Assembly: GCA_003104935.1 (NCBI GenBank)
Contig: PQAE01000007.1
Span: 1-47,220, forward strand
Length of the DNA stretch: 47,220 bases
From: Parcubacteria group bacterium
Lineage (GTDB): Bacteria > Patescibacteriota > Patescibacteriia > UBA1558 > GWA2-36-10
Reading direction: 5' to 3'
A program made the position numbers and the translations under genes. Position 1 is the stretch's first letter; each line of letters starts with the position of its first letter. The notes under the pieces are model-generated. The model saw nothing but the letters and a program-made list of their open reading frames with translations. It made no database searches and had not been told where the DNA came from. Of the stretch, positions 1-47,220 are shown one piece after another.

Positions 1-25
1 GTCTAAAAAAACGGTACCTTGCATA

Positions 26-268
26 ATGAATAACCATAATAAAAAGTTGACCAGACAAGACTTTGAAAGATTTAAGGGTGAGAAATCTACTAAAAAATTT
101 GAACAAATAATTAAAGATCTTGGATTCAAGGGTAATATCAAAAAGTTATTTTTTCCTAATATATCAATAAAGGCTGTGGAATTTAGAAGTCAGGTAACCA
201 TTGAGCATATTATTAATATTGGGCTACAGGATATAGAATTAGCTGATTTTATAGGAAAGACTAAATAG
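26..268 (+). CDS. small hypothetical protein, 80 aa
   Basis: This is a short, lysine- and isoleucine-rich open frame starting at an ATG and ending just before an intrinsic terminator at 297-321, which supports it being a real transcription unit. No signal peptide, membrane segment or catalytic motif is visible and I do not recognise the family. It precedes the methyltransferase/terminase cassette on the same strand but is separated from it by the terminator, so it is probably not in that operon. No clear ribosome binding site precedes the start, and its own upstream region is cut off by the window edge. Confidence 0.45.
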   Translation: MNNHNKKLTRQDFERFKGEKSTKKFEQIIKDLGFKGNIKKLFFPNISIKAVEFRSQVTIEHIINIGLQDIELADFIGKTK

Positions 269-296
269 AACAGACGGAAATAGCATGAATTAACAG

Positions 297-321
297 GACT
301 GTTACGACAGTCTGTTTTTTT
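297..321 (+). terminator. intrinsic terminator after the first small gene
   Basis: A perfect 6-bp stem (GACTGT / ACAGTC) with a TACG tetraloop at 297-312 is followed by TG and seven T residues. It lies 28 bases after the stop of the 80-aa gene and points on +. Confidence 0.75.
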
Positions 322-349
322 ATTATTATAATTAAAATAAAAAACCATT

Positions 350-365
350 AAGACGAATGCGTCTT
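350..365. other. small hairpin upstream of the methyltransferase
   Basis: AAGACG and CGTCTT form a perfect 6-bp stem around an AATG loop, 34 bases before the methyltransferase start. No U tract follows, so it is more likely a leader hairpin or operator-like palindrome than a terminator. Function is unknown. Confidence 0.35.
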
Positions 366-398
366 TAAAAAATTAACTTTATTATTAAACTAAATAAA

Positions 399-1679
399 AT
401 GAAAATTAAAAAACTAAAATGGCACACCGTGTCAAAAAAGGTAAATGATCTTGTTCCGCAAGACATTAACCCACGAGTTATTTCTGACAAACAAATGTCA
501 GATCTCAAAAAAAGCCTGAAAAGGTACAATCTGGTGGAGATTCCAGCGGTGGAGTTAAACGGCAAGATACTTGCTGGCCATCAGCGAATAAGAGCCCTTC
601 AATTGCTAGGTCGAGGTGAAGAGCTGATTGATGTCAGGATCCCCAATAGACCGCTAACAAAAAAGGAGTCTGATAGCTACCTTATCGCCAGTAACGCCTT
701 GGGCGGCGACTGGGATTTCACTAAATTGAAGTCATTTGATCTAGATCTTTTGTTAGATGTGGGGTTTGACCAGGTAGATTTATCGCACCTTTGGGATAAC
801 GAGCTAGAGGTCAAAGATGAGGATTTTGATGTTGAGCAAGAGCTCAAAAAAATCAAGAAGCCAAAAACTAGGCCTGGCGACTTAATCTATTTGGGTCCCC
901 ATAAATTGCTATGTGGTAGTTCTGCTGACCCAAAAAATGTTAAACGACTGTTTGGTAATAACAGGGCTTCGATGATATACAGTGATCCCCCCTATAATAT
1001 CAACCTAAATTACTCCAAAGGAATTGGTGGCAAAAAAGACTATGGCGGAAATGTAAATGACAAACGAACCTATGATGAGTATAAAAACTTTGTTAAGGAT
1101 ACTCTAGTAGTCGCGTTGTCAGGTGCTAAACCTGATTGTCATATCTTCTACTGGTGCGATCAGACTTATATAGGACTAATCCAAGATTTATATCGAGAGC
1201 TTGGTATAGTGAACAAGCGGGTTTGTTTATGGCTTAAAAATTCCCAAAACCCAACACCAAAAGTCGCTTTTAATAAATGCTACGAGCCATCGGTATACGG
1301 AGTAACGGGTAAGCCATATATTGCGCCCTCAATTCAGAATCTTAACGAAGTATTGAATAAAGAGATGACGACGGGCAATAATCTGCTTGGAGAGGCCACT
1401 GACGAGCTTGATATATGGCTGGTAAAACGATTATCTGGCCAAAGCTATGAACATGCCACCAGTAAGCCCCCAAAGCTCCACGAAAAGGCTATAAGGCGTT
1501 GTACCAAGCCTGGCGACATTATCTTAGATTCTTTTTCTGGATCAGGTAGCACTATTATTGCTGGTGAGCAACTAAAGCGAAAGGTTTATGCCGTTGAGTT
1601 AGAGCCTATTTTTTGTGACCTAACGATAAAAAGATATGAGAAATTAACCAGCAGAAAGGTGGTGATTAGGCATGTCTAA
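399..1679 (+). CDS. ParB-domain DNA N6-adenine/N4-cytosine methyltransferase
   Basis: A 426-aa protein with two modules. Residues about 1-110 resemble the ParB/sulfiredoxin-like nuclease fold, including the GHQRIRAL segment typical of ParB-N proteins. The rest is a DNA methylase of the N4/N6 family: the catalytic DPPY motif is near residue 196 and the AdoMet-binding FSGSGS motif is near residue 379. Catalytic motif before AdoMet motif is the beta-class order. This architecture is common beside phage terminases, where the enzyme may mark or protect element DNA. Its last bases overlap the start of the small terminase gene by 8 bp, so the two are probably translationally coupled. No restriction endonuclease gene is adjacent, so it is probably an orphan phage-type methylase. 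Target sequence cannot be read from the protein. Confidence 0.88.
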   Translation: MKIKKLKWHTVSKKVNDLVPQDINPRVISDKQMSDLKKSLKRYNLVEIPAVELNGKILAGHQRIRALQLLGRGEELIDVRIPNRPLTKKESDSYLIASNALGGDWDFTKLKSFDLDLLLDVGFDQVDLSHLWDNELEVKDEDFDVEQELKKIKKPKTRPGDLIYLGPHKLLCGSSADPKNVKRLFGNNRASMIYSDPPYNINLNYSKGIGGKKDYGGNVNDKRTYDEYKNFVKDTLVVALSGAKPDCHIFYWCDQTYIGLIQDLYRELGIVNKRVCLWLKNSQNPTPKVAFNKCYEPSVYGVTGKPYIAPSIQNLNEVLNKEMTTGNNLLGEATDELDIWLVKRLSGQSYEHATSKPPKLHEKAIRRCTKPGDIILDSFSGSGSTIIAGEQLKRKVYAVELEPIFCDLTIKRYEKLTSRKVVIRHV

Positions 1680-2145
1680 AAAGAACAAAGTTAGAGATAT
1701 ATTCCTGACAGAGCTAAAAAAAGTTCCTATTGTGCAAGTTGCTTGTGAAAAAACAGGCATCTCACGCAATAGCATCTATCGCTGGAAGAAAGAAGATAAG
1801 GGTTTCTCCAAGGCGATGGATGAAGCTCTGGCCGAAGGCGAGGCATTGGTTAATGACATGAGCGAAGGCCAATTGCTTACTCTGATTAAAGAGAAAAATT
1901 GGTCCGCTATTAGCTTTTGGCTTCGCCATAGAAACCCACGATTTAAAGACAAAGTTGAGCTTACTTCTAAATTTGAAGATTCAGGAGAACTCACGCCGTC
2001 ACAGGCAGAAATTGTCCGAAAGGCACTGCAATTGGCGGAAATTTTACCATTAAGTGCAAACGACCATGACATCAAACAAAATGATCCCACAGGATCTAGT
2101 GGAGCAGATGACAAAAGACAAGAGTGTGAGAATAGCCATAACTAA
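1672..2145 (+). CDS. phage terminase small subunit-like HTH protein
   Basis: A 157-aa protein with an N-terminal helix-turn-helix: residues about 18-45 contain ACEKTGISRNSIYRWKKED, like the phBC6A51/TerS-type DNA-recognition domain. The middle, with SFWLRHRNPRFKDKVEL, is typical of terminase small subunits. In phages TerS recognises packaging sites and recruits the large subunit. It overlaps the methyltransferase gene by 8 bp upstream and the large terminase gene downstream. The C-terminal 40 residues are hydrophilic and low in structure. The assignment rests on the HTH, the size and position immediately before TerL, and is fairly safe. Confidence 0.8.
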   Translation: MSKKNKVRDIFLTELKKVPIVQVACEKTGISRNSIYRWKKEDKGFSKAMDEALAEGEALVNDMSEGQLLTLIKEKNWSAISFWLRHRNPRFKDKVELTSKFEDSGELTPSQAEIVRKALQLAEILPLSANDHDIKQNDPTGSSGADDKRQECENSHN

Positions 2146-3646
2146 AGAGAGCTTTTCATACTTCTTCCATTTCTATTATTCTCATTACGTTAAATACGCT
2201 ACAGCCGATTTTCAAAAAGAGATTATTCACCTAATTGAAACCAGCGACCAAAATAATTTATTTGTCGTGGCTTTTAGGGGATCTGGAAAATCAACGGTAA
2301 TTACCACCGCCTATCCTATTTGGGCAATTCTCGGTAAACAGCAGAAAAAATTTGTTACCATCTTTTGCCAAACACAGGCTCAGGCTAAACAGCATATGAT
2401 GAATTTGCGACGCGAATTAGAGGATAATGACCTGCTCAAAAAAGATCTCGGCCCCTTCCATGAATATAACGATGAGTGGGGCTCGCACTCTTTGGTGTTC
2501 TCCAATACTGACGCCCGCATTACTATTGCCTCTGTCGATCAAAGCATACGCGGACTCAGGCATCATGAACACCGGCCCGACCTTATTATCTGTGACGATG
2601 TAGAAGATATCACTTCGACAAAAACGCGAGAAGGAAGAAATAAGACATATCAATGGTTCAAAGGGGAAGTCATACCCGCAGGAGACAAAGACACACGGTT
2701 GATTGTGGTCGGAAACTTACTGCATAAAGATTCGCTTCTTATGCGTCTGAGAAACGATATCGCTGATAATAAGGCTGATGGCACATTTCTTTTTTTCCCG
2801 CTAATTGACGACAGTGGTAAATGCCTTTGGCCCGGAAAATATCCCACCAACGAAGATATCGAAAATGAACATAGAAAAATTGGCGATGAGGGTGCCTGGC
2901 AGAGAGAATATCTGCTTAATATAATACCGGACGAAGACCAGGTTATTTACCCTGAATGGATAAAATATTATCAAGTGGATAAATTACCGCCAGAAGACCA
3001 CAAAGCTTTTCGGGGAACATACTCCGGTGTAGATCTGGCTATTTCCATAAAAGACTCTGCTCATTTGACAGCCGTCGTGACGGCACGGGTATTTGGTCGA
3101 AATGAAAAGCTAAGAATATTTATTCTGCCAAATCCAATTAACCAAAAACTTACCTTCCCTCAACAGGTCGAGCTACTCAAAATTCATTATAATACGGAAC
3201 TTAATAAAGGACATGGCCGTTTATTTGTAGAGAGCGTGGCCTATCAAGATGCGCTGCCTCAAATGCTGGCCTCACAAGGCATTGAGGCTGAAGGTGTTAA
3301 ACCGCAAAATGATAAGCGAACCAGACTAGCCCTTACTTCGTCGCCTATAAAAAATTGCACGATTCTTTTTCCCGAAACAGGTTGCGAAAGACTTATTGAA
3401 CAGATTGTTGGATTTGGCGTGGAAAAGTTTGATGATCTAGCAGATGCGTTCTCCTTGCTTATTCAAAAGATCATTGAATTACACACCCAAGAAAGCACCG
3501 TCATTATGATGTTTATAGGAGGCGATGAAGACGATGACGATGACAGTACTATATACTATAGTGATTATTACGACATCTTAGATGATTACGACTGCTTAGT
3601 TTCAGCCAAAAGTTGTCAACAAGTTGTCGACAACGACAAGGCTTAG
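2108..3646 (+). CDS. phage terminase large subunit
   Basis: DNA-packaging motor ATPase/nuclease. The Walker A sequence FRGSGKST lies near residues 55-62, and the Walker B region is LIICDDVED. The C-terminal RNase H-like nuclease has YSGVDLAIS, then RLFVESVAYQD, then a terminal acidic motif DDLADAFSLL, which matches the spacing of TerL nuclease acids. The protein therefore appears complete. I chose ATG 2108, preceded by GGAG, because it limits overlap with the small subunit to 38 bp. In-frame starts at 2054 (GTG), 2066 and 2081 are also possible. The C-terminal tail is unusually rich in Asp and Tyr. No portal, capsid or tail gene follows, which is odd for a prophage. Confidence 0.88.
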   Translation: MTKDKSVRIAITKESFSYFFHFYYSHYVKYATADFQKEIIHLIETSDQNNLFVVAFRGSGKSTVITTAYPIWAILGKQQKKFVTIFCQTQAQAKQHMMNLRRELEDNDLLKKDLGPFHEYNDEWGSHSLVFSNTDARITIASVDQSIRGLRHHEHRPDLIICDDVEDITSTKTREGRNKTYQWFKGEVIPAGDKDTRLIVVGNLLHKDSLLMRLRNDIADNKADGTFLFFPLIDDSGKCLWPGKYPTNEDIENEHRKIGDEGAWQREYLLNIIPDEDQVIYPEWIKYYQVDKLPPEDHKAFRGTYSGVDLAISIKDSAHLTAVVTARVFGRNEKLRIFILPNPINQKLTFPQQVELLKIHYNTELNKGHGRLFVESVAYQDALPQMLASQGIEAEGVKPQNDKRTRLALTSSPIKNCTILFPETGCERLIEQIVGFGVEKFDDLADAFSLLIQKIIELHTQESTVIMMFIGGDEDDDDDSTIYYSDYYDILDDYDCLVSAKSCQQVVDNDKA

Positions 3647-3678
3647 CAAAAGCTTTAAAGTGTGTCATCAATGGAGGC

Positions 3679-4986
3679 ATGGATACATCACAACAAACTC
3701 AATTCGCAGTGCCCCTAAACATCAAACTGAAGTATTGCCTGTATGCTCGAAAAAGCACTGAATCAGATGAGCGACAAGCACTCTCTATTGACTCTCAGGT
3801 CAACGAAATGCTCCAAATTGCCGAGCGGGAAAATCTGGAAATTATCGATATCAGAAGAGAAGCTAAATCAGCTAAGGATTCCAATAAACGGCCCGTATTT
3901 AAAGAGCTTATTCGTGATATAGCCGAAGAGAGGTTTAATGCTATTTTAACCTGGGCGCCTGATAGATTGTCTAGAAATGCCGGAGATTTGGGATCCTTGG
4001 TTGATTTAATGGATGAGAAAAAACTTTTAGGAATTCGCACTTTCGGCCAAACTTTTACTAATTCGCCAAATGAAAAATTCTTATTGATGATACTTTGCTC
4101 TCAGGCCAAGCTTGAGAATGATAACCGAGGTATTAATGTGAAACGCGGTTTACGGACAAGATGCGAAATGGGTTTATGGCCTACTTGCCCTCCTACCGGG
4201 TACTTCAAAGAAAAACGAGTAGACCATAAGGGCGAGTGTTTGGTTGATCCTGACAGGGCGCCGATGATTAGACAGATGTTTGAAAAAGTGGCTTATGAAA
4301 AATGGTCGGGCAGAAAGATTTATTATTGGTTAAAGTTTGATCTTAATTTTAGAACGGCATTAGGCAAAAAACATTTAAGTCTGGGTAATATTTATCGTTT
4401 ACTTGAAAATACTTTCTACTATGGACCATTTGAATACCCACGAGGTAGTGGTAATTGGTATCAAGGCAAACATGATCCAATCATAACAAAAGAGCTATTT
4501 GATTTAGTTCAGGATCAAATGAAAAATTCGCAACTAGTTAGGAAAGAAAATATTAAATTTGCATTTACTAAAATAATGAGGTGCGGCCTTTGCGGATCGG
4601 GTATATCGGCGACCGAGAAATTCAAGAAACTAAAAAATGGCGAGTTTAATCGACACGTCTATTACGGTTGCACTAAAGCAAAAGATAAAAATTGCCAATG
4701 TGGCTATCTAAATGAGATCGATCTTATTAAACAGCTGACCAAATTAATTGACGCCATCAATTTAAATGATTTGACTATTAAAAAGCAGTTAAGGGCGGAA
4801 ATTATTAGATATAAAAAATTCAGCGCTTCTTTACTTGGAAAGAGTGCTGATTTGGATATTTCTGATATTGATATTAAAAAATATGTAAAATTTTTACTGT
4901 ATGACGGCGCTATCAGTGAGAAACGAGAAATAATGGCCTGTTTTAAAACCCCGATTGTTTTAAAAAATAAGATAGTTTCGGTCTGA
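3679..4986 (+). CDS. large serine recombinase (site-specific integrase)
   Basis: The N-terminal resolvase domain carries the nucleophile region YARKSTES near residue 22 and the DRLSRNAGD motif. A Recombinase domain follows, then a zinc-ribbon with MRCGLCG and later GCTKAKDKNCQCGY cysteines, and a short coiled region. This is the architecture of large serine integrases that move phages and integrative elements. I place the start at ATG 3679. An upstream TTG at 3613 would overlap the terminase gene and add residues that do not look like the family. GGAGG sits very close to this ATG, so the start is not certain. It abuts the terminase gene and probably serves integration and excision of the same element. 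Attachment sites were not identified. Confidence 0.88.
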   Translation: MDTSQQTQFAVPLNIKLKYCLYARKSTESDERQALSIDSQVNEMLQIAERENLEIIDIRREAKSAKDSNKRPVFKELIRDIAEERFNAILTWAPDRLSRNAGDLGSLVDLMDEKKLLGIRTFGQTFTNSPNEKFLLMILCSQAKLENDNRGINVKRGLRTRCEMGLWPTCPPTGYFKEKRVDHKGECLVDPDRAPMIRQMFEKVAYEKWSGRKIYYWLKFDLNFRTALGKKHLSLGNIYRLLENTFYYGPFEYPRGSGNWYQGKHDPIITKELFDLVQDQMKNSQLVRKENIKFAFTKIMRCGLCGSGISATEKFKKLKNGEFNRHVYYGCTKAKDKNCQCGYLNEIDLIKQLTKLIDAINLNDLTIKKQLRAEIIRYKKFSASLLGKSADLDISDIDIKKYVKFLLYDGAISEKREIMACFKTPIVLKNKIVSV

Positions 4987-5094
4987 TGATTTTTTGTTGA
5001 TACCTAAACATTTATAACATTTGGGCTTGACACGACCATCTAAATATGGTTATTTTAATTGTTTTGACTAGCTTAATTTTTAGCCTAATTCCCC

Positions 5095-5123
5095 TTGTCA
5101 TCCCGTTTGAAAATAGATATACT
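5095..5123 (+). promoter_or_regulatory. sigma70-type promoter for the transglutaminase/vWA operon
   Basis: TTGTCA, a 17-bp spacer and TATACT give a near-consensus promoter, with the start codon of the next gene 42 bases after the -10 box. A second, weaker candidate begins with TTGACA at 5027. It probably drives the 5166-12488 gene series. Confidence 0.6.
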
Positions 5124-5165
5124 TTACCTATATAATATATTAATGGATTTACTACCTAAATAGCT

Positions 5166-7682
5166 ATGGGCCGTCAAGAGCAATTTCATCAACCAAATAT
5201 TCCTCAAAATCCCCCAAAAGAAGGAGAAAAATTTAGATTGGAGCTAGATGACCTGGAAACAGCTGAAGAATACCTATCCTGGAAGCAGGAAGTACCTGCG
5301 GCATTTAGACAGGTAGTGGAAAGCGTGCTCAAAAATATCCCTCCAGCTGAAACAATTACAGGTTTGACACTAACTGACCAGTTTTTGAAAGCATGTGAAG
5401 AAAGTCTGCAGGCGGGCGATCTGGCAGATATGAGTGGTTATGATCCTCGCGTGGTAAAACTTCTAGAACCTTTGGCCCACGTTGAAAGCAAGGGCGGTTA
5501 TGTTAACGTATTTTCACTCATTGCCAGTCCCGAGTCATCTTGGAAGCTTAAAAAAGCCCTGTATGAAACGCAGGTACGGGCGGCACTGGAATGGCTGATC
5601 AGCAAAGATTTGGAGCAAATAGCCCAAGACAGTGTTAAAACATCTGAACCCGGGCAGACCGAAGAGTCGACTGAAAAAACGCCCGCCCCGCAGCCAGAAC
5701 AGATGATGCCGCCGCAAGATGAGGAGGTACGTTCGTCAATGGAAAGTGGCACTGAAAAACGAGAGGGAGAGCCGTCGCCTATATTTTCCGTGACCCCATA
5801 TTTTGGCGGGTATTACAAGCAATTTGTATTTAGCAAATTCCAAGAGGAAGACCAACATTGGGATAAAGAAAAAAATAAATTTGAGGCAACGACGCCACAA
5901 TCAGAGGATGTAACGCGTGCGCGAGTAGAGAATGGAATGATACGCGGTCGTACTCCGCTAGCTTTGCCCGTGCCTTATGATTGGATTATCGATCCGACAT
6001 CCATAACGATCAATGTAGCTCCTGAGGATGTCATAATATCTCGTAATCAAAATGGTTTGTGGTATATGGAAGTTATGCAAGATGGTGTATTTCCTTTTTC
6101 TATGACTATAGCACCGTTAAAAAATAGCGAGGAAGGAAAACCCTTTGAGACCCTGGAAATGACCGGGGAACTACCGGCTGAATTGCGTCAGGGCATTGAA
6201 ACTTTGAAACAACAACATCTGCCGCAGCTAAAACTACTGCGTGAAATAGTAAAGCTCGTGCGAAATTCGCTAAAATATTCAAATTCGCCGGAAGCCTGGA
6301 AACAATACACCAGTCAGCCGCAGGGTTTTTTTAATAGACTATGGGAGCGCAAAGAAGCTGATTGTTTTGTGGCTAATACTTTAGCCTTGCGTGGCTTAGC
6401 GGAGATAGATGCGGCAGCCAGATTTGTCAGCGGTTATTATGTCAAAGGCACCGGCCAGAACGGCAATGCTATTATGCATTCGGGAAACGGCCATGCTTGG
6501 CTTGAAGTTTGGGATGAATATTCGCAACATGCTGTTCGTCTGGACGCAACGCCCAAAGGCGATCCGACCATAGACGAGGAGGAACAAGAAAGAGAGCTAG
6601 AAGGCGTAATGGATGAGGGAGACTACGGCGACCGTGATGACGAAATCGCCTCCGAGGCAGAGCTTAAGAAAAAAATAGAAGAATTAAAGAAAAAACAGGG
6701 TGGCGCGGGAAAGAAAAAGCGGCCGAGTGTAGAGCTTGCCGAACAACAGTTTGCGACACTGGCCGAATGCAGCCCGGAACAGGCGCGCGAGTTTTTGCAG
6801 GCCTTGGAACGAGTGCGGAAAATTACCGATGAACAGGGACAGCCGATTAGTGACCGCCTGAAAGACGAATGGCGCAAAATTGTCGAGGAGCGAAAAGTTG
6901 AGTTAAATGAGTATCGTGGCCCGGTGCGCATGGATGAAGGGTCGCGGCTTGACGACCCGGTGGCGGCGGCCATAGATATCAGATCCCGTGAATTCAATCC
7001 CACCGGTTTTGAAAAAGATACTAGGGTAGAAAAAATTGCCATGGATTTTGGCGGTATTAATGTATATTTTTCCTTTGATCTTTCTGATTCCATGTCTTCA
7101 GCAGACGGCGCCAGCGGTCGTAGCAAAAAAGATGTTCAGCGCGATGTGGCCTTGCTTTTTGTGGATAGTTTGATGCAGGCCGCGGTAATTTCCCGTCGCG
7201 AAGGAGGAGAGTCAAATCTTTTGCCGATAAAGATTATGGCGACTGTCGCCTCGCAAACGGGCGAAATAAAATTACCTCTGACCAATACTTGGGGACCCAA
7301 AGAGCAATGGGCTTTGTATTCAGCCTTGACACAAGTTGCCCGTGGAGGCACGCCGACGCATAAGACTCTGCAACTTATTCAAACCAGCCTGGAAAAAGAG
7401 TTAGCCGATTTAAAAAGAAAAGGAACGCCGGCCGAAAAAATGCCTTTACATTATACGGCCGAGATTTCTGACGGCGCACCCGATGACGCTTCGGAAACAG
7501 AAACCATGCACCGTGCTTTGAAAGAAAAAACCATGGCCATACGCAGTTACACTATTGGCGGATCGTCAGCCAGCGCCGACGCGGCTCCTCCGATTGAATC
7601 ATTTTCTCAATTGCCGCAAATTTTGGCCGAAGATATCATTAATCAATTTAGGCGTTTACGCCCCCGTAAAATACGAGTTTAG
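5166..7682 (+). CDS. transglutaminase-like plus von Willebrand A domain protein
   Basis: An 838-aa protein without signal peptide or membrane segment, so probably cytoplasmic. Residues about 340-470 form a transglutaminase-like cysteine protease or amidase domain: Cys400 in ADCFVAN, His443 in GHAWLEVW and Asp460 in RLDATP give a plausible catalytic triad. After a charged linker with a lysine-rich coiled segment (about 495-520) comes a C-terminal vWA domain. Its MIDAS has DLSDSMS (Asp638, Ser640, Ser642), a conserved Thr in GGTPTHK near 730, and the SDGAPDD acidic loop near 768. Paired MoxR-type AAA+ and vWA proteins act as metal-dependent chaperone or remodelling modules, and the AAA+ partner is two genes downstream. 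Substrate is unknown. The N-terminal 200 residues are unrecognised. Confidence 0.82.
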   Translation: MGRQEQFHQPNIPQNPPKEGEKFRLELDDLETAEEYLSWKQEVPAAFRQVVESVLKNIPPAETITGLTLTDQFLKACEESLQAGDLADMSGYDPRVVKLLEPLAHVESKGGYVNVFSLIASPESSWKLKKALYETQVRAALEWLISKDLEQIAQDSVKTSEPGQTEESTEKTPAPQPEQMMPPQDEEVRSSMESGTEKREGEPSPIFSVTPYFGGYYKQFVFSKFQEEDQHWDKEKNKFEATTPQSEDVTRARVENGMIRGRTPLALPVPYDWIIDPTSITINVAPEDVIISRNQNGLWYMEVMQDGVFPFSMTIAPLKNSEEGKPFETLEMTGELPAELRQGIETLKQQHLPQLKLLREIVKLVRNSLKYSNSPEAWKQYTSQPQGFFNRLWERKEADCFVANTLALRGLAEIDAAARFVSGYYVKGTGQNGNAIMHSGNGHAWLEVWDEYSQHAVRLDATPKGDPTIDEEEQERELEGVMDEGDYGDRDDEIASEAELKKKIEELKKKQGGAGKKKRPSVELAEQQFATLAECSPEQAREFLQALERVRKITDEQGQPISDRLKDEWRKIVEERKVELNEYRGPVRMDEGSRLDDPVAAAIDIRSREFNPTGFEKDTRVEKIAMDFGGINVYFSFDLSDSMSSADGASGRSKKDVQRDVALLFVDSLMQAAVISRREGGESNLLPIKIMATVASQTGEIKLPLTNTWGPKEQWALYSALTQVARGGTPTHKTLQLIQTSLEKELADLKRKGTPAEKMPLHYTAEISDGAPDDASETETMHRALKEKTMAIRSYTIGGSSASADAAPPIESFSQLPQILAEDIINQFRRLRPRKIRV

Positions 7683-7703
7683 TTTCTTATAATCAATATT
7701 CAT

Positions 7704-7857
7704 ATGTCCAAATTTGAACAACCAATCATCGTCCCTAAAGGCACAGTATTTAAAGAATACCAGGTTTTGACGCCCGAAGAAGAACTAAAATTAAAAATGG
7801 GCGGCCAAAGACCAGAATCACGCCAGGAAAGTCAGGGAAAGACTTCCATTGAACAAG
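7704..7857 (+). repeat. direct repeat A, copy 1 (5' end of target gene 1)
   Basis: About 150 bp nearly identical (roughly 95 percent by eye, seven differences in the first 150 bases) to 11568-11721 at the 5' end of target gene 3. It encodes the shared leader beginning FEQPIIVPKGTVFKEYQV. Confidence 0.85.
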
Positions 7858-8627
7858 CCGCTGAGATTATGGGTACCGACTTTCTGGGTCCTGATGCTGT
7901 GGAAAAATCCCTCGGTGTTCGTTTGGAACAGCGCGATGTGCCAGCCATTCCATTTTCCAAAGAAGATCTTGAGCGTGCCAGGGAATTAGGACAGATGCTT
8001 ATCCTGCGCATAAGCAAATCCCCGGACGATGAAACTCTATCCATGAAAAAATTGAATGACCTTCTGAAGGAGCGATTTGCTAAAGAAGGTAAGGGTAAAG
8101 TGCTTTATGATGAGGCCGGATGGAAACAAAATGAAGATTTCTACACCAGCGAAGCTCCGCAGACCGCATGGGCCCTAGTATCTAAAGAAATCGTGCCTGG
8201 CTCCACCAGCAAAAATTATCTGGAGCAGACCGAAATTTTAGCCACCTATATTCAAAATAGCGTTTTTAAGGACAGGCCAATGCCGCAAGAGTATGCCGAC
8301 GCCATTGCCGAACTTGAATCTCAAAAAACAGGCATAGCCGCCCTTATGGGCTCTAATTGGCAGGAAGCCGCCAAGAGGCTCGCTGAACTCAAACTCAATG
8401 AATTAACGCGACATACGCCCGTTGAAGCTCTTTACGACACCGATGTTAGATTACTTGTCCATGGAGATAGATTATTAGAAAAAACTTATACATGGACTGT
8501 GCGTCGCCTCTCTGGCGGTAAGCTCGTGCTTGTCGGTTACGCTGATGCTGACGGTGCGCGCGTTAGTGCGGATGAGCCCGGCCTTCGGGATGACGCTCTC
8601 GGCGTTTCTTTCTCCCGCAGTCAATAA
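7704..8627 (+). CDS. DGR target protein 1
   Basis: A 307-aa protein whose C-terminus is a DGR variable region (8501-8622), with the stop codon a few bases after the repeat. Residues 1-50 are a leader nearly identical to that of target protein 3. Residues about 48-307 form the same domain found at the C-terminus of the AAA+ protein downstream, with shared blocks such as EKSLGVRLEQRDVPAIPF, APQTAWALVSKEIVP and TYTWT. DGR targets normally end in a C-type-lectin-like fold whose exposed residues are randomised. This one is consistent with that by position, but I cannot show the fold. No signal peptide is seen. It follows the vWA gene by 21 bases, so the two are probably cotranscribed. Exact binding partner is unknown. 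Confidence 0.85.
   Translation: MSKFEQPIIVPKGTVFKEYQVLTPEEELKLKMGGQRPESRQESQGKTSIEQAAEIMGTDFLGPDAVEKSLGVRLEQRDVPAIPFSKEDLERARELGQMLILRISKSPDDETLSMKKLNDLLKERFAKEGKGKVLYDEAGWKQNEDFYTSEAPQTAWALVSKEIVPGSTSKNYLEQTEILATYIQNSVFKDRPMPQEYADAIAELESQKTGIAALMGSNWQEAAKRLAELKLNELTRHTPVEALYDTDVRLLVHGDRLLEKTYTWTVRRLSGGKLVLVGYADADGARVSADEPGLRDDALGVSFSRSQ
8501..8622 (+). repeat. DGR variable repeat VR1
   Basis: Aligns without gaps to the template at 12752-12873. All 17 differences before the 3' constant block fall on template A residues. The template CGA becomes CGC in the 3' block. It covers the last 41 codons of target gene 1, and 12 of those codons differ from the template in the diversified part. Confidence 0.96.
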
Positions 8628-8660
8628 AACTTTGAGCTTTGAATATTGATACTTTGAATT
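8627..8660 (+). repeat. 34-bp post-VR repeat, copy 1
   Basis: An AT-rich element containing two to three CTTTGA units and ending TACTTTGAATT, located directly after the stop codon of target gene 1. Related copies follow VR2 and VR3 at the same offset. The template repeat is not followed by it. Confidence 0.8.
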
Positions 8661-8680
8661 AAAAAAATTTTTATAAAAAT

Positions 8681-11518
8681 ATGCTTGAACGAATGCCACA
8701 ATTTGACACGTTAAAAGAAGAAAATTTGGAACGGGTTAAGACCGATCCAATCGGCTTGTTTTTGGAGCAACTGGATGCTGACCAAGAATTCAAAGACGTG
8801 CCGGCTGAAGCTGCTGATTTAAGCTTTATGTCAAGAGAACAGCGTGCGGAAACGCTCTGGGCGTTGTTTCAAGAAGTAAAAGGAGAAATTAGCGGCCGGA
8901 CAGCCCACAAACGGGGCGAAACAACAAAACGAGAGGTCTCCGGTTTTTCTGAAAGCGTCGGATTGTTAAAAACACTGTATGCCGATGAAGAGGCTAGAAC
9001 CTCTTATGTTGATGCCAGTCAGAAGTATTTACAAGAAATAGAATCCATCAATGGTGATTGGGAAAAGTATGAGGCCCTGCAAAAACAGATACAAGAAGCC
9101 GAGGCCGCAGTAGATGCTACGGCAAAAAAAATATTTTCCAGCCGCGGCGGCTCGCTGTCGGAATCGGATGCCATACTTTTTGAAGTCAATCGTCGGAGAC
9201 TAACAAAAACCAGGCAAGAGTTGGCCGTGATTGTCAGTGAGAATCCGGAACTGGCGGCTTACGCTCAATATGATAACTTGCGCGATTATGCGCAAGAATT
9301 GAACGCGGGCGGATTTATGTGGCTACCCTCCAGGCGTGAGGCCCTAGAACAGATGGAAACCGCGGCCCTGGGTGGCAAACCAGTGCTTTTATCAGGAGAA
9401 TCCGGTACTGGTAAAACCAGATTGGTTGAAGAAGTAGCCATGACTTTGACCGGTCGGCCAGTCAACCAAACACCGGGTAAGGATGTGCGCTTCCAAGACT
9501 TGATCGCTAAGCGCGATATTGGCGCTGATGGTACCGTCATGAATACTTATTATCGCTATGGAGAAATCGGCGAAGCAGTGACAGGTAAAGCGACGACTTT
9601 GGATGAAAAACCTCGCCATGCCGGGGGTATTGTCGCCGACGATGAATTTAATCTGCTTCCGGCAGCTGAGCAAACCGAACGGCTGGCGCGCATTGCCGCT
9701 TGGACTCCAGGAAAACGTATCAAAATGCCGGTCACCAATGAAGAGGTTGTGGTCGGAACAAATTTTCTCTACACCGCTATGGTAAACCTTGCTTCCGAAA
9801 GGTATGCTCGCACCAAAATACCGCCAGAAGTTTTGCGTAAATTCGCTAAAGTTGATTTAGATTATCTGAAGCAGACCGATACCGAGCCGGAACTATACGA
9901 GGCTATGTTGGCCGCCCTGACAGATGAAAACGGCCGACTGCGAGCGGCTGTCAGTGAAGTCGCTCCCCAATTTGAAGACCGGGAAGAAGTAGAAACAGCT
10001 TTTAAATCGGGTCAGGAAGTCAAACGCACGGTACGCATTCGCGAGCTGCAAAACCAAATGGTTGATGCAAATGGCAGGACTCAGTCGGCTGGCGGCTTTC
10101 TCTGGCGTTTTTCTCAAGCCATAAGCGAAATTAATAAATCATTTTCCCACCGCGAGACCGTCTTAAAAGCCAGGGGCGAAGGACAATTTGTGAAGGACCT
10201 TATTATTGATATCGGTTCTCTGACCAGCTGGCTGAAAGAGTACCGTACTATTGGCAATTCTCAGAACTTGGAAGCGTTTATCATTGATAAGCTGGATAAG
10301 GAATTTCTTTCCAAACAGGCTTATTCGGCGGAAGATCGGCTGTTAGTAAGGGAATTTTTTAGGCATTTTGGCATAACTGCCACTCCTGATGGCGTGGAGC
10401 AAGCGGCCAAAACACAACATCAGTTTGCTAACTTGACGCCGGTTGAAATCGGCAAACTCTCGCCGCGTGTGCGCTATAAAGAGATAGTAAACGAAGAACT
10501 AATACTCACAGAAAGTTATTTGATAAACGCGGAAGGCGAACGCGTGGAATACAAGATTGAAGCCTATGTCGAAGGAAAAAAGCATCTGACCCCAGGTCAA
10601 GTTATTAAAGCCAAGGACAGCGGTGAATTTGTCCTGTATCGAGGACTTTCCAAAAAAACAGGTGATCCAATTTTCGTGCCCTATAAGGCTCAGACGGAAA
10701 AACCACCAAGAGGCCGAGAAAACGATCTAGTCGTGTCGCTAGAAAAAGCCGCCGAGATTATGGGTGCTGATTTTTTAGGCCCTGATGCTGTAGAAAAATC
10801 CCTCGGTGTTCGTTTGGAGCAACGTGATGTGCCGGCTATTCCCTTTTCTAAAGAAGATCTGGAACGTGCCAAAGAGTTGGGACAAATGCTTATCTTACGT
10901 GTAAGTAATGCTCCAGACGGCGATGTTCTCTCAATGGTAAAATTAAACAATCTTGTCAAAGCAAGATTGAAAAAAGAGAAAAAAGGTAAAGCATTATTTG
11001 AAGAAGCTGGTTGGCAAAAAAATGAAGATTTCTACACCAACGAAGCTCCGCAGACTGCATGGGCCTTGGTATCTAAGGAAATCGTGCCTGACTCCACTAG
11101 CAAGAATTATCTGGAGCAAACCGAACTACTTTCCAGTTATTTGCGAGATCAGGTATTTGGCAATATGTCTTTACCCCCTGAATATGCGGAGGCCTTGGCC
11201 GAATATGAAGCAGCTAAAGGCGATATTGAACGCATAATGAATTCTGACTGGCGGGAAGCCGCTAAACGACTCTCTGAACTCAAGCTCAATCAACTAACGC
11301 GCCAACTACCTATTGAAGCGTTCTATGACATCCTGGTGCGTTTGCTTAATAATGGTGAGCGGTCGCTGGAAAAAACGTATACCTGGACCGGGCGTCGCAT
11401 CTCTGACGGTTTGCTCGTGGTTGTCGGTCTCGCTGATGCTGACGGTGCGGACGTTGGTGCGAGTAGGCCCGGCGCTCGGTATGGCTATCTCGGCGTTTCT
11501 TTCTCCCGCAGTCGTTGA
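8681..11518 (+). CDS. AAA+ ATPase (MoxR/AAA_5 type) fused to DGR target domain
   Basis: A 945-aa protein. Residues about 200-420 form an AAA+ domain: Walker A GESGTGKT near 239-246, Walker B GGIVADDEF near 316-324 and a sensor-1-like stretch NFLYTAMVN near 365. The pattern fits the MoxR/dynein-related AAA_5 group, which remodels proteins together with vWA partners. Residues about 100-200 look coiled-coil and charged. Residues about 687-945 are the same target domain as in the flanking genes, ending in variable region VR2 (11391-11513). A DGR-diversified C-terminus on a MoxR-type ATPase suggests the enzyme carries its own variable recognition surface. No signal peptide or membrane segment is seen. 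It lies in one operon with the vWA gene and the two short targets. Confidence 0.86.
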   Translation: MLERMPQFDTLKEENLERVKTDPIGLFLEQLDADQEFKDVPAEAADLSFMSREQRAETLWALFQEVKGEISGRTAHKRGETTKREVSGFSESVGLLKTLYADEEARTSYVDASQKYLQEIESINGDWEKYEALQKQIQEAEAAVDATAKKIFSSRGGSLSESDAILFEVNRRRLTKTRQELAVIVSENPELAAYAQYDNLRDYAQELNAGGFMWLPSRREALEQMETAALGGKPVLLSGESGTGKTRLVEEVAMTLTGRPVNQTPGKDVRFQDLIAKRDIGADGTVMNTYYRYGEIGEAVTGKATTLDEKPRHAGGIVADDEFNLLPAAEQTERLARIAAWTPGKRIKMPVTNEEVVVGTNFLYTAMVNLASERYARTKIPPEVLRKFAKVDLDYLKQTDTEPELYEAMLAALTDENGRLRAAVSEVAPQFEDREEVETAFKSGQEVKRTVRIRELQNQMVDANGRTQSAGGFLWRFSQAISEINKSFSHRETVLKARGEGQFVKDLIIDIGSLTSWLKEYRTIGNSQNLEAFIIDKLDKEFLSKQAYSAEDRLLVREFFRHFGITATPDGVEQAAKTQHQFANLTPVEIGKLSPRVRYKEIVNEELILTESYLINAEGERVEYKIEAYVEGKKHLTPGQVIKAKDSGEFVLYRGLSKKTGDPIFVPYKAQTEKPPRGRENDLVVSLEKAAEIMGADFLGPDAVEKSLGVRLEQRDVPAIPFSKEDLERAKELGQMLILRVSNAPDGDVLSMVKLNNLVKARLKKEKKGKALFEEAGWQKNEDFYTNEAPQTAWALVSKEIVPDSTSKNYLEQTELLSSYLRDQVFGNMSLPPEYAEALAEYEAAKGDIERIMNSDWREAAKRLSELKLNQLTRQLPIEAFYDILVRLLNNGERSLEKTYTWTGRRISDGLLVVVGLADADGADVGASRPGARYGYLGVSFSRSR
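11391..11513 (+). repeat. DGR variable repeat VR2
   Basis: Gapless alignment to the template 12751-12873. All 18 core differences fall on template A residues, plus the shared CGA to CGC change in the 3' block. It forms the last codons of the AAA+ fusion gene. Confidence 0.96.
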
Positions 11519-11551
11519 AATTTTGAGCTTTGATATTTGATACTTTGAATT
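11518..11551 (+). repeat. 34-bp post-VR repeat, copy 2
   Basis: Same AT-rich CTTTGA-containing element as after VR1 and VR3, overlapping the stop codon of the AAA+ fusion gene and ending TACTTTGAATT. Confidence 0.8.
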
Positions 11552-11567
11552 AAAAAAAATTTATATT

Positions 11568-11721
11568 ATGCCCAAATTTGAACAACCAATCATCGTCCCC
11601 AAAGGCACAGTATTTAAAGAATACCAGGTTTTGACGCCCGAAGAAGAACTAAGATTAAAAATGGGTGACCAAAGACCGGAATCACGTCAGGAAAGTCAGG
11701 GAAAGACTTCCATTGAACAAG
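11568..11721 (+). repeat. direct repeat A, copy 2 (5' end of target gene 3)
   Basis: Near-identical to 7704-7857. The two copies are in direct orientation about 3.9 kb apart, flanking the AAA+ fusion gene, so recombination between them would delete that gene. Confidence 0.85.
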
Positions 11722-12488
11722 CTGCCGAAATAATGGGCGCTGATTTTTTGGGCCCCGAAGTTGTGGAAAATGTCTGGGGCGTGAAACTTGAAACCAAGGA
11801 CATTCCTCCGATTCCATTTTCTCGCGCCGACCTTGGGCGCGCCAAAGAATTAAATCAACAGCTCGTATTACGAGTAGATAAAGCGGCCGACGGATCGCCC
11901 CTGACAATGCAAAAAATGAATGAATACGTTGATCCTAAATTGGCTCAAGCGGGCAAAGGCAAGTTGTTGTATGATATTGATTGGTATAAAAATGAAGAAT
12001 TCTATACAACCGAAACACCGGAAATTTCTTGGGCGCTTGTTTCCAAAGAGCTTATTTCGGGTTCAACCAATAAGAATTATTTGGAGCAAACCGAGGTGCT
12101 AATAACTTATCTCCAAAACGAAGTTTTTAGAGATATGGCTATACCGCCGGAATATCAAGACGCCATCCAAGAGTTTGAATCAAAAAAAGCAGTTTTGGTA
12201 ACTCTTATTGAATCTGATTGGCAAGAGGCGGCTAAACAACTGTCGGAACTGGATATTACCCGACTGACCAGACAGACACCTGCCGAAGCCGTATATGATC
12301 TACCGACCAATTTATTAACCAATAATGATCGTCGTTTGGAGCGTGCTTATACATGGACCAAGCGTCGCCGCTCTGGCGGTAGGCTCGTGGGTGTCGGCAG
12401 CGCTGATGCTGGCGGTGCGGGCGTTAGTGCGAGTAGGCCCGGCAGTCGGGATGGCGGTCTCGGCGTTTCTTTCTCCCGCAGTCGTTGA
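11568..12488 (+). CDS. DGR target protein 3
   Basis: A 306-aa protein with a leader almost identical to target protein 1, then a more diverged version of the target domain (blocks ISWALVSKELI and TNKNYLEQTEV correspond to those of the other two). It ends in variable region VR3 (12361-12483). It follows the AAA+ fusion gene by 49 bases and has no obvious ribosome binding site, as is usual in this genome. The variable C-terminus is very Gly- and Ser-rich here, with runs such as GSADAGGAGVSASRPGS. Like its relatives it has no signal peptide. It is probably a free variable subunit that could work with the AAA+ and vWA proteins, which is inference from gene order. Confidence 0.85.
   Translation: MPKFEQPIIVPKGTVFKEYQVLTPEEELRLKMGDQRPESRQESQGKTSIEQAAEIMGADFLGPEVVENVWGVKLETKDIPPIPFSRADLGRAKELNQQLVLRVDKAADGSPLTMQKMNEYVDPKLAQAGKGKLLYDIDWYKNEEFYTTETPEISWALVSKELISGSTNKNYLEQTEVLITYLQNEVFRDMAIPPEYQDAIQEFESKKAVLVTLIESDWQEAAKQLSELDITRLTRQTPAEAVYDLPTNLLTNNDRRLERAYTWTKRRRSGGRLVGVGSADAGGAGVSASRPGSRDGGLGVSFSRSR
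12361..12483 (+). repeat. DGR variable repeat VR3
   Basis: Gapless alignment to the template 12751-12873. Nineteen core differences fall on template A residues and one is a T to C change (GGT to GGC), the only non-A difference seen in the three variable regions. The 3' CGA to CGC change is shared with VR1 and VR2. Confidence 0.96.
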
Positions 12489-12521
12489 AACTTTGAACTT
12501 TGAGATTTGATACTTTGAATT
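12488..12521 (+). repeat. 34-bp post-VR repeat, copy 3
   Basis: Third copy of the AT-rich element that follows each variable region, ending TACTTTGAATT. Confidence 0.78.
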
Positions 12522-12558
12522 TTGTAAAAAAATTTTTGTAGCGATTTTTTATCAAATA

Positions 12559-12567
12559 TGTTATATT
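12559..12567 (+). promoter_or_regulatory. candidate extended -10 promoter for the template RNA
   Basis: TGTTATATT matches an extended -10 element (TGnTATAAT with one mismatch) in the same ATATGTTATA context found before genes at 16114, 26997 and 43700. The -35 is weak. Predicted transcription begins about 175 bases before the template. Confidence 0.4.
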
Positions 12568-12639
12568 TATTTCGGCTAATGCAGGCCCGTTCAAGGACGC
12601 GCCTCGCCATAAATAAAAGACTGCTTGCGTTATTCTAGA

Positions 12640-12673
12640 GCGGAGTCCACTAAGCTTAAACGAAGGACTCCGC
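12640..12673 (+). other. strong hairpin upstream of the template
   Basis: GCGGAGTCC and GGACTCCGC form a perfect 9-bp stem around a 16-base loop. No T tract follows, so it is not a standard terminator. It may be a structural domain of the template RNA. Confidence 0.6.
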
Positions 12674-12750
12674 CGCATATTTATACAGGCGCTGTCCGTC
12701 GCTACGGCTACGCATGGTGCCTCTGCCCTGGACGGGATAACGTAAAAGTA

Positions 12751-12873
12751 AGCGTCGCAACTCTGACGGTAAGCTCGTGAATGTCGGTAACGCTGATGCT
12801 GACGGTGCGAACGTTAATGCGAATAAGCCCGACAATCGGAATGACAATCTCGGCGTTTCTTTCTCCCGAAGTC
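12751..12873 (+). repeat. DGR template repeat (TR)
   Basis: Donor sequence for VR1-VR3. Read in the target frame it is dense in AAC/AAT/GAC/AAG codons, giving segments such as VGNADADGANVNANKPDN. Fifteen codons differ from the template in at least one variable region. The invariant 3' block GGCGTTTCTTTCTCCCG ends in CGA here but CGC in all variable regions, matching the expected IMH*/IMH difference. It is open in frame but I regard it as non-coding. The RNA must be read on +, because variation is at A on this strand. Confidence 0.95.
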
Positions 12874-12876
12874 TTT

Positions 12877-12898
12877 GCCTCGCCTTAATGGGCGAGGT
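12877..12898. other. hairpin just after the template repeat
   Basis: CCTCGCC and GGCGAGG make a perfect 7-bp stem (8 with a G-T pair) around TTAATG, four bases after the template, and the loop contains the avd stop codon. A short T4 follows on +. It may be a weak terminator or a structural element for cDNA priming. The two are not separable by sequence. Confidence 0.55.
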
Positions 12899-13265
12899 TT
12901 TCGTTGGCCGTGTATTTGATCCAACCTCCCAGCATGCGGCCGATCTCAACGAGGGTCTTATCCAGGCGGATGTATTTTCCCTCTTCGATTACCCGAACTT
13001 CAAAAGCAAGCCGAATGACAGTTTTCAGAATTTTAAGGGTCGTATCGGCCTCATATAATTCTTCTACTCGTTTTTTCTTTCGCTTCCCCTGGGCGCGAAA
13101 TAGTATAGTCAGAAAATCAAGTGTCAGGGTTTCACTTTTTTGGCCAATCGTAAAGCGATCTTTTTTGGGTAAATTTCTAAATTCATTATAAAGTGACGCG
13201 TAAAATTTTTCCACCGCGTACACTATTGGTACTTCGGTAAATGTTTCATGGGTTCCATTTGTCAT
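12885..13265 (-). CDS. avd: DGR accessory variability determinant (bAvd-type four-helix bundle)
   Basis: A 126-aa helical protein of the S23/bAvd family. Recognisable blocks are EFRNLPKKDRFTIGQKSETL and, near the C-terminus, EIGRMLGGWIK, the signature of Avd proteins. Avd forms a pentameric, positively charged barrel that binds the reverse transcriptase and template RNA and is needed for mutagenic cDNA synthesis in characterised DGRs. I place the start at ATG 13265. A longer frame reaches 13553 but would run deep into the reverse transcriptase gene on the other strand. Unusually it is antisense to the template and reverse transcriptase, lies between them, and its first 18 bases overlap the 5' end of the reverse transcriptase gene. 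Confidence 0.85.
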   Translation of the reverse strand: MTNGTHETFTEVPIVYAVEKFYASLYNEFRNLPKKDRFTIGQKSETLTLDFLTILFRAQGKRKKKRVEELYEADTTLKILKTVIRLAFEVRVIEEGKYIRLDKTLVEIGRMLGGWIKYTANENLAH

Positions 13266-14318
13266 AAACTTAATTTTAATGATATTAGTTCTCCAGTCGC
13301 GCTTTTTCACGCATGGCTCGCGTTTCGACGTGGCAAAGAACGAAAGGAAGATGTCCAGAAATTTGGGCTCTCGCTGGAGGATAATATAATAGGTCTTCAT
13401 GAAGAGCTGGAAAAACATCGCTATCGGCACGGCGATTATATTGAATTTTACATCAACGACCCCAAGCTTCGGCGAATTCATAAAGCAGCAGTTCGCGATC
13501 GAGTTATTCATCACGCAGTGCTCACCGCTATTGAGCCGTTTTTTGAACGCCATTTTATTTTTGATTCTTACTCAAGTAGAGTGGACAAGGGAACATATGC
13601 CGCCGTTCGAAGGTTACAGCGTTTTATCTGGCGAATATCGCGTAATGACACGAAAAGGGTCTGGGTCTTGCAATGCGATATTAGGAAGTTTTTTGACAGC
13701 GTAGATCACGGGATCCTATTTGGCATACTTTCCGATACTATCTATGAACCCCTGACCCTTGATCTTTTACATACAATTATCACCAGCTACAATGGGACCT
13801 TGGGAAAGGGTATACCGTTGGGTAACGTCACTAGTCAGCTTTTCTCAAATATATATCTCAATGAACTTGATCAATTCATGAAACGTGATTTGCGAACACA
13901 ATACTACCTACGTTATGCTGACGATTTTGTTATTGCCAGCCGAGATCGCGAGTATCTTTTGAATCTAATCCCAAAAATAAAAATATTTTTAGCCAAGCGA
14001 CTGGAGCTAAACTTACATGAACGCAAGATAGTAATTCGTCCGGCCTGGCAGGGCATTGATTTCCTTGGATTTATAATATTTCCTTATCACATTGTCCTTC
14101 GTCCACGCACTAAGAAACGCATGTTACGGCAACTAAAAACCTCGGAACAACTATATAAGAAAGGCGCAATCACAGCGGAGTTATATAATGCTTCCCTTCA
14201 ATCATATAGAGGCATGCTTCAGCATTGTCGGGCACATCGGTTATCGCAATATATAGATATTGAATATAAACTAAATAATCAATGTTCTCAAGCGGAACAA
14301 GATTACGGGGGGGGGTAA
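13248..14318 (+). CDS. DGR reverse transcriptase
   Basis: A 356-aa retron/group-II-like reverse transcriptase of the DGR clade. The N-terminus carries the family block LFHAWLAFRRGKERKEDVQ, then RDRVIHHAV and FDSYSSR. The motif-3 aspartate lies in CDIRKFFDSVDH. The DGR-specific motif IPLGNVTSQ (Ser196-Gln197), thought to relax fidelity at template adenines, precedes the catalytic YADD at residues 223-226. The thumb-like SYRGMLQHCRAHRL follows. The protein has the family's usual length plus a tail of about 20 residues that ends in a nine-G tract (14307-14315) just before the stop. The ATG at 13248 has no clear ribosome binding site and overlaps the divergent avd gene. Confidence 0.95.
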   Translation: MGSICHKLNFNDISSPVALFHAWLAFRRGKERKEDVQKFGLSLEDNIIGLHEELEKHRYRHGDYIEFYINDPKLRRIHKAAVRDRVIHHAVLTAIEPFFERHFIFDSYSSRVDKGTYAAVRRLQRFIWRISRNDTKRVWVLQCDIRKFFDSVDHGILFGILSDTIYEPLTLDLLHTIITSYNGTLGKGIPLGNVTSQLFSNIYLNELDQFMKRDLRTQYYLRYADDFVIASRDREYLLNLIPKIKIFLAKRLELNLHERKIVIRPAWQGIDFLGFIIFPYHIVLRPRTKKRMLRQLKTSEQLYKKGAITAELYNASLQSYRGMLQHCRAHRLSQYIDIEYKLNNQCSQAEQDYGGG

Positions 14319-14456
14319 TTAGTAGCAATATATTCTGCTGTTTGTGCTCGGCATAGAAGATATATCTGTTGTCCGATGATATACGGTCATTGTGGCTCAA
14401 TGGGCTAAAATCTGCAACAATTATAAAAGTTTTCGGCAATTTAGTCCAGATTTGAA

Positions 14457-15479
14457 CTACTGGCACTGCGGACTCAATGTCCTGGACGGATAAGCCCTTA
14501 ATAGTGCTTCTAGAGAATCAAAGGCTTTTAGATACTTAGCACTTAAACTTTTCCATCCAGAACAAGCTTCGGGGTAATAGTATTTAGTCCCTCCGTACGA
14601 GGATGTATAATATTTATCACTGGTTTGATTAGCGGGGTTATTTTGAGAGGGTGCTGGAGTGGTCACGCTCTGAGTAGTATCACCATTACAGGTATCTGGC
14701 GACCACAAGCCTAAGTTATTATCATGCGCATACTTCTGTGCGGCTTTAAACTCATTTTGGTATTTATATGGTGTGTTATATGTATATTCATGAGCATAGC
14801 CTTGTTCTATCATGTACTTATTGTAGAATAGTCCATCTTCACGATAGATATATGCCAGTCTGCGGTTATACTTATCAAACTCACCTTGTGTAGGATCTTT
14901 CTCAATTCTTACCTTTTTACCTATTAATAATTCCTTAGCTTTATTCGATGCTTCCTTACCAAAACATTGGACTGGTTTTCTTGGGTCAACTACCTCGGGA
15001 GTGTCCATACCGATTAGTCTAAGTGTTTCCACCGTACCTCCTATATTTACCTTTATTGTGTCACCATCAACGACACTGGAAACAGAATAATACTCGTATG
15101 GTTGGTTAGTCGGTGCTGACGGAGGGATGGTTGGCACCCCTGGTTTATCTATATCTGTCCCCGTAGTCTGAGAAGGAATATTGTTATCAGATGCCGATAG
15201 ATTAGACGGGGTGGTGGTTGATTCATCTACAGCTATTTGTGGCCTAATCTGCTGTTCCGTATTATTTGCTTCTATTTTAATATCTTTCTTTAGTTCAACC
15301 TTGGGGGCAAATATTCCAATACCAATAAAAGAGATAAACATCCACCCAAGACAGAATAGAGTAATAGTTTTTCTTTTGGATACAGTTTTGGTGATTTTCT
15401 GAAAAACACTAGGGTTTATCAAACCAATAATTAAGCAGATGAGGGATATTAATAATAGGATGAAAAAAAATGTGGACAT
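14457..15479 (-). CDS. membrane-anchored thermonuclease (SNase-like)
   Basis: A 340-aa protein with two hydrophobic segments near the N-terminus (residues about 3-22 and 38-56), then a Thr/Pro-rich linker. The staphylococcal-nuclease domain spans roughly 128-260. It shows VVDGDTIKV, LRLIGMDTPEV and EFDKYNRRLAYIY, which contain the Asp, Arg and Glu positions used by SNases for calcium-dependent cleavage of DNA or RNA. A C-terminal module with YYYPEACSGWKSLS follows, a motif often seen at the end of SNase-like proteins in this lineage. It likely degrades external nucleic acid for nucleotide uptake. It converges on the reverse transcriptase gene and follows a terminator-like hairpin at 15500-15524, so it may be controlled by attenuation. 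Confidence 0.85.
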   Translation of the reverse strand: MSTFFFILLLISLICLIIGLINPSVFQKITKTVSKRKTITLFCLGWMFISFIGIGIFAPKVELKKDIKIEANNTEQQIRPQIAVDESTTTPSNLSASDNNIPSQTTGTDIDKPGVPTIPPSAPTNQPYEYYSVSSVVDGDTIKVNIGGTVETLRLIGMDTPEVVDPRKPVQCFGKEASNKAKELLIGKKVRIEKDPTQGEFDKYNRRLAYIYREDGLFYNKYMIEQGYAHEYTYNTPYKYQNEFKAAQKYAHDNNLGLWSPDTCNGDTTQSVTTPAPSQNNPANQTSDKYYTSSYGGTKYYYPEACSGWKSLSAKYLKAFDSLEALLRAYPSRTLSPQCQ

Positions 15480-15499
15480 AATCTTTTTATATAATATTT

Positions 15500-15524
15500 A
15501 AAAAACCAGCGTTTACATGGCTGG
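15500..15524 (-). terminator. intrinsic terminator or attenuator before the nuclease gene
   Basis: On the minus strand CCAGC and GCTGG pair around a nine-base loop and are followed by six T residues. It sits 20 bases upstream of the nuclease start, so it either ends an upstream RNA or attenuates the nuclease. Confidence 0.6.
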
Positions 15525-15680
15525 CACATGGAACACAAAACCCCGCGCCAGCTGAGCCTTGCGGCCCCATACCCGTTTCCGGATATGACTCGTTGAAAAG
15601 TCACTGAACGCGGAGTTCAATATTTTCAACGAGTTTTTACGCCGTGCCCAAGGGATTCGCTTGAGTTTAGGCGCCTGGCT
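15500..15680 (-). ncRNA. candidate structured RNA of unknown class
   Basis: Three hairpins lie end to end without spacer: 15554-15567 (GGGCC/GGCTC with a GCAA loop), 15568-15587 (8-bp stem with a GAAA loop) and 15588-15634 (12-bp outer stem with a further inner stem). A fourth small stem is at 15649-15663. A 5-bp pairing of 15547-15551 with 15675-15679 could close the set. The unit ends in the terminator at 15500-15524. Two GNRA tetraloops argue for selected RNA structure. It does not show the conserved cores of tmRNA, RNase P RNA or SRP RNA. A riboswitch-like leader of the nuclease gene is the alternative. Confidence 0.5.
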
Positions 15681-15706
15681 ATTAGGCCGGTTTATTCAAT
15701 TGTCAA
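15679..15706 (-). promoter_or_regulatory. candidate promoter for the structured RNA
   Basis: A consensus -35 TTGACA (15706-15701) with a poor -10 TAATAG at 16-bp spacing on the minus strand. Transcription from here would begin at about 15672. The rest of 15707-15872 shows no gene. Confidence 0.35.
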
Positions 15707-15872
15707 TGACATTTTACCTCCAAATTTGGCAAAAGTCCACTCTATCATAATGCATCATAAGAATTTTGCTAAGCTTTAGTTATCGACATACTTAACTATA
15801 ATTACAGATATTAAAATGGACACTTTTGCAAGTGCCGCTTTATATACATTTTAATTTAATTTTGACGTTCAT

Positions 15873-15884
15873 CGTGCTAGCACG
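15873..15884. other. 12-bp perfect palindrome beside tRNA-Ser
   Basis: CGTGCTAGCACG lies four bases beyond the encoded CCA end of tRNA-Ser. It could be a weak terminator or a protein-binding palindrome. Confidence 0.4.
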
Positions 15885-15887
15885 AAG

Positions 15888-15980
15888 TGGCGGAGAGGGA
15901 GGGATTCGAACCCTCGACCCCAATATAATCAGGGTAACACCTTAGCAGGGTGCCGCTTTCGACCACTCAGCCACCTCTCC
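15888..15980 (-). tRNA. tRNA-Ser(GCT)
   Basis: A class II tRNA: acceptor stem GGAGAGG/CCTCTCC, a D arm starting GCTGAGTGGTCGAAAGC, anticodon loop CTGCTAA with anticodon GCT (reads AGC/AGT), a long variable arm with a CCC/GGG stem, and a T arm GAGGG-TTCGAAT-CCCTC. The 3' CCA is encoded (15888-15890). I saw no duplicated tRNA 3' end elsewhere in the window, so there is no evidence that it serves as an integration site here. Confidence 0.97.
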
Positions 15981-16020
15981 ATAATGCTTAATAATAAGGA
16001 AAATTAAGCAGAATAGCTAT

Positions 16021-16049
16021 ATAATAATATAATCAGGCTTTTTTTTCAA
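16021..16049 (-). promoter_or_regulatory. promoter of tRNA-Ser
   Basis: On the minus strand TTGAAA (16049-16044), a 17-bp spacer and TATTAT (16026-16021). The tRNA 5' end is 40 bases further on. Confidence 0.5.
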
Positions 16050-16084
16050 GGGCCAAACTTTTATAGAGATTTTTTAAGTAATAT

Positions 16085-16092
16085 GTTATAAT
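16085..16092 (+). promoter_or_regulatory. extended -10 promoter of the 16114 gene
   Basis: The TG at 16085-16086 and TATAAT at 16087-16092 form an extended -10 box (TGTTATAAT, with the middle T shared). The -35 region is poor, as expected for this promoter type. Confidence 0.5.
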
Positions 16093-16113
16093 AAGGGTAA
16101 TTAACTATTACTT

Positions 16114-16674
16114 ATGTCCGAAGAAAAATACGAGGATCAAGAGCTGGGTCAAAAAGAGGGTAGCGAGTTGGAAACACTAACTCCCGAAGATACTAGCCCG
16201 GATTATGGAGGAATTTTGGCGGATTGGCACTTTGCCGAATCAGCTACCCATCAACGCGGTCGTCTCTGGTATATCATCTTTAGCCTGATTGTAGTGGCTC
16301 TTTTAGTGTTTTCCTATTTTAGCAAAAATCCCACCTTTGCTGTAATATTGGTGTTGGGACTAATTATCTATATTATCACTGAAAAGCGCGGTCCGACCAT
16401 CTTTCATCTCCTGGTGACGGAAGATGGACTGATAATCAATGATAAATTTACCAGTTACGAAGATCTGGACAGTTTTTATATCATTTACTTTCCGCCGCAA
16501 ATAAAAAATCTTTATATCCAACCCAAGGGTTCTTGGCGCCAGATTATCAACATCCACCTGAGCGATCAAAATCCGGTTGAAATCCGCCGCCTGCTACTCA
16601 AGTATTTGCGGGAAGACATTGAAAAAGAAGAAATGCCATTAAGCGACGGTCTGATTCACCGCCTGAAACTATAG
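16114..16674 (+). CDS. hypothetical membrane protein, 186 aa
   Basis: The N-terminal 45 residues are acidic and polar. Two adjacent hydrophobic helices (about residues 50-88, containing LWYIIFSLIVVALLVF and FAVILVLGLIIYIIT) form a hairpin. The C-terminal half, about 95 residues, looks like a small beta-rich cytoplasmic domain, perhaps PH-like, with GLIINDKFTSYEDLDSFYII. I do not recognise a named family. It has its own extended -10 promoter and an AT-rich terminator before recG, so it is probably monocistronic. Confidence 0.75.
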   Translation: MSEEKYEDQELGQKEGSELETLTPEDTSPDYGGILADWHFAESATHQRGRLWYIIFSLIVVALLVFSYFSKNPTFAVILVLGLIIYIITEKRGPTIFHLLVTEDGLIINDKFTSYEDLDSFYIIYFPPQIKNLYIQPKGSWRQIINIHLSDQNPVEIRRLLLKYLREDIEKEEMPLSDGLIHRLKL

Positions 16675-16697
16675 CCAAAAAAATAAAAAATAAAACA

Positions 16698-16726
16698 AAT
16701 AATCTGACTATTTTTTCAGATTATTT
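16698..16726 (+). terminator. AT-rich intrinsic terminator-like hairpin
   Basis: AAATAATCTGA and TCAGATTATTT form an 11-bp inverted repeat around a T-rich loop, 24 bases after the stop of the 186-aa gene and just before recG. Confidence 0.55.
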
Positions 16727-16740
16727 ATATTACCCTCTTT

Positions 16741-18819
16741 ATGCCCCTGGTGCCGCTGACTTTATCTCAACCTTTGGAAAATTTACACTCTATCGCCGCC
16801 AAGCTCAGCCGTAATTTTAAAAAAATGGAGCTGAAAACCGTCGGCGATCTCTTGTGGTACTTTCCTTTTCGCTATGATGATCTCAGCCGGATAAAAAAAG
16901 TCGGCGAAATTTCCGGTGAGGAAATAAACTCCATCCGCGTTACCATCACAAAAATAAAAACTTTTCGTTCCTGGAAGCATAAAATAACCATTACGGAAAT
17001 TGACGCCGGAGATGATAGCGGACAAATCAAAGCTACCTGGTTTCGCCAAAAATTTGTGGGTAAAACCCTCAAGGCGGGCGATGAAATATACCTCAGCGGT
17101 AAACCCCAACTCAAAAAAAATATCTGGCAATTTGCCGGCCCCCAATATGAAAAAGTAAAAGACCGACCCCTGCATAGCGCTCGCTTGGTGCCTATTTATC
17201 ATCTCAGCGGTCAAATCACCCAAAAACAATTGCGCTTTCTGATTGATCAGGCGCTTAAAAAAGCCCGCTACGATGAAGATCCTCTGCCGGCCAATCTGCT
17301 CAATGAAGAAAAATATCCCGGGCAACAGGAGGCTTTGCAACAAATACATTTTCCCGAGAGTGAAACTGATTTAAATCAGGCTGTGGCCCGATTAAAATTT
17401 CAGGAACTGCTCTATCTACAGCTCAAATACCAGCTGGCTAAAAACGATTATCAAAAGCAAGCCACCTACAGCATCATAGCCGATGAGACTGACCAGGACT
17501 TACTGTTGAAAACCTTGCCTTTTGAGCTTACCGACGGGCAAAAACAGGCGCTGGCGGAAGTGCTGGCCGATTTATCCAAAACCAGCCCCATGAACCGCCT
17601 GATTGAGGGCGATGTGGGCTCGGGTAAGACTATTGTGGCCTTGTTAGCTACGCTGGCAACCATCGGACAGGGATATCAGGTCGCACTGATGGCGCCGACC
17701 GAGATCCTGGCCGAACAGCATTTTAAAAATGCCCTAAAAATATTGCCGGCAAAATACCATGCGACCATCGGGCTCTACACGCACAGTCAAAATGTGCTCG
17801 GCCATCAAGCTAGTGCTTCTAAAAAAGAGATTTTAGAAAGTATCGCCGACGGCCACTGCCGACTGATCATCGGCACCCATAGTCTAATCCAGGAAAAAGT
17901 GGGCTTCCACAAATTGGCCCTGGCCGTCATCGACGAACAGCATCGCTTTGGAGTCAAACAAAGGCAAAAATTACGCAAAAAAAATACTAAGCAAAAAGCT
18001 CCTCATCTCCTCTCTCTGACGGCTACACCCATCCCCCGCAGTTTGGCCCTGACCCTCTACGGCGATCTGGACATCTCGCTGATCAGAGAAAAGCCGTTGG
18101 GTCGGCAGATCGTCAAAACTTTTTTGGTGCCGGAGAAAAAAAGAGCCGATGCTTATAAATTTATCTTAGAAAAGATAAACTTGAATCAACAAGTCTTTGT
18201 GATCTGCCCATTGATTGACGAGAGCGACAAGCTGGGCGTCAAATCCGTCACTAAGGAATATGAAAAATTAAAATCCAAGGTCTTTCCTCAGCAAGAAATC
18301 CGTTTTCTACATGGCAAGCTCAAGACTGAAGAAAAATCTCGGATTATGGCCGATTTTAAGCAAAACAAATTTCCCATTTTGGTATCTACCTCCGTCATAG
18401 AAGTGGGTGTTGATATCCCCGGAGCCACTCTGATGCTGATAGAAAGTGCCGAACGTTTCGGACTGAGCCAGTTGCACCAATTTCGCGGACGCATCGGCCG
18501 CAATGCTCTGGAGAGTTTTTGCCTGCTTTTTACCAGCGATGATTCGCACCTGCAAAAAGAACGCCTGCGGGCTCTGGCCACCAACAGTGACGGCTTCCGC
18601 CTGGCCGAGCTGGATCTGGAACTGCGCGGTGCCGGCGAGATCTTCGGCACCAGGCAGACCGGCCTGATGCCTTTGCGGATTGCCCGGCTGACCGATGCCG
18701 AGCTGATAAAAAAATCCCAGGACTGGGCGCGGAAATTAATCAGTGATCCAAAATACAAAACACAGCAGCAGTTACAAAAAATTCTGCTCCAGCTCAAAAC
18801 TGATATGCATCTGGAATAA
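16741..18819 (+). CDS. recG: ATP-dependent DNA helicase RecG
   Basis: A 692-aa superfamily 2 helicase of the usual RecG length. The N-terminal wedge/OB domain (about residues 60-150) precedes the helicase core. Walker A is EGDVGSGKT near residue 289-297. The Walker B box is DEQHRFG, diagnostic for RecG, and motif III is LTATPIPRSLALTLYGDLD. The second RecA domain carries STSVIEVGVDIPGA and QFRGRIGRN. RecG remodels stalled replication forks and Holliday junctions in the cytoplasm. It stands alone on +, ended by a strong terminator shared with the convergent secretion locus. ATG 16741 is the only good start; no Shine-Dalgarno site is seen. Confidence 0.95.
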   Translation: MPLVPLTLSQPLENLHSIAAKLSRNFKKMELKTVGDLLWYFPFRYDDLSRIKKVGEISGEEINSIRVTITKIKTFRSWKHKITITEIDAGDDSGQIKATWFRQKFVGKTLKAGDEIYLSGKPQLKKNIWQFAGPQYEKVKDRPLHSARLVPIYHLSGQITQKQLRFLIDQALKKARYDEDPLPANLLNEEKYPGQQEALQQIHFPESETDLNQAVARLKFQELLYLQLKYQLAKNDYQKQATYSIIADETDQDLLLKTLPFELTDGQKQALAEVLADLSKTSPMNRLIEGDVGSGKTIVALLATLATIGQGYQVALMAPTEILAEQHFKNALKILPAKYHATIGLYTHSQNVLGHQASASKKEILESIADGHCRLIIGTHSLIQEKVGFHKLALAVIDEQHRFGVKQRQKLRKKNTKQKAPHLLSLTATPIPRSLALTLYGDLDISLIREKPLGRQIVKTFLVPEKKRADAYKFILEKINLNQQVFVICPLIDESDKLGVKSVTKEYEKLKSKVFPQQEIRFLHGKLKTEEKSRIMADFKQNKFPILVSTSVIEVGVDIPGATLMLIESAERFGLSQLHQFRGRIGRNALESFCLLFTSDDSHLQKERLRALATNSDGFRLAELDLELRGAGEIFGTRQTGLMPLRIARLTDAELIKKSQDWARKLISDPKYKTQQQLQKILLQLKTDMHLE

Positions 18820-18822
18820 CAA

Positions 18823-18859
18823 ACAAAACCCCTGACTATAAGTCAGGGGTTTTGTTTTT
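18823..18859 (+). terminator. strong terminator between recG and the secretion locus
   Basis: A perfect 15-bp stem (ACAAAACCCCTGACT with its complement, 18823-18855) with a three-base loop and trailing T residues. It lies between converging genes and probably acts for both strands. Confidence 0.85.
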
Positions 18860-18868
18860 AATTATTTA

Positions 18869-19825
18869 TTAAGGTTTGCAGTCTTCTTGCGGAGTAGCAT
18901 CCGTCATGTTAGGATTGGTTTCAAGAACTCTGCGACAATAATCTCTGAACACTTCTCTGTTATTGCAACACCATTTGCCGCTATTATCATAATCACATTG
19001 ACTGCTATTATCACACCTGATATCAGTCAGATCTCTACACTTAGAATTACTCCAGCCGCATTCCTTATCAAAGATAACGCCGCCGACTATGGCCTGGCCC
19101 AGACATTTATTAGCGACGCACGAATCTGCGCTTTTATAAGAATCACAACTATTACTGGTCAGAAGATTACAACTAGTCGGCACACAAATACAACCACCCG
19201 TAGCATTTTCACCCGCAACCAGAATAGACTTGCAGGCCTGACCGTTTTTTGATTGGATGCAAGTCCAGTTTGTAGAATCGGCACACTTAGTCGGAACGCA
19301 ATTCAATGTATTAAAGGCCACAGTCTTTACTTCTATCGCCTCGCCGCCACAAAGAGGCACGGGGGTTAGATTTCCTAATGCTTGGGCGCAGGCCTTGTCC
19401 ATGCCGGGTATTTCTTGTATCGCTGTGACATTCAACTCATCAAAAGTGACTAAACGACCGCTAATCTGCGACATCAGGATATAACTGCCAAAGAGCAGAG
19501 CTAGGCCGATCAAAACTCCGCTGATGGTGTGCTTGGCTTGGGCGATTTTGTCCAGGCGTCCGGCGGCCATCAGCCACTCCCAACCGGCGTAAACCAGCAT
19601 AAACATAGCCACAAAGCCGGCAAAGGTAGCCCCATATTGGTAGAGTGCCACGATATACTGGCCGATAGAAGCCCCGGTTATCGGCACCGAAGGAGCGTCA
19701 AAAACCGTATTGGGAATTTTGACATTTGGCTCAAATGGTATAGAAGCCGCGTAAATCGCCGGTGCCACCAGCAAAAAGACAGCCGACAACAATACCGTTA
19801 TTAATAAAACTTTTTTATTTCTCAT
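18869..19825 (-). CDS. VirB2/TrbC-like pilin with Cys-rich C-terminal extension
   Basis: A 318-aa exported protein. A signal peptide is present (residues about 1-27, cleavage plausible after AIYA). Two membrane helices with a short polar turn follow (about 52-80 and 95-120; YAGWEWLMAAGR, then KHTISGVLIGLALLFGSYIL), the arrangement of TrbC/VirB2-type pilins and of the Pfam T4SS pilin family. Unlike ordinary pilins of about 100 residues, it continues with about 175 residues containing 20 cysteines, so the exposed part is probably heavily disulfide-bonded. It is the last gene of a minus-strand block with VirB4, TraC-like and PrgI proteins. Function as an appendage subunit is inferred. Confidence 0.72.
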   Translation of the reverse strand: MRNKKVLLITVLLSAVFLLVAPAIYAASIPFEPNVKIPNTVFDAPSVPITGASIGQYIVALYQYGATFAGFVAMFMLVYAGWEWLMAAGRLDKIAQAKHTISGVLIGLALLFGSYILMSQISGRLVTFDELNVTAIQEIPGMDKACAQALGNLTPVPLCGGEAIEVKTVAFNTLNCVPTKCADSTNWTCIQSKNGQACKSILVAGENATGGCICVPTSCNLLTSNSCDSYKSADSCVANKCLGQAIVGGVIFDKECGWSNSKCRDLTDIRCDNSSQCDYDNSGKWCCNNREVFRDYCRRVLETNPNMTDATPQEDCKP

Positions 19826-19906
19826 AGCCAGTTATAAATTATTGTTACCTTTTATTAAACCCTTTAGAAATATAGCCAGAATTTCTAATTCTAAAAAGCT
19901 CCTAAA

Positions 19907-21127
19907 TTATTTTAACCTGATACTTTGTAAAGTACCAGTATTTTTATCTACGAAATATAACCTGGTGCCGTCGCTAGAGACCGAAAGATTATAGGCGCTA
20001 TAACTGCCTCTAGCCCCCACCGGACTGGCAATCAAATTTTTGACGCCGGTGTTGAGATCAATACTGTAAAAATTATCCGGATACTTGGAGGCGATTTCTG
20101 GATAGAGCCCGGCGCCGCGGGGCAGACCCTGCGGCACAGCGCAAATCATGGAGTCGCCCCCGCCAAAAGCGCACTTGTCCGGCCAGGTGGAGACATTAAG
20201 TGCGACTTTGAGATCGCCCAGTTCGCTGGTGCGGCCCTGGGTCACCCACATGGTCGGATTATAATCAGTGGCGTCGCTATAGACGCTATAAATCAATCGT
20301 TCGCCACCCGGTGACCACTTGGACTCAAAACCGGATCCGCTAACCACAAAAGATTTAAAATTTTCTCCGTTTAACCCGATGGGAAAAACTTCCTGTCGCT
20401 GGCTGTCATAGTGCGTCGTGTACAAAGCGGCGATCTGGTTGTCGGGCGAAAAACCGATTTGCGTATTATAAGATTGGTCGCCCAGAGGTTCGATCAAAAA
20501 CATACCGGAGCCATCGTCTTTGGCGGCTACCACCCAATTATTATCATCGCTACCGCCCATCCACTTGGCCGATATCTGGCCGCCGTCAGTACTAAAGGAA
20601 AAATCCTCCAGTTCCAGAGGAAGGGTTACTTGCTTGCCGGTTTTAAAATTATACAAAATATTGGATCCGTCCGGATATTCTAAAATCGCCTTATCCCCCT
20701 TACCGGACCAGGTGATGCTCTGGACTTGAAAAAACTTTTTGTCCGACAGAGGCACGAGTTGACCCTTGTCACCAATTTTGAAAAATTGCTGGCTGTTCTG
20801 ATTATAAAACGACAAACCGTCCGGGCTGGCATCCAATCCGGAAATGTTGCCTTGGGCGACTTCCGTGACGGCAGTGAGTCCGCCGGTCGCTACCGGAGAA
20901 ACCTTATCTGTGACATATTGTTGCCAGGGCAGGCCATTGACGTCGTTGGCTAGTCCGTTGACCACGGTGATATTGCCCGGACCGATATCCGGGATATTGC
21001 CCGCATTAAATCCGCCCGGTCCGGTGCCTGGCTCCGGAGTACGGAAAAAAACCCAATACAAGCCAAAACCAATACCTAACACAAAAAATATAAAGAGTAA
21101 AACGATTAGCAATTTTTTATAATTCAT
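19907..21127 (-). CDS. membrane-anchored beta-propeller-like protein
   Basis: A 406-aa protein with one N-terminal membrane helix (residues about 5-28, LLIVLLFIFFVLGIGFGLYW), a Pro/Gly-rich spacer and a beta-rich domain. The domain repeats blade-like phrases such as ISGLDASPDGLSFY, SFSTDGGQISAKWMGG, WSPGGERLIYSVYSD and VSSDGTRLYFVD, which resemble TolB/WD40-like propeller blades. It therefore probably presents a propeller outside the membrane. Its place between the pilin-like gene and other secretion genes suggests a structural or substrate-sensing part of the apparatus. It is not a canonical T4SS component. No enzyme motif is visible. Confidence 0.72.
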   Translation of the reverse strand: MNYKKLLIVLLFIFFVLGIGFGLYWVFFRTPEPGTGPGGFNAGNIPDIGPGNITVVNGLANDVNGLPWQQYVTDKVSPVATGGLTAVTEVAQGNISGLDASPDGLSFYNQNSQQFFKIGDKGQLVPLSDKKFFQVQSITWSGKGDKAILEYPDGSNILYNFKTGKQVTLPLELEDFSFSTDGGQISAKWMGGSDDNNWVVAAKDDGSGMFLIEPLGDQSYNTQIGFSPDNQIAALYTTHYDSQRQEVFPIGLNGENFKSFVVSGSGFESKWSPGGERLIYSVYSDATDYNPTMWVTQGRTSELGDLKVALNVSTWPDKCAFGGGDSMICAVPQGLPRGAGLYPEIASKYPDNFYSIDLNTGVKNLIASPVGARGSYSAYNLSVSSDGTRLYFVDKNTGTLQSIRLK

Positions 21128-21136
21128 ATAATAATC

Positions 21137-21808
21137 TTAAAAAATAATGTCCAATAGTTGCTGACCGAAAATACCGAGAGTTATTGTAGGCCCCATGGCG
21201 ATCAGGATGACCAAAAAAAAGAGCAAAAAAAGCAATAATATCGCTAACAGTATAATGATGGACAATAAGCCCCAGATGATAATCTCACCCAGAGAAAGCT
21301 TTGGCACATTGGCCTTTGCTAGCCAATTACCCGCAATAAACTGAAAGGTCATAATCAAATAGGTTACTATTATACCTACCAGTGTCAGGGCGCTTCCAAT
21401 CTTGGCGATTTTTAAGCGGCTAGCCAGACGAGCGACCGCCTCTTGGGATTTTTTTACTGCTTCCTTTTTCAGACGATCAACGGCTTCTTTTCCGGCTTGA
21501 CCACCACCTTTTTCAGTCTGTTGCTCTTCCTGGGCCTCCAGATCTTCTATCTCCTCTTCTTCCTCTTCCTCTTCAGCTACTTGTTCAACTTCCTGCTCGG
21601 CTTGCTCGGTCATAGCTACTTCTTCCTGCTCCTCACTACCGACATCTTCATCTGCTACATCATCTTCTTGAATGTAATCATCCTCTGTTTGGTCATCGGC
21701 CGGCTGACTCTCGGCCTCCGGCGTCACTAAGCGGGGCAGACGCCGCGACTGATTCAGCTCACGCCAATAGCCCTTTTCAACTGCCAAATTTTCCGCGGCC
21801 GTAGCCAT
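21137..21808 (-). CDS. hypothetical acidic coiled-coil membrane protein
   Basis: About 223 aa starting MATAAENLAVEKGYW. An upstream in-frame ATG at 21841 would overlap the previous gene by 32 bp, so I prefer 21808. The N-terminal half is a very acidic, Glu/Gln-rich segment with predicted coiled coil, followed by a lysine-rich helix. The C-terminal half has two membrane helices (IGSALTLVGIIVTYLIMTF, then IIWGLLSIIILLAILLLF). No family is recognised. It abuts the neighbouring genes, so it belongs to the secretion operon. A scaffolding role at the membrane is a guess. Confidence 0.65.
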   Translation of the reverse strand: MATAAENLAVEKGYWRELNQSRRLPRLVTPEAESQPADDQTEDDYIQEDDVADEDVGSEEQEEVAMTEQAEQEVEQVAEEEEEEEEIEDLEAQEEQQTEKGGGQAGKEAVDRLKKEAVKKSQEAVARLASRLKIAKIGSALTLVGIIVTYLIMTFQFIAGNWLAKANVPKLSLGEIIIWGLLSIIILLAILLLFLLFFLVILIAMGPTITLGIFGQQLLDIIF

Positions 21809-21809
21809 C

Positions 21810-22367
21810 TTATTTTTTATCCTGCCATTTAGCGGCATCAACTACCCAGCCGGCTGTGCCCTTGACTACCGATATTTTGATGTCCTGATAATAAACATTT
21901 TCCCTGGCTTGGGCATCAGTCTCGATGCGCTGGGTGCCGACCATGACCTCCGCGTTATTACCGGATTGCGACAAAATATCCGCCGATAAACTCTTGGTGG
22001 TAATACCGCTAAACTGCTCGGCGGCTTTGAGCTCAATACTCTGCAGATAGGCCGTCATTTTGTCAGAGCTGAGAGGTAATAACTCCTGCAAATTGTGCCC
22101 CAGATTATCGGTTGACCAGGAGCCGAAACGCGAAGCAAAATTTTTCGCCAGTTCTTTGATCTGAAACTCAATCTCAGTATCCGCAGGCGGCCGGTCCGGT
22201 TGATACTCCAGATCGGCGCTGGGGACTTTTAGAACCGGCGCATTTTCTATCGGCTCACCAGGTACATTTGACGGCCCCTGACTCAAACGCAGGATTAAAA
22301 ATAATACTCCGATCAGTACCAGGATGATAATAGCAATAATTATTTTTTTTCTTCTTTTGCTGTCCAT
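21810..22367 (-). CDS. VirB8-like or NTF2-like anchored protein
   Basis: A 185-aa protein with a basic start, one N-terminal membrane helix (IIIAIIILVLIGVLFLIL) and an extracytoplasmic domain of about 130 residues. The domain alternates helices (IEFQIKELAKNFASRFGSW) and strands ending in KGTAGWVVDAAKWQDK. The layout and the final strand pattern are like VirB8/NTF2-fold assembly factors of type IV secretion systems, but sequence motifs are weak, so the assignment is tentative. It is located between the acidic membrane protein and VirB4, consistent with a T4SS role. Confidence 0.55.
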   Translation of the reverse strand: MDSKRRKKIIIAIIILVLIGVLFLILRLSQGPSNVPGEPIENAPVLKVPSADLEYQPDRPPADTEIEFQIKELAKNFASRFGSWSTDNLGHNLQELLPLSSDKMTAYLQSIELKAAEQFSGITTKSLSADILSQSGNNAEVMVGTQRIETDAQARENVYYQDIKISVVKGTAGWVVDAAKWQDKK

Positions 22368-22400
22368 AAAATATTATTAAATTTTATTTCAACTAATAAA

Positions 22401-24425
22401 TCAACGGCTGGCCATGGGGCCGGACATCTGGTTGGCGGCCTGATTAGCGGTCAGCGGGCGGCCGGTCATCAGGTTGGCACGGCTGGGGCCGGAAAATTCC
22501 CCGGAATTTTCCGCAATCATCGCTTCTTCAAATTCCTTTTTGGCTTCCTCTATTTCCAAAAGCTGACGCGGATCCGAAGTGATGATCTGATGCTCGGCAT
22601 AAGAGGCCTGCACTTTGATGGCGGCGTGTTTATTGCCGGCAAAGAAAATGCCCTCGCCCAAACCGGATTCTAAAAGCAAATATTTTTCCCCTTCGGTAAG
22701 CATAAAAGTTTTTTGGATCAGATTGACAGCGGCCGGAGATTGTTTGAGTAGTAGCTGGATAGAAGAATTGGTCACGATAGCATTGCCATAGGGAGAAGTT
22801 AAAAAGTCGTTGACATCTTGCGTGATGGTGGTCACTCCCAGATAGTACTTGCGGCAACGCTTGACTAGAGCAAACATAAACTTGGCGCTATCCTCGTGAC
22901 GCATCATAATCCAGGCCTCATCAACCACTAGGATGCGGCGCTTCATCTCGCTACGGATAATATTCCAAATATAATTTATGACGACATACATAGCGATCGG
23001 CCGTAGCTCGTCTTCCAGGTCGCGAATGCTGAAAATAATCAACTGATTATCCACTCTGATATTTGTCGGGCTATTAAATAATCCGGCAAAGGTGCCCTCA
23101 GTATATTTCTTGATGCGTAGAGCCATGTCCTCACCGCCTTCCATATTAAGCAGGATGTCTTCCAGGTCGGACATCAGGGGCGGCGTAATGTTGGACAGGT
23201 CGCTAGAGGCGCTGATATCTTTTTTGGCATAAGTCTCTAAAATAGCCCTGTCCAGGATAGAATCTTCGGCGTTGGTGACATCACCGATCATCAACCGGAT
23301 CAAACCCTTGAGGGTAATCACCGCGCTACGCAGGATGTCTTCCGGTTTGGTATCGCCGCCTATGCCTCGGGGCAAATCAAAAGGATTTAGTTTGCTTTCC
23401 GAGTTTAAAGAAACATTGATGTAAGCGCCGCTGACGGCTTCGGAGAGATGCTGGTATTCATTTTCCGGATCGATAACGATGACGTCGGTGCCGAGCATCA
23501 TCGCCCGTAAAATCTCCAGCTTAACGGCATAGCTCTTGCCGGCTCCAGAGGTGGCAAAAACCACCATATTGGCATTTTGCAGACTAAAGCGGTCAAAAAG
23601 GATCAAGCTATTATTGTGACGGTTGATACCGTATAAAATGCCGTCTTCCGAAGTCAGTTCCGAAGAAACAAAGGGAAAAGACGAGGCAATCGGTGAACTA
23701 TTCATATTGGTACTGATGGATAGTTCGTCGTTACCCAGAGGTAGCGTGGAATTGAATCCCTGTTCGCTCTGATAGAGCGCGCGTCGGGAATAAATCAATT
23801 GCATGCCAAGCAGATTTTCAATCTGGTCACTGGCCAGATTTAATTCTTCTTCACTTTTAGAGTACAAAGTGACATAAAGGGCAAATTGAAAAAATTTTTC
23901 CGTGCCCTGGGTCAAGCCGTCACGCAATCCTTCGATGTCGCGCAGAGCGGTCTCGGCGATCGGATCGCGCGGCGCACCTTTTTCATGATTAGCGATAATT
24001 TCCGCCTCCATAACTCCTACTTTGTTGCGCAATTGCTTTAAGACTAAAGCAATATCCATCGGGTAAAAAAACATAGCGATATCTAGAGTTAGACTTTCGT
24101 TGATAATCGGGGCAAACCAGCCGATAGTAACATAACGGGGATAAGTCATCACAAACATGGTGCGCACATAAAGATCATTGAGCATCAAATAGTGGCTCTC
24201 CACCCGCATCGCCGCCGGAGCGATGATGTCACGGATTGAAACTACGCCCTGCTGAAAAGCTTTTTCCTCCTCCAACAGCTGTTTGTGTTTGGATTCTTCT
24301 TCCCGGGCTAACTGCTTCTGCCGCTCTTGGTCCAACTGCAACATCGGATCGGGACGGGGCATTTCGCCCCCGGCCGGCGCCTGGGGGACATCAATCTGCT
24401 TTCTGATTTTGAAAATTTTAAACAT
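22401..24425 (-). CDS. virB4: VirB4/TraC-family conjugative-type ATPase
   Basis: A 674-aa cytoplasmic motor ATPase. The N-terminal part (about 1-260) is the TraC/CagE-like membrane-proximal region. The P-loop FATSGAGKSYAVK is near residue 290, followed by VIVIDPENEYQHL. The Walker B block RRILVVDEAWIMM is near residue 500, and a later TTITQDVNDFL matches the glutamine-containing helicase-like motif of VirB4/TrwB-type ATPases. VirB4 energises pilus assembly and substrate transfer. It sits next to a TraC-like and a PrgI protein, the usual trio in Gram-positive-type and CPR systems. The C-terminus is a short disordered tail. No relaxase or coupling protein gene is visible in the window. Confidence 0.88.
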   Translation of the reverse strand: MFKIFKIRKQIDVPQAPAGGEMPRPDPMLQLDQERQKQLAREEESKHKQLLEEEKAFQQGVVSIRDIIAPAAMRVESHYLMLNDLYVRTMFVMTYPRYVTIGWFAPIINESLTLDIAMFFYPMDIALVLKQLRNKVGVMEAEIIANHEKGAPRDPIAETALRDIEGLRDGLTQGTEKFFQFALYVTLYSKSEEELNLASDQIENLLGMQLIYSRRALYQSEQGFNSTLPLGNDELSISTNMNSSPIASSFPFVSSELTSEDGILYGINRHNNSLILFDRFSLQNANMVVFATSGAGKSYAVKLEILRAMMLGTDVIVIDPENEYQHLSEAVSGAYINVSLNSESKLNPFDLPRGIGGDTKPEDILRSAVITLKGLIRLMIGDVTNAEDSILDRAILETYAKKDISASSDLSNITPPLMSDLEDILLNMEGGEDMALRIKKYTEGTFAGLFNSPTNIRVDNQLIIFSIRDLEDELRPIAMYVVINYIWNIIRSEMKRRILVVDEAWIMMRHEDSAKFMFALVKRCRKYYLGVTTITQDVNDFLTSPYGNAIVTNSSIQLLLKQSPAAVNLIQKTFMLTEGEKYLLLESGLGEGIFFAGNKHAAIKVQASYAEHQIITSDPRQLLEIEEAKKEFEEAMIAENSGEFSGPSRANLMTGRPLTANQAANQMSGPMASR

Positions 24426-24435
24426 TATCTTATTT

Positions 24436-25110
24436 TTATAATCTTATTTTACTGACATCTTCCAAGGGCTGCTTTTGGAATAAATCCGGATTATAGCTAT
24501 TATAATAGAGTTCAATCAAAGCTTGGGTGTTTAGCCGTTGATTATTCAGTCCCAAACTGGCTAATCCGGCAGAGATAAAATTACAGCGCTTGTTGAGCTG
24601 GGCGCTAAATTCTTCAAATCGTTTACGGCTGAGACTGACCAGTTTGGCGGCGCTAAAGACCGAGCCTAAACGGCTGCGAAAGCTACGGCCGGTATCGCTG
24701 ACGGCGCTATAAGGCACCACCAGATAAAACTTTTTACTCATGATTTTTTCCAAGGTCAGTAATTCGCTGATAAACTGTTTGTAATCAGCCGTCTGCATAC
24801 GCAAAAGCTCGTTTGTCTGTTCTTTTTGCACTTTATCCATGCGAGCCAGATAATCATCGATATTTAAAGGCCGAGACTGGATCACCACCTGCAGGGGATG
24901 ATCGATGGTGTTGAGAAAACTGATATAGCCGCTGATAATCGCCTTTTGTTCATCCTCGGACTTCAGGTCAAAATTAATCGAAGAGACTAAGATCACTCCC
25001 CGCACCGTACCGTCATTTAAAACCACCATGTCGTCGCGCACTTCGGCAATATCCAAATATTTTTGGGTGGCGACCGTGATTTTGTTGCCGGCTAATTTTT
25101 TATTCTTCAT
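24436..25110 (-). CDS. TraC-like domain protein
   Basis: A 224-aa protein without signal or membrane segment. It starts with KYLDIAEVRDDMVVLNDGTV, followed by GVILVSSINFDLKSEDEQ and VVIQSRPLNID, which is the pattern of the small TraC-like domain proteins that precede VirB4 ATPases in CPR and Firmicutes systems. It probably represents a split-off N-terminal module of the VirB4 machinery. It lies 10 bases upstream of the VirB4 gene and 6 bases after PrgI, so the three are one operon. Confidence 0.75.
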   Translation of the reverse strand: MKNKKLAGNKITVATQKYLDIAEVRDDMVVLNDGTVRGVILVSSINFDLKSEDEQKAIISGYISFLNTIDHPLQVVIQSRPLNIDDYLARMDKVQKEQTNELLRMQTADYKQFISELLTLEKIMSKKFYLVVPYSAVSDTGRSFRSRLGSVFSAAKLVSLSRKRFEEFSAQLNKRCNFISAGLASLGLNNQRLNTQALIELYYNSYNPDLFQKQPLEDVSKIRL

Positions 25111-25116
25111 AAATAT

Positions 25117-25590
25117 TTATGACTTGACGTTAAAACTGATATTATTTATTTTGTTGGCTTCGGCCTCGCCCTTGTAGACTCCGCCAGTATCGATAATCAG
25201 GGACAACTCGGATAATTTCCGGCTCGGTAAAAATGATTTTTTTACCACCGGCGCCACGGCCGTCTGCCGGTCTTCTTTATTTAATTTTTTAACCTGCATT
25301 TTGATGTAGAGTTTTTGCCATACCCGGATGCGGGGTTTTTTCATGGTCTGCACGACATTTAAGGCAAAAATATGAAAGGGCGCCCCGTTCACCCGATAAA
25401 AGGCCAGAAAAACTACCAAAATTATCACAAAAATACCTTCAAATAAAAATAAAGTGAAATCGGACAGCTTATAACTGATAAAAATGAACAAGGCGCCGAC
25501 CAGACAGATCACAAACTGCCGGACCGTGATCGGTCCCCAGATTTTGTTCTCATTATCGATAAATTGTGGCACTATAAATCTATTGTCCAT
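25117..25590 (-). CDS. PrgI family membrane protein
   Basis: A 157-aa protein with the PrgI signature: FIVPQFIDNENKIWGPITVRQ at the N-terminus, two closely spaced membrane helices (about 25-45 and 48-66), then VNGAPFHIFALN. PrgI is the VirB3-like inner-membrane component encoded beside VirB4 in Gram-positive-type conjugation systems. The C-terminal 60 residues are basic and probably cytoplasmic. Gene order PrgI - TraC-like - VirB4 supports the call. Confidence 0.85.
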   Translation of the reverse strand: MDNRFIVPQFIDNENKIWGPITVRQFVICLVGALFIFISYKLSDFTLFLFEGIFVIILVVFLAFYRVNGAPFHIFALNVVQTMKKPRIRVWQKLYIKMQVKKLNKEDRQTAVAPVVKKSFLPSRKLSELSLIIDTGGVYKGEAEANKINNISFNVKS

Positions 25591-25596
25591 AATAAT

Positions 25597-26997
25597 TTAA
25601 AATCTTAGGCGACGATTCAAGTCGGGAATGGAGTTAAACTCTTCTAGTGTCAGAGTTCTTTGTCCGGCTTTTTCTCTGGCCGCGATGATCTTACTCACCT
25701 CCTGTCCGGTCTGCATGCTTTCGATGCCGAGTTGCAGATAAAGCTGGTGGATCTCACTGCGACGCCAGGCCTCGATCCCCTGTGTTTTTTTGGTAAAAGA
25801 ATCGTGTTCCAAAACCTTTATCTTATCCGCTAAACGTTCGATTATTTCTCCGATAGTGGAGCCCAAGCGGCGGAAGTTTTCCAAACTCATCGCCTCCAGC
25901 TCGCCCACCGGGCCGGTCAATACGTGGCGCACCTGCGGCACGGCTTTAAAAACCACTTCCTTTTTACTGACCACATCGGTGATGGATTTTTTGGAAACCT
26001 CATTCTCTACCGGACGACTGACTCTAAAATCTGTTACTGGCGACTGAGATTTTGCCGGCAAAATAGGCATCGGTTTGACCGTTTCTGGTTTCTTTTCCGG
26101 AGATGATATGACAAAGCCGGCTTTGGCCGTGACCGGCGGCGGAGTAAAAGTATCGGCCGGTTTTGTCCAGGTAGGGGTCGGGACCGACGGCAAATCTTTA
26201 TCCAACTCTTGTAAAGCCTGGACAATCTCGCGATCAGGCTCGTTTTTGATCACTGGCTCTTTTTTTATTTCCGGTACCGGCGTAATTGCGGGAGCCGGGG
26301 AAAGCGTCGGCTTTTCCGAAAAAATTTTTACCGGCGATACTGTCGCCGCTTGATCCGCGGCCCGGACAACCAAACCTCCGGCCGCCTCCATCTTTATCTT
26401 CAGTCCTTTGACGACCGATAAGACATTATCTACTGTCTGGTCATTGAGCTTACCTTGTCGGCTGGCTACCTCGGTCAAGAGAGCCTCCCGCACGTTTAAA
26501 AATCTTTTGCGATTACGAAAAAAATCAAATATTAAATTGCTAAATTTTTCTTTGTTGGCTTCATCTAAATCCAATTTCTGCTTGTCCGTTAGGGCCTGAA
26601 CTATTTTTTCCAAAGAATATTTCTTACTGTCATCCTCAGGCAGATTTTTGGCGATATCTTCAGCTTGTTGCCGGTCGTCGGGGTGAAAATGCAATTCCGC
26701 TTTGGCAGTAGGTGGCAGAATGATGCCAGGACGAATCGGAATAAAATTATCCTGAGCCGGAGCGACCTTGAGTAAGGACTCCTCGGTTATCGGCAAGGAC
26801 AATTTTAGTATTTCATCCTTATTCTCACGCTCACTTTTCTCTTTTTCCTCCTCTTCTAAAAGCTCCTTTAAACGGTCGGGGTAATTTTGAAAACGCAGAC
26901 GCTTTAATTTGCCGCTTAATCTGTCCTTGACCAGCAAATTAGCTTCCCAATTGGCACTAAAAACATTTTTGTCTTTTTTTACATTTAAGGCAACCAT
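25597..26997 (-). CDS. hypothetical protein of the secretion operon
   Basis: A 466-aa hydrophilic protein without signal or membrane segments. The first 190 residues are charged and helical (DRLKELLEEEEKEKSEREN), the middle (about 215-340) is Pro/Lys/Val-rich and probably disordered, and the last 100 residues are helical again (SLENFRRLGSTIGEIIERL). No known family is recognised. It is the first gene after the promoter at 27031-27060 and ends 6 bases before PrgI. It may be a cytoplasmic regulator or adaptor of the apparatus, which is only inferred from position. Confidence 0.7.
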   Translation of the reverse strand: MVALNVKKDKNVFSANWEANLLVKDRLSGKLKRLRFQNYPDRLKELLEEEEKEKSERENKDEILKLSLPITEESLLKVAPAQDNFIPIRPGIILPPTAKAELHFHPDDRQQAEDIAKNLPEDDSKKYSLEKIVQALTDKQKLDLDEANKEKFSNLIFDFFRNRKRFLNVREALLTEVASRQGKLNDQTVDNVLSVVKGLKIKMEAAGGLVVRAADQAATVSPVKIFSEKPTLSPAPAITPVPEIKKEPVIKNEPDREIVQALQELDKDLPSVPTPTWTKPADTFTPPPVTAKAGFVISSPEKKPETVKPMPILPAKSQSPVTDFRVSRPVENEVSKKSITDVVSKKEVVFKAVPQVRHVLTGPVGELEAMSLENFRRLGSTIGEIIERLADKIKVLEHDSFTKKTQGIEAWRRSEIHQLYLQLGIESMQTGQEVSKIIAAREKAGQRTLTLEEFNSIPDLNRRLRF

Positions 26998-27030
26998 AGA
27001 TTAGCTAAAAACTATCTTTAGTATTAGTAT

Positions 27031-27060
27031 ATTATAACATATTTTACCGCGCGTCGCCAA
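27031..27060 (-). promoter_or_regulatory. extended -10 promoter of the PrgI-VirB4 block
   Basis: Minus-strand TGTTATAAT (TATAAT at 27036-27031) with a weak TTGGCG -35 at 18 bp. The same AAATATGTTATAATATA context recurs at the 43700 promoter. Confidence 0.55.
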
Positions 27061-27110
27061 TAATAAAAATGCCTAGATTATTCGTGCCTTTGTTGGCTTA
27101 TTTTGAGCTC

Positions 27111-27147
27111 TGAAAACAAAAAACCCATCGCGTCAGAGGCGACGGGT
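27111..27147 (-). terminator. intrinsic terminator of the rpsF-efp operon
   Basis: On the minus strand ACCCGTCGC and GCGATGGGT pair with one mismatch around a seven-base loop, followed by TTTTTTGTTTT. Confidence 0.8.
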
Positions 27148-27162
27148 CCTAGTGCAAACTTA

Positions 27163-27723
27163 TTAATTAGCCCTTTCCACGTATTCTCTGGTTTCTGTAT
27201 TCACTACGACTTTATCCCCGGATTTTATAAACAAAGGAGTGCGGATCTCTAAACCATTACTGAGAGTGACTGTCTTAGTCGCTGCCCCGGCGCTATTACC
27301 CTTGACCCCATCCGGAGCCGAGTCTACGGTCAAAATTATCTTGGTGGGCAGAGTGACGGAAACCGGTTTTTCGTTAAAAAGTAAAACATCAACCACTTGA
27401 CCTTCAGTCAAATACGTTACTATGTCGCCCAGGGTCTTGGCGGAAAACTGAAACTGTTCAAAGGTATTGCCGTCCATGAAAAAATATTCTTCACCCTGAT
27501 TATACAAAAAATTTGCCTGGATGTGGCCTAAGTCTGCCATTTCCACGCTGTCCGCGCCGGAAAAACTCCTCTCTAAGGTATTGCCGGTAACCAAATTTTT
27601 TAATTTGGTTTTAACCACTGCCCCGCCACGGGCCTGCTTGATGTGCTGGTAAAAAACCACCTGGTACGGTTCATTGTCGATGGCAATGAAACGGCCGGGC
27701 TTGATATCGCTGAGTGATGACAT
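27163..27723 (-). CDS. efp: elongation factor P
   Basis: A 186-aa three-domain EF-P. It starts with SLSDIKPGRFIAIDNEPYQV and contains the KOW-like first domain and the conserved C-terminal GLEIRTPLFIKSGDKVVVNT. EF-P relieves ribosome stalling at consecutive prolines. The tip of the first loop reads KQARGGAVVKTK, placing Arg32 where E. coli has the modified Lys34. It is the last gene of rpsF-ssb-rpsR-efp, six bases after rpsR, with the terminator right behind it. Confidence 0.95.
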   Translation of the reverse strand: MSSLSDIKPGRFIAIDNEPYQVVFYQHIKQARGGAVVKTKLKNLVTGNTLERSFSGADSVEMADLGHIQANFLYNQGEEYFFMDGNTFEQFQFSAKTLGDIVTYLTEGQVVDVLLFNEKPVSVTLPTKIILTVDSAPDGVKGNSAGAATKTVTLSNGLEIRTPLFIKSGDKVVVNTETREYVERAN

Positions 27724-27729
27724 AATTTA

Positions 27730-27948
27730 TTATTTTACGACAAAGGGAAGCAGAGCCATAAAACGCGCGCGTTTGATAGCGGTAGTCACGCCTCTCTGAT
27801 GTTTGGAACAAACACCGCTACGGCGCTTGGGTACGATCTTGCCGTAAGAGGAGGTAAACTTCTTGATCTGCTGCCAGTCCTTATAATCAACGTATTCAAT
27901 GCCGCTGACGCAGAAAAAACAATATTTATCTTTGATTCTTTTATGCAT
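27730..27948 (-). CDS. rpsR: 30S ribosomal protein S18
   Basis: A 72-aa basic protein with the S18 core (VDYKDWQQIKKFTSSYGKI, then KHQRGVTTAIKRARFMALLP). It keeps Cys10-x2-Cys13 and a later Cys-x2-His, so it is likely the zinc-binding form. S18 pairs with S6 on the small-subunit platform, and the gene order rpsF-ssb-rpsR is the widespread bacterial one. Confidence 0.97.
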   Translation of the reverse strand: MHKRIKDKYCFFCVSGIEYVDYKDWQQIKKFTSSYGKIVPKRRSGVCSKHQRGVTTAIKRARFMALLPFVVK

Positions 27949-27975
27949 ATATATTATTAGCTCTAAAAAAATTTA

Positions 27976-28446
27976 TTAAAAAGGGATGTCTTCGATGCTG
28001 ATCTCCTCTTCCGGCAAATCCGAACCAGTCTTGGCCGAGGTCGTGCTGGCTGAAGGGCCAGCGGGCCGACTGACCGGCTCCGGTTGTTCAAAGTTATTGC
28101 CGCCGCTGTTACTACCTCCGGCACGATCAAGCATGATCATATTGTCGGCGATAATCTCCGTACGATATCTCTTGACGCCATTAGGGTCATCCCAGGAGCG
28201 AGTCTGTAGGCGTCCCTCAATATATACTTTAGAACCTTTCTTGAGATACTGAGCGGTGATGTCGGCTAGGCGACGCCAGGCGACGATATTGTGAAATTCG
28301 GCCTTTTCCTGACGGCTACCGTCGGCGCCCTTCCAGATCAGATTAGTAGCGATAGAAAAAGAGCTGACATTTTGACCATTGGGTGTAGTGCGTAATTCCG
28401 GATCACGGACCACATTGCCAATAATCATGACTTTGTTGAGATCCAT
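27976..28446 (-). CDS. ssb: single-stranded DNA-binding protein
   Basis: A 156-aa SSB with the OB fold (KVMIIGNVVRDPELRTTPNG, SFSIATNLIW, KKGSKVYIEGRLQTRSW) in residues 1-105. A flexible Ser/Gly/Pro-rich linker and the acidic interaction tip EEISIEDIPF follow. It coats single-stranded DNA and recruits repair proteins through that tip. It lies between rpsF and rpsR as in most bacteria. Confidence 0.97.
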   Translation of the reverse strand: MDLNKVMIIGNVVRDPELRTTPNGQNVSSFSIATNLIWKGADGSRQEKAEFHNIVAWRRLADITAQYLKKGSKVYIEGRLQTRSWDDPNGVKRYRTEIIADNMIMLDRAGGSNSGGNNFEQPEPVSRPAGPSASTTSAKTGSDLPEEEISIEDIPF

Positions 28447-28465
28447 ATGATTGTTATCTTATATA

Positions 28466-28945
28466 TTAATTAAGCTCTGCTGGTCCTTTTTCCAATATTT
28501 CATCCAATCTCTTGTCAATATCATCCAAATCATTTAAATTCATATCTGAAATTGGAGTAGGCGCGATTGGTTCGCGCGGCGACGAATTAAAGTCAACTTT
28601 TTTCGCCTTTTCCGTAAGCGGTCTTTCCCGGCGCACCTTTTTTGGTTGCAGAGCCGCTCCTTCCAGCTTGATAATCAGGTAGCGTAAAATGTTGTTATTA
28701 TGCTTAAGCTGAGTGTCTAACTCTTTCAGCGTACTGCGATCATCCAGAGTAAATCGGATATACATATAAAAACCATTTTTTTGCTTTTGGATGGGATAAG
28801 CCAGTTTGCGGCGCCCCACGGCCTCAAAACGGCTATCGTTCTGAGCTTTAGCTTTTTCTAAATATGATAAAATCTCCCGCTGGATGGCGAGATGTTCGGT
28901 TTCCGGTATAGCACCGGAGATAATAAAAGATAGTTCGTACTTCAT
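28466..28945 (-). CDS. rpsF: 30S ribosomal protein S6
   Basis: A 159-aa S6 homologue: KYELSFIISGAIPETEH opens the ferredoxin-like fold, GRRKLAYPIQKQKNGFYM and NNNILRYLIIKLE are typical. A C-terminal extension of about 50 residues, Lys/Pro and then acidic, makes it longer than the usual 95-135 residues. It is the first gene of the rpsF-ssb-rpsR-efp operon, with a good promoter 17 bases upstream. Confidence 0.95.
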   Translation of the reverse strand: MKYELSFIISGAIPETEHLAIQREILSYLEKAKAQNDSRFEAVGRRKLAYPIQKQKNGFYMYIRFTLDDRSTLKELDTQLKHNNNILRYLIIKLEGAALQPKKVRRERPLTEKAKKVDFNSSPREPIAPTPISDMNLNDLDDIDKRLDEILEKGPAELN

Positions 28946-28961
28946 CGGATATTTTAATTAC

Positions 28962-28990
28962 CTTATAGTCAAAGCTACAAGGGCTGACAA
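28962..28990 (-). promoter_or_regulatory. promoter of rpsF-ssb-rpsR-efp
   Basis: Minus-strand TTGTCA (28990-28985), a 17-bp spacer and TATAAG (28967-28962). The predicted leader is only about 10 bases, so no S6:S18 leader motif has room in this transcript. Confidence 0.6.
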
Positions 28991-29019
28991 CCTATTATAT
29001 TATAGGTCCAGCGTGGTTA

Positions 29020-29080
29020 ATTTCCGCCCCGAGCCGTAGCGCGGTGCGGACCCGCACGTCGCTTGGCGCGGGCGGGAAAT
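29020..29080. repeat. GC-rich imperfect palindrome
   Basis: ATTTCCGCCCC and GGGCGGGAAAT form an outer stem with one bulge, and GTGCGG-AC-CCGCAC forms an inner perfect stem. It is strikingly GC-rich between AT-rich promoter regions of divergent genes. It may be a REP-like element or a transposed hairpin. Confidence 0.55.
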
Positions 29081-29177
29081 ATAATGAACTGCCGATACTT
29101 TAACATAAAAAATATCTCCAGTCAAGGATAAAAAGGTCTTATATTTAGGCCGAAAATATGCTAAGATAAAGCCAATT

Positions 29178-30374
29178 ATGAAAATGCAAATCTTTATTTT
29201 GGGACAGTCTAGCGACCTGGCCAAACAAGAACTGATTACTATTATCCAAGGTCAGGGTGGAAAAATATCCCATATCGGGTCTAATTTTATTATCGGCCAA
29301 AGCCCCCGGCACGCCGAAGAACTACAGGCTATGTTGGGCGGTACCATAAAGATCGGCAACTACTTGGGCGATCTACGGCAACTGGAAGATCTGACGGCTC
29401 AAACTTGGACCGAGTATTTACGTCCTTTTTTACATGAAAACAAAAAAAATAATTTTGGTTTTAGCTTATACAATGCTCCCCGCTCTGCTTATCAAACTGC
29501 TCAACGACTGGCGCTAGCCACAAAAAAAATACTAATTGCCGAAAAATATAAAGCCCGACTGGTCAGTAGCCGCGCGCCGGAGTTATCCTCGGTCATAGTC
29601 AGTAAAAATGATTTATTGCAAAAAGAGCTATTAATCATTAAACAAGATCAACGTTGGCTACTGGGACTGACCCAAACCGTGCAGGATTTCGGTAAATATG
29701 GCGAACGGGATATGGGCCGCCCGGCCCGCGACGACCGCTCCGGCATGCTCCCACCTAAAGTAGCCCAGATGATGATCAATCTGGCCGGACCAAACAGGGA
29801 AAAAAATATTTTAGACCCTTTTTGCGGCTCCGGTACTATCCTCCAAGAAGCCATGCTCCTGGGCTATGCCCAAATCCGGGGTACTGACCTCAGCCAACGG
29901 GCCGTTTCCGACTGCCGGCAAAACCTAGAGTGGTTGCAACAACAGTTTCGGCTGGAAACTGACTATTCTGTAGAGCCGGTCGATGCCCGCGATCTGAATC
30001 AAAAAATAGCCGCCGCTTCCCTGGACCTGATCGTCAGCGAGCCCTTTATGGGCGATGCCCGCCAACTCCACCGCCAAGATAATATCCACCAATTAATGAC
30101 GGTAAAAAAAGAGCTGGAAAATCTCTACTACAAAACATTTGTCCAGTTTCATACTATTTTGAAAAATGACGGGCGGATAATTTTTGTTTTTCCGATCTTT
30201 AATGTCGGCGGGCAGAAAATCAGCACTCTGGCCAAAGAAAATCTGGAAAAAATAGGCTTTAAAATGATTTTACCTAACATAAAATCAGCCGGTCTTTCTG
30301 CGGCGGGCAATATTATCTACAGTCGCGAACACCAATTAGTGCAACGGGAAATTACTCTTTGGCAAAAAAAATAA
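29178..30374 (+). CDS. TRM11/TrmG10-like RNA methyltransferase
   Basis: A 398-aa protein. Residues 1-160 resemble a THUMP-containing RNA-binding region. The Rossmann methyltransferase domain follows, with ARPARDDRSGMLPPKVAQMM before motif I DPFCGSGTILQEA (near residue 215) and the catalytic motif IV VSEPFMGD (near 290). Known relatives form N2-methylguanosine in tRNA, and SEPF in place of DPPY is typical of one subgroup. It is transcribed alone on +, divergent from rpsF. Exact tRNA position is not deducible. Confidence 0.8.
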   Translation: MKMQIFILGQSSDLAKQELITIIQGQGGKISHIGSNFIIGQSPRHAEELQAMLGGTIKIGNYLGDLRQLEDLTAQTWTEYLRPFLHENKKNNFGFSLYNAPRSAYQTAQRLALATKKILIAEKYKARLVSSRAPELSSVIVSKNDLLQKELLIIKQDQRWLLGLTQTVQDFGKYGERDMGRPARDDRSGMLPPKVAQMMINLAGPNREKNILDPFCGSGTILQEAMLLGYAQIRGTDLSQRAVSDCRQNLEWLQQQFRLETDYSVEPVDARDLNQKIAAASLDLIVSEPFMGDARQLHRQDNIHQLMTVKKELENLYYKTFVQFHTILKNDGRIIFVFPIFNVGGQKISTLAKENLEKIGFKMILPNIKSAGLSAAGNIIYSREHQLVQREITLWQKK

Positions 30375-30440
30375 CCCTGCGGCGCTGATCGATTTCCCGC
30401 CTGAGGCGGGCAAGTGGTTCGACTGAGCGCTACCGGGTTG
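30373..30440. repeat. REP-like hairpin between convergent genes
   Basis: A perfect CCCGCC-TGA-GGCGGG hairpin at 30396-30410 is nested in a weaker outer pairing (GCGCT at 30382 with AGCGC at 30426). It separates the converging methylase and 416-aa genes and has no T tract, so its role as terminator is uncertain. Confidence 0.6.
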
Positions 30441-30455
30441 TACTTTTGACGAAAT

Positions 30456-31706
30456 CTAAGCGACTATATCTAACTCGTCCAGCCAGACCAGTTTGTCGCG
30501 CAAGACCTGTAAAGCACGCCAGCGTAACTCGCCCACCGCTTCATCAAAATAGACCAAAGGTGTGTCACCTTCCAAGATATTAGTCAGATAAAAAGCCACT
30601 AAGGCCGTGTCCGCACCTAGAGCTAGCTTGTCGGCGAGTATCATCTCAAAAAACAAGCGACGACTGATCGCTAAGTCCTGGTTTTGGTCAAAATTATGCT
30701 CCACACTATAACCAAAACGGACGCTGATAAACCGACGCAGAACATTGATAAAACGGTTATCCTCTTTGATCATGGCGTCTAAAGCCCGCCTTTCTATCAG
30801 CAGACGCAAACAACTCACAACCTTATCTTTGTCCAGTAGCCCCAACGCCTGCCAGAGCACATCTCGGAGCTTGTAAGCATCACCTCCGGCTTCGGACATT
30901 AATATAGCTCCGGAAAGCAGGCGACTATCCAGCGCCATCAATCTTTGCTCAATCTCATCCAGGAGCTCTTTGGTATTTTTGACCGGGACAGGCGCCTCGG
31001 CTTTTTTAAATTCGGATATTTTCACCAGGAACCCGCCAGTATCAATTTGTACTTTTGCATCATCATCGTAGGAAATAAGCACAAAGCGCAGAGATTCCTT
31101 ATCGGCCTCATTGAGCGCCAAAGCATTGGCATTTTTAGAAAGATATTTAGCTCTTTCCAGAGAACCGTGTTGTCCAGCACCGGTAAAATGTATATAATCC
31201 TTGATCCAATTATCTATAGTCGGCGCTACCAGGCGGCCTTCCTTGTCTATAATCTTGCTATTGGTCAGCCGACTGTCTTTGAAGCCACTGTACTGTTCAA
31301 TCGCCTCCCGGATAGTCAGATCAAAAGACGCTGGTATGCCGCCGGTTTCGTTTTCGGACTGGGGTAGATGTTGCCAGCGAGGCACTTTTCCGCCCAGGCG
31401 CAGAATCAGTCGGTCAACGTCTTCCAAAAAATCCTGCAAAGGCCACAAAATCTTGTAAGCCATATCTAAGGTAATGGCCCGCAAGTCATAGTACTCGGCT
31501 CTTTCCATGTCTTCCAAATGGTTGGGCAGATCCAAGACCGGCAAACTTTTAAAAAAAACACTTCTTTCCAAACCTAACAAAAAAGCCATCTGGTCTCTGT
31601 TCAGACCATAAATATCGGCAATCTCGCCATTGCCCTGGCTGATTTCCGGACTAGCAATAAACTTTCTTACCCCTTCCGGTAATTCTGAAAAATTGCTATA
31701 AGCCAT
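30456..31706 (-). CDS. hypothetical protein downstream of the VirB6-like gene
   Basis: 416 aa starting MAYSNFSELPEGVRKFIASP at 31706. A longer frame to 31784 would overlap the upstream gene, and its extra N-terminus looks unlike protein. The protein is largely helical and soluble, with LNRDQMAFLLGLERSVFF near residue 40 and a central stretch FTGAGQHGSLERAKYLSKN. No signal, membrane segment or catalytic motif is recognised. It follows the VirB6-like gene by 28 bases and is probably cotranscribed, so a cytoplasmic role in the apparatus is possible. Confidence 0.7.
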   Translation of the reverse strand: MAYSNFSELPEGVRKFIASPEISQGNGEIADIYGLNRDQMAFLLGLERSVFFKSLPVLDLPNHLEDMERAEYYDLRAITLDMAYKILWPLQDFLEDVDRLILRLGGKVPRWQHLPQSENETGGIPASFDLTIREAIEQYSGFKDSRLTNSKIIDKEGRLVAPTIDNWIKDYIHFTGAGQHGSLERAKYLSKNANALALNEADKESLRFVLISYDDDAKVQIDTGGFLVKISEFKKAEAPVPVKNTKELLDEIEQRLMALDSRLLSGAILMSEAGGDAYKLRDVLWQALGLLDKDKVVSCLRLLIERRALDAMIKEDNRFINVLRRFISVRFGYSVEHNFDQNQDLAISRRLFFEMILADKLALGADTALVAFYLTNILEGDTPLVYFDEAVGELRWRALQVLRDKLVWLDELDIVA

Positions 31707-31734
31707 TAAAAATAATAAAATTAATTTATTGGTC

Positions 31735-34416
31735 CTAGGCCTTATTCTCTGGAGGTATATCTTCTTTGGGAGTAATCTCCTCAAACTCGGCGTCTATGAT
31801 GTCGTCTTCGGGAATAGGACTTCTTCTGGACCGGCCGCCTGATTGACCCGCGTTAGCCGGACCGGCATAACTTTGTCCCCTATCACCGCCGGACTTATTT
31901 TTATTCTTTTTCTTCTTCGGCGGCGCTTCACCCATACCCTGATCTTTGGCCAACACTTTTTGCATGGACTCATCTAGGAAAGGAATGATCTGCGATTTTA
32001 AGGTAGCGGTATCGATCTTGAGTAATTCCTCTTTCTTCAGGGTCTTAGCAAACTCAATAAGTTCTTCCGGCTGACTCCTAAATACGATGTGGGCTTTATC
32101 TATGTTTTTGCGGGCTAACTTATTACGGACATCTTTTTCGGTCATCTTGGTCGGATCACGATCGGTCACGGCCTGCTGGAAATATTTAGCTAACTCATCG
32201 TCATTAACCAGATCCTCGGTAATCGGATTATCAATATTTACCTTGATATCACCGGCCTGGACCTGAGCGTTGACCATAGCGGCGACTTTGGGATCTTTAC
32301 TGCCGCTACTGGCAGTCAAAAATTCAGTGCGTTGTCCCGAGCTCATCACCTTTGCCAGATCAGTAAATAATTCATTCTGTTCCTGATCACCAAGGTCCAT
32401 CTTATACATTTCTTTGCCCTCAATACTGCTCTTAGCTTCTTTCAAAAAGTTCGCCTTCATCTGCGCTTGAACCTCCGGAGGCATATCGTGACCGATATGT
32501 TTATAGATTTTAGACATGGCTTTAGGATCCATCATGCCCAGTGTTTGGTAGTGGCTGAATTCTAGAGAATCCTTCTTAATTTGCCTCTTATCATCAAACA
32601 TCTTACTGGCATCAACCTCTAAAGAGCCTAAGGCCTTGGCCATCGCTACCTGATCCGGCTTGTCTTTACCGTCATAAATAGCCTTTCTTTTGCGGGCGTC
32701 CTGTTGCAAGAACAATTTTAGGGCTACGGCCGTAGCTTTACCCACTTCACGGCCGATGACCCTGCCTTCGGCATCTTTTATTTCCTTGCCCTCGGCGGCC
32801 AGATGCATATCGCCAAAAACAGCCGCCGCTCCTTTTTGCCTCACTAGAGATTCCAATCTTTGTTTGATTTGGGTCTCATTGCCGCCGATCAGTTCCGGGT
32901 TTAATGTTTCCAGAGAAGCAATATATTTGTCATCAGACCCTGTACCATAATTTTTGAAACGACCGTGGGCCTCTTGCATCTCATTCCACTTGCGGCGTCT
33001 GGCTATGTCCGGTGTTCCGTCGGCATTGACGGCATCTTTACTGGCATCTTTATAATATCCCATATCAACCTTGGCTCGTTCCGCCAAAGCTCCGGAATCA
33101 CCGCCCATTTTGCCAAAAAACTTCTGCGAGCCCACAGTGTAAAACTGCTTGCGTTGCTCCTCGGTCATATCCTTGGTTTTCTTGGCTTCCGGTTCTTGGA
33201 GAGCGGCGGAGAATCCCTGCGCCCTGGCTTGCATGGACAGACCGGTTCTTTGCATCCCCCGACCGCCCAATAGACGGCCGCCCAACGGGATTTTAGATGT
33301 AAAACCGCCGAATTTTTGGGTGAGTCGCCCACCGACACGCATGGCCGGCCGCGCCACGGTCATACCCATCCTGGTAGCCCGCCGTTGCAAGCCGCCCTTG
33401 ATACTCTTGAGACCATCCGAAGCAAAGTTCGCCCCGGCGCCACCACTCTTACCAGCATATTGCAAGCCGGCTAAGAGCATGGACAAAGCAATAATGAAGT
33501 TTGTAATATTTGATTTTTTTGTAAAAGCGCTCAAATCAGCTGTGATGCCTTCATTTGGATTGGGATCGTCAGGAATAAATTTACTATAAACATCGCCCCG
33601 CCCGATAATGGTAAAAGATAGCCACAGAAAAAAAGCCAAAATCGGACCGATAATCAGATTATTAGTCAACTCATTCATCCAATCGTTATAATATTTTTGC
33701 GTGCCCGGGAAAACATAAAACAAGAAAGCCAACGGCGCCATCACCACCAGAATCCATAATCGGACTATACGCATGGCTAAAATAATAATAAATATGCCGA
33801 TGACTACAGCCACCACCGCGATCATCAACGCTCCCAGAATCAGTGTAACTAAGTAATTACCAGTGTCTTGATTTAAGCCAACATTGTCCACATGCAAATT
33901 AAAAGCGTCGGCCAGACCAAAAGCGACTACAATATTACCGGCGGCTACGTCTTTGATGGCCGAAACAAAAGATAACATCACTATTTGGGACAAATCAATC
34001 ATTAAGCCGACAATGGTCATGCTAAAGTTTATCAAGATAGCCATGATGATCAGTTTGCGCAACAAAGCCCGGTAGCCAAAACGCTCTACATTGATGATGG
34101 TGGCAATGGCGATGACTAGCAGTATCAGAATAAAAAACATATTTGACAGGTCGCGTAATATGCCCCAGCCAGTAACGACACCCGGCACGCGCGTAAAATT
34201 GTTATAGGCGGCGATAATCGGCAAGAGCCACATCTCCAATTGTAGCAGAATCAGAAAAGGACGAATCCAGATAAACCAAAGAACCTTACCCAACATCTCG
34301 GTGATAAAAGCGGTAGTGTCAGTGGCGGCCCAACCAATACCGGGTAAAACCAAAGCCACTAACACTATCAAAATGATTGCGCCCCACAGTTTCTTAGATG
34401 GATTAAATTTGATCAT
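31735..34416 (-). CDS. VirB6/TrbL-like polytopic membrane protein with long soluble tail
   Basis: An 893-aa protein with a signal-like first helix and about seven further membrane helices in residues 1-345, for example ILRDLSNMFFILILLVIAI, LIIMAILINFSMTIVGLMI and LWILVVMAPLAFLFYVFPG. This is the layout of VirB6/TrbL channel proteins. Residues about 360-893 are hydrophilic with many charged helices, then a Lys-rich stretch (KKKKNKNKSGG) and an acidic C-terminus. It lies between the giant Cys-rich protein gene and the 416-aa gene. It is likely the inner-membrane channel of the secretion apparatus, with the tail a lineage-specific addition. Confidence 0.75.
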   Translation of the reverse strand: MIKFNPSKKLWGAIILIVLVALVLPGIGWAATDTTAFITEMLGKVLWFIWIRPFLILLQLEMWLLPIIAAYNNFTRVPGVVTGWGILRDLSNMFFILILLVIAIATIINVERFGYRALLRKLIIMAILINFSMTIVGLMIDLSQIVMLSFVSAIKDVAAGNIVVAFGLADAFNLHVDNVGLNQDTGNYLVTLILGALMIAVVAVVIGIFIIILAMRIVRLWILVVMAPLAFLFYVFPGTQKYYNDWMNELTNNLIIGPILAFFLWLSFTIIGRGDVYSKFIPDDPNPNEGITADLSAFTKKSNITNFIIALSMLLAGLQYAGKSGGAGANFASDGLKSIKGGLQRRATRMGMTVARPAMRVGGRLTQKFGGFTSKIPLGGRLLGGRGMQRTGLSMQARAQGFSAALQEPEAKKTKDMTEEQRKQFYTVGSQKFFGKMGGDSGALAERAKVDMGYYKDASKDAVNADGTPDIARRRKWNEMQEAHGRFKNYGTGSDDKYIASLETLNPELIGGNETQIKQRLESLVRQKGAAAVFGDMHLAAEGKEIKDAEGRVIGREVGKATAVALKLFLQQDARKRKAIYDGKDKPDQVAMAKALGSLEVDASKMFDDKRQIKKDSLEFSHYQTLGMMDPKAMSKIYKHIGHDMPPEVQAQMKANFLKEAKSSIEGKEMYKMDLGDQEQNELFTDLAKVMSSGQRTEFLTASSGSKDPKVAAMVNAQVQAGDIKVNIDNPITEDLVNDDELAKYFQQAVTDRDPTKMTEKDVRNKLARKNIDKAHIVFRSQPEELIEFAKTLKKEELLKIDTATLKSQIIPFLDESMQKVLAKDQGMGEAPPKKKKNKNKSGGDRGQSYAGPANAGQSGGRSRRSPIPEDDIIDAEFEEITPKEDIPPENKA

Positions 34417-34454
34417 TGACTTAGTAGATAATAAATATTAATACACTCTCTCTA

Positions 34455-37400
34455 CTACAAAGGTTGCTCATAGACCACTACCCAATCCGCAAATTCACGG
34501 TCAGTAACTTTACCCCACTGATCATAGATTCTGATCTTTGGTTTAAAACAGGCCGCATTGGCATAGGGCTGACCCAGAGCCTGACACTGAACCGCCGGAT
34601 TAGCATCATACTGATAATCATGATAAAAAACCTTATAGCCCTCGCGACAAGCCTGCGGCAATCCGCCAAAACCCTGCAGTCCTTCTTTTTGCGGCATGAG
34701 CGCGTCTTTATCACACTTGTCTAAAGCATTTTTATATTTACCCGGATTTTGGATAAAAGTACCGGCTACCGGCCCGTCACCCCAATCAACATCGATGCTC
34801 TTGACCGGCATATGGTCCGGATGGGCATAGTAAAAGAATTTAGCCGAAACAAATATGGATTCATAACCGGTTACCGGCTGATCATTAGAATTATTCACTG
34901 TGATTCCGTTTATACCTTTACCGTCACCGTCTGCACAAATCTGCTTATTATAGTCATCACCGCAAACCCGCAAGATCTTGGGATTGTAGGTCGGACCGGC
35001 ATAGGTATTAATGGCGCTGGGTAGCGTATCTTCCGGCGCCACCCAAAGGTCCGCAGTTTCGTTGCCGTCAAACACGTAAATTGGGGTCGGTAGGGTCGTG
35101 TCCCACTTAAATTTATACACTCGGCCGAAAATATAGAATAGTTCCTTTATTTCTGCCGGATTAGCAACGGTGCTAAAAAATGTAGCCGCGGACAGACCAC
35201 TATCCACATTAGTGCCTACCGGAGATTGCACCAGCACCGGCCGATTATTTGATAATGGACCCACTCCCGCTCCAAAATAGTCCTCAGGCAAATCTCCCTG
35301 CGGCGATCCCAATAATTTTATCCTGTCAAAAACTACATTTGCGTCGCGATCAAAAGACCCGGATTTGTAATAATATGATAACCAATCGTGAAGCACCGGA
35401 CCGGTCCATAAGGGGTTCAATACGCGATCGCCACTCGCTACGGCCGCGCGCCACCAGATGTCAGTTCTAACCCATGATTTATCACCCGTAGCATCCAAGG
35501 TATTGACCAGTGAACACATTTGATAACACTCATTACCAGCACAATGTAACTGCGAACTTTGAGGACCATACCCAGTTATATCTCTGCAATCAGCTTTCAC
35601 ATCGCTAGTCAAACAGCCTACAGCTCGAGGATTAACACCGTCATCTTGACCAAAAGCTTCCTTTATCAAATCAGGGTATACTCCCGCCCTTGGTACATAG
35701 GTATAAATAGGCCTATTAGCGCGCAATTCATCTCTGATGGTCTCAGGTATATTGGAGTTAAAAAAGTTGTTTAAATCATCCACGGTCAGTTGCTTTTTCT
35801 CAATTAGTTTGGCAAAACACCCGGTAATGTCGGAAATGCTGGTGAATGTATTATTGGCCAAAACCAAACGATTATAATTTCTTGGGTTTTCCACTAAATT
35901 ACAGCCTCGTGTGTTACTGCAATAAGGAATTTCCTCCTTTACGATTTTTCCGTAATCACTGCACCAGGTTACTCCATTAATAATATTATGAGTATTGGGA
36001 TCTAAATCAGTGCGCTGAGGCAAACCGGGCGGCGGCATCACGATATCAAAAATGCATTTTGTAAATTCACAGTTAGGGTTTTTTTCCGGACCGGCGCCCA
36101 TATTACAGGCGCTATAATCATTTTTCGGCGTCAGGGTTAAACTCTGCACCCACTGATATTTCCAGCAGTTATATGGACGTCCGTCTATCACACAGACACT
36201 GTTGCTACAGCGAAGATTTCTGTCGCCTTCACAAAATCCATATTCTGCGCTGGGCGGATCGGCATAGATAAGATTACTTAATAATTCCACGAATTTCGGT
36301 TTAGTGTTCAAACATGCGATTCCCTTGTTGGCCGCGATGGAACAATTTGTATCTCTGCATTCCACTATCTGATTATCGGCAATATTAACATAATAATGCA
36401 ATAGACCGGGATTACAATACACCCATCCTTCATCATGACCGCCGCCAAACCAACCACACTTGTCATCATTATAAAAACGATAAGCATAAGCTAAGTGCTC
36501 AGAAGCGCTATCACACCACATGTTGTTGTCCTGCATCCAATCCAAAACATGCCCGTCACAAGTATTATAGGTGTGTCTACTGCCGCTACCAGAGTAGGTG
36601 GCTAGAATAGTATCTATATAAAATGACTCAATTGGATTAGCCACTATGGCATCAAAGAATTTTAGCAAATCCGCCATACTGTGTGTAGGCACTGTGGTAA
36701 GTTCATTGCTGGTCAGATTGACGAAAGCGAGCGGCCCAAATTTTTCCGTGCCGGTCTTACTTTCTATCCGTTCAAAAATTATAGTATTTGCCGAGTTTGG
36801 AATAGGAGTGTTTGCGTCATATCGAGCATAGGTTTCGTTTATATCACCGGTACCTTTCAAATAATGTTGGTTTAATATTTTTTCCCTCTCAACAATAGAG
36901 GGGTCGTCTAAGGCCGCTATCCTAATTTTTGTACCCTTGGGAACCTTGATCAAAACATTACAACCGTTAACATCGGCCGAACCGCAATAATACCGGTCGC
37001 TTTCTAACTCATAGGGCGCGGCTTGCATACAAAATTGCACATCGCCGTTCTCATTATAATATCCGGCTTCGCGGTCGTTATCAAACATGCTGTTTACTCC
37101 GCTGATGGTGTTGACCGGATACCATTGGTTACAATAATAAGGACGTCCCCTTTCCAGAATCAGAGGCGTGGACTCGTCTTTTTGCAGACAAATCCCCGAC
37201 CAGTTCATCAGGGTCTCAATTTTTGATTTCAAAGCACAAATACCATCGGTAGAATATGTCGTAACACCTCCATTTACTCTGTCCGGACTGTCGCAGACAT
37301 CGTTTGTAGTACAGGCAAACCTCTTTTTAACCTTTGTTTGATCACCGGCGATACATACCCCTTCCTTGGAGGCCGCACCCTTACCATAATAATCAACTCC

Positions 37401-40400
37401 GCCGCTAGTTCCGTATGATATTTTTTGGTATTCTGGTTCACAGCTGGTGCTGGTACTCAGACAAAGATTGGCTTCCTGATAATTAGAGATTCTCTTACCA
37501 TTCGGTTCAATAGCATTGGAAAAAGGAGCATCTTTTTCGGCATAACCGCGTGTCTCCACATTATAAGTATTTTGAAAGGTGTCTCCCACCTGAGGACTAA
37601 CCCAACAATAATCTATGAGATTGACGCTCTGACATTCTCCTAAATAACAATCTACTGAACCGGCCTGGCAATCTACTCCGGCCATAGTAACGCTACAAAC
37701 CTCACCGTCGTTACCGGCACAGACTGCTGGTGCGGCAACCGGGTAGACCAAACGGGAATTGACGATATTCTCGTCAGTACTAAAATCAAAAGTTACCAAA
37801 GAACGGGCGGGCAACAACCCGGGGATAGAATAGCCGATATACTCCTGATCGCTCCAGGTCAGATGGCCGCCGGTATTCTGGCCGGTCCTCTTCTGATAAT
37901 CCTGAACGGTCAGGGGCGCCGGATTGCCCGCGATGGGCTCAGCCCATTTTTTACAGTTAGTAATATTGTTACCCTTGTCATATTGGACGCAACTGTCCAA
38001 ACTATTACACAAGATAACATAACTATTGGTAATTTTATCCCAAGCCGCCGAGGATGATTTACAGCTCAGCCACTCCGAACATTGTCGGTCATTGCGGACT
38101 TTGATCAGACGGTTGGAGTCGCAGTTAGGATCGCCGGTGTTGCAGGTGATGGGACTAACCGGCTTATCGTCACTAATATTGAGGTTATAACTGTCCTGAG
38201 AATTGTAGCTAGTCATAACCGCCGTATGCAAGGCATTCCAGTTATTACCCTCATAGAATAAGATGCAACCCGTTCCCCGGTCCACTTGGCCCAGACAACT
38301 GGAGTTGTCTATATTTTCATTATCATAGTAATAATAAGATTTACAGGCCCGGTGCCAGGTCCCTCCGCCATCAATGCAGGTCTTGGTAGTAGTAAAGGCG
38401 GCATTACTGCAGTAATCTTCCTTGATGTCCAGTTCGCAGGGATTTGGAAAGGTCGGAGGCAAAGGAGCCGGATCGGTCGGATCTTTAAACACCGTGCAGA
38501 GATTCTTGCTGGCCGGACAACTGGACACGGTATCAGGATCCAAAGCCAGATCAACGGGATCAAAACCATTTATGTTGGGGTCGCCCGGCAAACCGTTGCT
38601 ACAACCCTCGGGTAGAGGCAGGCCGATAGACGGAGTTTTGAACCAGCCGGCAAAAATATTACCGTTGATATTGACGTTTTGCTGATAAGTACAAGTCTGC
38701 TGTCCCGGATACTTAAAGTAATACATGCCCTTAGAAGAATTAAACTCCGAACAATACAGGGCATTGGCCCTACATAGAGAGGTGCCATATTGATCCGGAT
38801 CGTTGATCTTATAGACTGTAGTAAACTTGGTGTCATCATTACGATCGGGCATACCGAGCTCACTGCAACCCTGATATGTTGATGGGCAATATTTTGCCGG
38901 GTCAGGCACCAGATAATCTATGCTGTCCGCCGGGATAGTGATTATAGAATTTTCCCCAGGGGTTGGATTACCGTTTTCATCGGTGTCATGGAAAGTTTCG
39001 GCTTCGGGATTATCCGAATTATGAGTGTCAATCACAGCCGTACAGCCGATCGCCTCTTCCCGACATAGCCGATCAAAAGATTTGAGATAAAAAGTTTTAC
39101 GGTTAGTATCGGTATAAATCTGGCAACCCAGATTATATCCTTCATAAGGTTGGTCGCAAGTCGGCGGCGTATTCCAGGAGTGTTTGATGACGGCTATGGC
39201 ATCAGTGATTTCCCGTAATACGATGTTGTCCACATAAACCGGCGCCGCCGAATTATCTATTCTTAGTGTTAATTTTCCCGTGTTTAGATCATTAAAAACA
39301 AATCCGGGAAAATCTACATAAGCGGTGATAGTGAAATAGTTCCAGTTTCCGCCCTCCACAGTAACAAAACGAGTATCAACTATTGGCCCCATAGCCGTGC
39401 CATCCTTTGTATTAAGAAAATAATCGTGCAAAACGTTGGCGGCATCATTTATAGACAACATCGGAATGATGCTTTTCATATTGGCCTCGCCCTTTAGCCA
39501 AAAAGATAATTGATATTTCTTGGAAGCGTGTAAATCAGTCAAAGGCCTTTCGGCTGAATCATTTGCAGGAACATTGATTTTCATGGAGTGCCCATGATTT
39601 TGTAGGGACTCTACCGATACATCGAGGTTACCGGTCCAGGGCTGAAAAGTGCCACTTTCAAAGTTGTCCTGAAATATTTTCCGCACATTATTGGCGGTAT
39701 TACCATAGTAGAGTCGACAATCATTCTGACTGGCCGAGCAACCGTTGCTGATACCGGGGATGATGCGATAGGTAATAGCGGTGATGGTGCGACGATAATC
39801 ATGGCAGTCATCGCTGGCAAAAATAACCCGGCTATCCAAGCGGTAAAAAGGGTCGCCGTTTCTATCAAAATACTCGCGACAATCCGGATTCGTAGCCATA
39901 TCTGCTTGAACACATAAAGCTTGAGTGGCGGCATTATCAATACAATTACTACCTCCCAATAGGACATTAGTGCAGGGTCCGCCGTCGAGATTGCTCATTT
40001 TTGCTAAGACGGTTTTGATCTGATAACCCTCGGTATCGGAACCGGACCAAGTATAATATTCGGTACCCTCTGGTTCCGACACGCACTGGCGCACGCTGGT
40101 AAAATATTCCCGGCCTTCGCCGCCTTGAGCTACGGCATCTAGATTAGTAAACTCCTCGCAACCGGCCGCACTGATCGGGCAGGAAGTAGCTGTGTTGGCA
40201 ATAAAATTAAAATATTTGACCGGGGACGCCGGATCTTGTATCAAATCAAAACTGGTGGGCTGTTCAGCAAAGGTGGCATAGCCCACGCACTCGGCCGGAC
40301 AGAGGTCATCTTGGCTAATCACGGCCGGGATCAAAGGATCACCATTGGCCGGGGTATATCCCTGACAACCGACTTCACGGGCCGTACACATCACCCGAGA

Positions 40401-42923
40401 GCCGTTCATATTTATTTTTCCACCCTCGCCATATACGCTAAAAGCGGAAGCGTTTTGATTGGTATTACTGATCACCTCAAGCTTGATATTGGAAAATCCC
40501 GCCACGCCGGCGTTGCTGTAAATATTTATTCTGGCCTCGCCGATAGCGATATCATTGGTCATAAAAGTGCAACTCTTTGTCTCGCCCGCTTGTAGTTTCA
40601 AAGCCGCCCGATCTTGCACGGGAAATTCGCAGGTACCGCGCCCGGGGACCGGACCGGCAGCGGCCACCAGGTTGCAGTTTTGACCGACATCACAGGCCTC
40701 GACTGCTATAAAAGCTTCGCGATCAAACGCCGTACCTGACAGAGCATAAGAAGTATGCGGCGACAAAACCACATTGTGGTAGACGACAGCATTATTATTT
40801 TTCAAAACGCCAGTACCGGTGCTGGTGGAATATCCCTGCGCCGTAGTCGGCCCACCGGCCGCATTAAACCAGCCGTCCGGAAAAGTGTCTTGGTTGGCAT
40901 CGCTGAAATTTCCGTTAGGTATGATATTAACCTCTTGATCCGGCTCCATACTGATATACTCGTGACAACCCGCCTGTGTCTCCGGACAAGTCTGCGCCCG
41001 ATTCGTCAGAAACAAATCGTTATTATCGACAGCCGCGGCCTGTAAAATCCAACGGCCGTCAGCCAGCTTTTCCTGGGAATAGCGGCGACAACCAGCGTCA
41101 GTGGCATCACAATAATCCAAAGATCCCTCAATATATGAATTTACACCGAATTCCTTACTGCTAAAATTAAGACAACCCGCATAGATCTCCCCGTCTTCGC
41201 AGATATCACCCTTAAAGCGCCAGATATTTTCCGTCTTGGTGCAATAGCCATATTGTTCGTTGATGCACTCGCCATTTTCATCATGGCGCAGACAGGTTTT
41301 AAAGTCGGCACAATATTGTTGGCGGTCGGCCGTGTCCGGTGATTCCAGGACTGAACCGTAGACCAGAGCTTCGCACATGGCCTTGGGCGCCTTGAGTACC
41401 CAGTTGCCGTCTATCAGATGGTACATCGGATTATGCGGTGTATTATCGACACTATATTTGGCATCAGTCGCTAGAGGGCAATCGCTGGTAGGATTATCTT
41501 CAAAACATTCAATGGCTGTCTTCAGAGATACCGGCGAAGTGACCAGCGAACGCAAAGCCGCTAACTCCCAGCCGATCGGGATAACATTGGCTTTTCTCAA
41601 TTTTACCAAGTTGCTATAGCAAAAAGCTTCGCGATAACAATTGTCGCTATTGTTGCGCAGAACGTCGTCCTTGCCGATTAGAATCATATTGCCATCAATG
41701 CTACCGTCCTGGATCGCTTGGTTTATAGTCTTGCCCGAGCTGATGGCCTCGGCAAATTGGGCGTCAATCACGCAATTATCCGGCCGGCGCGCCTGCTCTT
41801 CGCTGGGACAGACTATAAAATCATTGATCAAACTATAATCTTCAACTTTTTCTAAAGTGGTGGTTTTTAAATCCTCAAATATCTGCTGATTCCGAGGCTG
41901 GCGGATATCAGCTCCGCCGCGCAACCTGGTCAGTAAGTCGTCACGCAAACTGGTATTTTTTTCATTACCAAACAAAGACCAGGTGCCTTTTTTTATCCAC
42001 TGACTAAGTAGTTTGGAACTAAAAGTATTGACAAATAGACTGCCGGCGTCCTTCATAATCTTGGCAAAGGCCTTAACGTTGGAGGTTTTTTGGTCGCCGG
42101 ACGACTGCTTCTTGGCGATCTCGGCCTGTAGGGCGGCGGTGTACTCGGCATCGCTGATTCCTTTAATTTTAGTGCAGTGCACTTTGACTTCTTCGGTAAT
42201 AGTTGTAGCCTTATCTAAAAAGCCCTGGCACTCCTCGGCCGCTATCATCTTAGCTTGTTCTTCCTCGGCTAATTTTTTATTTAGGCCGGCCTGCAAAGTA
42301 AAAAAAGTGTTAACATCACTTTGCTCGCTGATACCCGTCCAAAAAGACTGGATATTTTTGGCTCCGCTACGCGGATCCAGTTGAAATTTGACCAGATCAT
42401 TGGCAAAAGAGTCGCCAAATTTAGCCCACTGATTTTTAACATTGGTCCAATCGCATTTCGGCGGCGGTGGCGCCTGGGAGTCAATCAGGGATAAAGTCAA
42501 ACTCAGCTTTACGGCTACCGAGGGATTGCAGAGATTCAGCCCCAACTGATCAAATCCTTGTTTGCTGATCAAAGAGATAAACTCACCTCCGGCCGCCTCC
42601 AGAGCTTTTTGCGAGGCGTCTTTTATAGACAAGGTCCGGAAACTCGGCTTACCACCCGGTCCTCCGGTGGCCAATTCATTGGCTACCGTGTAGGAGAGAT
42701 TGCTCATATACATATTAAAGGCCCGCTCTACCAAATCCATAGAAACCGCTTCCCGGGCCGTATTGAATATGATCCCAATTCTTTCCCAAATCCATTTAGC
42801 ACTGGTAAGGTTTGTAATCATGGCATCAAATTGGGCGTTGACGGGTCGCGGGGCTAATCCTATCGGCATGACTAGAGCTAGAGCCAAACTAATTATGAAT
42901 AGATGTTTTTTTAAAATCGACAT
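34455..42923 (-). CDS. giant secreted Cys-rich protein, 2822 aa
   Basis: The N-terminus is a clear signal peptide (LFIISLALALVMPIGLAP, likely cleavage after VNA), so the protein is exported. The first 450 residues are helical and resemble a conserved N-terminal assembly region. After that comes a long series of irregular modules with paired cysteines spaced C-x5-C, for example CPETQAGC, CTAREVGC, CPISAAGC, CREEAIGC and CPSTYQGC. At least two segments look like carbohydrate-binding beta-sandwiches (IIPNGNFSDANQDTFPDGW, and IFQDNFESGTFQPW near the middle). There is no sortase motif or obvious C-terminal anchor. It sits between the VirB6-like and the EF-hand-like genes, so it is probably the main exposed part of the appendage or a large adhesin. 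Confidence 0.82.
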   Translation of the reverse strand: MSILKKHLFIISLALALVMPIGLAPRPVNAQFDAMITNLTSAKWIWERIGIIFNTAREAVSMDLVERAFNMYMSNLSYTVANELATGGPGGKPSFRTLSIKDASQKALEAAGGEFISLISKQGFDQLGLNLCNPSVAVKLSLTLSLIDSQAPPPPKCDWTNVKNQWAKFGDSFANDLVKFQLDPRSGAKNIQSFWTGISEQSDVNTFFTLQAGLNKKLAEEEQAKMIAAEECQGFLDKATTITEEVKVHCTKIKGISDAEYTAALQAEIAKKQSSGDQKTSNVKAFAKIMKDAGSLFVNTFSSKLLSQWIKKGTWSLFGNEKNTSLRDDLLTRLRGGADIRQPRNQQIFEDLKTTTLEKVEDYSLINDFIVCPSEEQARRPDNCVIDAQFAEAISSGKTINQAIQDGSIDGNMILIGKDDVLRNNSDNCYREAFCYSNLVKLRKANVIPIGWELAALRSLVTSPVSLKTAIECFEDNPTSDCPLATDAKYSVDNTPHNPMYHLIDGNWVLKAPKAMCEALVYGSVLESPDTADRQQYCADFKTCLRHDENGECINEQYGYCTKTENIWRFKGDICEDGEIYAGCLNFSSKEFGVNSYIEGSLDYCDATDAGCRRYSQEKLADGRWILQAAAVDNNDLFLTNRAQTCPETQAGCHEYISMEPDQEVNIIPNGNFSDANQDTFPDGWFNAAGGPTTAQGYSTSTGTGVLKNNNAVVYHNVVLSPHTSYALSGTAFDREAFIAVEACDVGQNCNLVAAAGPVPGRGTCEFPVQDRAALKLQAGETKSCTFMTNDIAIGEARINIYSNAGVAGFSNIKLEVISNTNQNASAFSVYGEGGKINMNGSRVMCTAREVGCQGYTPANGDPLIPAVISQDDLCPAECVGYATFAEQPTSFDLIQDPASPVKYFNFIANTATSCPISAAGCEEFTNLDAVAQGGEGREYFTSVRQCVSEPEGTEYYTWSGSDTEGYQIKTVLAKMSNLDGGPCTNVLLGGSNCIDNAATQALCVQADMATNPDCREYFDRNGDPFYRLDSRVIFASDDCHDYRRTITAITYRIIPGISNGCSASQNDCRLYYGNTANNVRKIFQDNFESGTFQPWTGNLDVSVESLQNHGHSMKINVPANDSAERPLTDLHASKKYQLSFWLKGEANMKSIIPMLSINDAANVLHDYFLNTKDGTAMGPIVDTRFVTVEGGNWNYFTITAYVDFPGFVFNDLNTGKLTLRIDNSAAPVYVDNIVLREITDAIAVIKHSWNTPPTCDQPYEGYNLGCQIYTDTNRKTFYLKSFDRLCREEAIGCTAVIDTHNSDNPEAETFHDTDENGNPTPGENSIITIPADSIDYLVPDPAKYCPSTYQGCSELGMPDRNDDTKFTTVYKINDPDQYGTSLCRANALYCSEFNSSKGMYYFKYPGQQTCTYQQNVNINGNIFAGWFKTPSIGLPLPEGCSNGLPGDPNINGFDPVDLALDPDTVSSCPASKNLCTVFKDPTDPAPLPPTFPNPCELDIKEDYCSNAAFTTTKTCIDGGGTWHRACKSYYYYDNENIDNSSCLGQVDRGTGCILFYEGNNWNALHTAVMTSYNSQDSYNLNISDDKPVSPITCNTGDPNCDSNRLIKVRNDRQCSEWLSCKSSSAAWDKITNSYVILCNSLDSCVQYDKGNNITNCKKWAEPIAGNPAPLTVQDYQKRTGQNTGGHLTWSDQEYIGYSIPGLLPARSLVTFDFSTDENIVNSRLVYPVAAPAVCAGNDGEVCSVTMAGVDCQAGSVDCYLGECQSVNLIDYCWVSPQVGDTFQNTYNVETRGYAEKDAPFSNAIEPNGKRISNYQEANLCLSTSTSCEPEYQKISYGTSGGVDYYGKGAASKEGVCIAGDQTKVKKRFACTTNDVCDSPDRVNGGVTTYSTDGICALKSKIETLMNWSGICLQKDESTPLILERGRPYYCNQWYPVNTISGVNSMFDNDREAGYYNENGDVQFCMQAAPYELESDRYYCGSADVNGCNVLIKVPKGTKIRIAALDDPSIVEREKILNQHYLKGTGDINETYARYDANTPIPNSANTIIFERIESKTGTEKFGPLAFVNLTSNELTTVPTHSMADLLKFFDAIVANPIESFYIDTILATYSGSGSRHTYNTCDGHVLDWMQDNNMWCDSASEHLAYAYRFYNDDKCGWFGGGHDEGWVYCNPGLLHYYVNIADNQIVECRDTNCSIAANKGIACLNTKPKFVELLSNLIYADPPSAEYGFCEGDRNLRCSNSVCVIDGRPYNCWKYQWVQSLTLTPKNDYSACNMGAGPEKNPNCEFTKCIFDIVMPPPGLPQRTDLDPNTHNIINGVTWCSDYGKIVKEEIPYCSNTRGCNLVENPRNYNRLVLANNTFTSISDITGCFAKLIEKKQLTVDDLNNFFNSNIPETIRDELRANRPIYTYVPRAGVYPDLIKEAFGQDDGVNPRAVGCLTSDVKADCRDITGYGPQSSQLHCAGNECYQMCSLVNTLDATGDKSWVRTDIWWRAAVASGDRVLNPLWTGPVLHDWLSYYYKSGSFDRDANVVFDRIKLLGSPQGDLPEDYFGAGVGPLSNNRPVLVQSPVGTNVDSGLSAATFFSTVANPAEIKELFYIFGRVYKFKWDTTLPTPIYVFDGNETADLWVAPEDTLPSAINTYAGPTYNPKILRVCGDDYNKQICADGDGKGINGITVNNSNDQPVTGYESIFVSAKFFYYAHPDHMPVKSIDVDWGDGPVAGTFIQNPGKYKNALDKCDKDALMPQKEGLQGFGGLPQACREGYKVFYHDYQYDANPAVQCQALGQPYANAACFKPKIRIYDQWGKVTDREFADWVVVYEQPL

Positions 42924-42929
42924 AAAAGT

Positions 42930-43700
42930 TTATTGGGCTAAAATTTTATCCCTAATTTTTAATAAATCTTCGTCGCTTAATTTATTGATCTCGTCGGCGC
43001 TGGCATTGGGCTGTACCAGCAAAAACTGCCTGATCTCGGCCGGAGTAGTCGTAGCCGACAAAGCAACGGAATCTAATAAGCCGCTATTTGCTAAGGCGTC
43101 CATCAGTACTACCAGGTCATCATTGGTCAGCTGATCCACTTGCTCTTTAGGGATACCGCTGTCAATCAAAAATTTTCTAAACTCGGCCACTACGGCATCC
43201 TGAAAAGTCAGGGTTGGATCCAAGGTTACGTCTTGGATCACCTCGGCTAACTTGGTCTTGGGCGTAATCAAAGCCAAGAGATTACAATTTTGCCCGCGCG
43301 GGCAAAGCGGATCATCGCCCTTGGTCGCCTCGTCAAAATCGGAATAACCGTCACTGTCCGTATCCGGCAAAAAAATACTAGTGTGGTATTGGTAGAGCTC
43401 CTGATAGTCGGTCAGTCCGTCTTGGTCAGTATCGGTTTTTTTTAGCTGTTCATCGGAAATAGCCTGCTGAGAATTCTGAATCTGATCGGTTATAAAACTA
43501 GGAAGCTTATAACCGACCGCACCGATAATATTGTTATAAATATAAGCCAATCCTAAAACTAATATTACTATCGCCACTAAAATAAAAAACCAGGAACTTT
43601 TTCTCCGGCGCTGTTTGCGAGACCGCCCAAACCTGGCTTCAAAATTGGGATCATAGGTGGCCGAACTGTCTGCTCGACTATTATAAAATTTTTTGTCCAT
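42930..43700 (-). CDS. membrane-anchored EF-hand-like/TSP3 protein
   Basis: A 256-aa protein with a basic cytoplasmic start, one membrane helix (about residues 38-60, WFFILVAIVILVLGLAYIY) and an exported domain. Residues about 108-137 carry two calcium-binding loops of the thrombospondin type 3 or dockerin kind: DTDQDGLTDYQE and DTDSDGYSDFDE. The remaining part is helical with two repeats of an LTNDDLVVLMD / LSDEDLLKIRD type. It is the first gene after the 43723-43751 promoter and ends 6 bases before the giant gene, suggesting that calcium-dependent contacts help organise the surface structure. Confidence 0.8.
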   Translation of the reverse strand: MDKKFYNSRADSSATYDPNFEARFGRSRKQRRRKSSWFFILVAIVILVLGLAYIYNNIIGAVGYKLPSFITDQIQNSQQAISDEQLKKTDTDQDGLTDYQELYQYHTSIFLPDTDSDGYSDFDEATKGDDPLCPRGQNCNLLALITPKTKLAEVIQDVTLDPTLTFQDAVVAEFRKFLIDSGIPKEQVDQLTNDDLVVLMDALANSGLLDSVALSATTTPAEIRQFLLVQPNASADEINKLSDEDLLKIRDKILAQ

Positions 43701-43722
43701 GGATGACCTATAAACTCCCTAT

Positions 43723-43751
43723 ATTATAACATATTTTTATAAAATAACCAA
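43723..43751 (-). promoter_or_regulatory. promoter of the VirB6/giant-protein block
   Basis: Minus-strand TTGGTT (43751-43746), a 17-bp spacer and TATAAT (43728-43723) with an extended TG. The same AAATATGTTATAATATA context is found at the 27031 promoter. Confidence 0.6.
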
Positions 43752-43787
43752 AGGATAAAATAGAAAAAAATAAAAAGCTTTATCCTT
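43751..43787 (-). terminator. inverted repeat, possible terminator of rsmA operon
   Basis: AAGGATAAA and TTTATCCTT form a 9-bp inverted repeat around a 19-base loop that is T-rich on minus. It touches the -35 box of the next promoter, so it could instead be an operator. Confidence 0.35.
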
Positions 43788-43801
43788 GTCCGAAAAAAAG
43801 C

Positions 43802-44638
43802 CTATTTCAACAAAATTTGGACTAAATCTATCCAATTTTTTATTGATAAATTTTCGGCTCTGATGTTTGTGTCCAGCCCCAATTTATCCAGAGCCGCGCT
43901 AACCGTCTCTTTAGTAATATTCTGATCAGTGGCTAAATTATTGCTCAGCTTTTTACGCTTGCCGGCAAAACCGCGACGGATCATCTGCCAGGTAAGTCGC
44001 TCGGCGACTGGATAATTCCAACCATGTAAGGTGTTGATATGCAAAATAGCGGAATCTACCTGGGGTTGAGGATAAAAACTTTCCTTGGACACCAGCGAAA
44101 CCAATTTTGCCCGACCGTAAAAAGCCACCCCCAAAGACAAGAGGCTATTTTTTTTCGGATCGCAAATCCGTTCGGCCACTTCTTTTTGTACTAACAGCGT
44201 GATGCTTTGCGGTTGGGGAGATATTAAAATTAACTGGCTAATTAATTTGCCGGTCAGATAATAAGGAATATTAGCCACCACCTTATACTCGGTAAATTTT
44301 TTTTCCGCCAGTATTTTTTGCCACTGCGCCGAACTTAAAGTCAATATATCCTGCCAATAAACATCCAGATTGCCGGCAACATCCGCTAATTTTGTCAGGG
44401 GCTCACGGAAATTATCCTCCACCTCAAAGGCGACCACGCGGCCAGCCTGATCAACCAGATATTTACTGAGCGCTCCCAAGCCCGGGCCGACTTCCAAAAC
44501 CAAATCTCCCTGACTCAGATTGGCCTGACGACAAATTCTCTTGAGCACGTCTTCGTCCAATAAAAAATTCTGGCCCCGCAATTTATTGGGAGTCAGTTTA
44601 TATTTTTTTATCAAAAAATTTATTTCTGTTTTATTCAT
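43802..44638 (-). CDS. rsmA: 16S rRNA dimethyladenosine transferase RsmA (KsgA)
   Basis: A 278-aa enzyme that dimethylates two adjacent adenines near the 3' end of 16S rRNA during small-subunit assembly. The signature LRGQNFLLDEDVLKRI, the AdoMet motif LVLEVGPGLGALSKYL (near residue 45) and the catalytic VVANIPYYLTGKLI (near 120) are all present, and the C-terminal helical domain is complete (AGKRKKLSNNL). The gene abuts the MFS gene with no gap and is last in the leuS-tsaC-MFS-rsmA series. Confidence 0.95.
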   Translation of the reverse strand: MNKTEINFLIKKYKLTPNKLRGQNFLLDEDVLKRICRQANLSQGDLVLEVGPGLGALSKYLVDQAGRVVAFEVEDNFREPLTKLADVAGNLDVYWQDILTLSSAQWQKILAEKKFTEYKVVANIPYYLTGKLISQLILISPQPQSITLLVQKEVAERICDPKKNSLLSLGVAFYGRAKLVSLVSKESFYPQPQVDSAILHINTLHGWNYPVAERLTWQMIRRGFAGKRKKLSNNLATDQNITKETVSAALDKLGLDTNIRAENLSIKNWIDLVQILLK

Positions 44639-45817
44639 TTATAAAAGCATGTAGAGCAAAGTCATGCCTCCGGCTAAAATAAAAGTCAATTTAAAAGCGA
44701 TGATATCGGCACTAACCAAAAACAGCAGTCCATAAATCACTAATATGGCAAAAAGCTTGCCGATGACCAGGCTCATCTCAAAAAATACTACGCCGCTCAT
44801 CAGATGGTGATGTTTGTCCGCCTGCAGATCCTTGGCATTTTCATAAGTGATGGCAGTCATAGGGATGGTAACCACGTTTTTACCCAACCGCGATAAGCTA
44901 TCCACAAAAAATACGCCGACAGTAGTAGTAATAAATAGACGAATATACCAAGATATGGCATATATAGCGCTACCCAGATAGAGTACGGGACGCTTGTTTT
45001 TATAATCCGTGAGTTTACCGATATAAAAAGTGATAATGGTGGTAACTAAAGTAGCCAGAGCCACGATCAGCCCCAGATCAAACATATTAGTGATAATCAG
45101 AGAAATAAAAATCGGCCAAATAACCAAAACCACCAACTCCTCTCCGTAGCCGGCGTAAGCCAAAAAAGAGCGGCGGTTTTTTCTATTAAATAAATTACGG
45201 TAAGTATCGCCATAAGAAAATAAACTGGGCGCAAACTCTTCGCGGGTAATCAAAGTCGGTATATTGGAAGCCAAAAAAATCACCGAGGCCAAAGTAAACA
45301 GCGCGCCATAACCCCAATTTACTACAATAAAACCGGCAATGGCCGGTCCGATCACATAAACCAAAGAGGTGGCCACCGTCATCGAGCTCAGTTCCCTGCC
45401 CTCTTCGCTGTCATCGGAAAATCTAGCAAAATCGGCATGATAAGCCGGCCAATAAAAAGTCTTCTGGATCGCCAGGATGATCGGGCTTAGGTAAAATAGG
45501 ATAGGATACCGGGCAATAAAGAATAAGGCCAGATAAAAAAGAATAAATAAAATTGTGCCCACAAAAATGCTCATCTCATAACCGTATCTTTTGGCAAACT
45601 TAGCCCCGATGGGCATCAGGAGAAAATAAAAAATATAGGTGATCAGATAAAAAAGCATGATAGACTGCAGGTTGTAGCCGATTTTGTAGAGATAAATGGG
45701 CTCAAAAATCATCACCATGGCCAGCGCCAGATTCACCAGGGTGGTGGAAATAAAAAGTTCGCGCACCTGACGCTTCATCTTATAGGGCAAATAACTTTTG
45801 ATCGCTTGCCATTGCAT
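44639..45817 (-). CDS. major facilitator superfamily transporter
   Basis: A 392-aa protein with about eleven to twelve hydrophobic helices, a cytoplasmic basic loop after the second pair (GAKFAKRYGYEMS) and a central loop near residue 195-210, as in MFS carriers. It begins QWQAIKSYLPYKMKRQVREL. Substrate cannot be told from the sequence. It starts two bases after the tsaC stop and ends one base before rsmA, so it is in the same operon. Confidence 0.82.
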   Translation of the reverse strand: MQWQAIKSYLPYKMKRQVRELFISTTLVNLALAMVMIFEPIYLYKIGYNLQSIMLFYLITYIFYFLLMPIGAKFAKRYGYEMSIFVGTILFILFYLALFFIARYPILFYLSPIILAIQKTFYWPAYHADFARFSDDSEEGRELSSMTVATSLVYVIGPAIAGFIVVNWGYGALFTLASVIFLASNIPTLITREEFAPSLFSYGDTYRNLFNRKNRRSFLAYAGYGEELVVLVIWPIFISLIITNMFDLGLIVALATLVTTIITFYIGKLTDYKNKRPVLYLGSAIYAISWYIRLFITTTVGVFFVDSLSRLGKNVVTIPMTAITYENAKDLQADKHHHLMSGVVFFEMSLVIGKLFAILVIYGLLFLVSADIIAFKLTFILAGGMTLLYMLL

Positions 45818-45819
45818 GA

Positions 45820-46428
45820 CTATATTGTAACTTTTAATTCACCTTGGCGCAAAATCTCCAGTCCGCGTTCGGTGCATTTAATAATGGTAGTCGGGCGGCG
45901 GCGGAGCAGATCTCCGGCGTTGATAAACAAATCCGGCTGGTATTTTTGGTGTTGAAACTGCTTACTGATCTCCCGAGATTTATAGATGTCCCCCTGCCCG
46001 CTCAAATTTGCCGAAGTCGCTACTAGAGGACGGCCCAGATTTAAGGTCAAACTATTGGCAAAGTGGTCCGATGATACCCGCAGGGCCAAAAGTTTGCTAA
46101 AGTGTTTTTGCCAGTGCTGATGCTTAAAGGGCAGAACCAAGGTCAGTGGTCCGGGCCAATACTGCATGGCTAAACTGCGCGCCTGGGGCGATAGCTCACA
46201 GAGATAATTTGCCGCCACCAAATCGGGCACTAATACGGACAGTGGTTTGCCGGCTTCGCGCTTTTTAATCTGATATATTTTTCCCACCGCCGTGGCGTCA
46301 TAATAATCCGCTCCTAAGCCGTAGCAGGTTTCGGTCGGAAAAATTATGGTTCCCCCCTGGCGCAAAATCTCCAGCGCCGACTGCAAAACGGTCACGTAGT
46401 TTTTATCGTTCAATTTTAACTCCCGCAT
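45820..46428 (-). CDS. tsaC: threonylcarbamoyl-AMP synthase (Sua5/YrdC/YciO family)
   Basis: A 202-aa YrdC-fold protein. The N-terminal GGTIIFPTETCYGLGADY, IKKREAGKPLSVLV with the nucleotide-binding Lys/Arg residues, YWPGPLTLVLP and PLVATSANLSGQ are the family hallmarks. TsaC makes threonylcarbamoyl-AMP for the t6A37 modification of ANN-decoding tRNAs. The length matches the short TsaC form without the Sua5 C-terminal domain. It lies two bases after leuS. Confidence 0.93.
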   Translation of the reverse strand: MRELKLNDKNYVTVLQSALEILRQGGTIIFPTETCYGLGADYYDATAVGKIYQIKKREAGKPLSVLVPDLVAANYLCELSPQARSLAMQYWPGPLTLVLPFKHQHWQKHFSKLLALRVSSDHFANSLTLNLGRPLVATSANLSGQGDIYKSREISKQFQHQKYQPDLFINAGDLLRRRPTTIIKCTERGLEILRQGELKVTI

Positions 46429-46430
46429 AT

Positions 46431-47220
46431 TTAATTAGCTACGATACTAATGATTTTATTTTTTACATGTATAAATTTGCGGATTTTTAATCCCTGTAGA
46501 CAGCGTTGTATTTTTTCCTGCGATAAAATTTCTTTTTCCAGTTCTTTACTGGGTGCGGTGTCATAGTCTAATTCTATAGTATCGCGCAATTTACCGTTGA
46601 CTTGGATACCTAAAATAATTTTCTCTTCCTGGGCTAACCGGACATCATACTTTGGCCAGGATTCATAGGCCAGATTATTTTTATGACCCAGCTTTTGCCA
46701 GAGCTCTGCGGACAAGTGCGGCGCCAAGGGTGAAAGTAGTTTGATAAAATCCGCCCACAAGTCCTTGTTTATTTTTTCCTGCTTTTCCAGATGATTAAGC
46801 AGGATCATTAGTTGGGACACGGCGGTATTAAAATGCATCTGCTCAATGTCAGTGGAAACTTTTTTTATGCTTTGGTGCAATAATCGTTCGCTCTCTTTAC
46901 TAGTTTTGACCGCACCGATCTTGTCCGCCAAAGCCCAAATCCGATTTAAAAATCTAAACACCCCGGTTACTCCCTGATCATCCCAGGCGATAGTCTGATC
47001 AAAGGGCCCCATAAACATCTCATAAACCCGCAGAGCATCGGCTCCATATTTGGCCACGATATCATCGGGATTAATCACATTACCCTTGGATTTTGACATC
47101 TTCACTCCGCCCTCAGCTAAAATCAAGCCGTGCGCCGTGCGTTTGGCATAAGGTTCGTCACCGCATTCTTTGGGTATTACGCCGATATCAAATAAAAATT
47201 TGTAAATAAAACGGGAGTAT
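46431..47220 (-). CDS. leuS: leucyl-tRNA synthetase, C-terminal part (partial)
   Basis: The window ends inside the gene. The frame runs open to base 47220, encoding [10 protein letters not shown] and then the class I signature [17 protein letters not shown] with the KMSKS loop. The anticodon-binding helical domain ([19 protein letters not shown]) and the small C-terminal domain ([13 protein letters not shown]) follow. Only about 263 residues, the C-terminal third of a LeuRS, are visible. It charges tRNA-Leu and is the upstream member of the tsaC-MFS-rsmA series. Confidence 0.95.

What the first reader, a model, noticed from the sequence alone, without database searches (positions are those of the whole stretch)
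5166..12488. DGR diversifies a MoxR-type AAA+ / vWA / transglutaminase system
The targets are not obvious surface adhesins. One is an AAA+ ATPase with an intact P-loop, and its neighbours are two stand-alone copies of the same target domain and a transglutaminase-vWA protein with complete Cys-His-Asp and MIDAS residues. None has a signal peptide. AAA+/vWA pairs are known remodelling modules and are recurrent in NTP-dependent conflict systems. A variable sensor coupled to a catalytic transglutaminase-like effector is a plausible defence or self/non-self device. The exact four-gene arrangement is, as far as I can tell, not a standard described system.
Basis: partly seen in the sequence, partly recalled or inferred. 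Interest (0 to 1): 0.88.

Follow-up and report, generated by a model that had tools for sequence, protein, structure and literature searches.

The report
Self-mutating sensors wired to peptidase machine
In tiny, poorly known CPR bacteria, a mutation-generating element rewrites the tips of three sensor-like proteins encoded beside an ATP-driven motor and a peptidase-like protein, and related bacteria keep the same motor-peptidase pair while swapping the sensors, which looks like an inherited, evolvable intracellular recognition system (function not yet tested).

Summary
At 5166-14318 lie a TgpA-like transglutaminase (TGase)-vWA gene, an AAA+ gene and three copies of a C-terminal target domain: two stand-alone, one fused to the AAA+. 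A DGR follows (TR, antisense Avd, RT). TR-VR mismatches fall on template adenines in 18/21, 19/20 and 20/22 cases. No signal peptide or membrane helix is evident.

The arrangement is conserved. A scan of 84,980 species found 34 relatives of the TGase-vWA gene; all with informative names are CPR. An AAA+ gene adjoins in 27 of the 29 not cut by a contig end, against 1/20 CPR DGR loci lacking it. Linked RTs fall on several RT lineages. Best structural matches: NorQ and NorD (a known AAA+/vWA pair) and TgpA.

The parts are modular. The TGase can be replaced by an HExxH metallopeptidase-like domain; the sensor by WD40, LRR or near-identical repeats, often behind one shared adaptor.

Best reading: an intracellular sensor-AAA+-vWA-peptidase system, related in logic to vWA-MoxR conflict systems, with DGRs as one diversification route. 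Defence, ligand and current DGR activity are inferred. AAA-C-lectin targets in CPR were known; the conserved partners and swappable sensors appear new.

The parts
5166..7682 (+). Transglutaminase-like (TgpA-like, about 182-471) plus vWA (about 625-835) protein, 838 aa; presumed effector/partner
   Evidence: Pfam Transglut_core; C400/H443/D460 and D638/S642 invariant in 29 aligned sequences; TgpA Z 20.1, Rea1-MIDAS Z 20.4, NorD vWA Z 18.1
7704..8627 (+). Stand-alone target (variable) protein 1, 307 aa
   Evidence: about 66% identical to the C-terminus of the AAA+ protein; carries VR1
8501..8626 (+). Variable repeat VR1
   Evidence: 21 mismatches to TR, 18 at TR adenines
8681..11518 (+). MoxR/NorQ-like AAA+ ATPase (AAA domain about 209-567) fused to a C-terminal target domain (about 685-945)
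   Evidence: AAA_5; Walker A/B invariant; NorQ Z 16.1, CbbQ Z 15.8; beta-hairpins at 276-293 and 346-357
11392..11517 (+). Variable repeat VR2
   Evidence: 20 mismatches to TR, 19 at TR adenines
11568..12488 (+). Stand-alone target (variable) protein 2, 306 aa
   Evidence: carries VR3
12362..12487 (+). Variable repeat VR3
   Evidence: 22 mismatches to TR, 20 at TR adenines
12752..12877 (+). Template repeat (TR), 29 adenines, 18 adenine-bearing codons in the target frame (about 2.7e16 possible amino-acid combinations)
12885..13262 (-). Avd accessory protein, 125 aa, antisense between TR and RT
   Evidence: PF22296 bAvd E 6.3e-18; Avd opposite to RT also in the CPR DGRs compared
13248..14318 (+). 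DGR reverse transcriptase, 356 aa, motifs LGNVTSQ and YADDF

Best explanation
This is a DGR-diversified version of a conserved CPR intracellular signalling module. SHOWN by sequence: a vWA protein carrying a peptidase-like domain (TGase here) is encoded with a MoxR/NorQ-like AAA+ ATPase and with proteins that end in a DGR-targeted hypervariable domain; the vWA-AAA+ pair is kept while the sensor gene and the peptidase-like domain are exchanged between lineages. INFERRED mechanism: the variable C-terminal domains (probably C-type-lectin fold) bind some foreign or non-self molecule in the cytoplasm. Binding to a stand-alone target protein or to the AAA+-fused copy changes assembly or ATP hydrolysis of an AAA+ ring, which contacts the MIDAS face of the vWA domain as NorQ does with NorD. 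The ring then remodels and switches on the TGase-vWA protein, whose Cys-His-Asp centre cleaves (or cross-links) proteins and stops the invader or the cell. The DGR rewrites up to 18 codons in each of the three sensors from one template, so a lineage can produce new specificities ahead of need. In relatives the same need is met by WD40, LRR or near-identical repeat arrays.
For: Gene linkage: AAA+ adjoins TGase-vWA in 27 of 34 loci and in 27 of the 29 not cut by a contig end, against 1 of 20 CPR DGR loci without it (Fisher P 2e-10). That one exception (L099) has an HExxH-vWA gene next door. DGR linkage: RT in 13/34 loci; in a 380-genome sample RTs lie near 8 of 13 TGase-vWA and 5 of 15 HExxH-vWA genes, against about 0.3 expected in all. 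TR-VR pairs at linked loci are adenine-specific (18/18, 16/16, 22/22 and others). Linked RTs do not form one clade; at least 3 changes are forced. Catalytic residues invariant. AAA+ best matches NorQ, vWA matches NorD and Rea1-MIDAS, TGase matches TgpA. Sensor swapping: WD40 (L077), LRR (L087, L192), near-identical repeats (L027, 91% match; L147), target domain (L075, L080, L081); a shared adaptor links target-domain and WD40/repeat sensors. One locus (L148) has about ten such sensors, target-domain and WD40 mixed, around one vWA-AAA+ pair. Neighbourhood: PADLOC-type genes are more frequent next to TGase-vWA loci than next to other CPR DGRs; L065 adjoins methylase, OLD-like AAA and Res genes; L093 adjoins a TCAD9 protein. 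No membrane or signal segments in the window proteins. Not found in IMG/VR or phage genomes.
Against: No experiment; no ligand; no proof the TGase or HExxH domain is active or is a peptidase. The MIDAS Thr is missing in most relatives. The C-lectin fold of the target domain could not be tested separately. More than half the TGase-vWA loci have no RT within reach, so the DGR is common but not essential. The LRR adaptor is only weakly similar (E 0.03). Some neighbourhoods are housekeeping (L081, L087, L092). The neighbourhood comparison counts model hits, many of them overlapping methylase models, and was not a formal test. DGR activity in living populations was not tested.
Confidence: 0.62

Rival explanations
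1. A MoxR-vWA chaperone or maturation machine: the AAA+ and vWA remodel a client, the TGase helps its maturation as in MoxR-DUF58-TgpA operons, and the variable domains select among changing clients rather than foreign molecules.
For: Best structural matches are NorQ-NorD (cofactor-insertion chaperones), CbbQ and TgpA; MoxR-vWA pairs are known remodelling machines (PMC9976466).
Against: Sensor swapping between DGR targets, WD40, LRR and near-identical repeats, and tandem sensor arrays, fit recognition under diversifying pressure better than a fixed client; patchy distribution (12 of 380 genomes).
Confidence: 0.15
2. Episymbiosis or cell-contact function: the variable domains bind host-cell or neighbour-cell surfaces and tune attachment of the CPR cell, with AAA+/TGase-vWA controlling assembly or export.
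For: CPR bacteria live on other cells; PMC10907252 suggests host-cell interaction as a role for the clade-5F CPR/DPANN DGRs.
Against: No signal peptide or membrane segment in the window's target, AAA+ or TGase-vWA proteins, and none convincing in relatives; one target is covalently part of an AAA+ ATPase.
Confidence: 0.1
3. Cargo of a serine-recombinase element serving the element itself (superinfection exclusion, or competition between elements) rather than the cell.
For: A serine recombinase ends 180 bp upstream of the TGase-vWA gene, a 61%-identical one lies at L065, and 7 of 34 loci hold one; L030 has a TGase-vWA gene fused to recombinase-like sequence.
Against: 2 of 20 control DGR loci also hold one, so enrichment is not shown; no relative in IMG/VR or phage records; several loci lie among housekeeping genes.
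Confidence: 0.08
4. Chance or decaying assembly: a DGR that happens to sit beside unrelated genes.
For: Split RTs at L079, L082 and L191, and a short RT remnant at L019/L032; DGRs are common in CPR (104 of 380 genomes).
Against: Linkage far above expectation and recurring on several RT lineages; invariant catalytic residues at 20-25% identity.
Confidence: 0.02

Closest known systems
vWA-MoxR (VMAP) ternary NTP-dependent conflict systems (Kaur et al. 2020, PMC7159879)
   Same: MoxR-like AAA+ plus a vWA partner; peptidase-type effectors, rarely a transglutaminase-like one; C-lectin (FGS) domains diversified by DGRs in cyanobacteria and gammaproteobacteria
   Different: There the variable domain is usually fused to the vWA protein and the peptidase to VMAP; here the peptidase-like domain is on the vWA protein and the variable domain is on the AAA+ or stand-alone. 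No VMAP domain was seen in the window. That study had no lifestyle information for CPR and left it out of its multicellularity test. One relative (L093) adjoins a TCAD9 protein (Pfam 'ternary complex associated domain 9').
DGR-diversified antigen sensors of multicellular bacteria (Dore et al. 2024, PMC10907252)
   Same: DGR targets coupled to MoxR ATPases and vWA partners; cytoplasmic sensors proposed
   Different: Those are DGR RT clades 5A-5E; the paper says most CPR RTs form a separate clade and that CPR/DPANN clade 5F loci show no conflict-system domains. It cites earlier work for the CPR AAA-C-lectin fusion but does not mention transglutaminases.
CPR DGR targets: AAA ATPase fused to C-lectin (Paul et al. 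2017, as cited in PMC10907252; DGR clade 2 in Roux et al. 2021, PMC8144416)
   Same: The same type of AAA+ fused to a variable domain, in the same group of organisms
   Different: Roux et al. report that clade-2 CPR targets typically lack a recognisable conserved domain. The conserved TGase-vWA or HExxH-vWA partner and the swappable sensors were not found described in the library searched; Paul 2017 itself could not be read.
NorQ-NorD, RavA-ViaA and MoxR-DUF58-TgpA systems
   Same: AAA+ ring plus vWA partner; TgpA-like TGase fold
   Different: No DGR and no variable sensor; TgpA is a membrane protein with a periplasmic catalytic domain (PDB titles 6g49/6g4h), whereas here TGase and vWA are fused and soluble.
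Fungal and animal NLR-type receptors (analogy only)
   Same: Common adaptor with exchangeable WD40 or LRR recognition domains, internally conserved repeats, gene arrays
   Different: No STAND/NACHT NTPase; sensors are mostly separate from the ATPase; no homology claimed

Membership tests
Diversity-generating retroelement (DGR) | TR-VR pair with mismatches at TR adenines | tested here: met
   18/21, 19/20, 20/22
Diversity-generating retroelement (DGR) | DGR-type RT with (I/L/V)GxxxSQ and YxDD | tested here: met
   sequence: LGNVTSQ, YADDF; Pfam RVT_1 E 9e-22
Diversity-generating retroelement (DGR) | Accessory Avd protein | tested here: met
   PF22296 E 6e-18
Diversity-generating retroelement (DGR) | Active mutagenic retrohoming in living cells | not testable with these tools
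   Needs population reads or a reconstituted assay
MoxR-type AAA+ (helix-2-insert group) | Walker A, Walker B, sensor Asn | tested here: met
   invariant in 9 aligned sequences
MoxR-type AAA+ (helix-2-insert group) | Helix-2 beta-hairpin insert and closest fold to MoxR ATPases | tested here: met
   hairpins at 276-293 and 346-357 in the model; NorQ Z 16.1, CbbQ2 Z 15.8
vWA domain | Fold and MIDAS DxSxS...T...D | tested here: met
   Window protein complete (D638, S640, S642, T729, D769); fold Z 18-20; Thr absent in most relatives; Pfam VWA in 3 of 29
Transglutaminase-like (TgpA-like) | Cys-His-Asp triad and fold | tested here: met
Transglutaminase-like (TgpA-like) | Membrane anchoring as in TgpA | tested here: not met
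   no hydrophobic segment in the window protein; so not filed as a TgpA protein
vWA-MoxR VMAP ternary conflict system | MoxR-like AAA+ plus vWA protein | tested here: met
vWA-MoxR VMAP ternary conflict system | VMAP protein with its VMAP domain | tested here: inconclusive
   No such hit among the window's ten proteins scanned, but a divergent VMAP could be missed; L093 has TCAD9 nearby. Not filed as a member
vWA-MoxR VMAP ternary conflict system | Role in conflict or cell death | not testable with these tools
   Needs experiment
C-type-lectin DGR variable protein | C-type-lectin fold of the VR-bearing domain | tested here: inconclusive
   Target domain modelled at high confidence (pLDDT mostly above 90) with C-terminal strands carrying the VR, but the AAA+ filled the fold lists and no sequence match to PDB was significant

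The most novel reading that the evidence does not exclude
CPR bacteria run an NLR-like intracellular recognition network: one vWA-AAA+ core with a swappable peptidase-like effector (transglutaminase or HExxH) is fed by a repertoire of sensors sharing an adaptor, and the sensors are diversified either by DGR mutagenic retrohoming or by near-identical WD40/LRR/propeller repeats.
Probability: 0.42. Interest if true: 0.92.

Novelty: new variant of a known kind. Interest (0 to 1): 0.78.

Why it matters
What CPR DGRs are for has been left open: Roux et al. 2021 (PMC8144416) could not say whether clade-2 CPR targets are genuine non-membrane proteins or have unrecognised domains. This locus family gives a concrete answer for part of them: soluble sensors coupled to an AAA+/vWA/peptidase-like machine. 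It extends DGR-diversified conflict-type systems beyond the multicellular bacteria where they were described to very small, reduced genomes, and it shows DGRs and repeat arrays as alternative suppliers to one sensor slot. It predicts binding partners and catalytic residues that can be tested directly in a laboratory host.

Tried and rejected
Surface adhesin or secreted target: rejected for the window for lack of any signal or membrane segment. Phage-borne system: no relatives in IMG/VR or phage genomes. One ancient DGR-module fusion: rejected, RTs linked to the module do not form one clade. Orphan chance neighbourhood: rejected by linkage counts. PDB sequence search with the target domain gave no significant match. 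The rows shown from the viral structure library were AAA+ and other ATPase proteins, not variable proteins. PADLOC gave no match for the TGase-vWA or stand-alone target proteins; the RT hits there are generic. Paul et al. 2017 is not held. The adaptor in the LRR proteins of L087 is only suggestive (E 0.03). VMAP membership was considered and not adopted.
Full report
OBSERVATION. They are followed by a 126-nt template repeat (12752-12877), an Avd gene on the other strand (12885-13262) and the reverse transcriptase (13248-14318). TR against VR1, VR2 and VR3 shows 18/21, 19/20 and 20/22 mismatches at template adenines; the chance of each, given the 29 adenines in 126 bases, is 2e-9, 1e-11 and 2e-11. 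The VRs are free of premature in-frame stops in the target frame. Eighteen codons contain a template adenine, with about 2.7e16 amino-acid combinations. The same genome (975,546 bases, 12 contigs) holds two more DGRs on the same contig, also adenine-specific (20/20 and 12/12), whose RTs are 48-50% identical to the window's; each has a small stand-alone target. It has a single copy of the TGase-vWA gene and of the AAA+ gene.

PROTEINS. The TGase-vWA protein hits Transglut_core and its model (mean pLDDT 83.5) matches the TgpA transglutaminase (Z 20.1, 3.5 A over 257 residues, model 182-471), the Rea1 MIDAS domain (Z 20.4) and NorD vWA (Z 18.1). Cys400, His443, Asp460, Asp638 and Ser642 are identical in all 29 aligned sequences, whose identity to the window protein is 20-57%. 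Pfam finds Transglut_core in 27 of 29 members and VWA in 3. The AAA+ model (mean pLDDT 83.8) is closest to NorQ, including chains from the NorQ-NorD vWA complex (Z 16.1, 252-254 residues), and CbbQ (Z 15.8), with the two beta-hairpins expected of the helix-2-insert group. So the fold evidence independently recovers a known AAA+/vWA partnership. The target domain is confidently modelled but its C-lectin fold remains an inference, because the AAA+ filled the fold lists. No hydrophobic segment suggests export for any window protein.

CONSERVATION OF THE ARRANGEMENT. In 380 genomes of the phylum the TGase-vWA protein occurs in 12, while DGR-like RTs occur in 104. A scan of one genome for each of 84,980 species gave 34 loci. 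Every record with an informative name is CPR (Uhr-, Komeili-, Magasanik-, Peregrini-, Berkel-, Falkow-, Kaiser-, Doudna-, Gracili-, Moran- and Peribacteria and others); several are titled only 'bacterium'. An AAA+ gene of the same family adjoins in 27; of the other seven, five are cut by the contig end, leaving 27 of 29. Thirteen hold a DGR RT, and two more hold Avd and/or TR-VR only (L065, L078). In 20 other CPR DGR loci, chosen by RT similarity to the window, only one has the AAA+. Linked RTs fall on several RT lineages (7 changes, at least 3 forced by well-supported branches), so the coupling arose or was exchanged more than once. In the 380-genome sample, RTs lie near 8 of 13 TGase-vWA genes where about 0.15 would be expected (the RT total used, 175, is an estimate).

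MODULARITY: EFFECTOR. The one exceptional control locus, L099, has AAA-target, target, Avd and RT, but its upstream vWA gene is CobT-like and carries HEGGH. Further HExxH-vWA genes were found: in an alignment of 7, His105, Glu106, His109 and MIDAS Asp511, Ser513 and Ser515 are invariant. Counting matches that span the HExxH region, they occur in 15 of 380 genomes, mostly beside an AAA+, and several have DGRs with adenine-specific TR-VR: L150 18/18, L189 17/17 and 21/21, L190 22/22. Two unrelated peptidase-like folds in the same position on the vWA protein point to proteolysis as the output; this is inference.

MODULARITY: SENSOR. Where no DGR target follows the AAA+, other recognition-type proteins do: tandem LRR proteins in L087, a WD40 protein in L077 with seven repeats (132-nt unit, 83% matches) and near-identical 123-nt repeats in L027 (91% matches). 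Propeller-like repeat proteins with the adaptor also occur apart from the core, in L147. A helical N-terminal adaptor of about 60 residues is shared by target-domain sensors (L075, L081, L080 at E 1.7e-6) and by the WD40 and repeat proteins; for the L087 LRR proteins the similarity is weak (E 0.03). L192 has an LRR-like protein with a similar-looking N-terminus, judged by eye. One genome (G298) has eight adaptor matches on seven contigs. L148 (G041) has about ten sensor genes, target-domain family and WD40 mixed, most with the adaptor, around one HExxH-vWA and one AAA+. This slot-like exchange is the strongest argument for a recognition function.

NEIGHBOURHOOD. Against PADLOC models, 105 proteins flanking TGase-vWA loci matched 169 families, with several members for methylases, mad3, mad8 and others; 105 flanking other CPR DGRs matched 85, none with more than one member among those listed, and many of them from a single methylase. 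This is suggestive, not a formal test. L065, with a TGase-vWA protein 57% identical to the window's, adjoins a DNA methylase, an OLD-like AAA protein and a Res-type helicase-nuclease. L093 adjoins a TCAD9 protein. Other loci lie among housekeeping genes.

MECHANISM. The most likely chain is: variable domain binds ligand; AAA+ responds; AAA+ acts through the vWA MIDAS face; the peptidase-like domain is switched on. The gene partnership, active-site conservation, adenine-directed variation and sensor exchange are shown by sequence; binding, signalling, catalysis and defence are inferred.

COMPARISON. vWA-MoxR ternary conflict systems (PMC7159879) share the AAA+/vWA core, peptidase effectors (a transglutaminase-like one is mentioned as rare) and DGR-diversified C-lectin domains, but distribute the domains differently, and no VMAP domain was recognised here. 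Dore et al. (PMC10907252) describe DGR sensors with MoxR/vWA in multicellular bacteria, cite the CPR AAA-C-lectin fusion from Paul et al. 2017, and state that the CPR/DPANN clade they examined (5F) shows no conflict domains. Roux et al. (PMC8144416) left the nature of clade-2 CPR targets open. I found no paper in the library describing the TGase-vWA or HExxH-vWA partner or the swappable sensors; Paul 2017 was not available, so priority cannot be fully settled.

VERDICT. Real, conserved and unusual. It is a new variant of vWA-MoxR/DGR sensor systems rather than a wholly new kind; its defence role is likely but untested.

Noticed in passing
window 399-4986: An N6/N4 DNA methylase, a terminase- or helicase-like gene and a serine recombinase end 180 bp upstream of the TGase-vWA gene; L065 has a 61%-identical recombinase near its TGase-vWA gene.
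   Followed up: partly
L030 9536-12937: A TGase-vWA reading frame that loses the vWA domain after the MIDAS motif and continues as serine-recombinase-like sequence (zinc ribbon), as if an element integrated into the gene.
   Followed up: no
L005 12244-14743 and L006 10222-12723 (same contig as the window): Two further DGRs in the same genome with perfect adenine-specific TR-VR (20/20 and 12/12) and small stand-alone targets of unknown function.
   Followed up: partly
L099-L118: Nearly all CPR DGRs examined have Avd on the strand opposite to RT, beside TR and RT, so the Avd gene is antisense to the TR-RT direction.
   Followed up: no
L148 1-16000: Tandem array of about ten sensor genes (target-domain family and WD40) sharing an adaptor, around an HExxH-vWA and an AAA+ gene, with no RT in cis.
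   Followed up: yes
L153 11503-17003: A second tandem gene family beside an HExxH-vWA and AAA+ pair, with a different shared N-terminus and divergent C-termini.
   Followed up: no
L183, L184, L188, L189 and L099 (gene between HExxH-vWA and AAA+): A small gene of 134-141 aa of unknown function lies between the vWA and AAA+ genes in this subgroup.
   Followed up: no
L079 15958-16946, L082 863-1857, L191 4646-5750: RT genes split into two reading frames at linked loci; decay, frameshift or assembly error not resolved.
   Followed up: no
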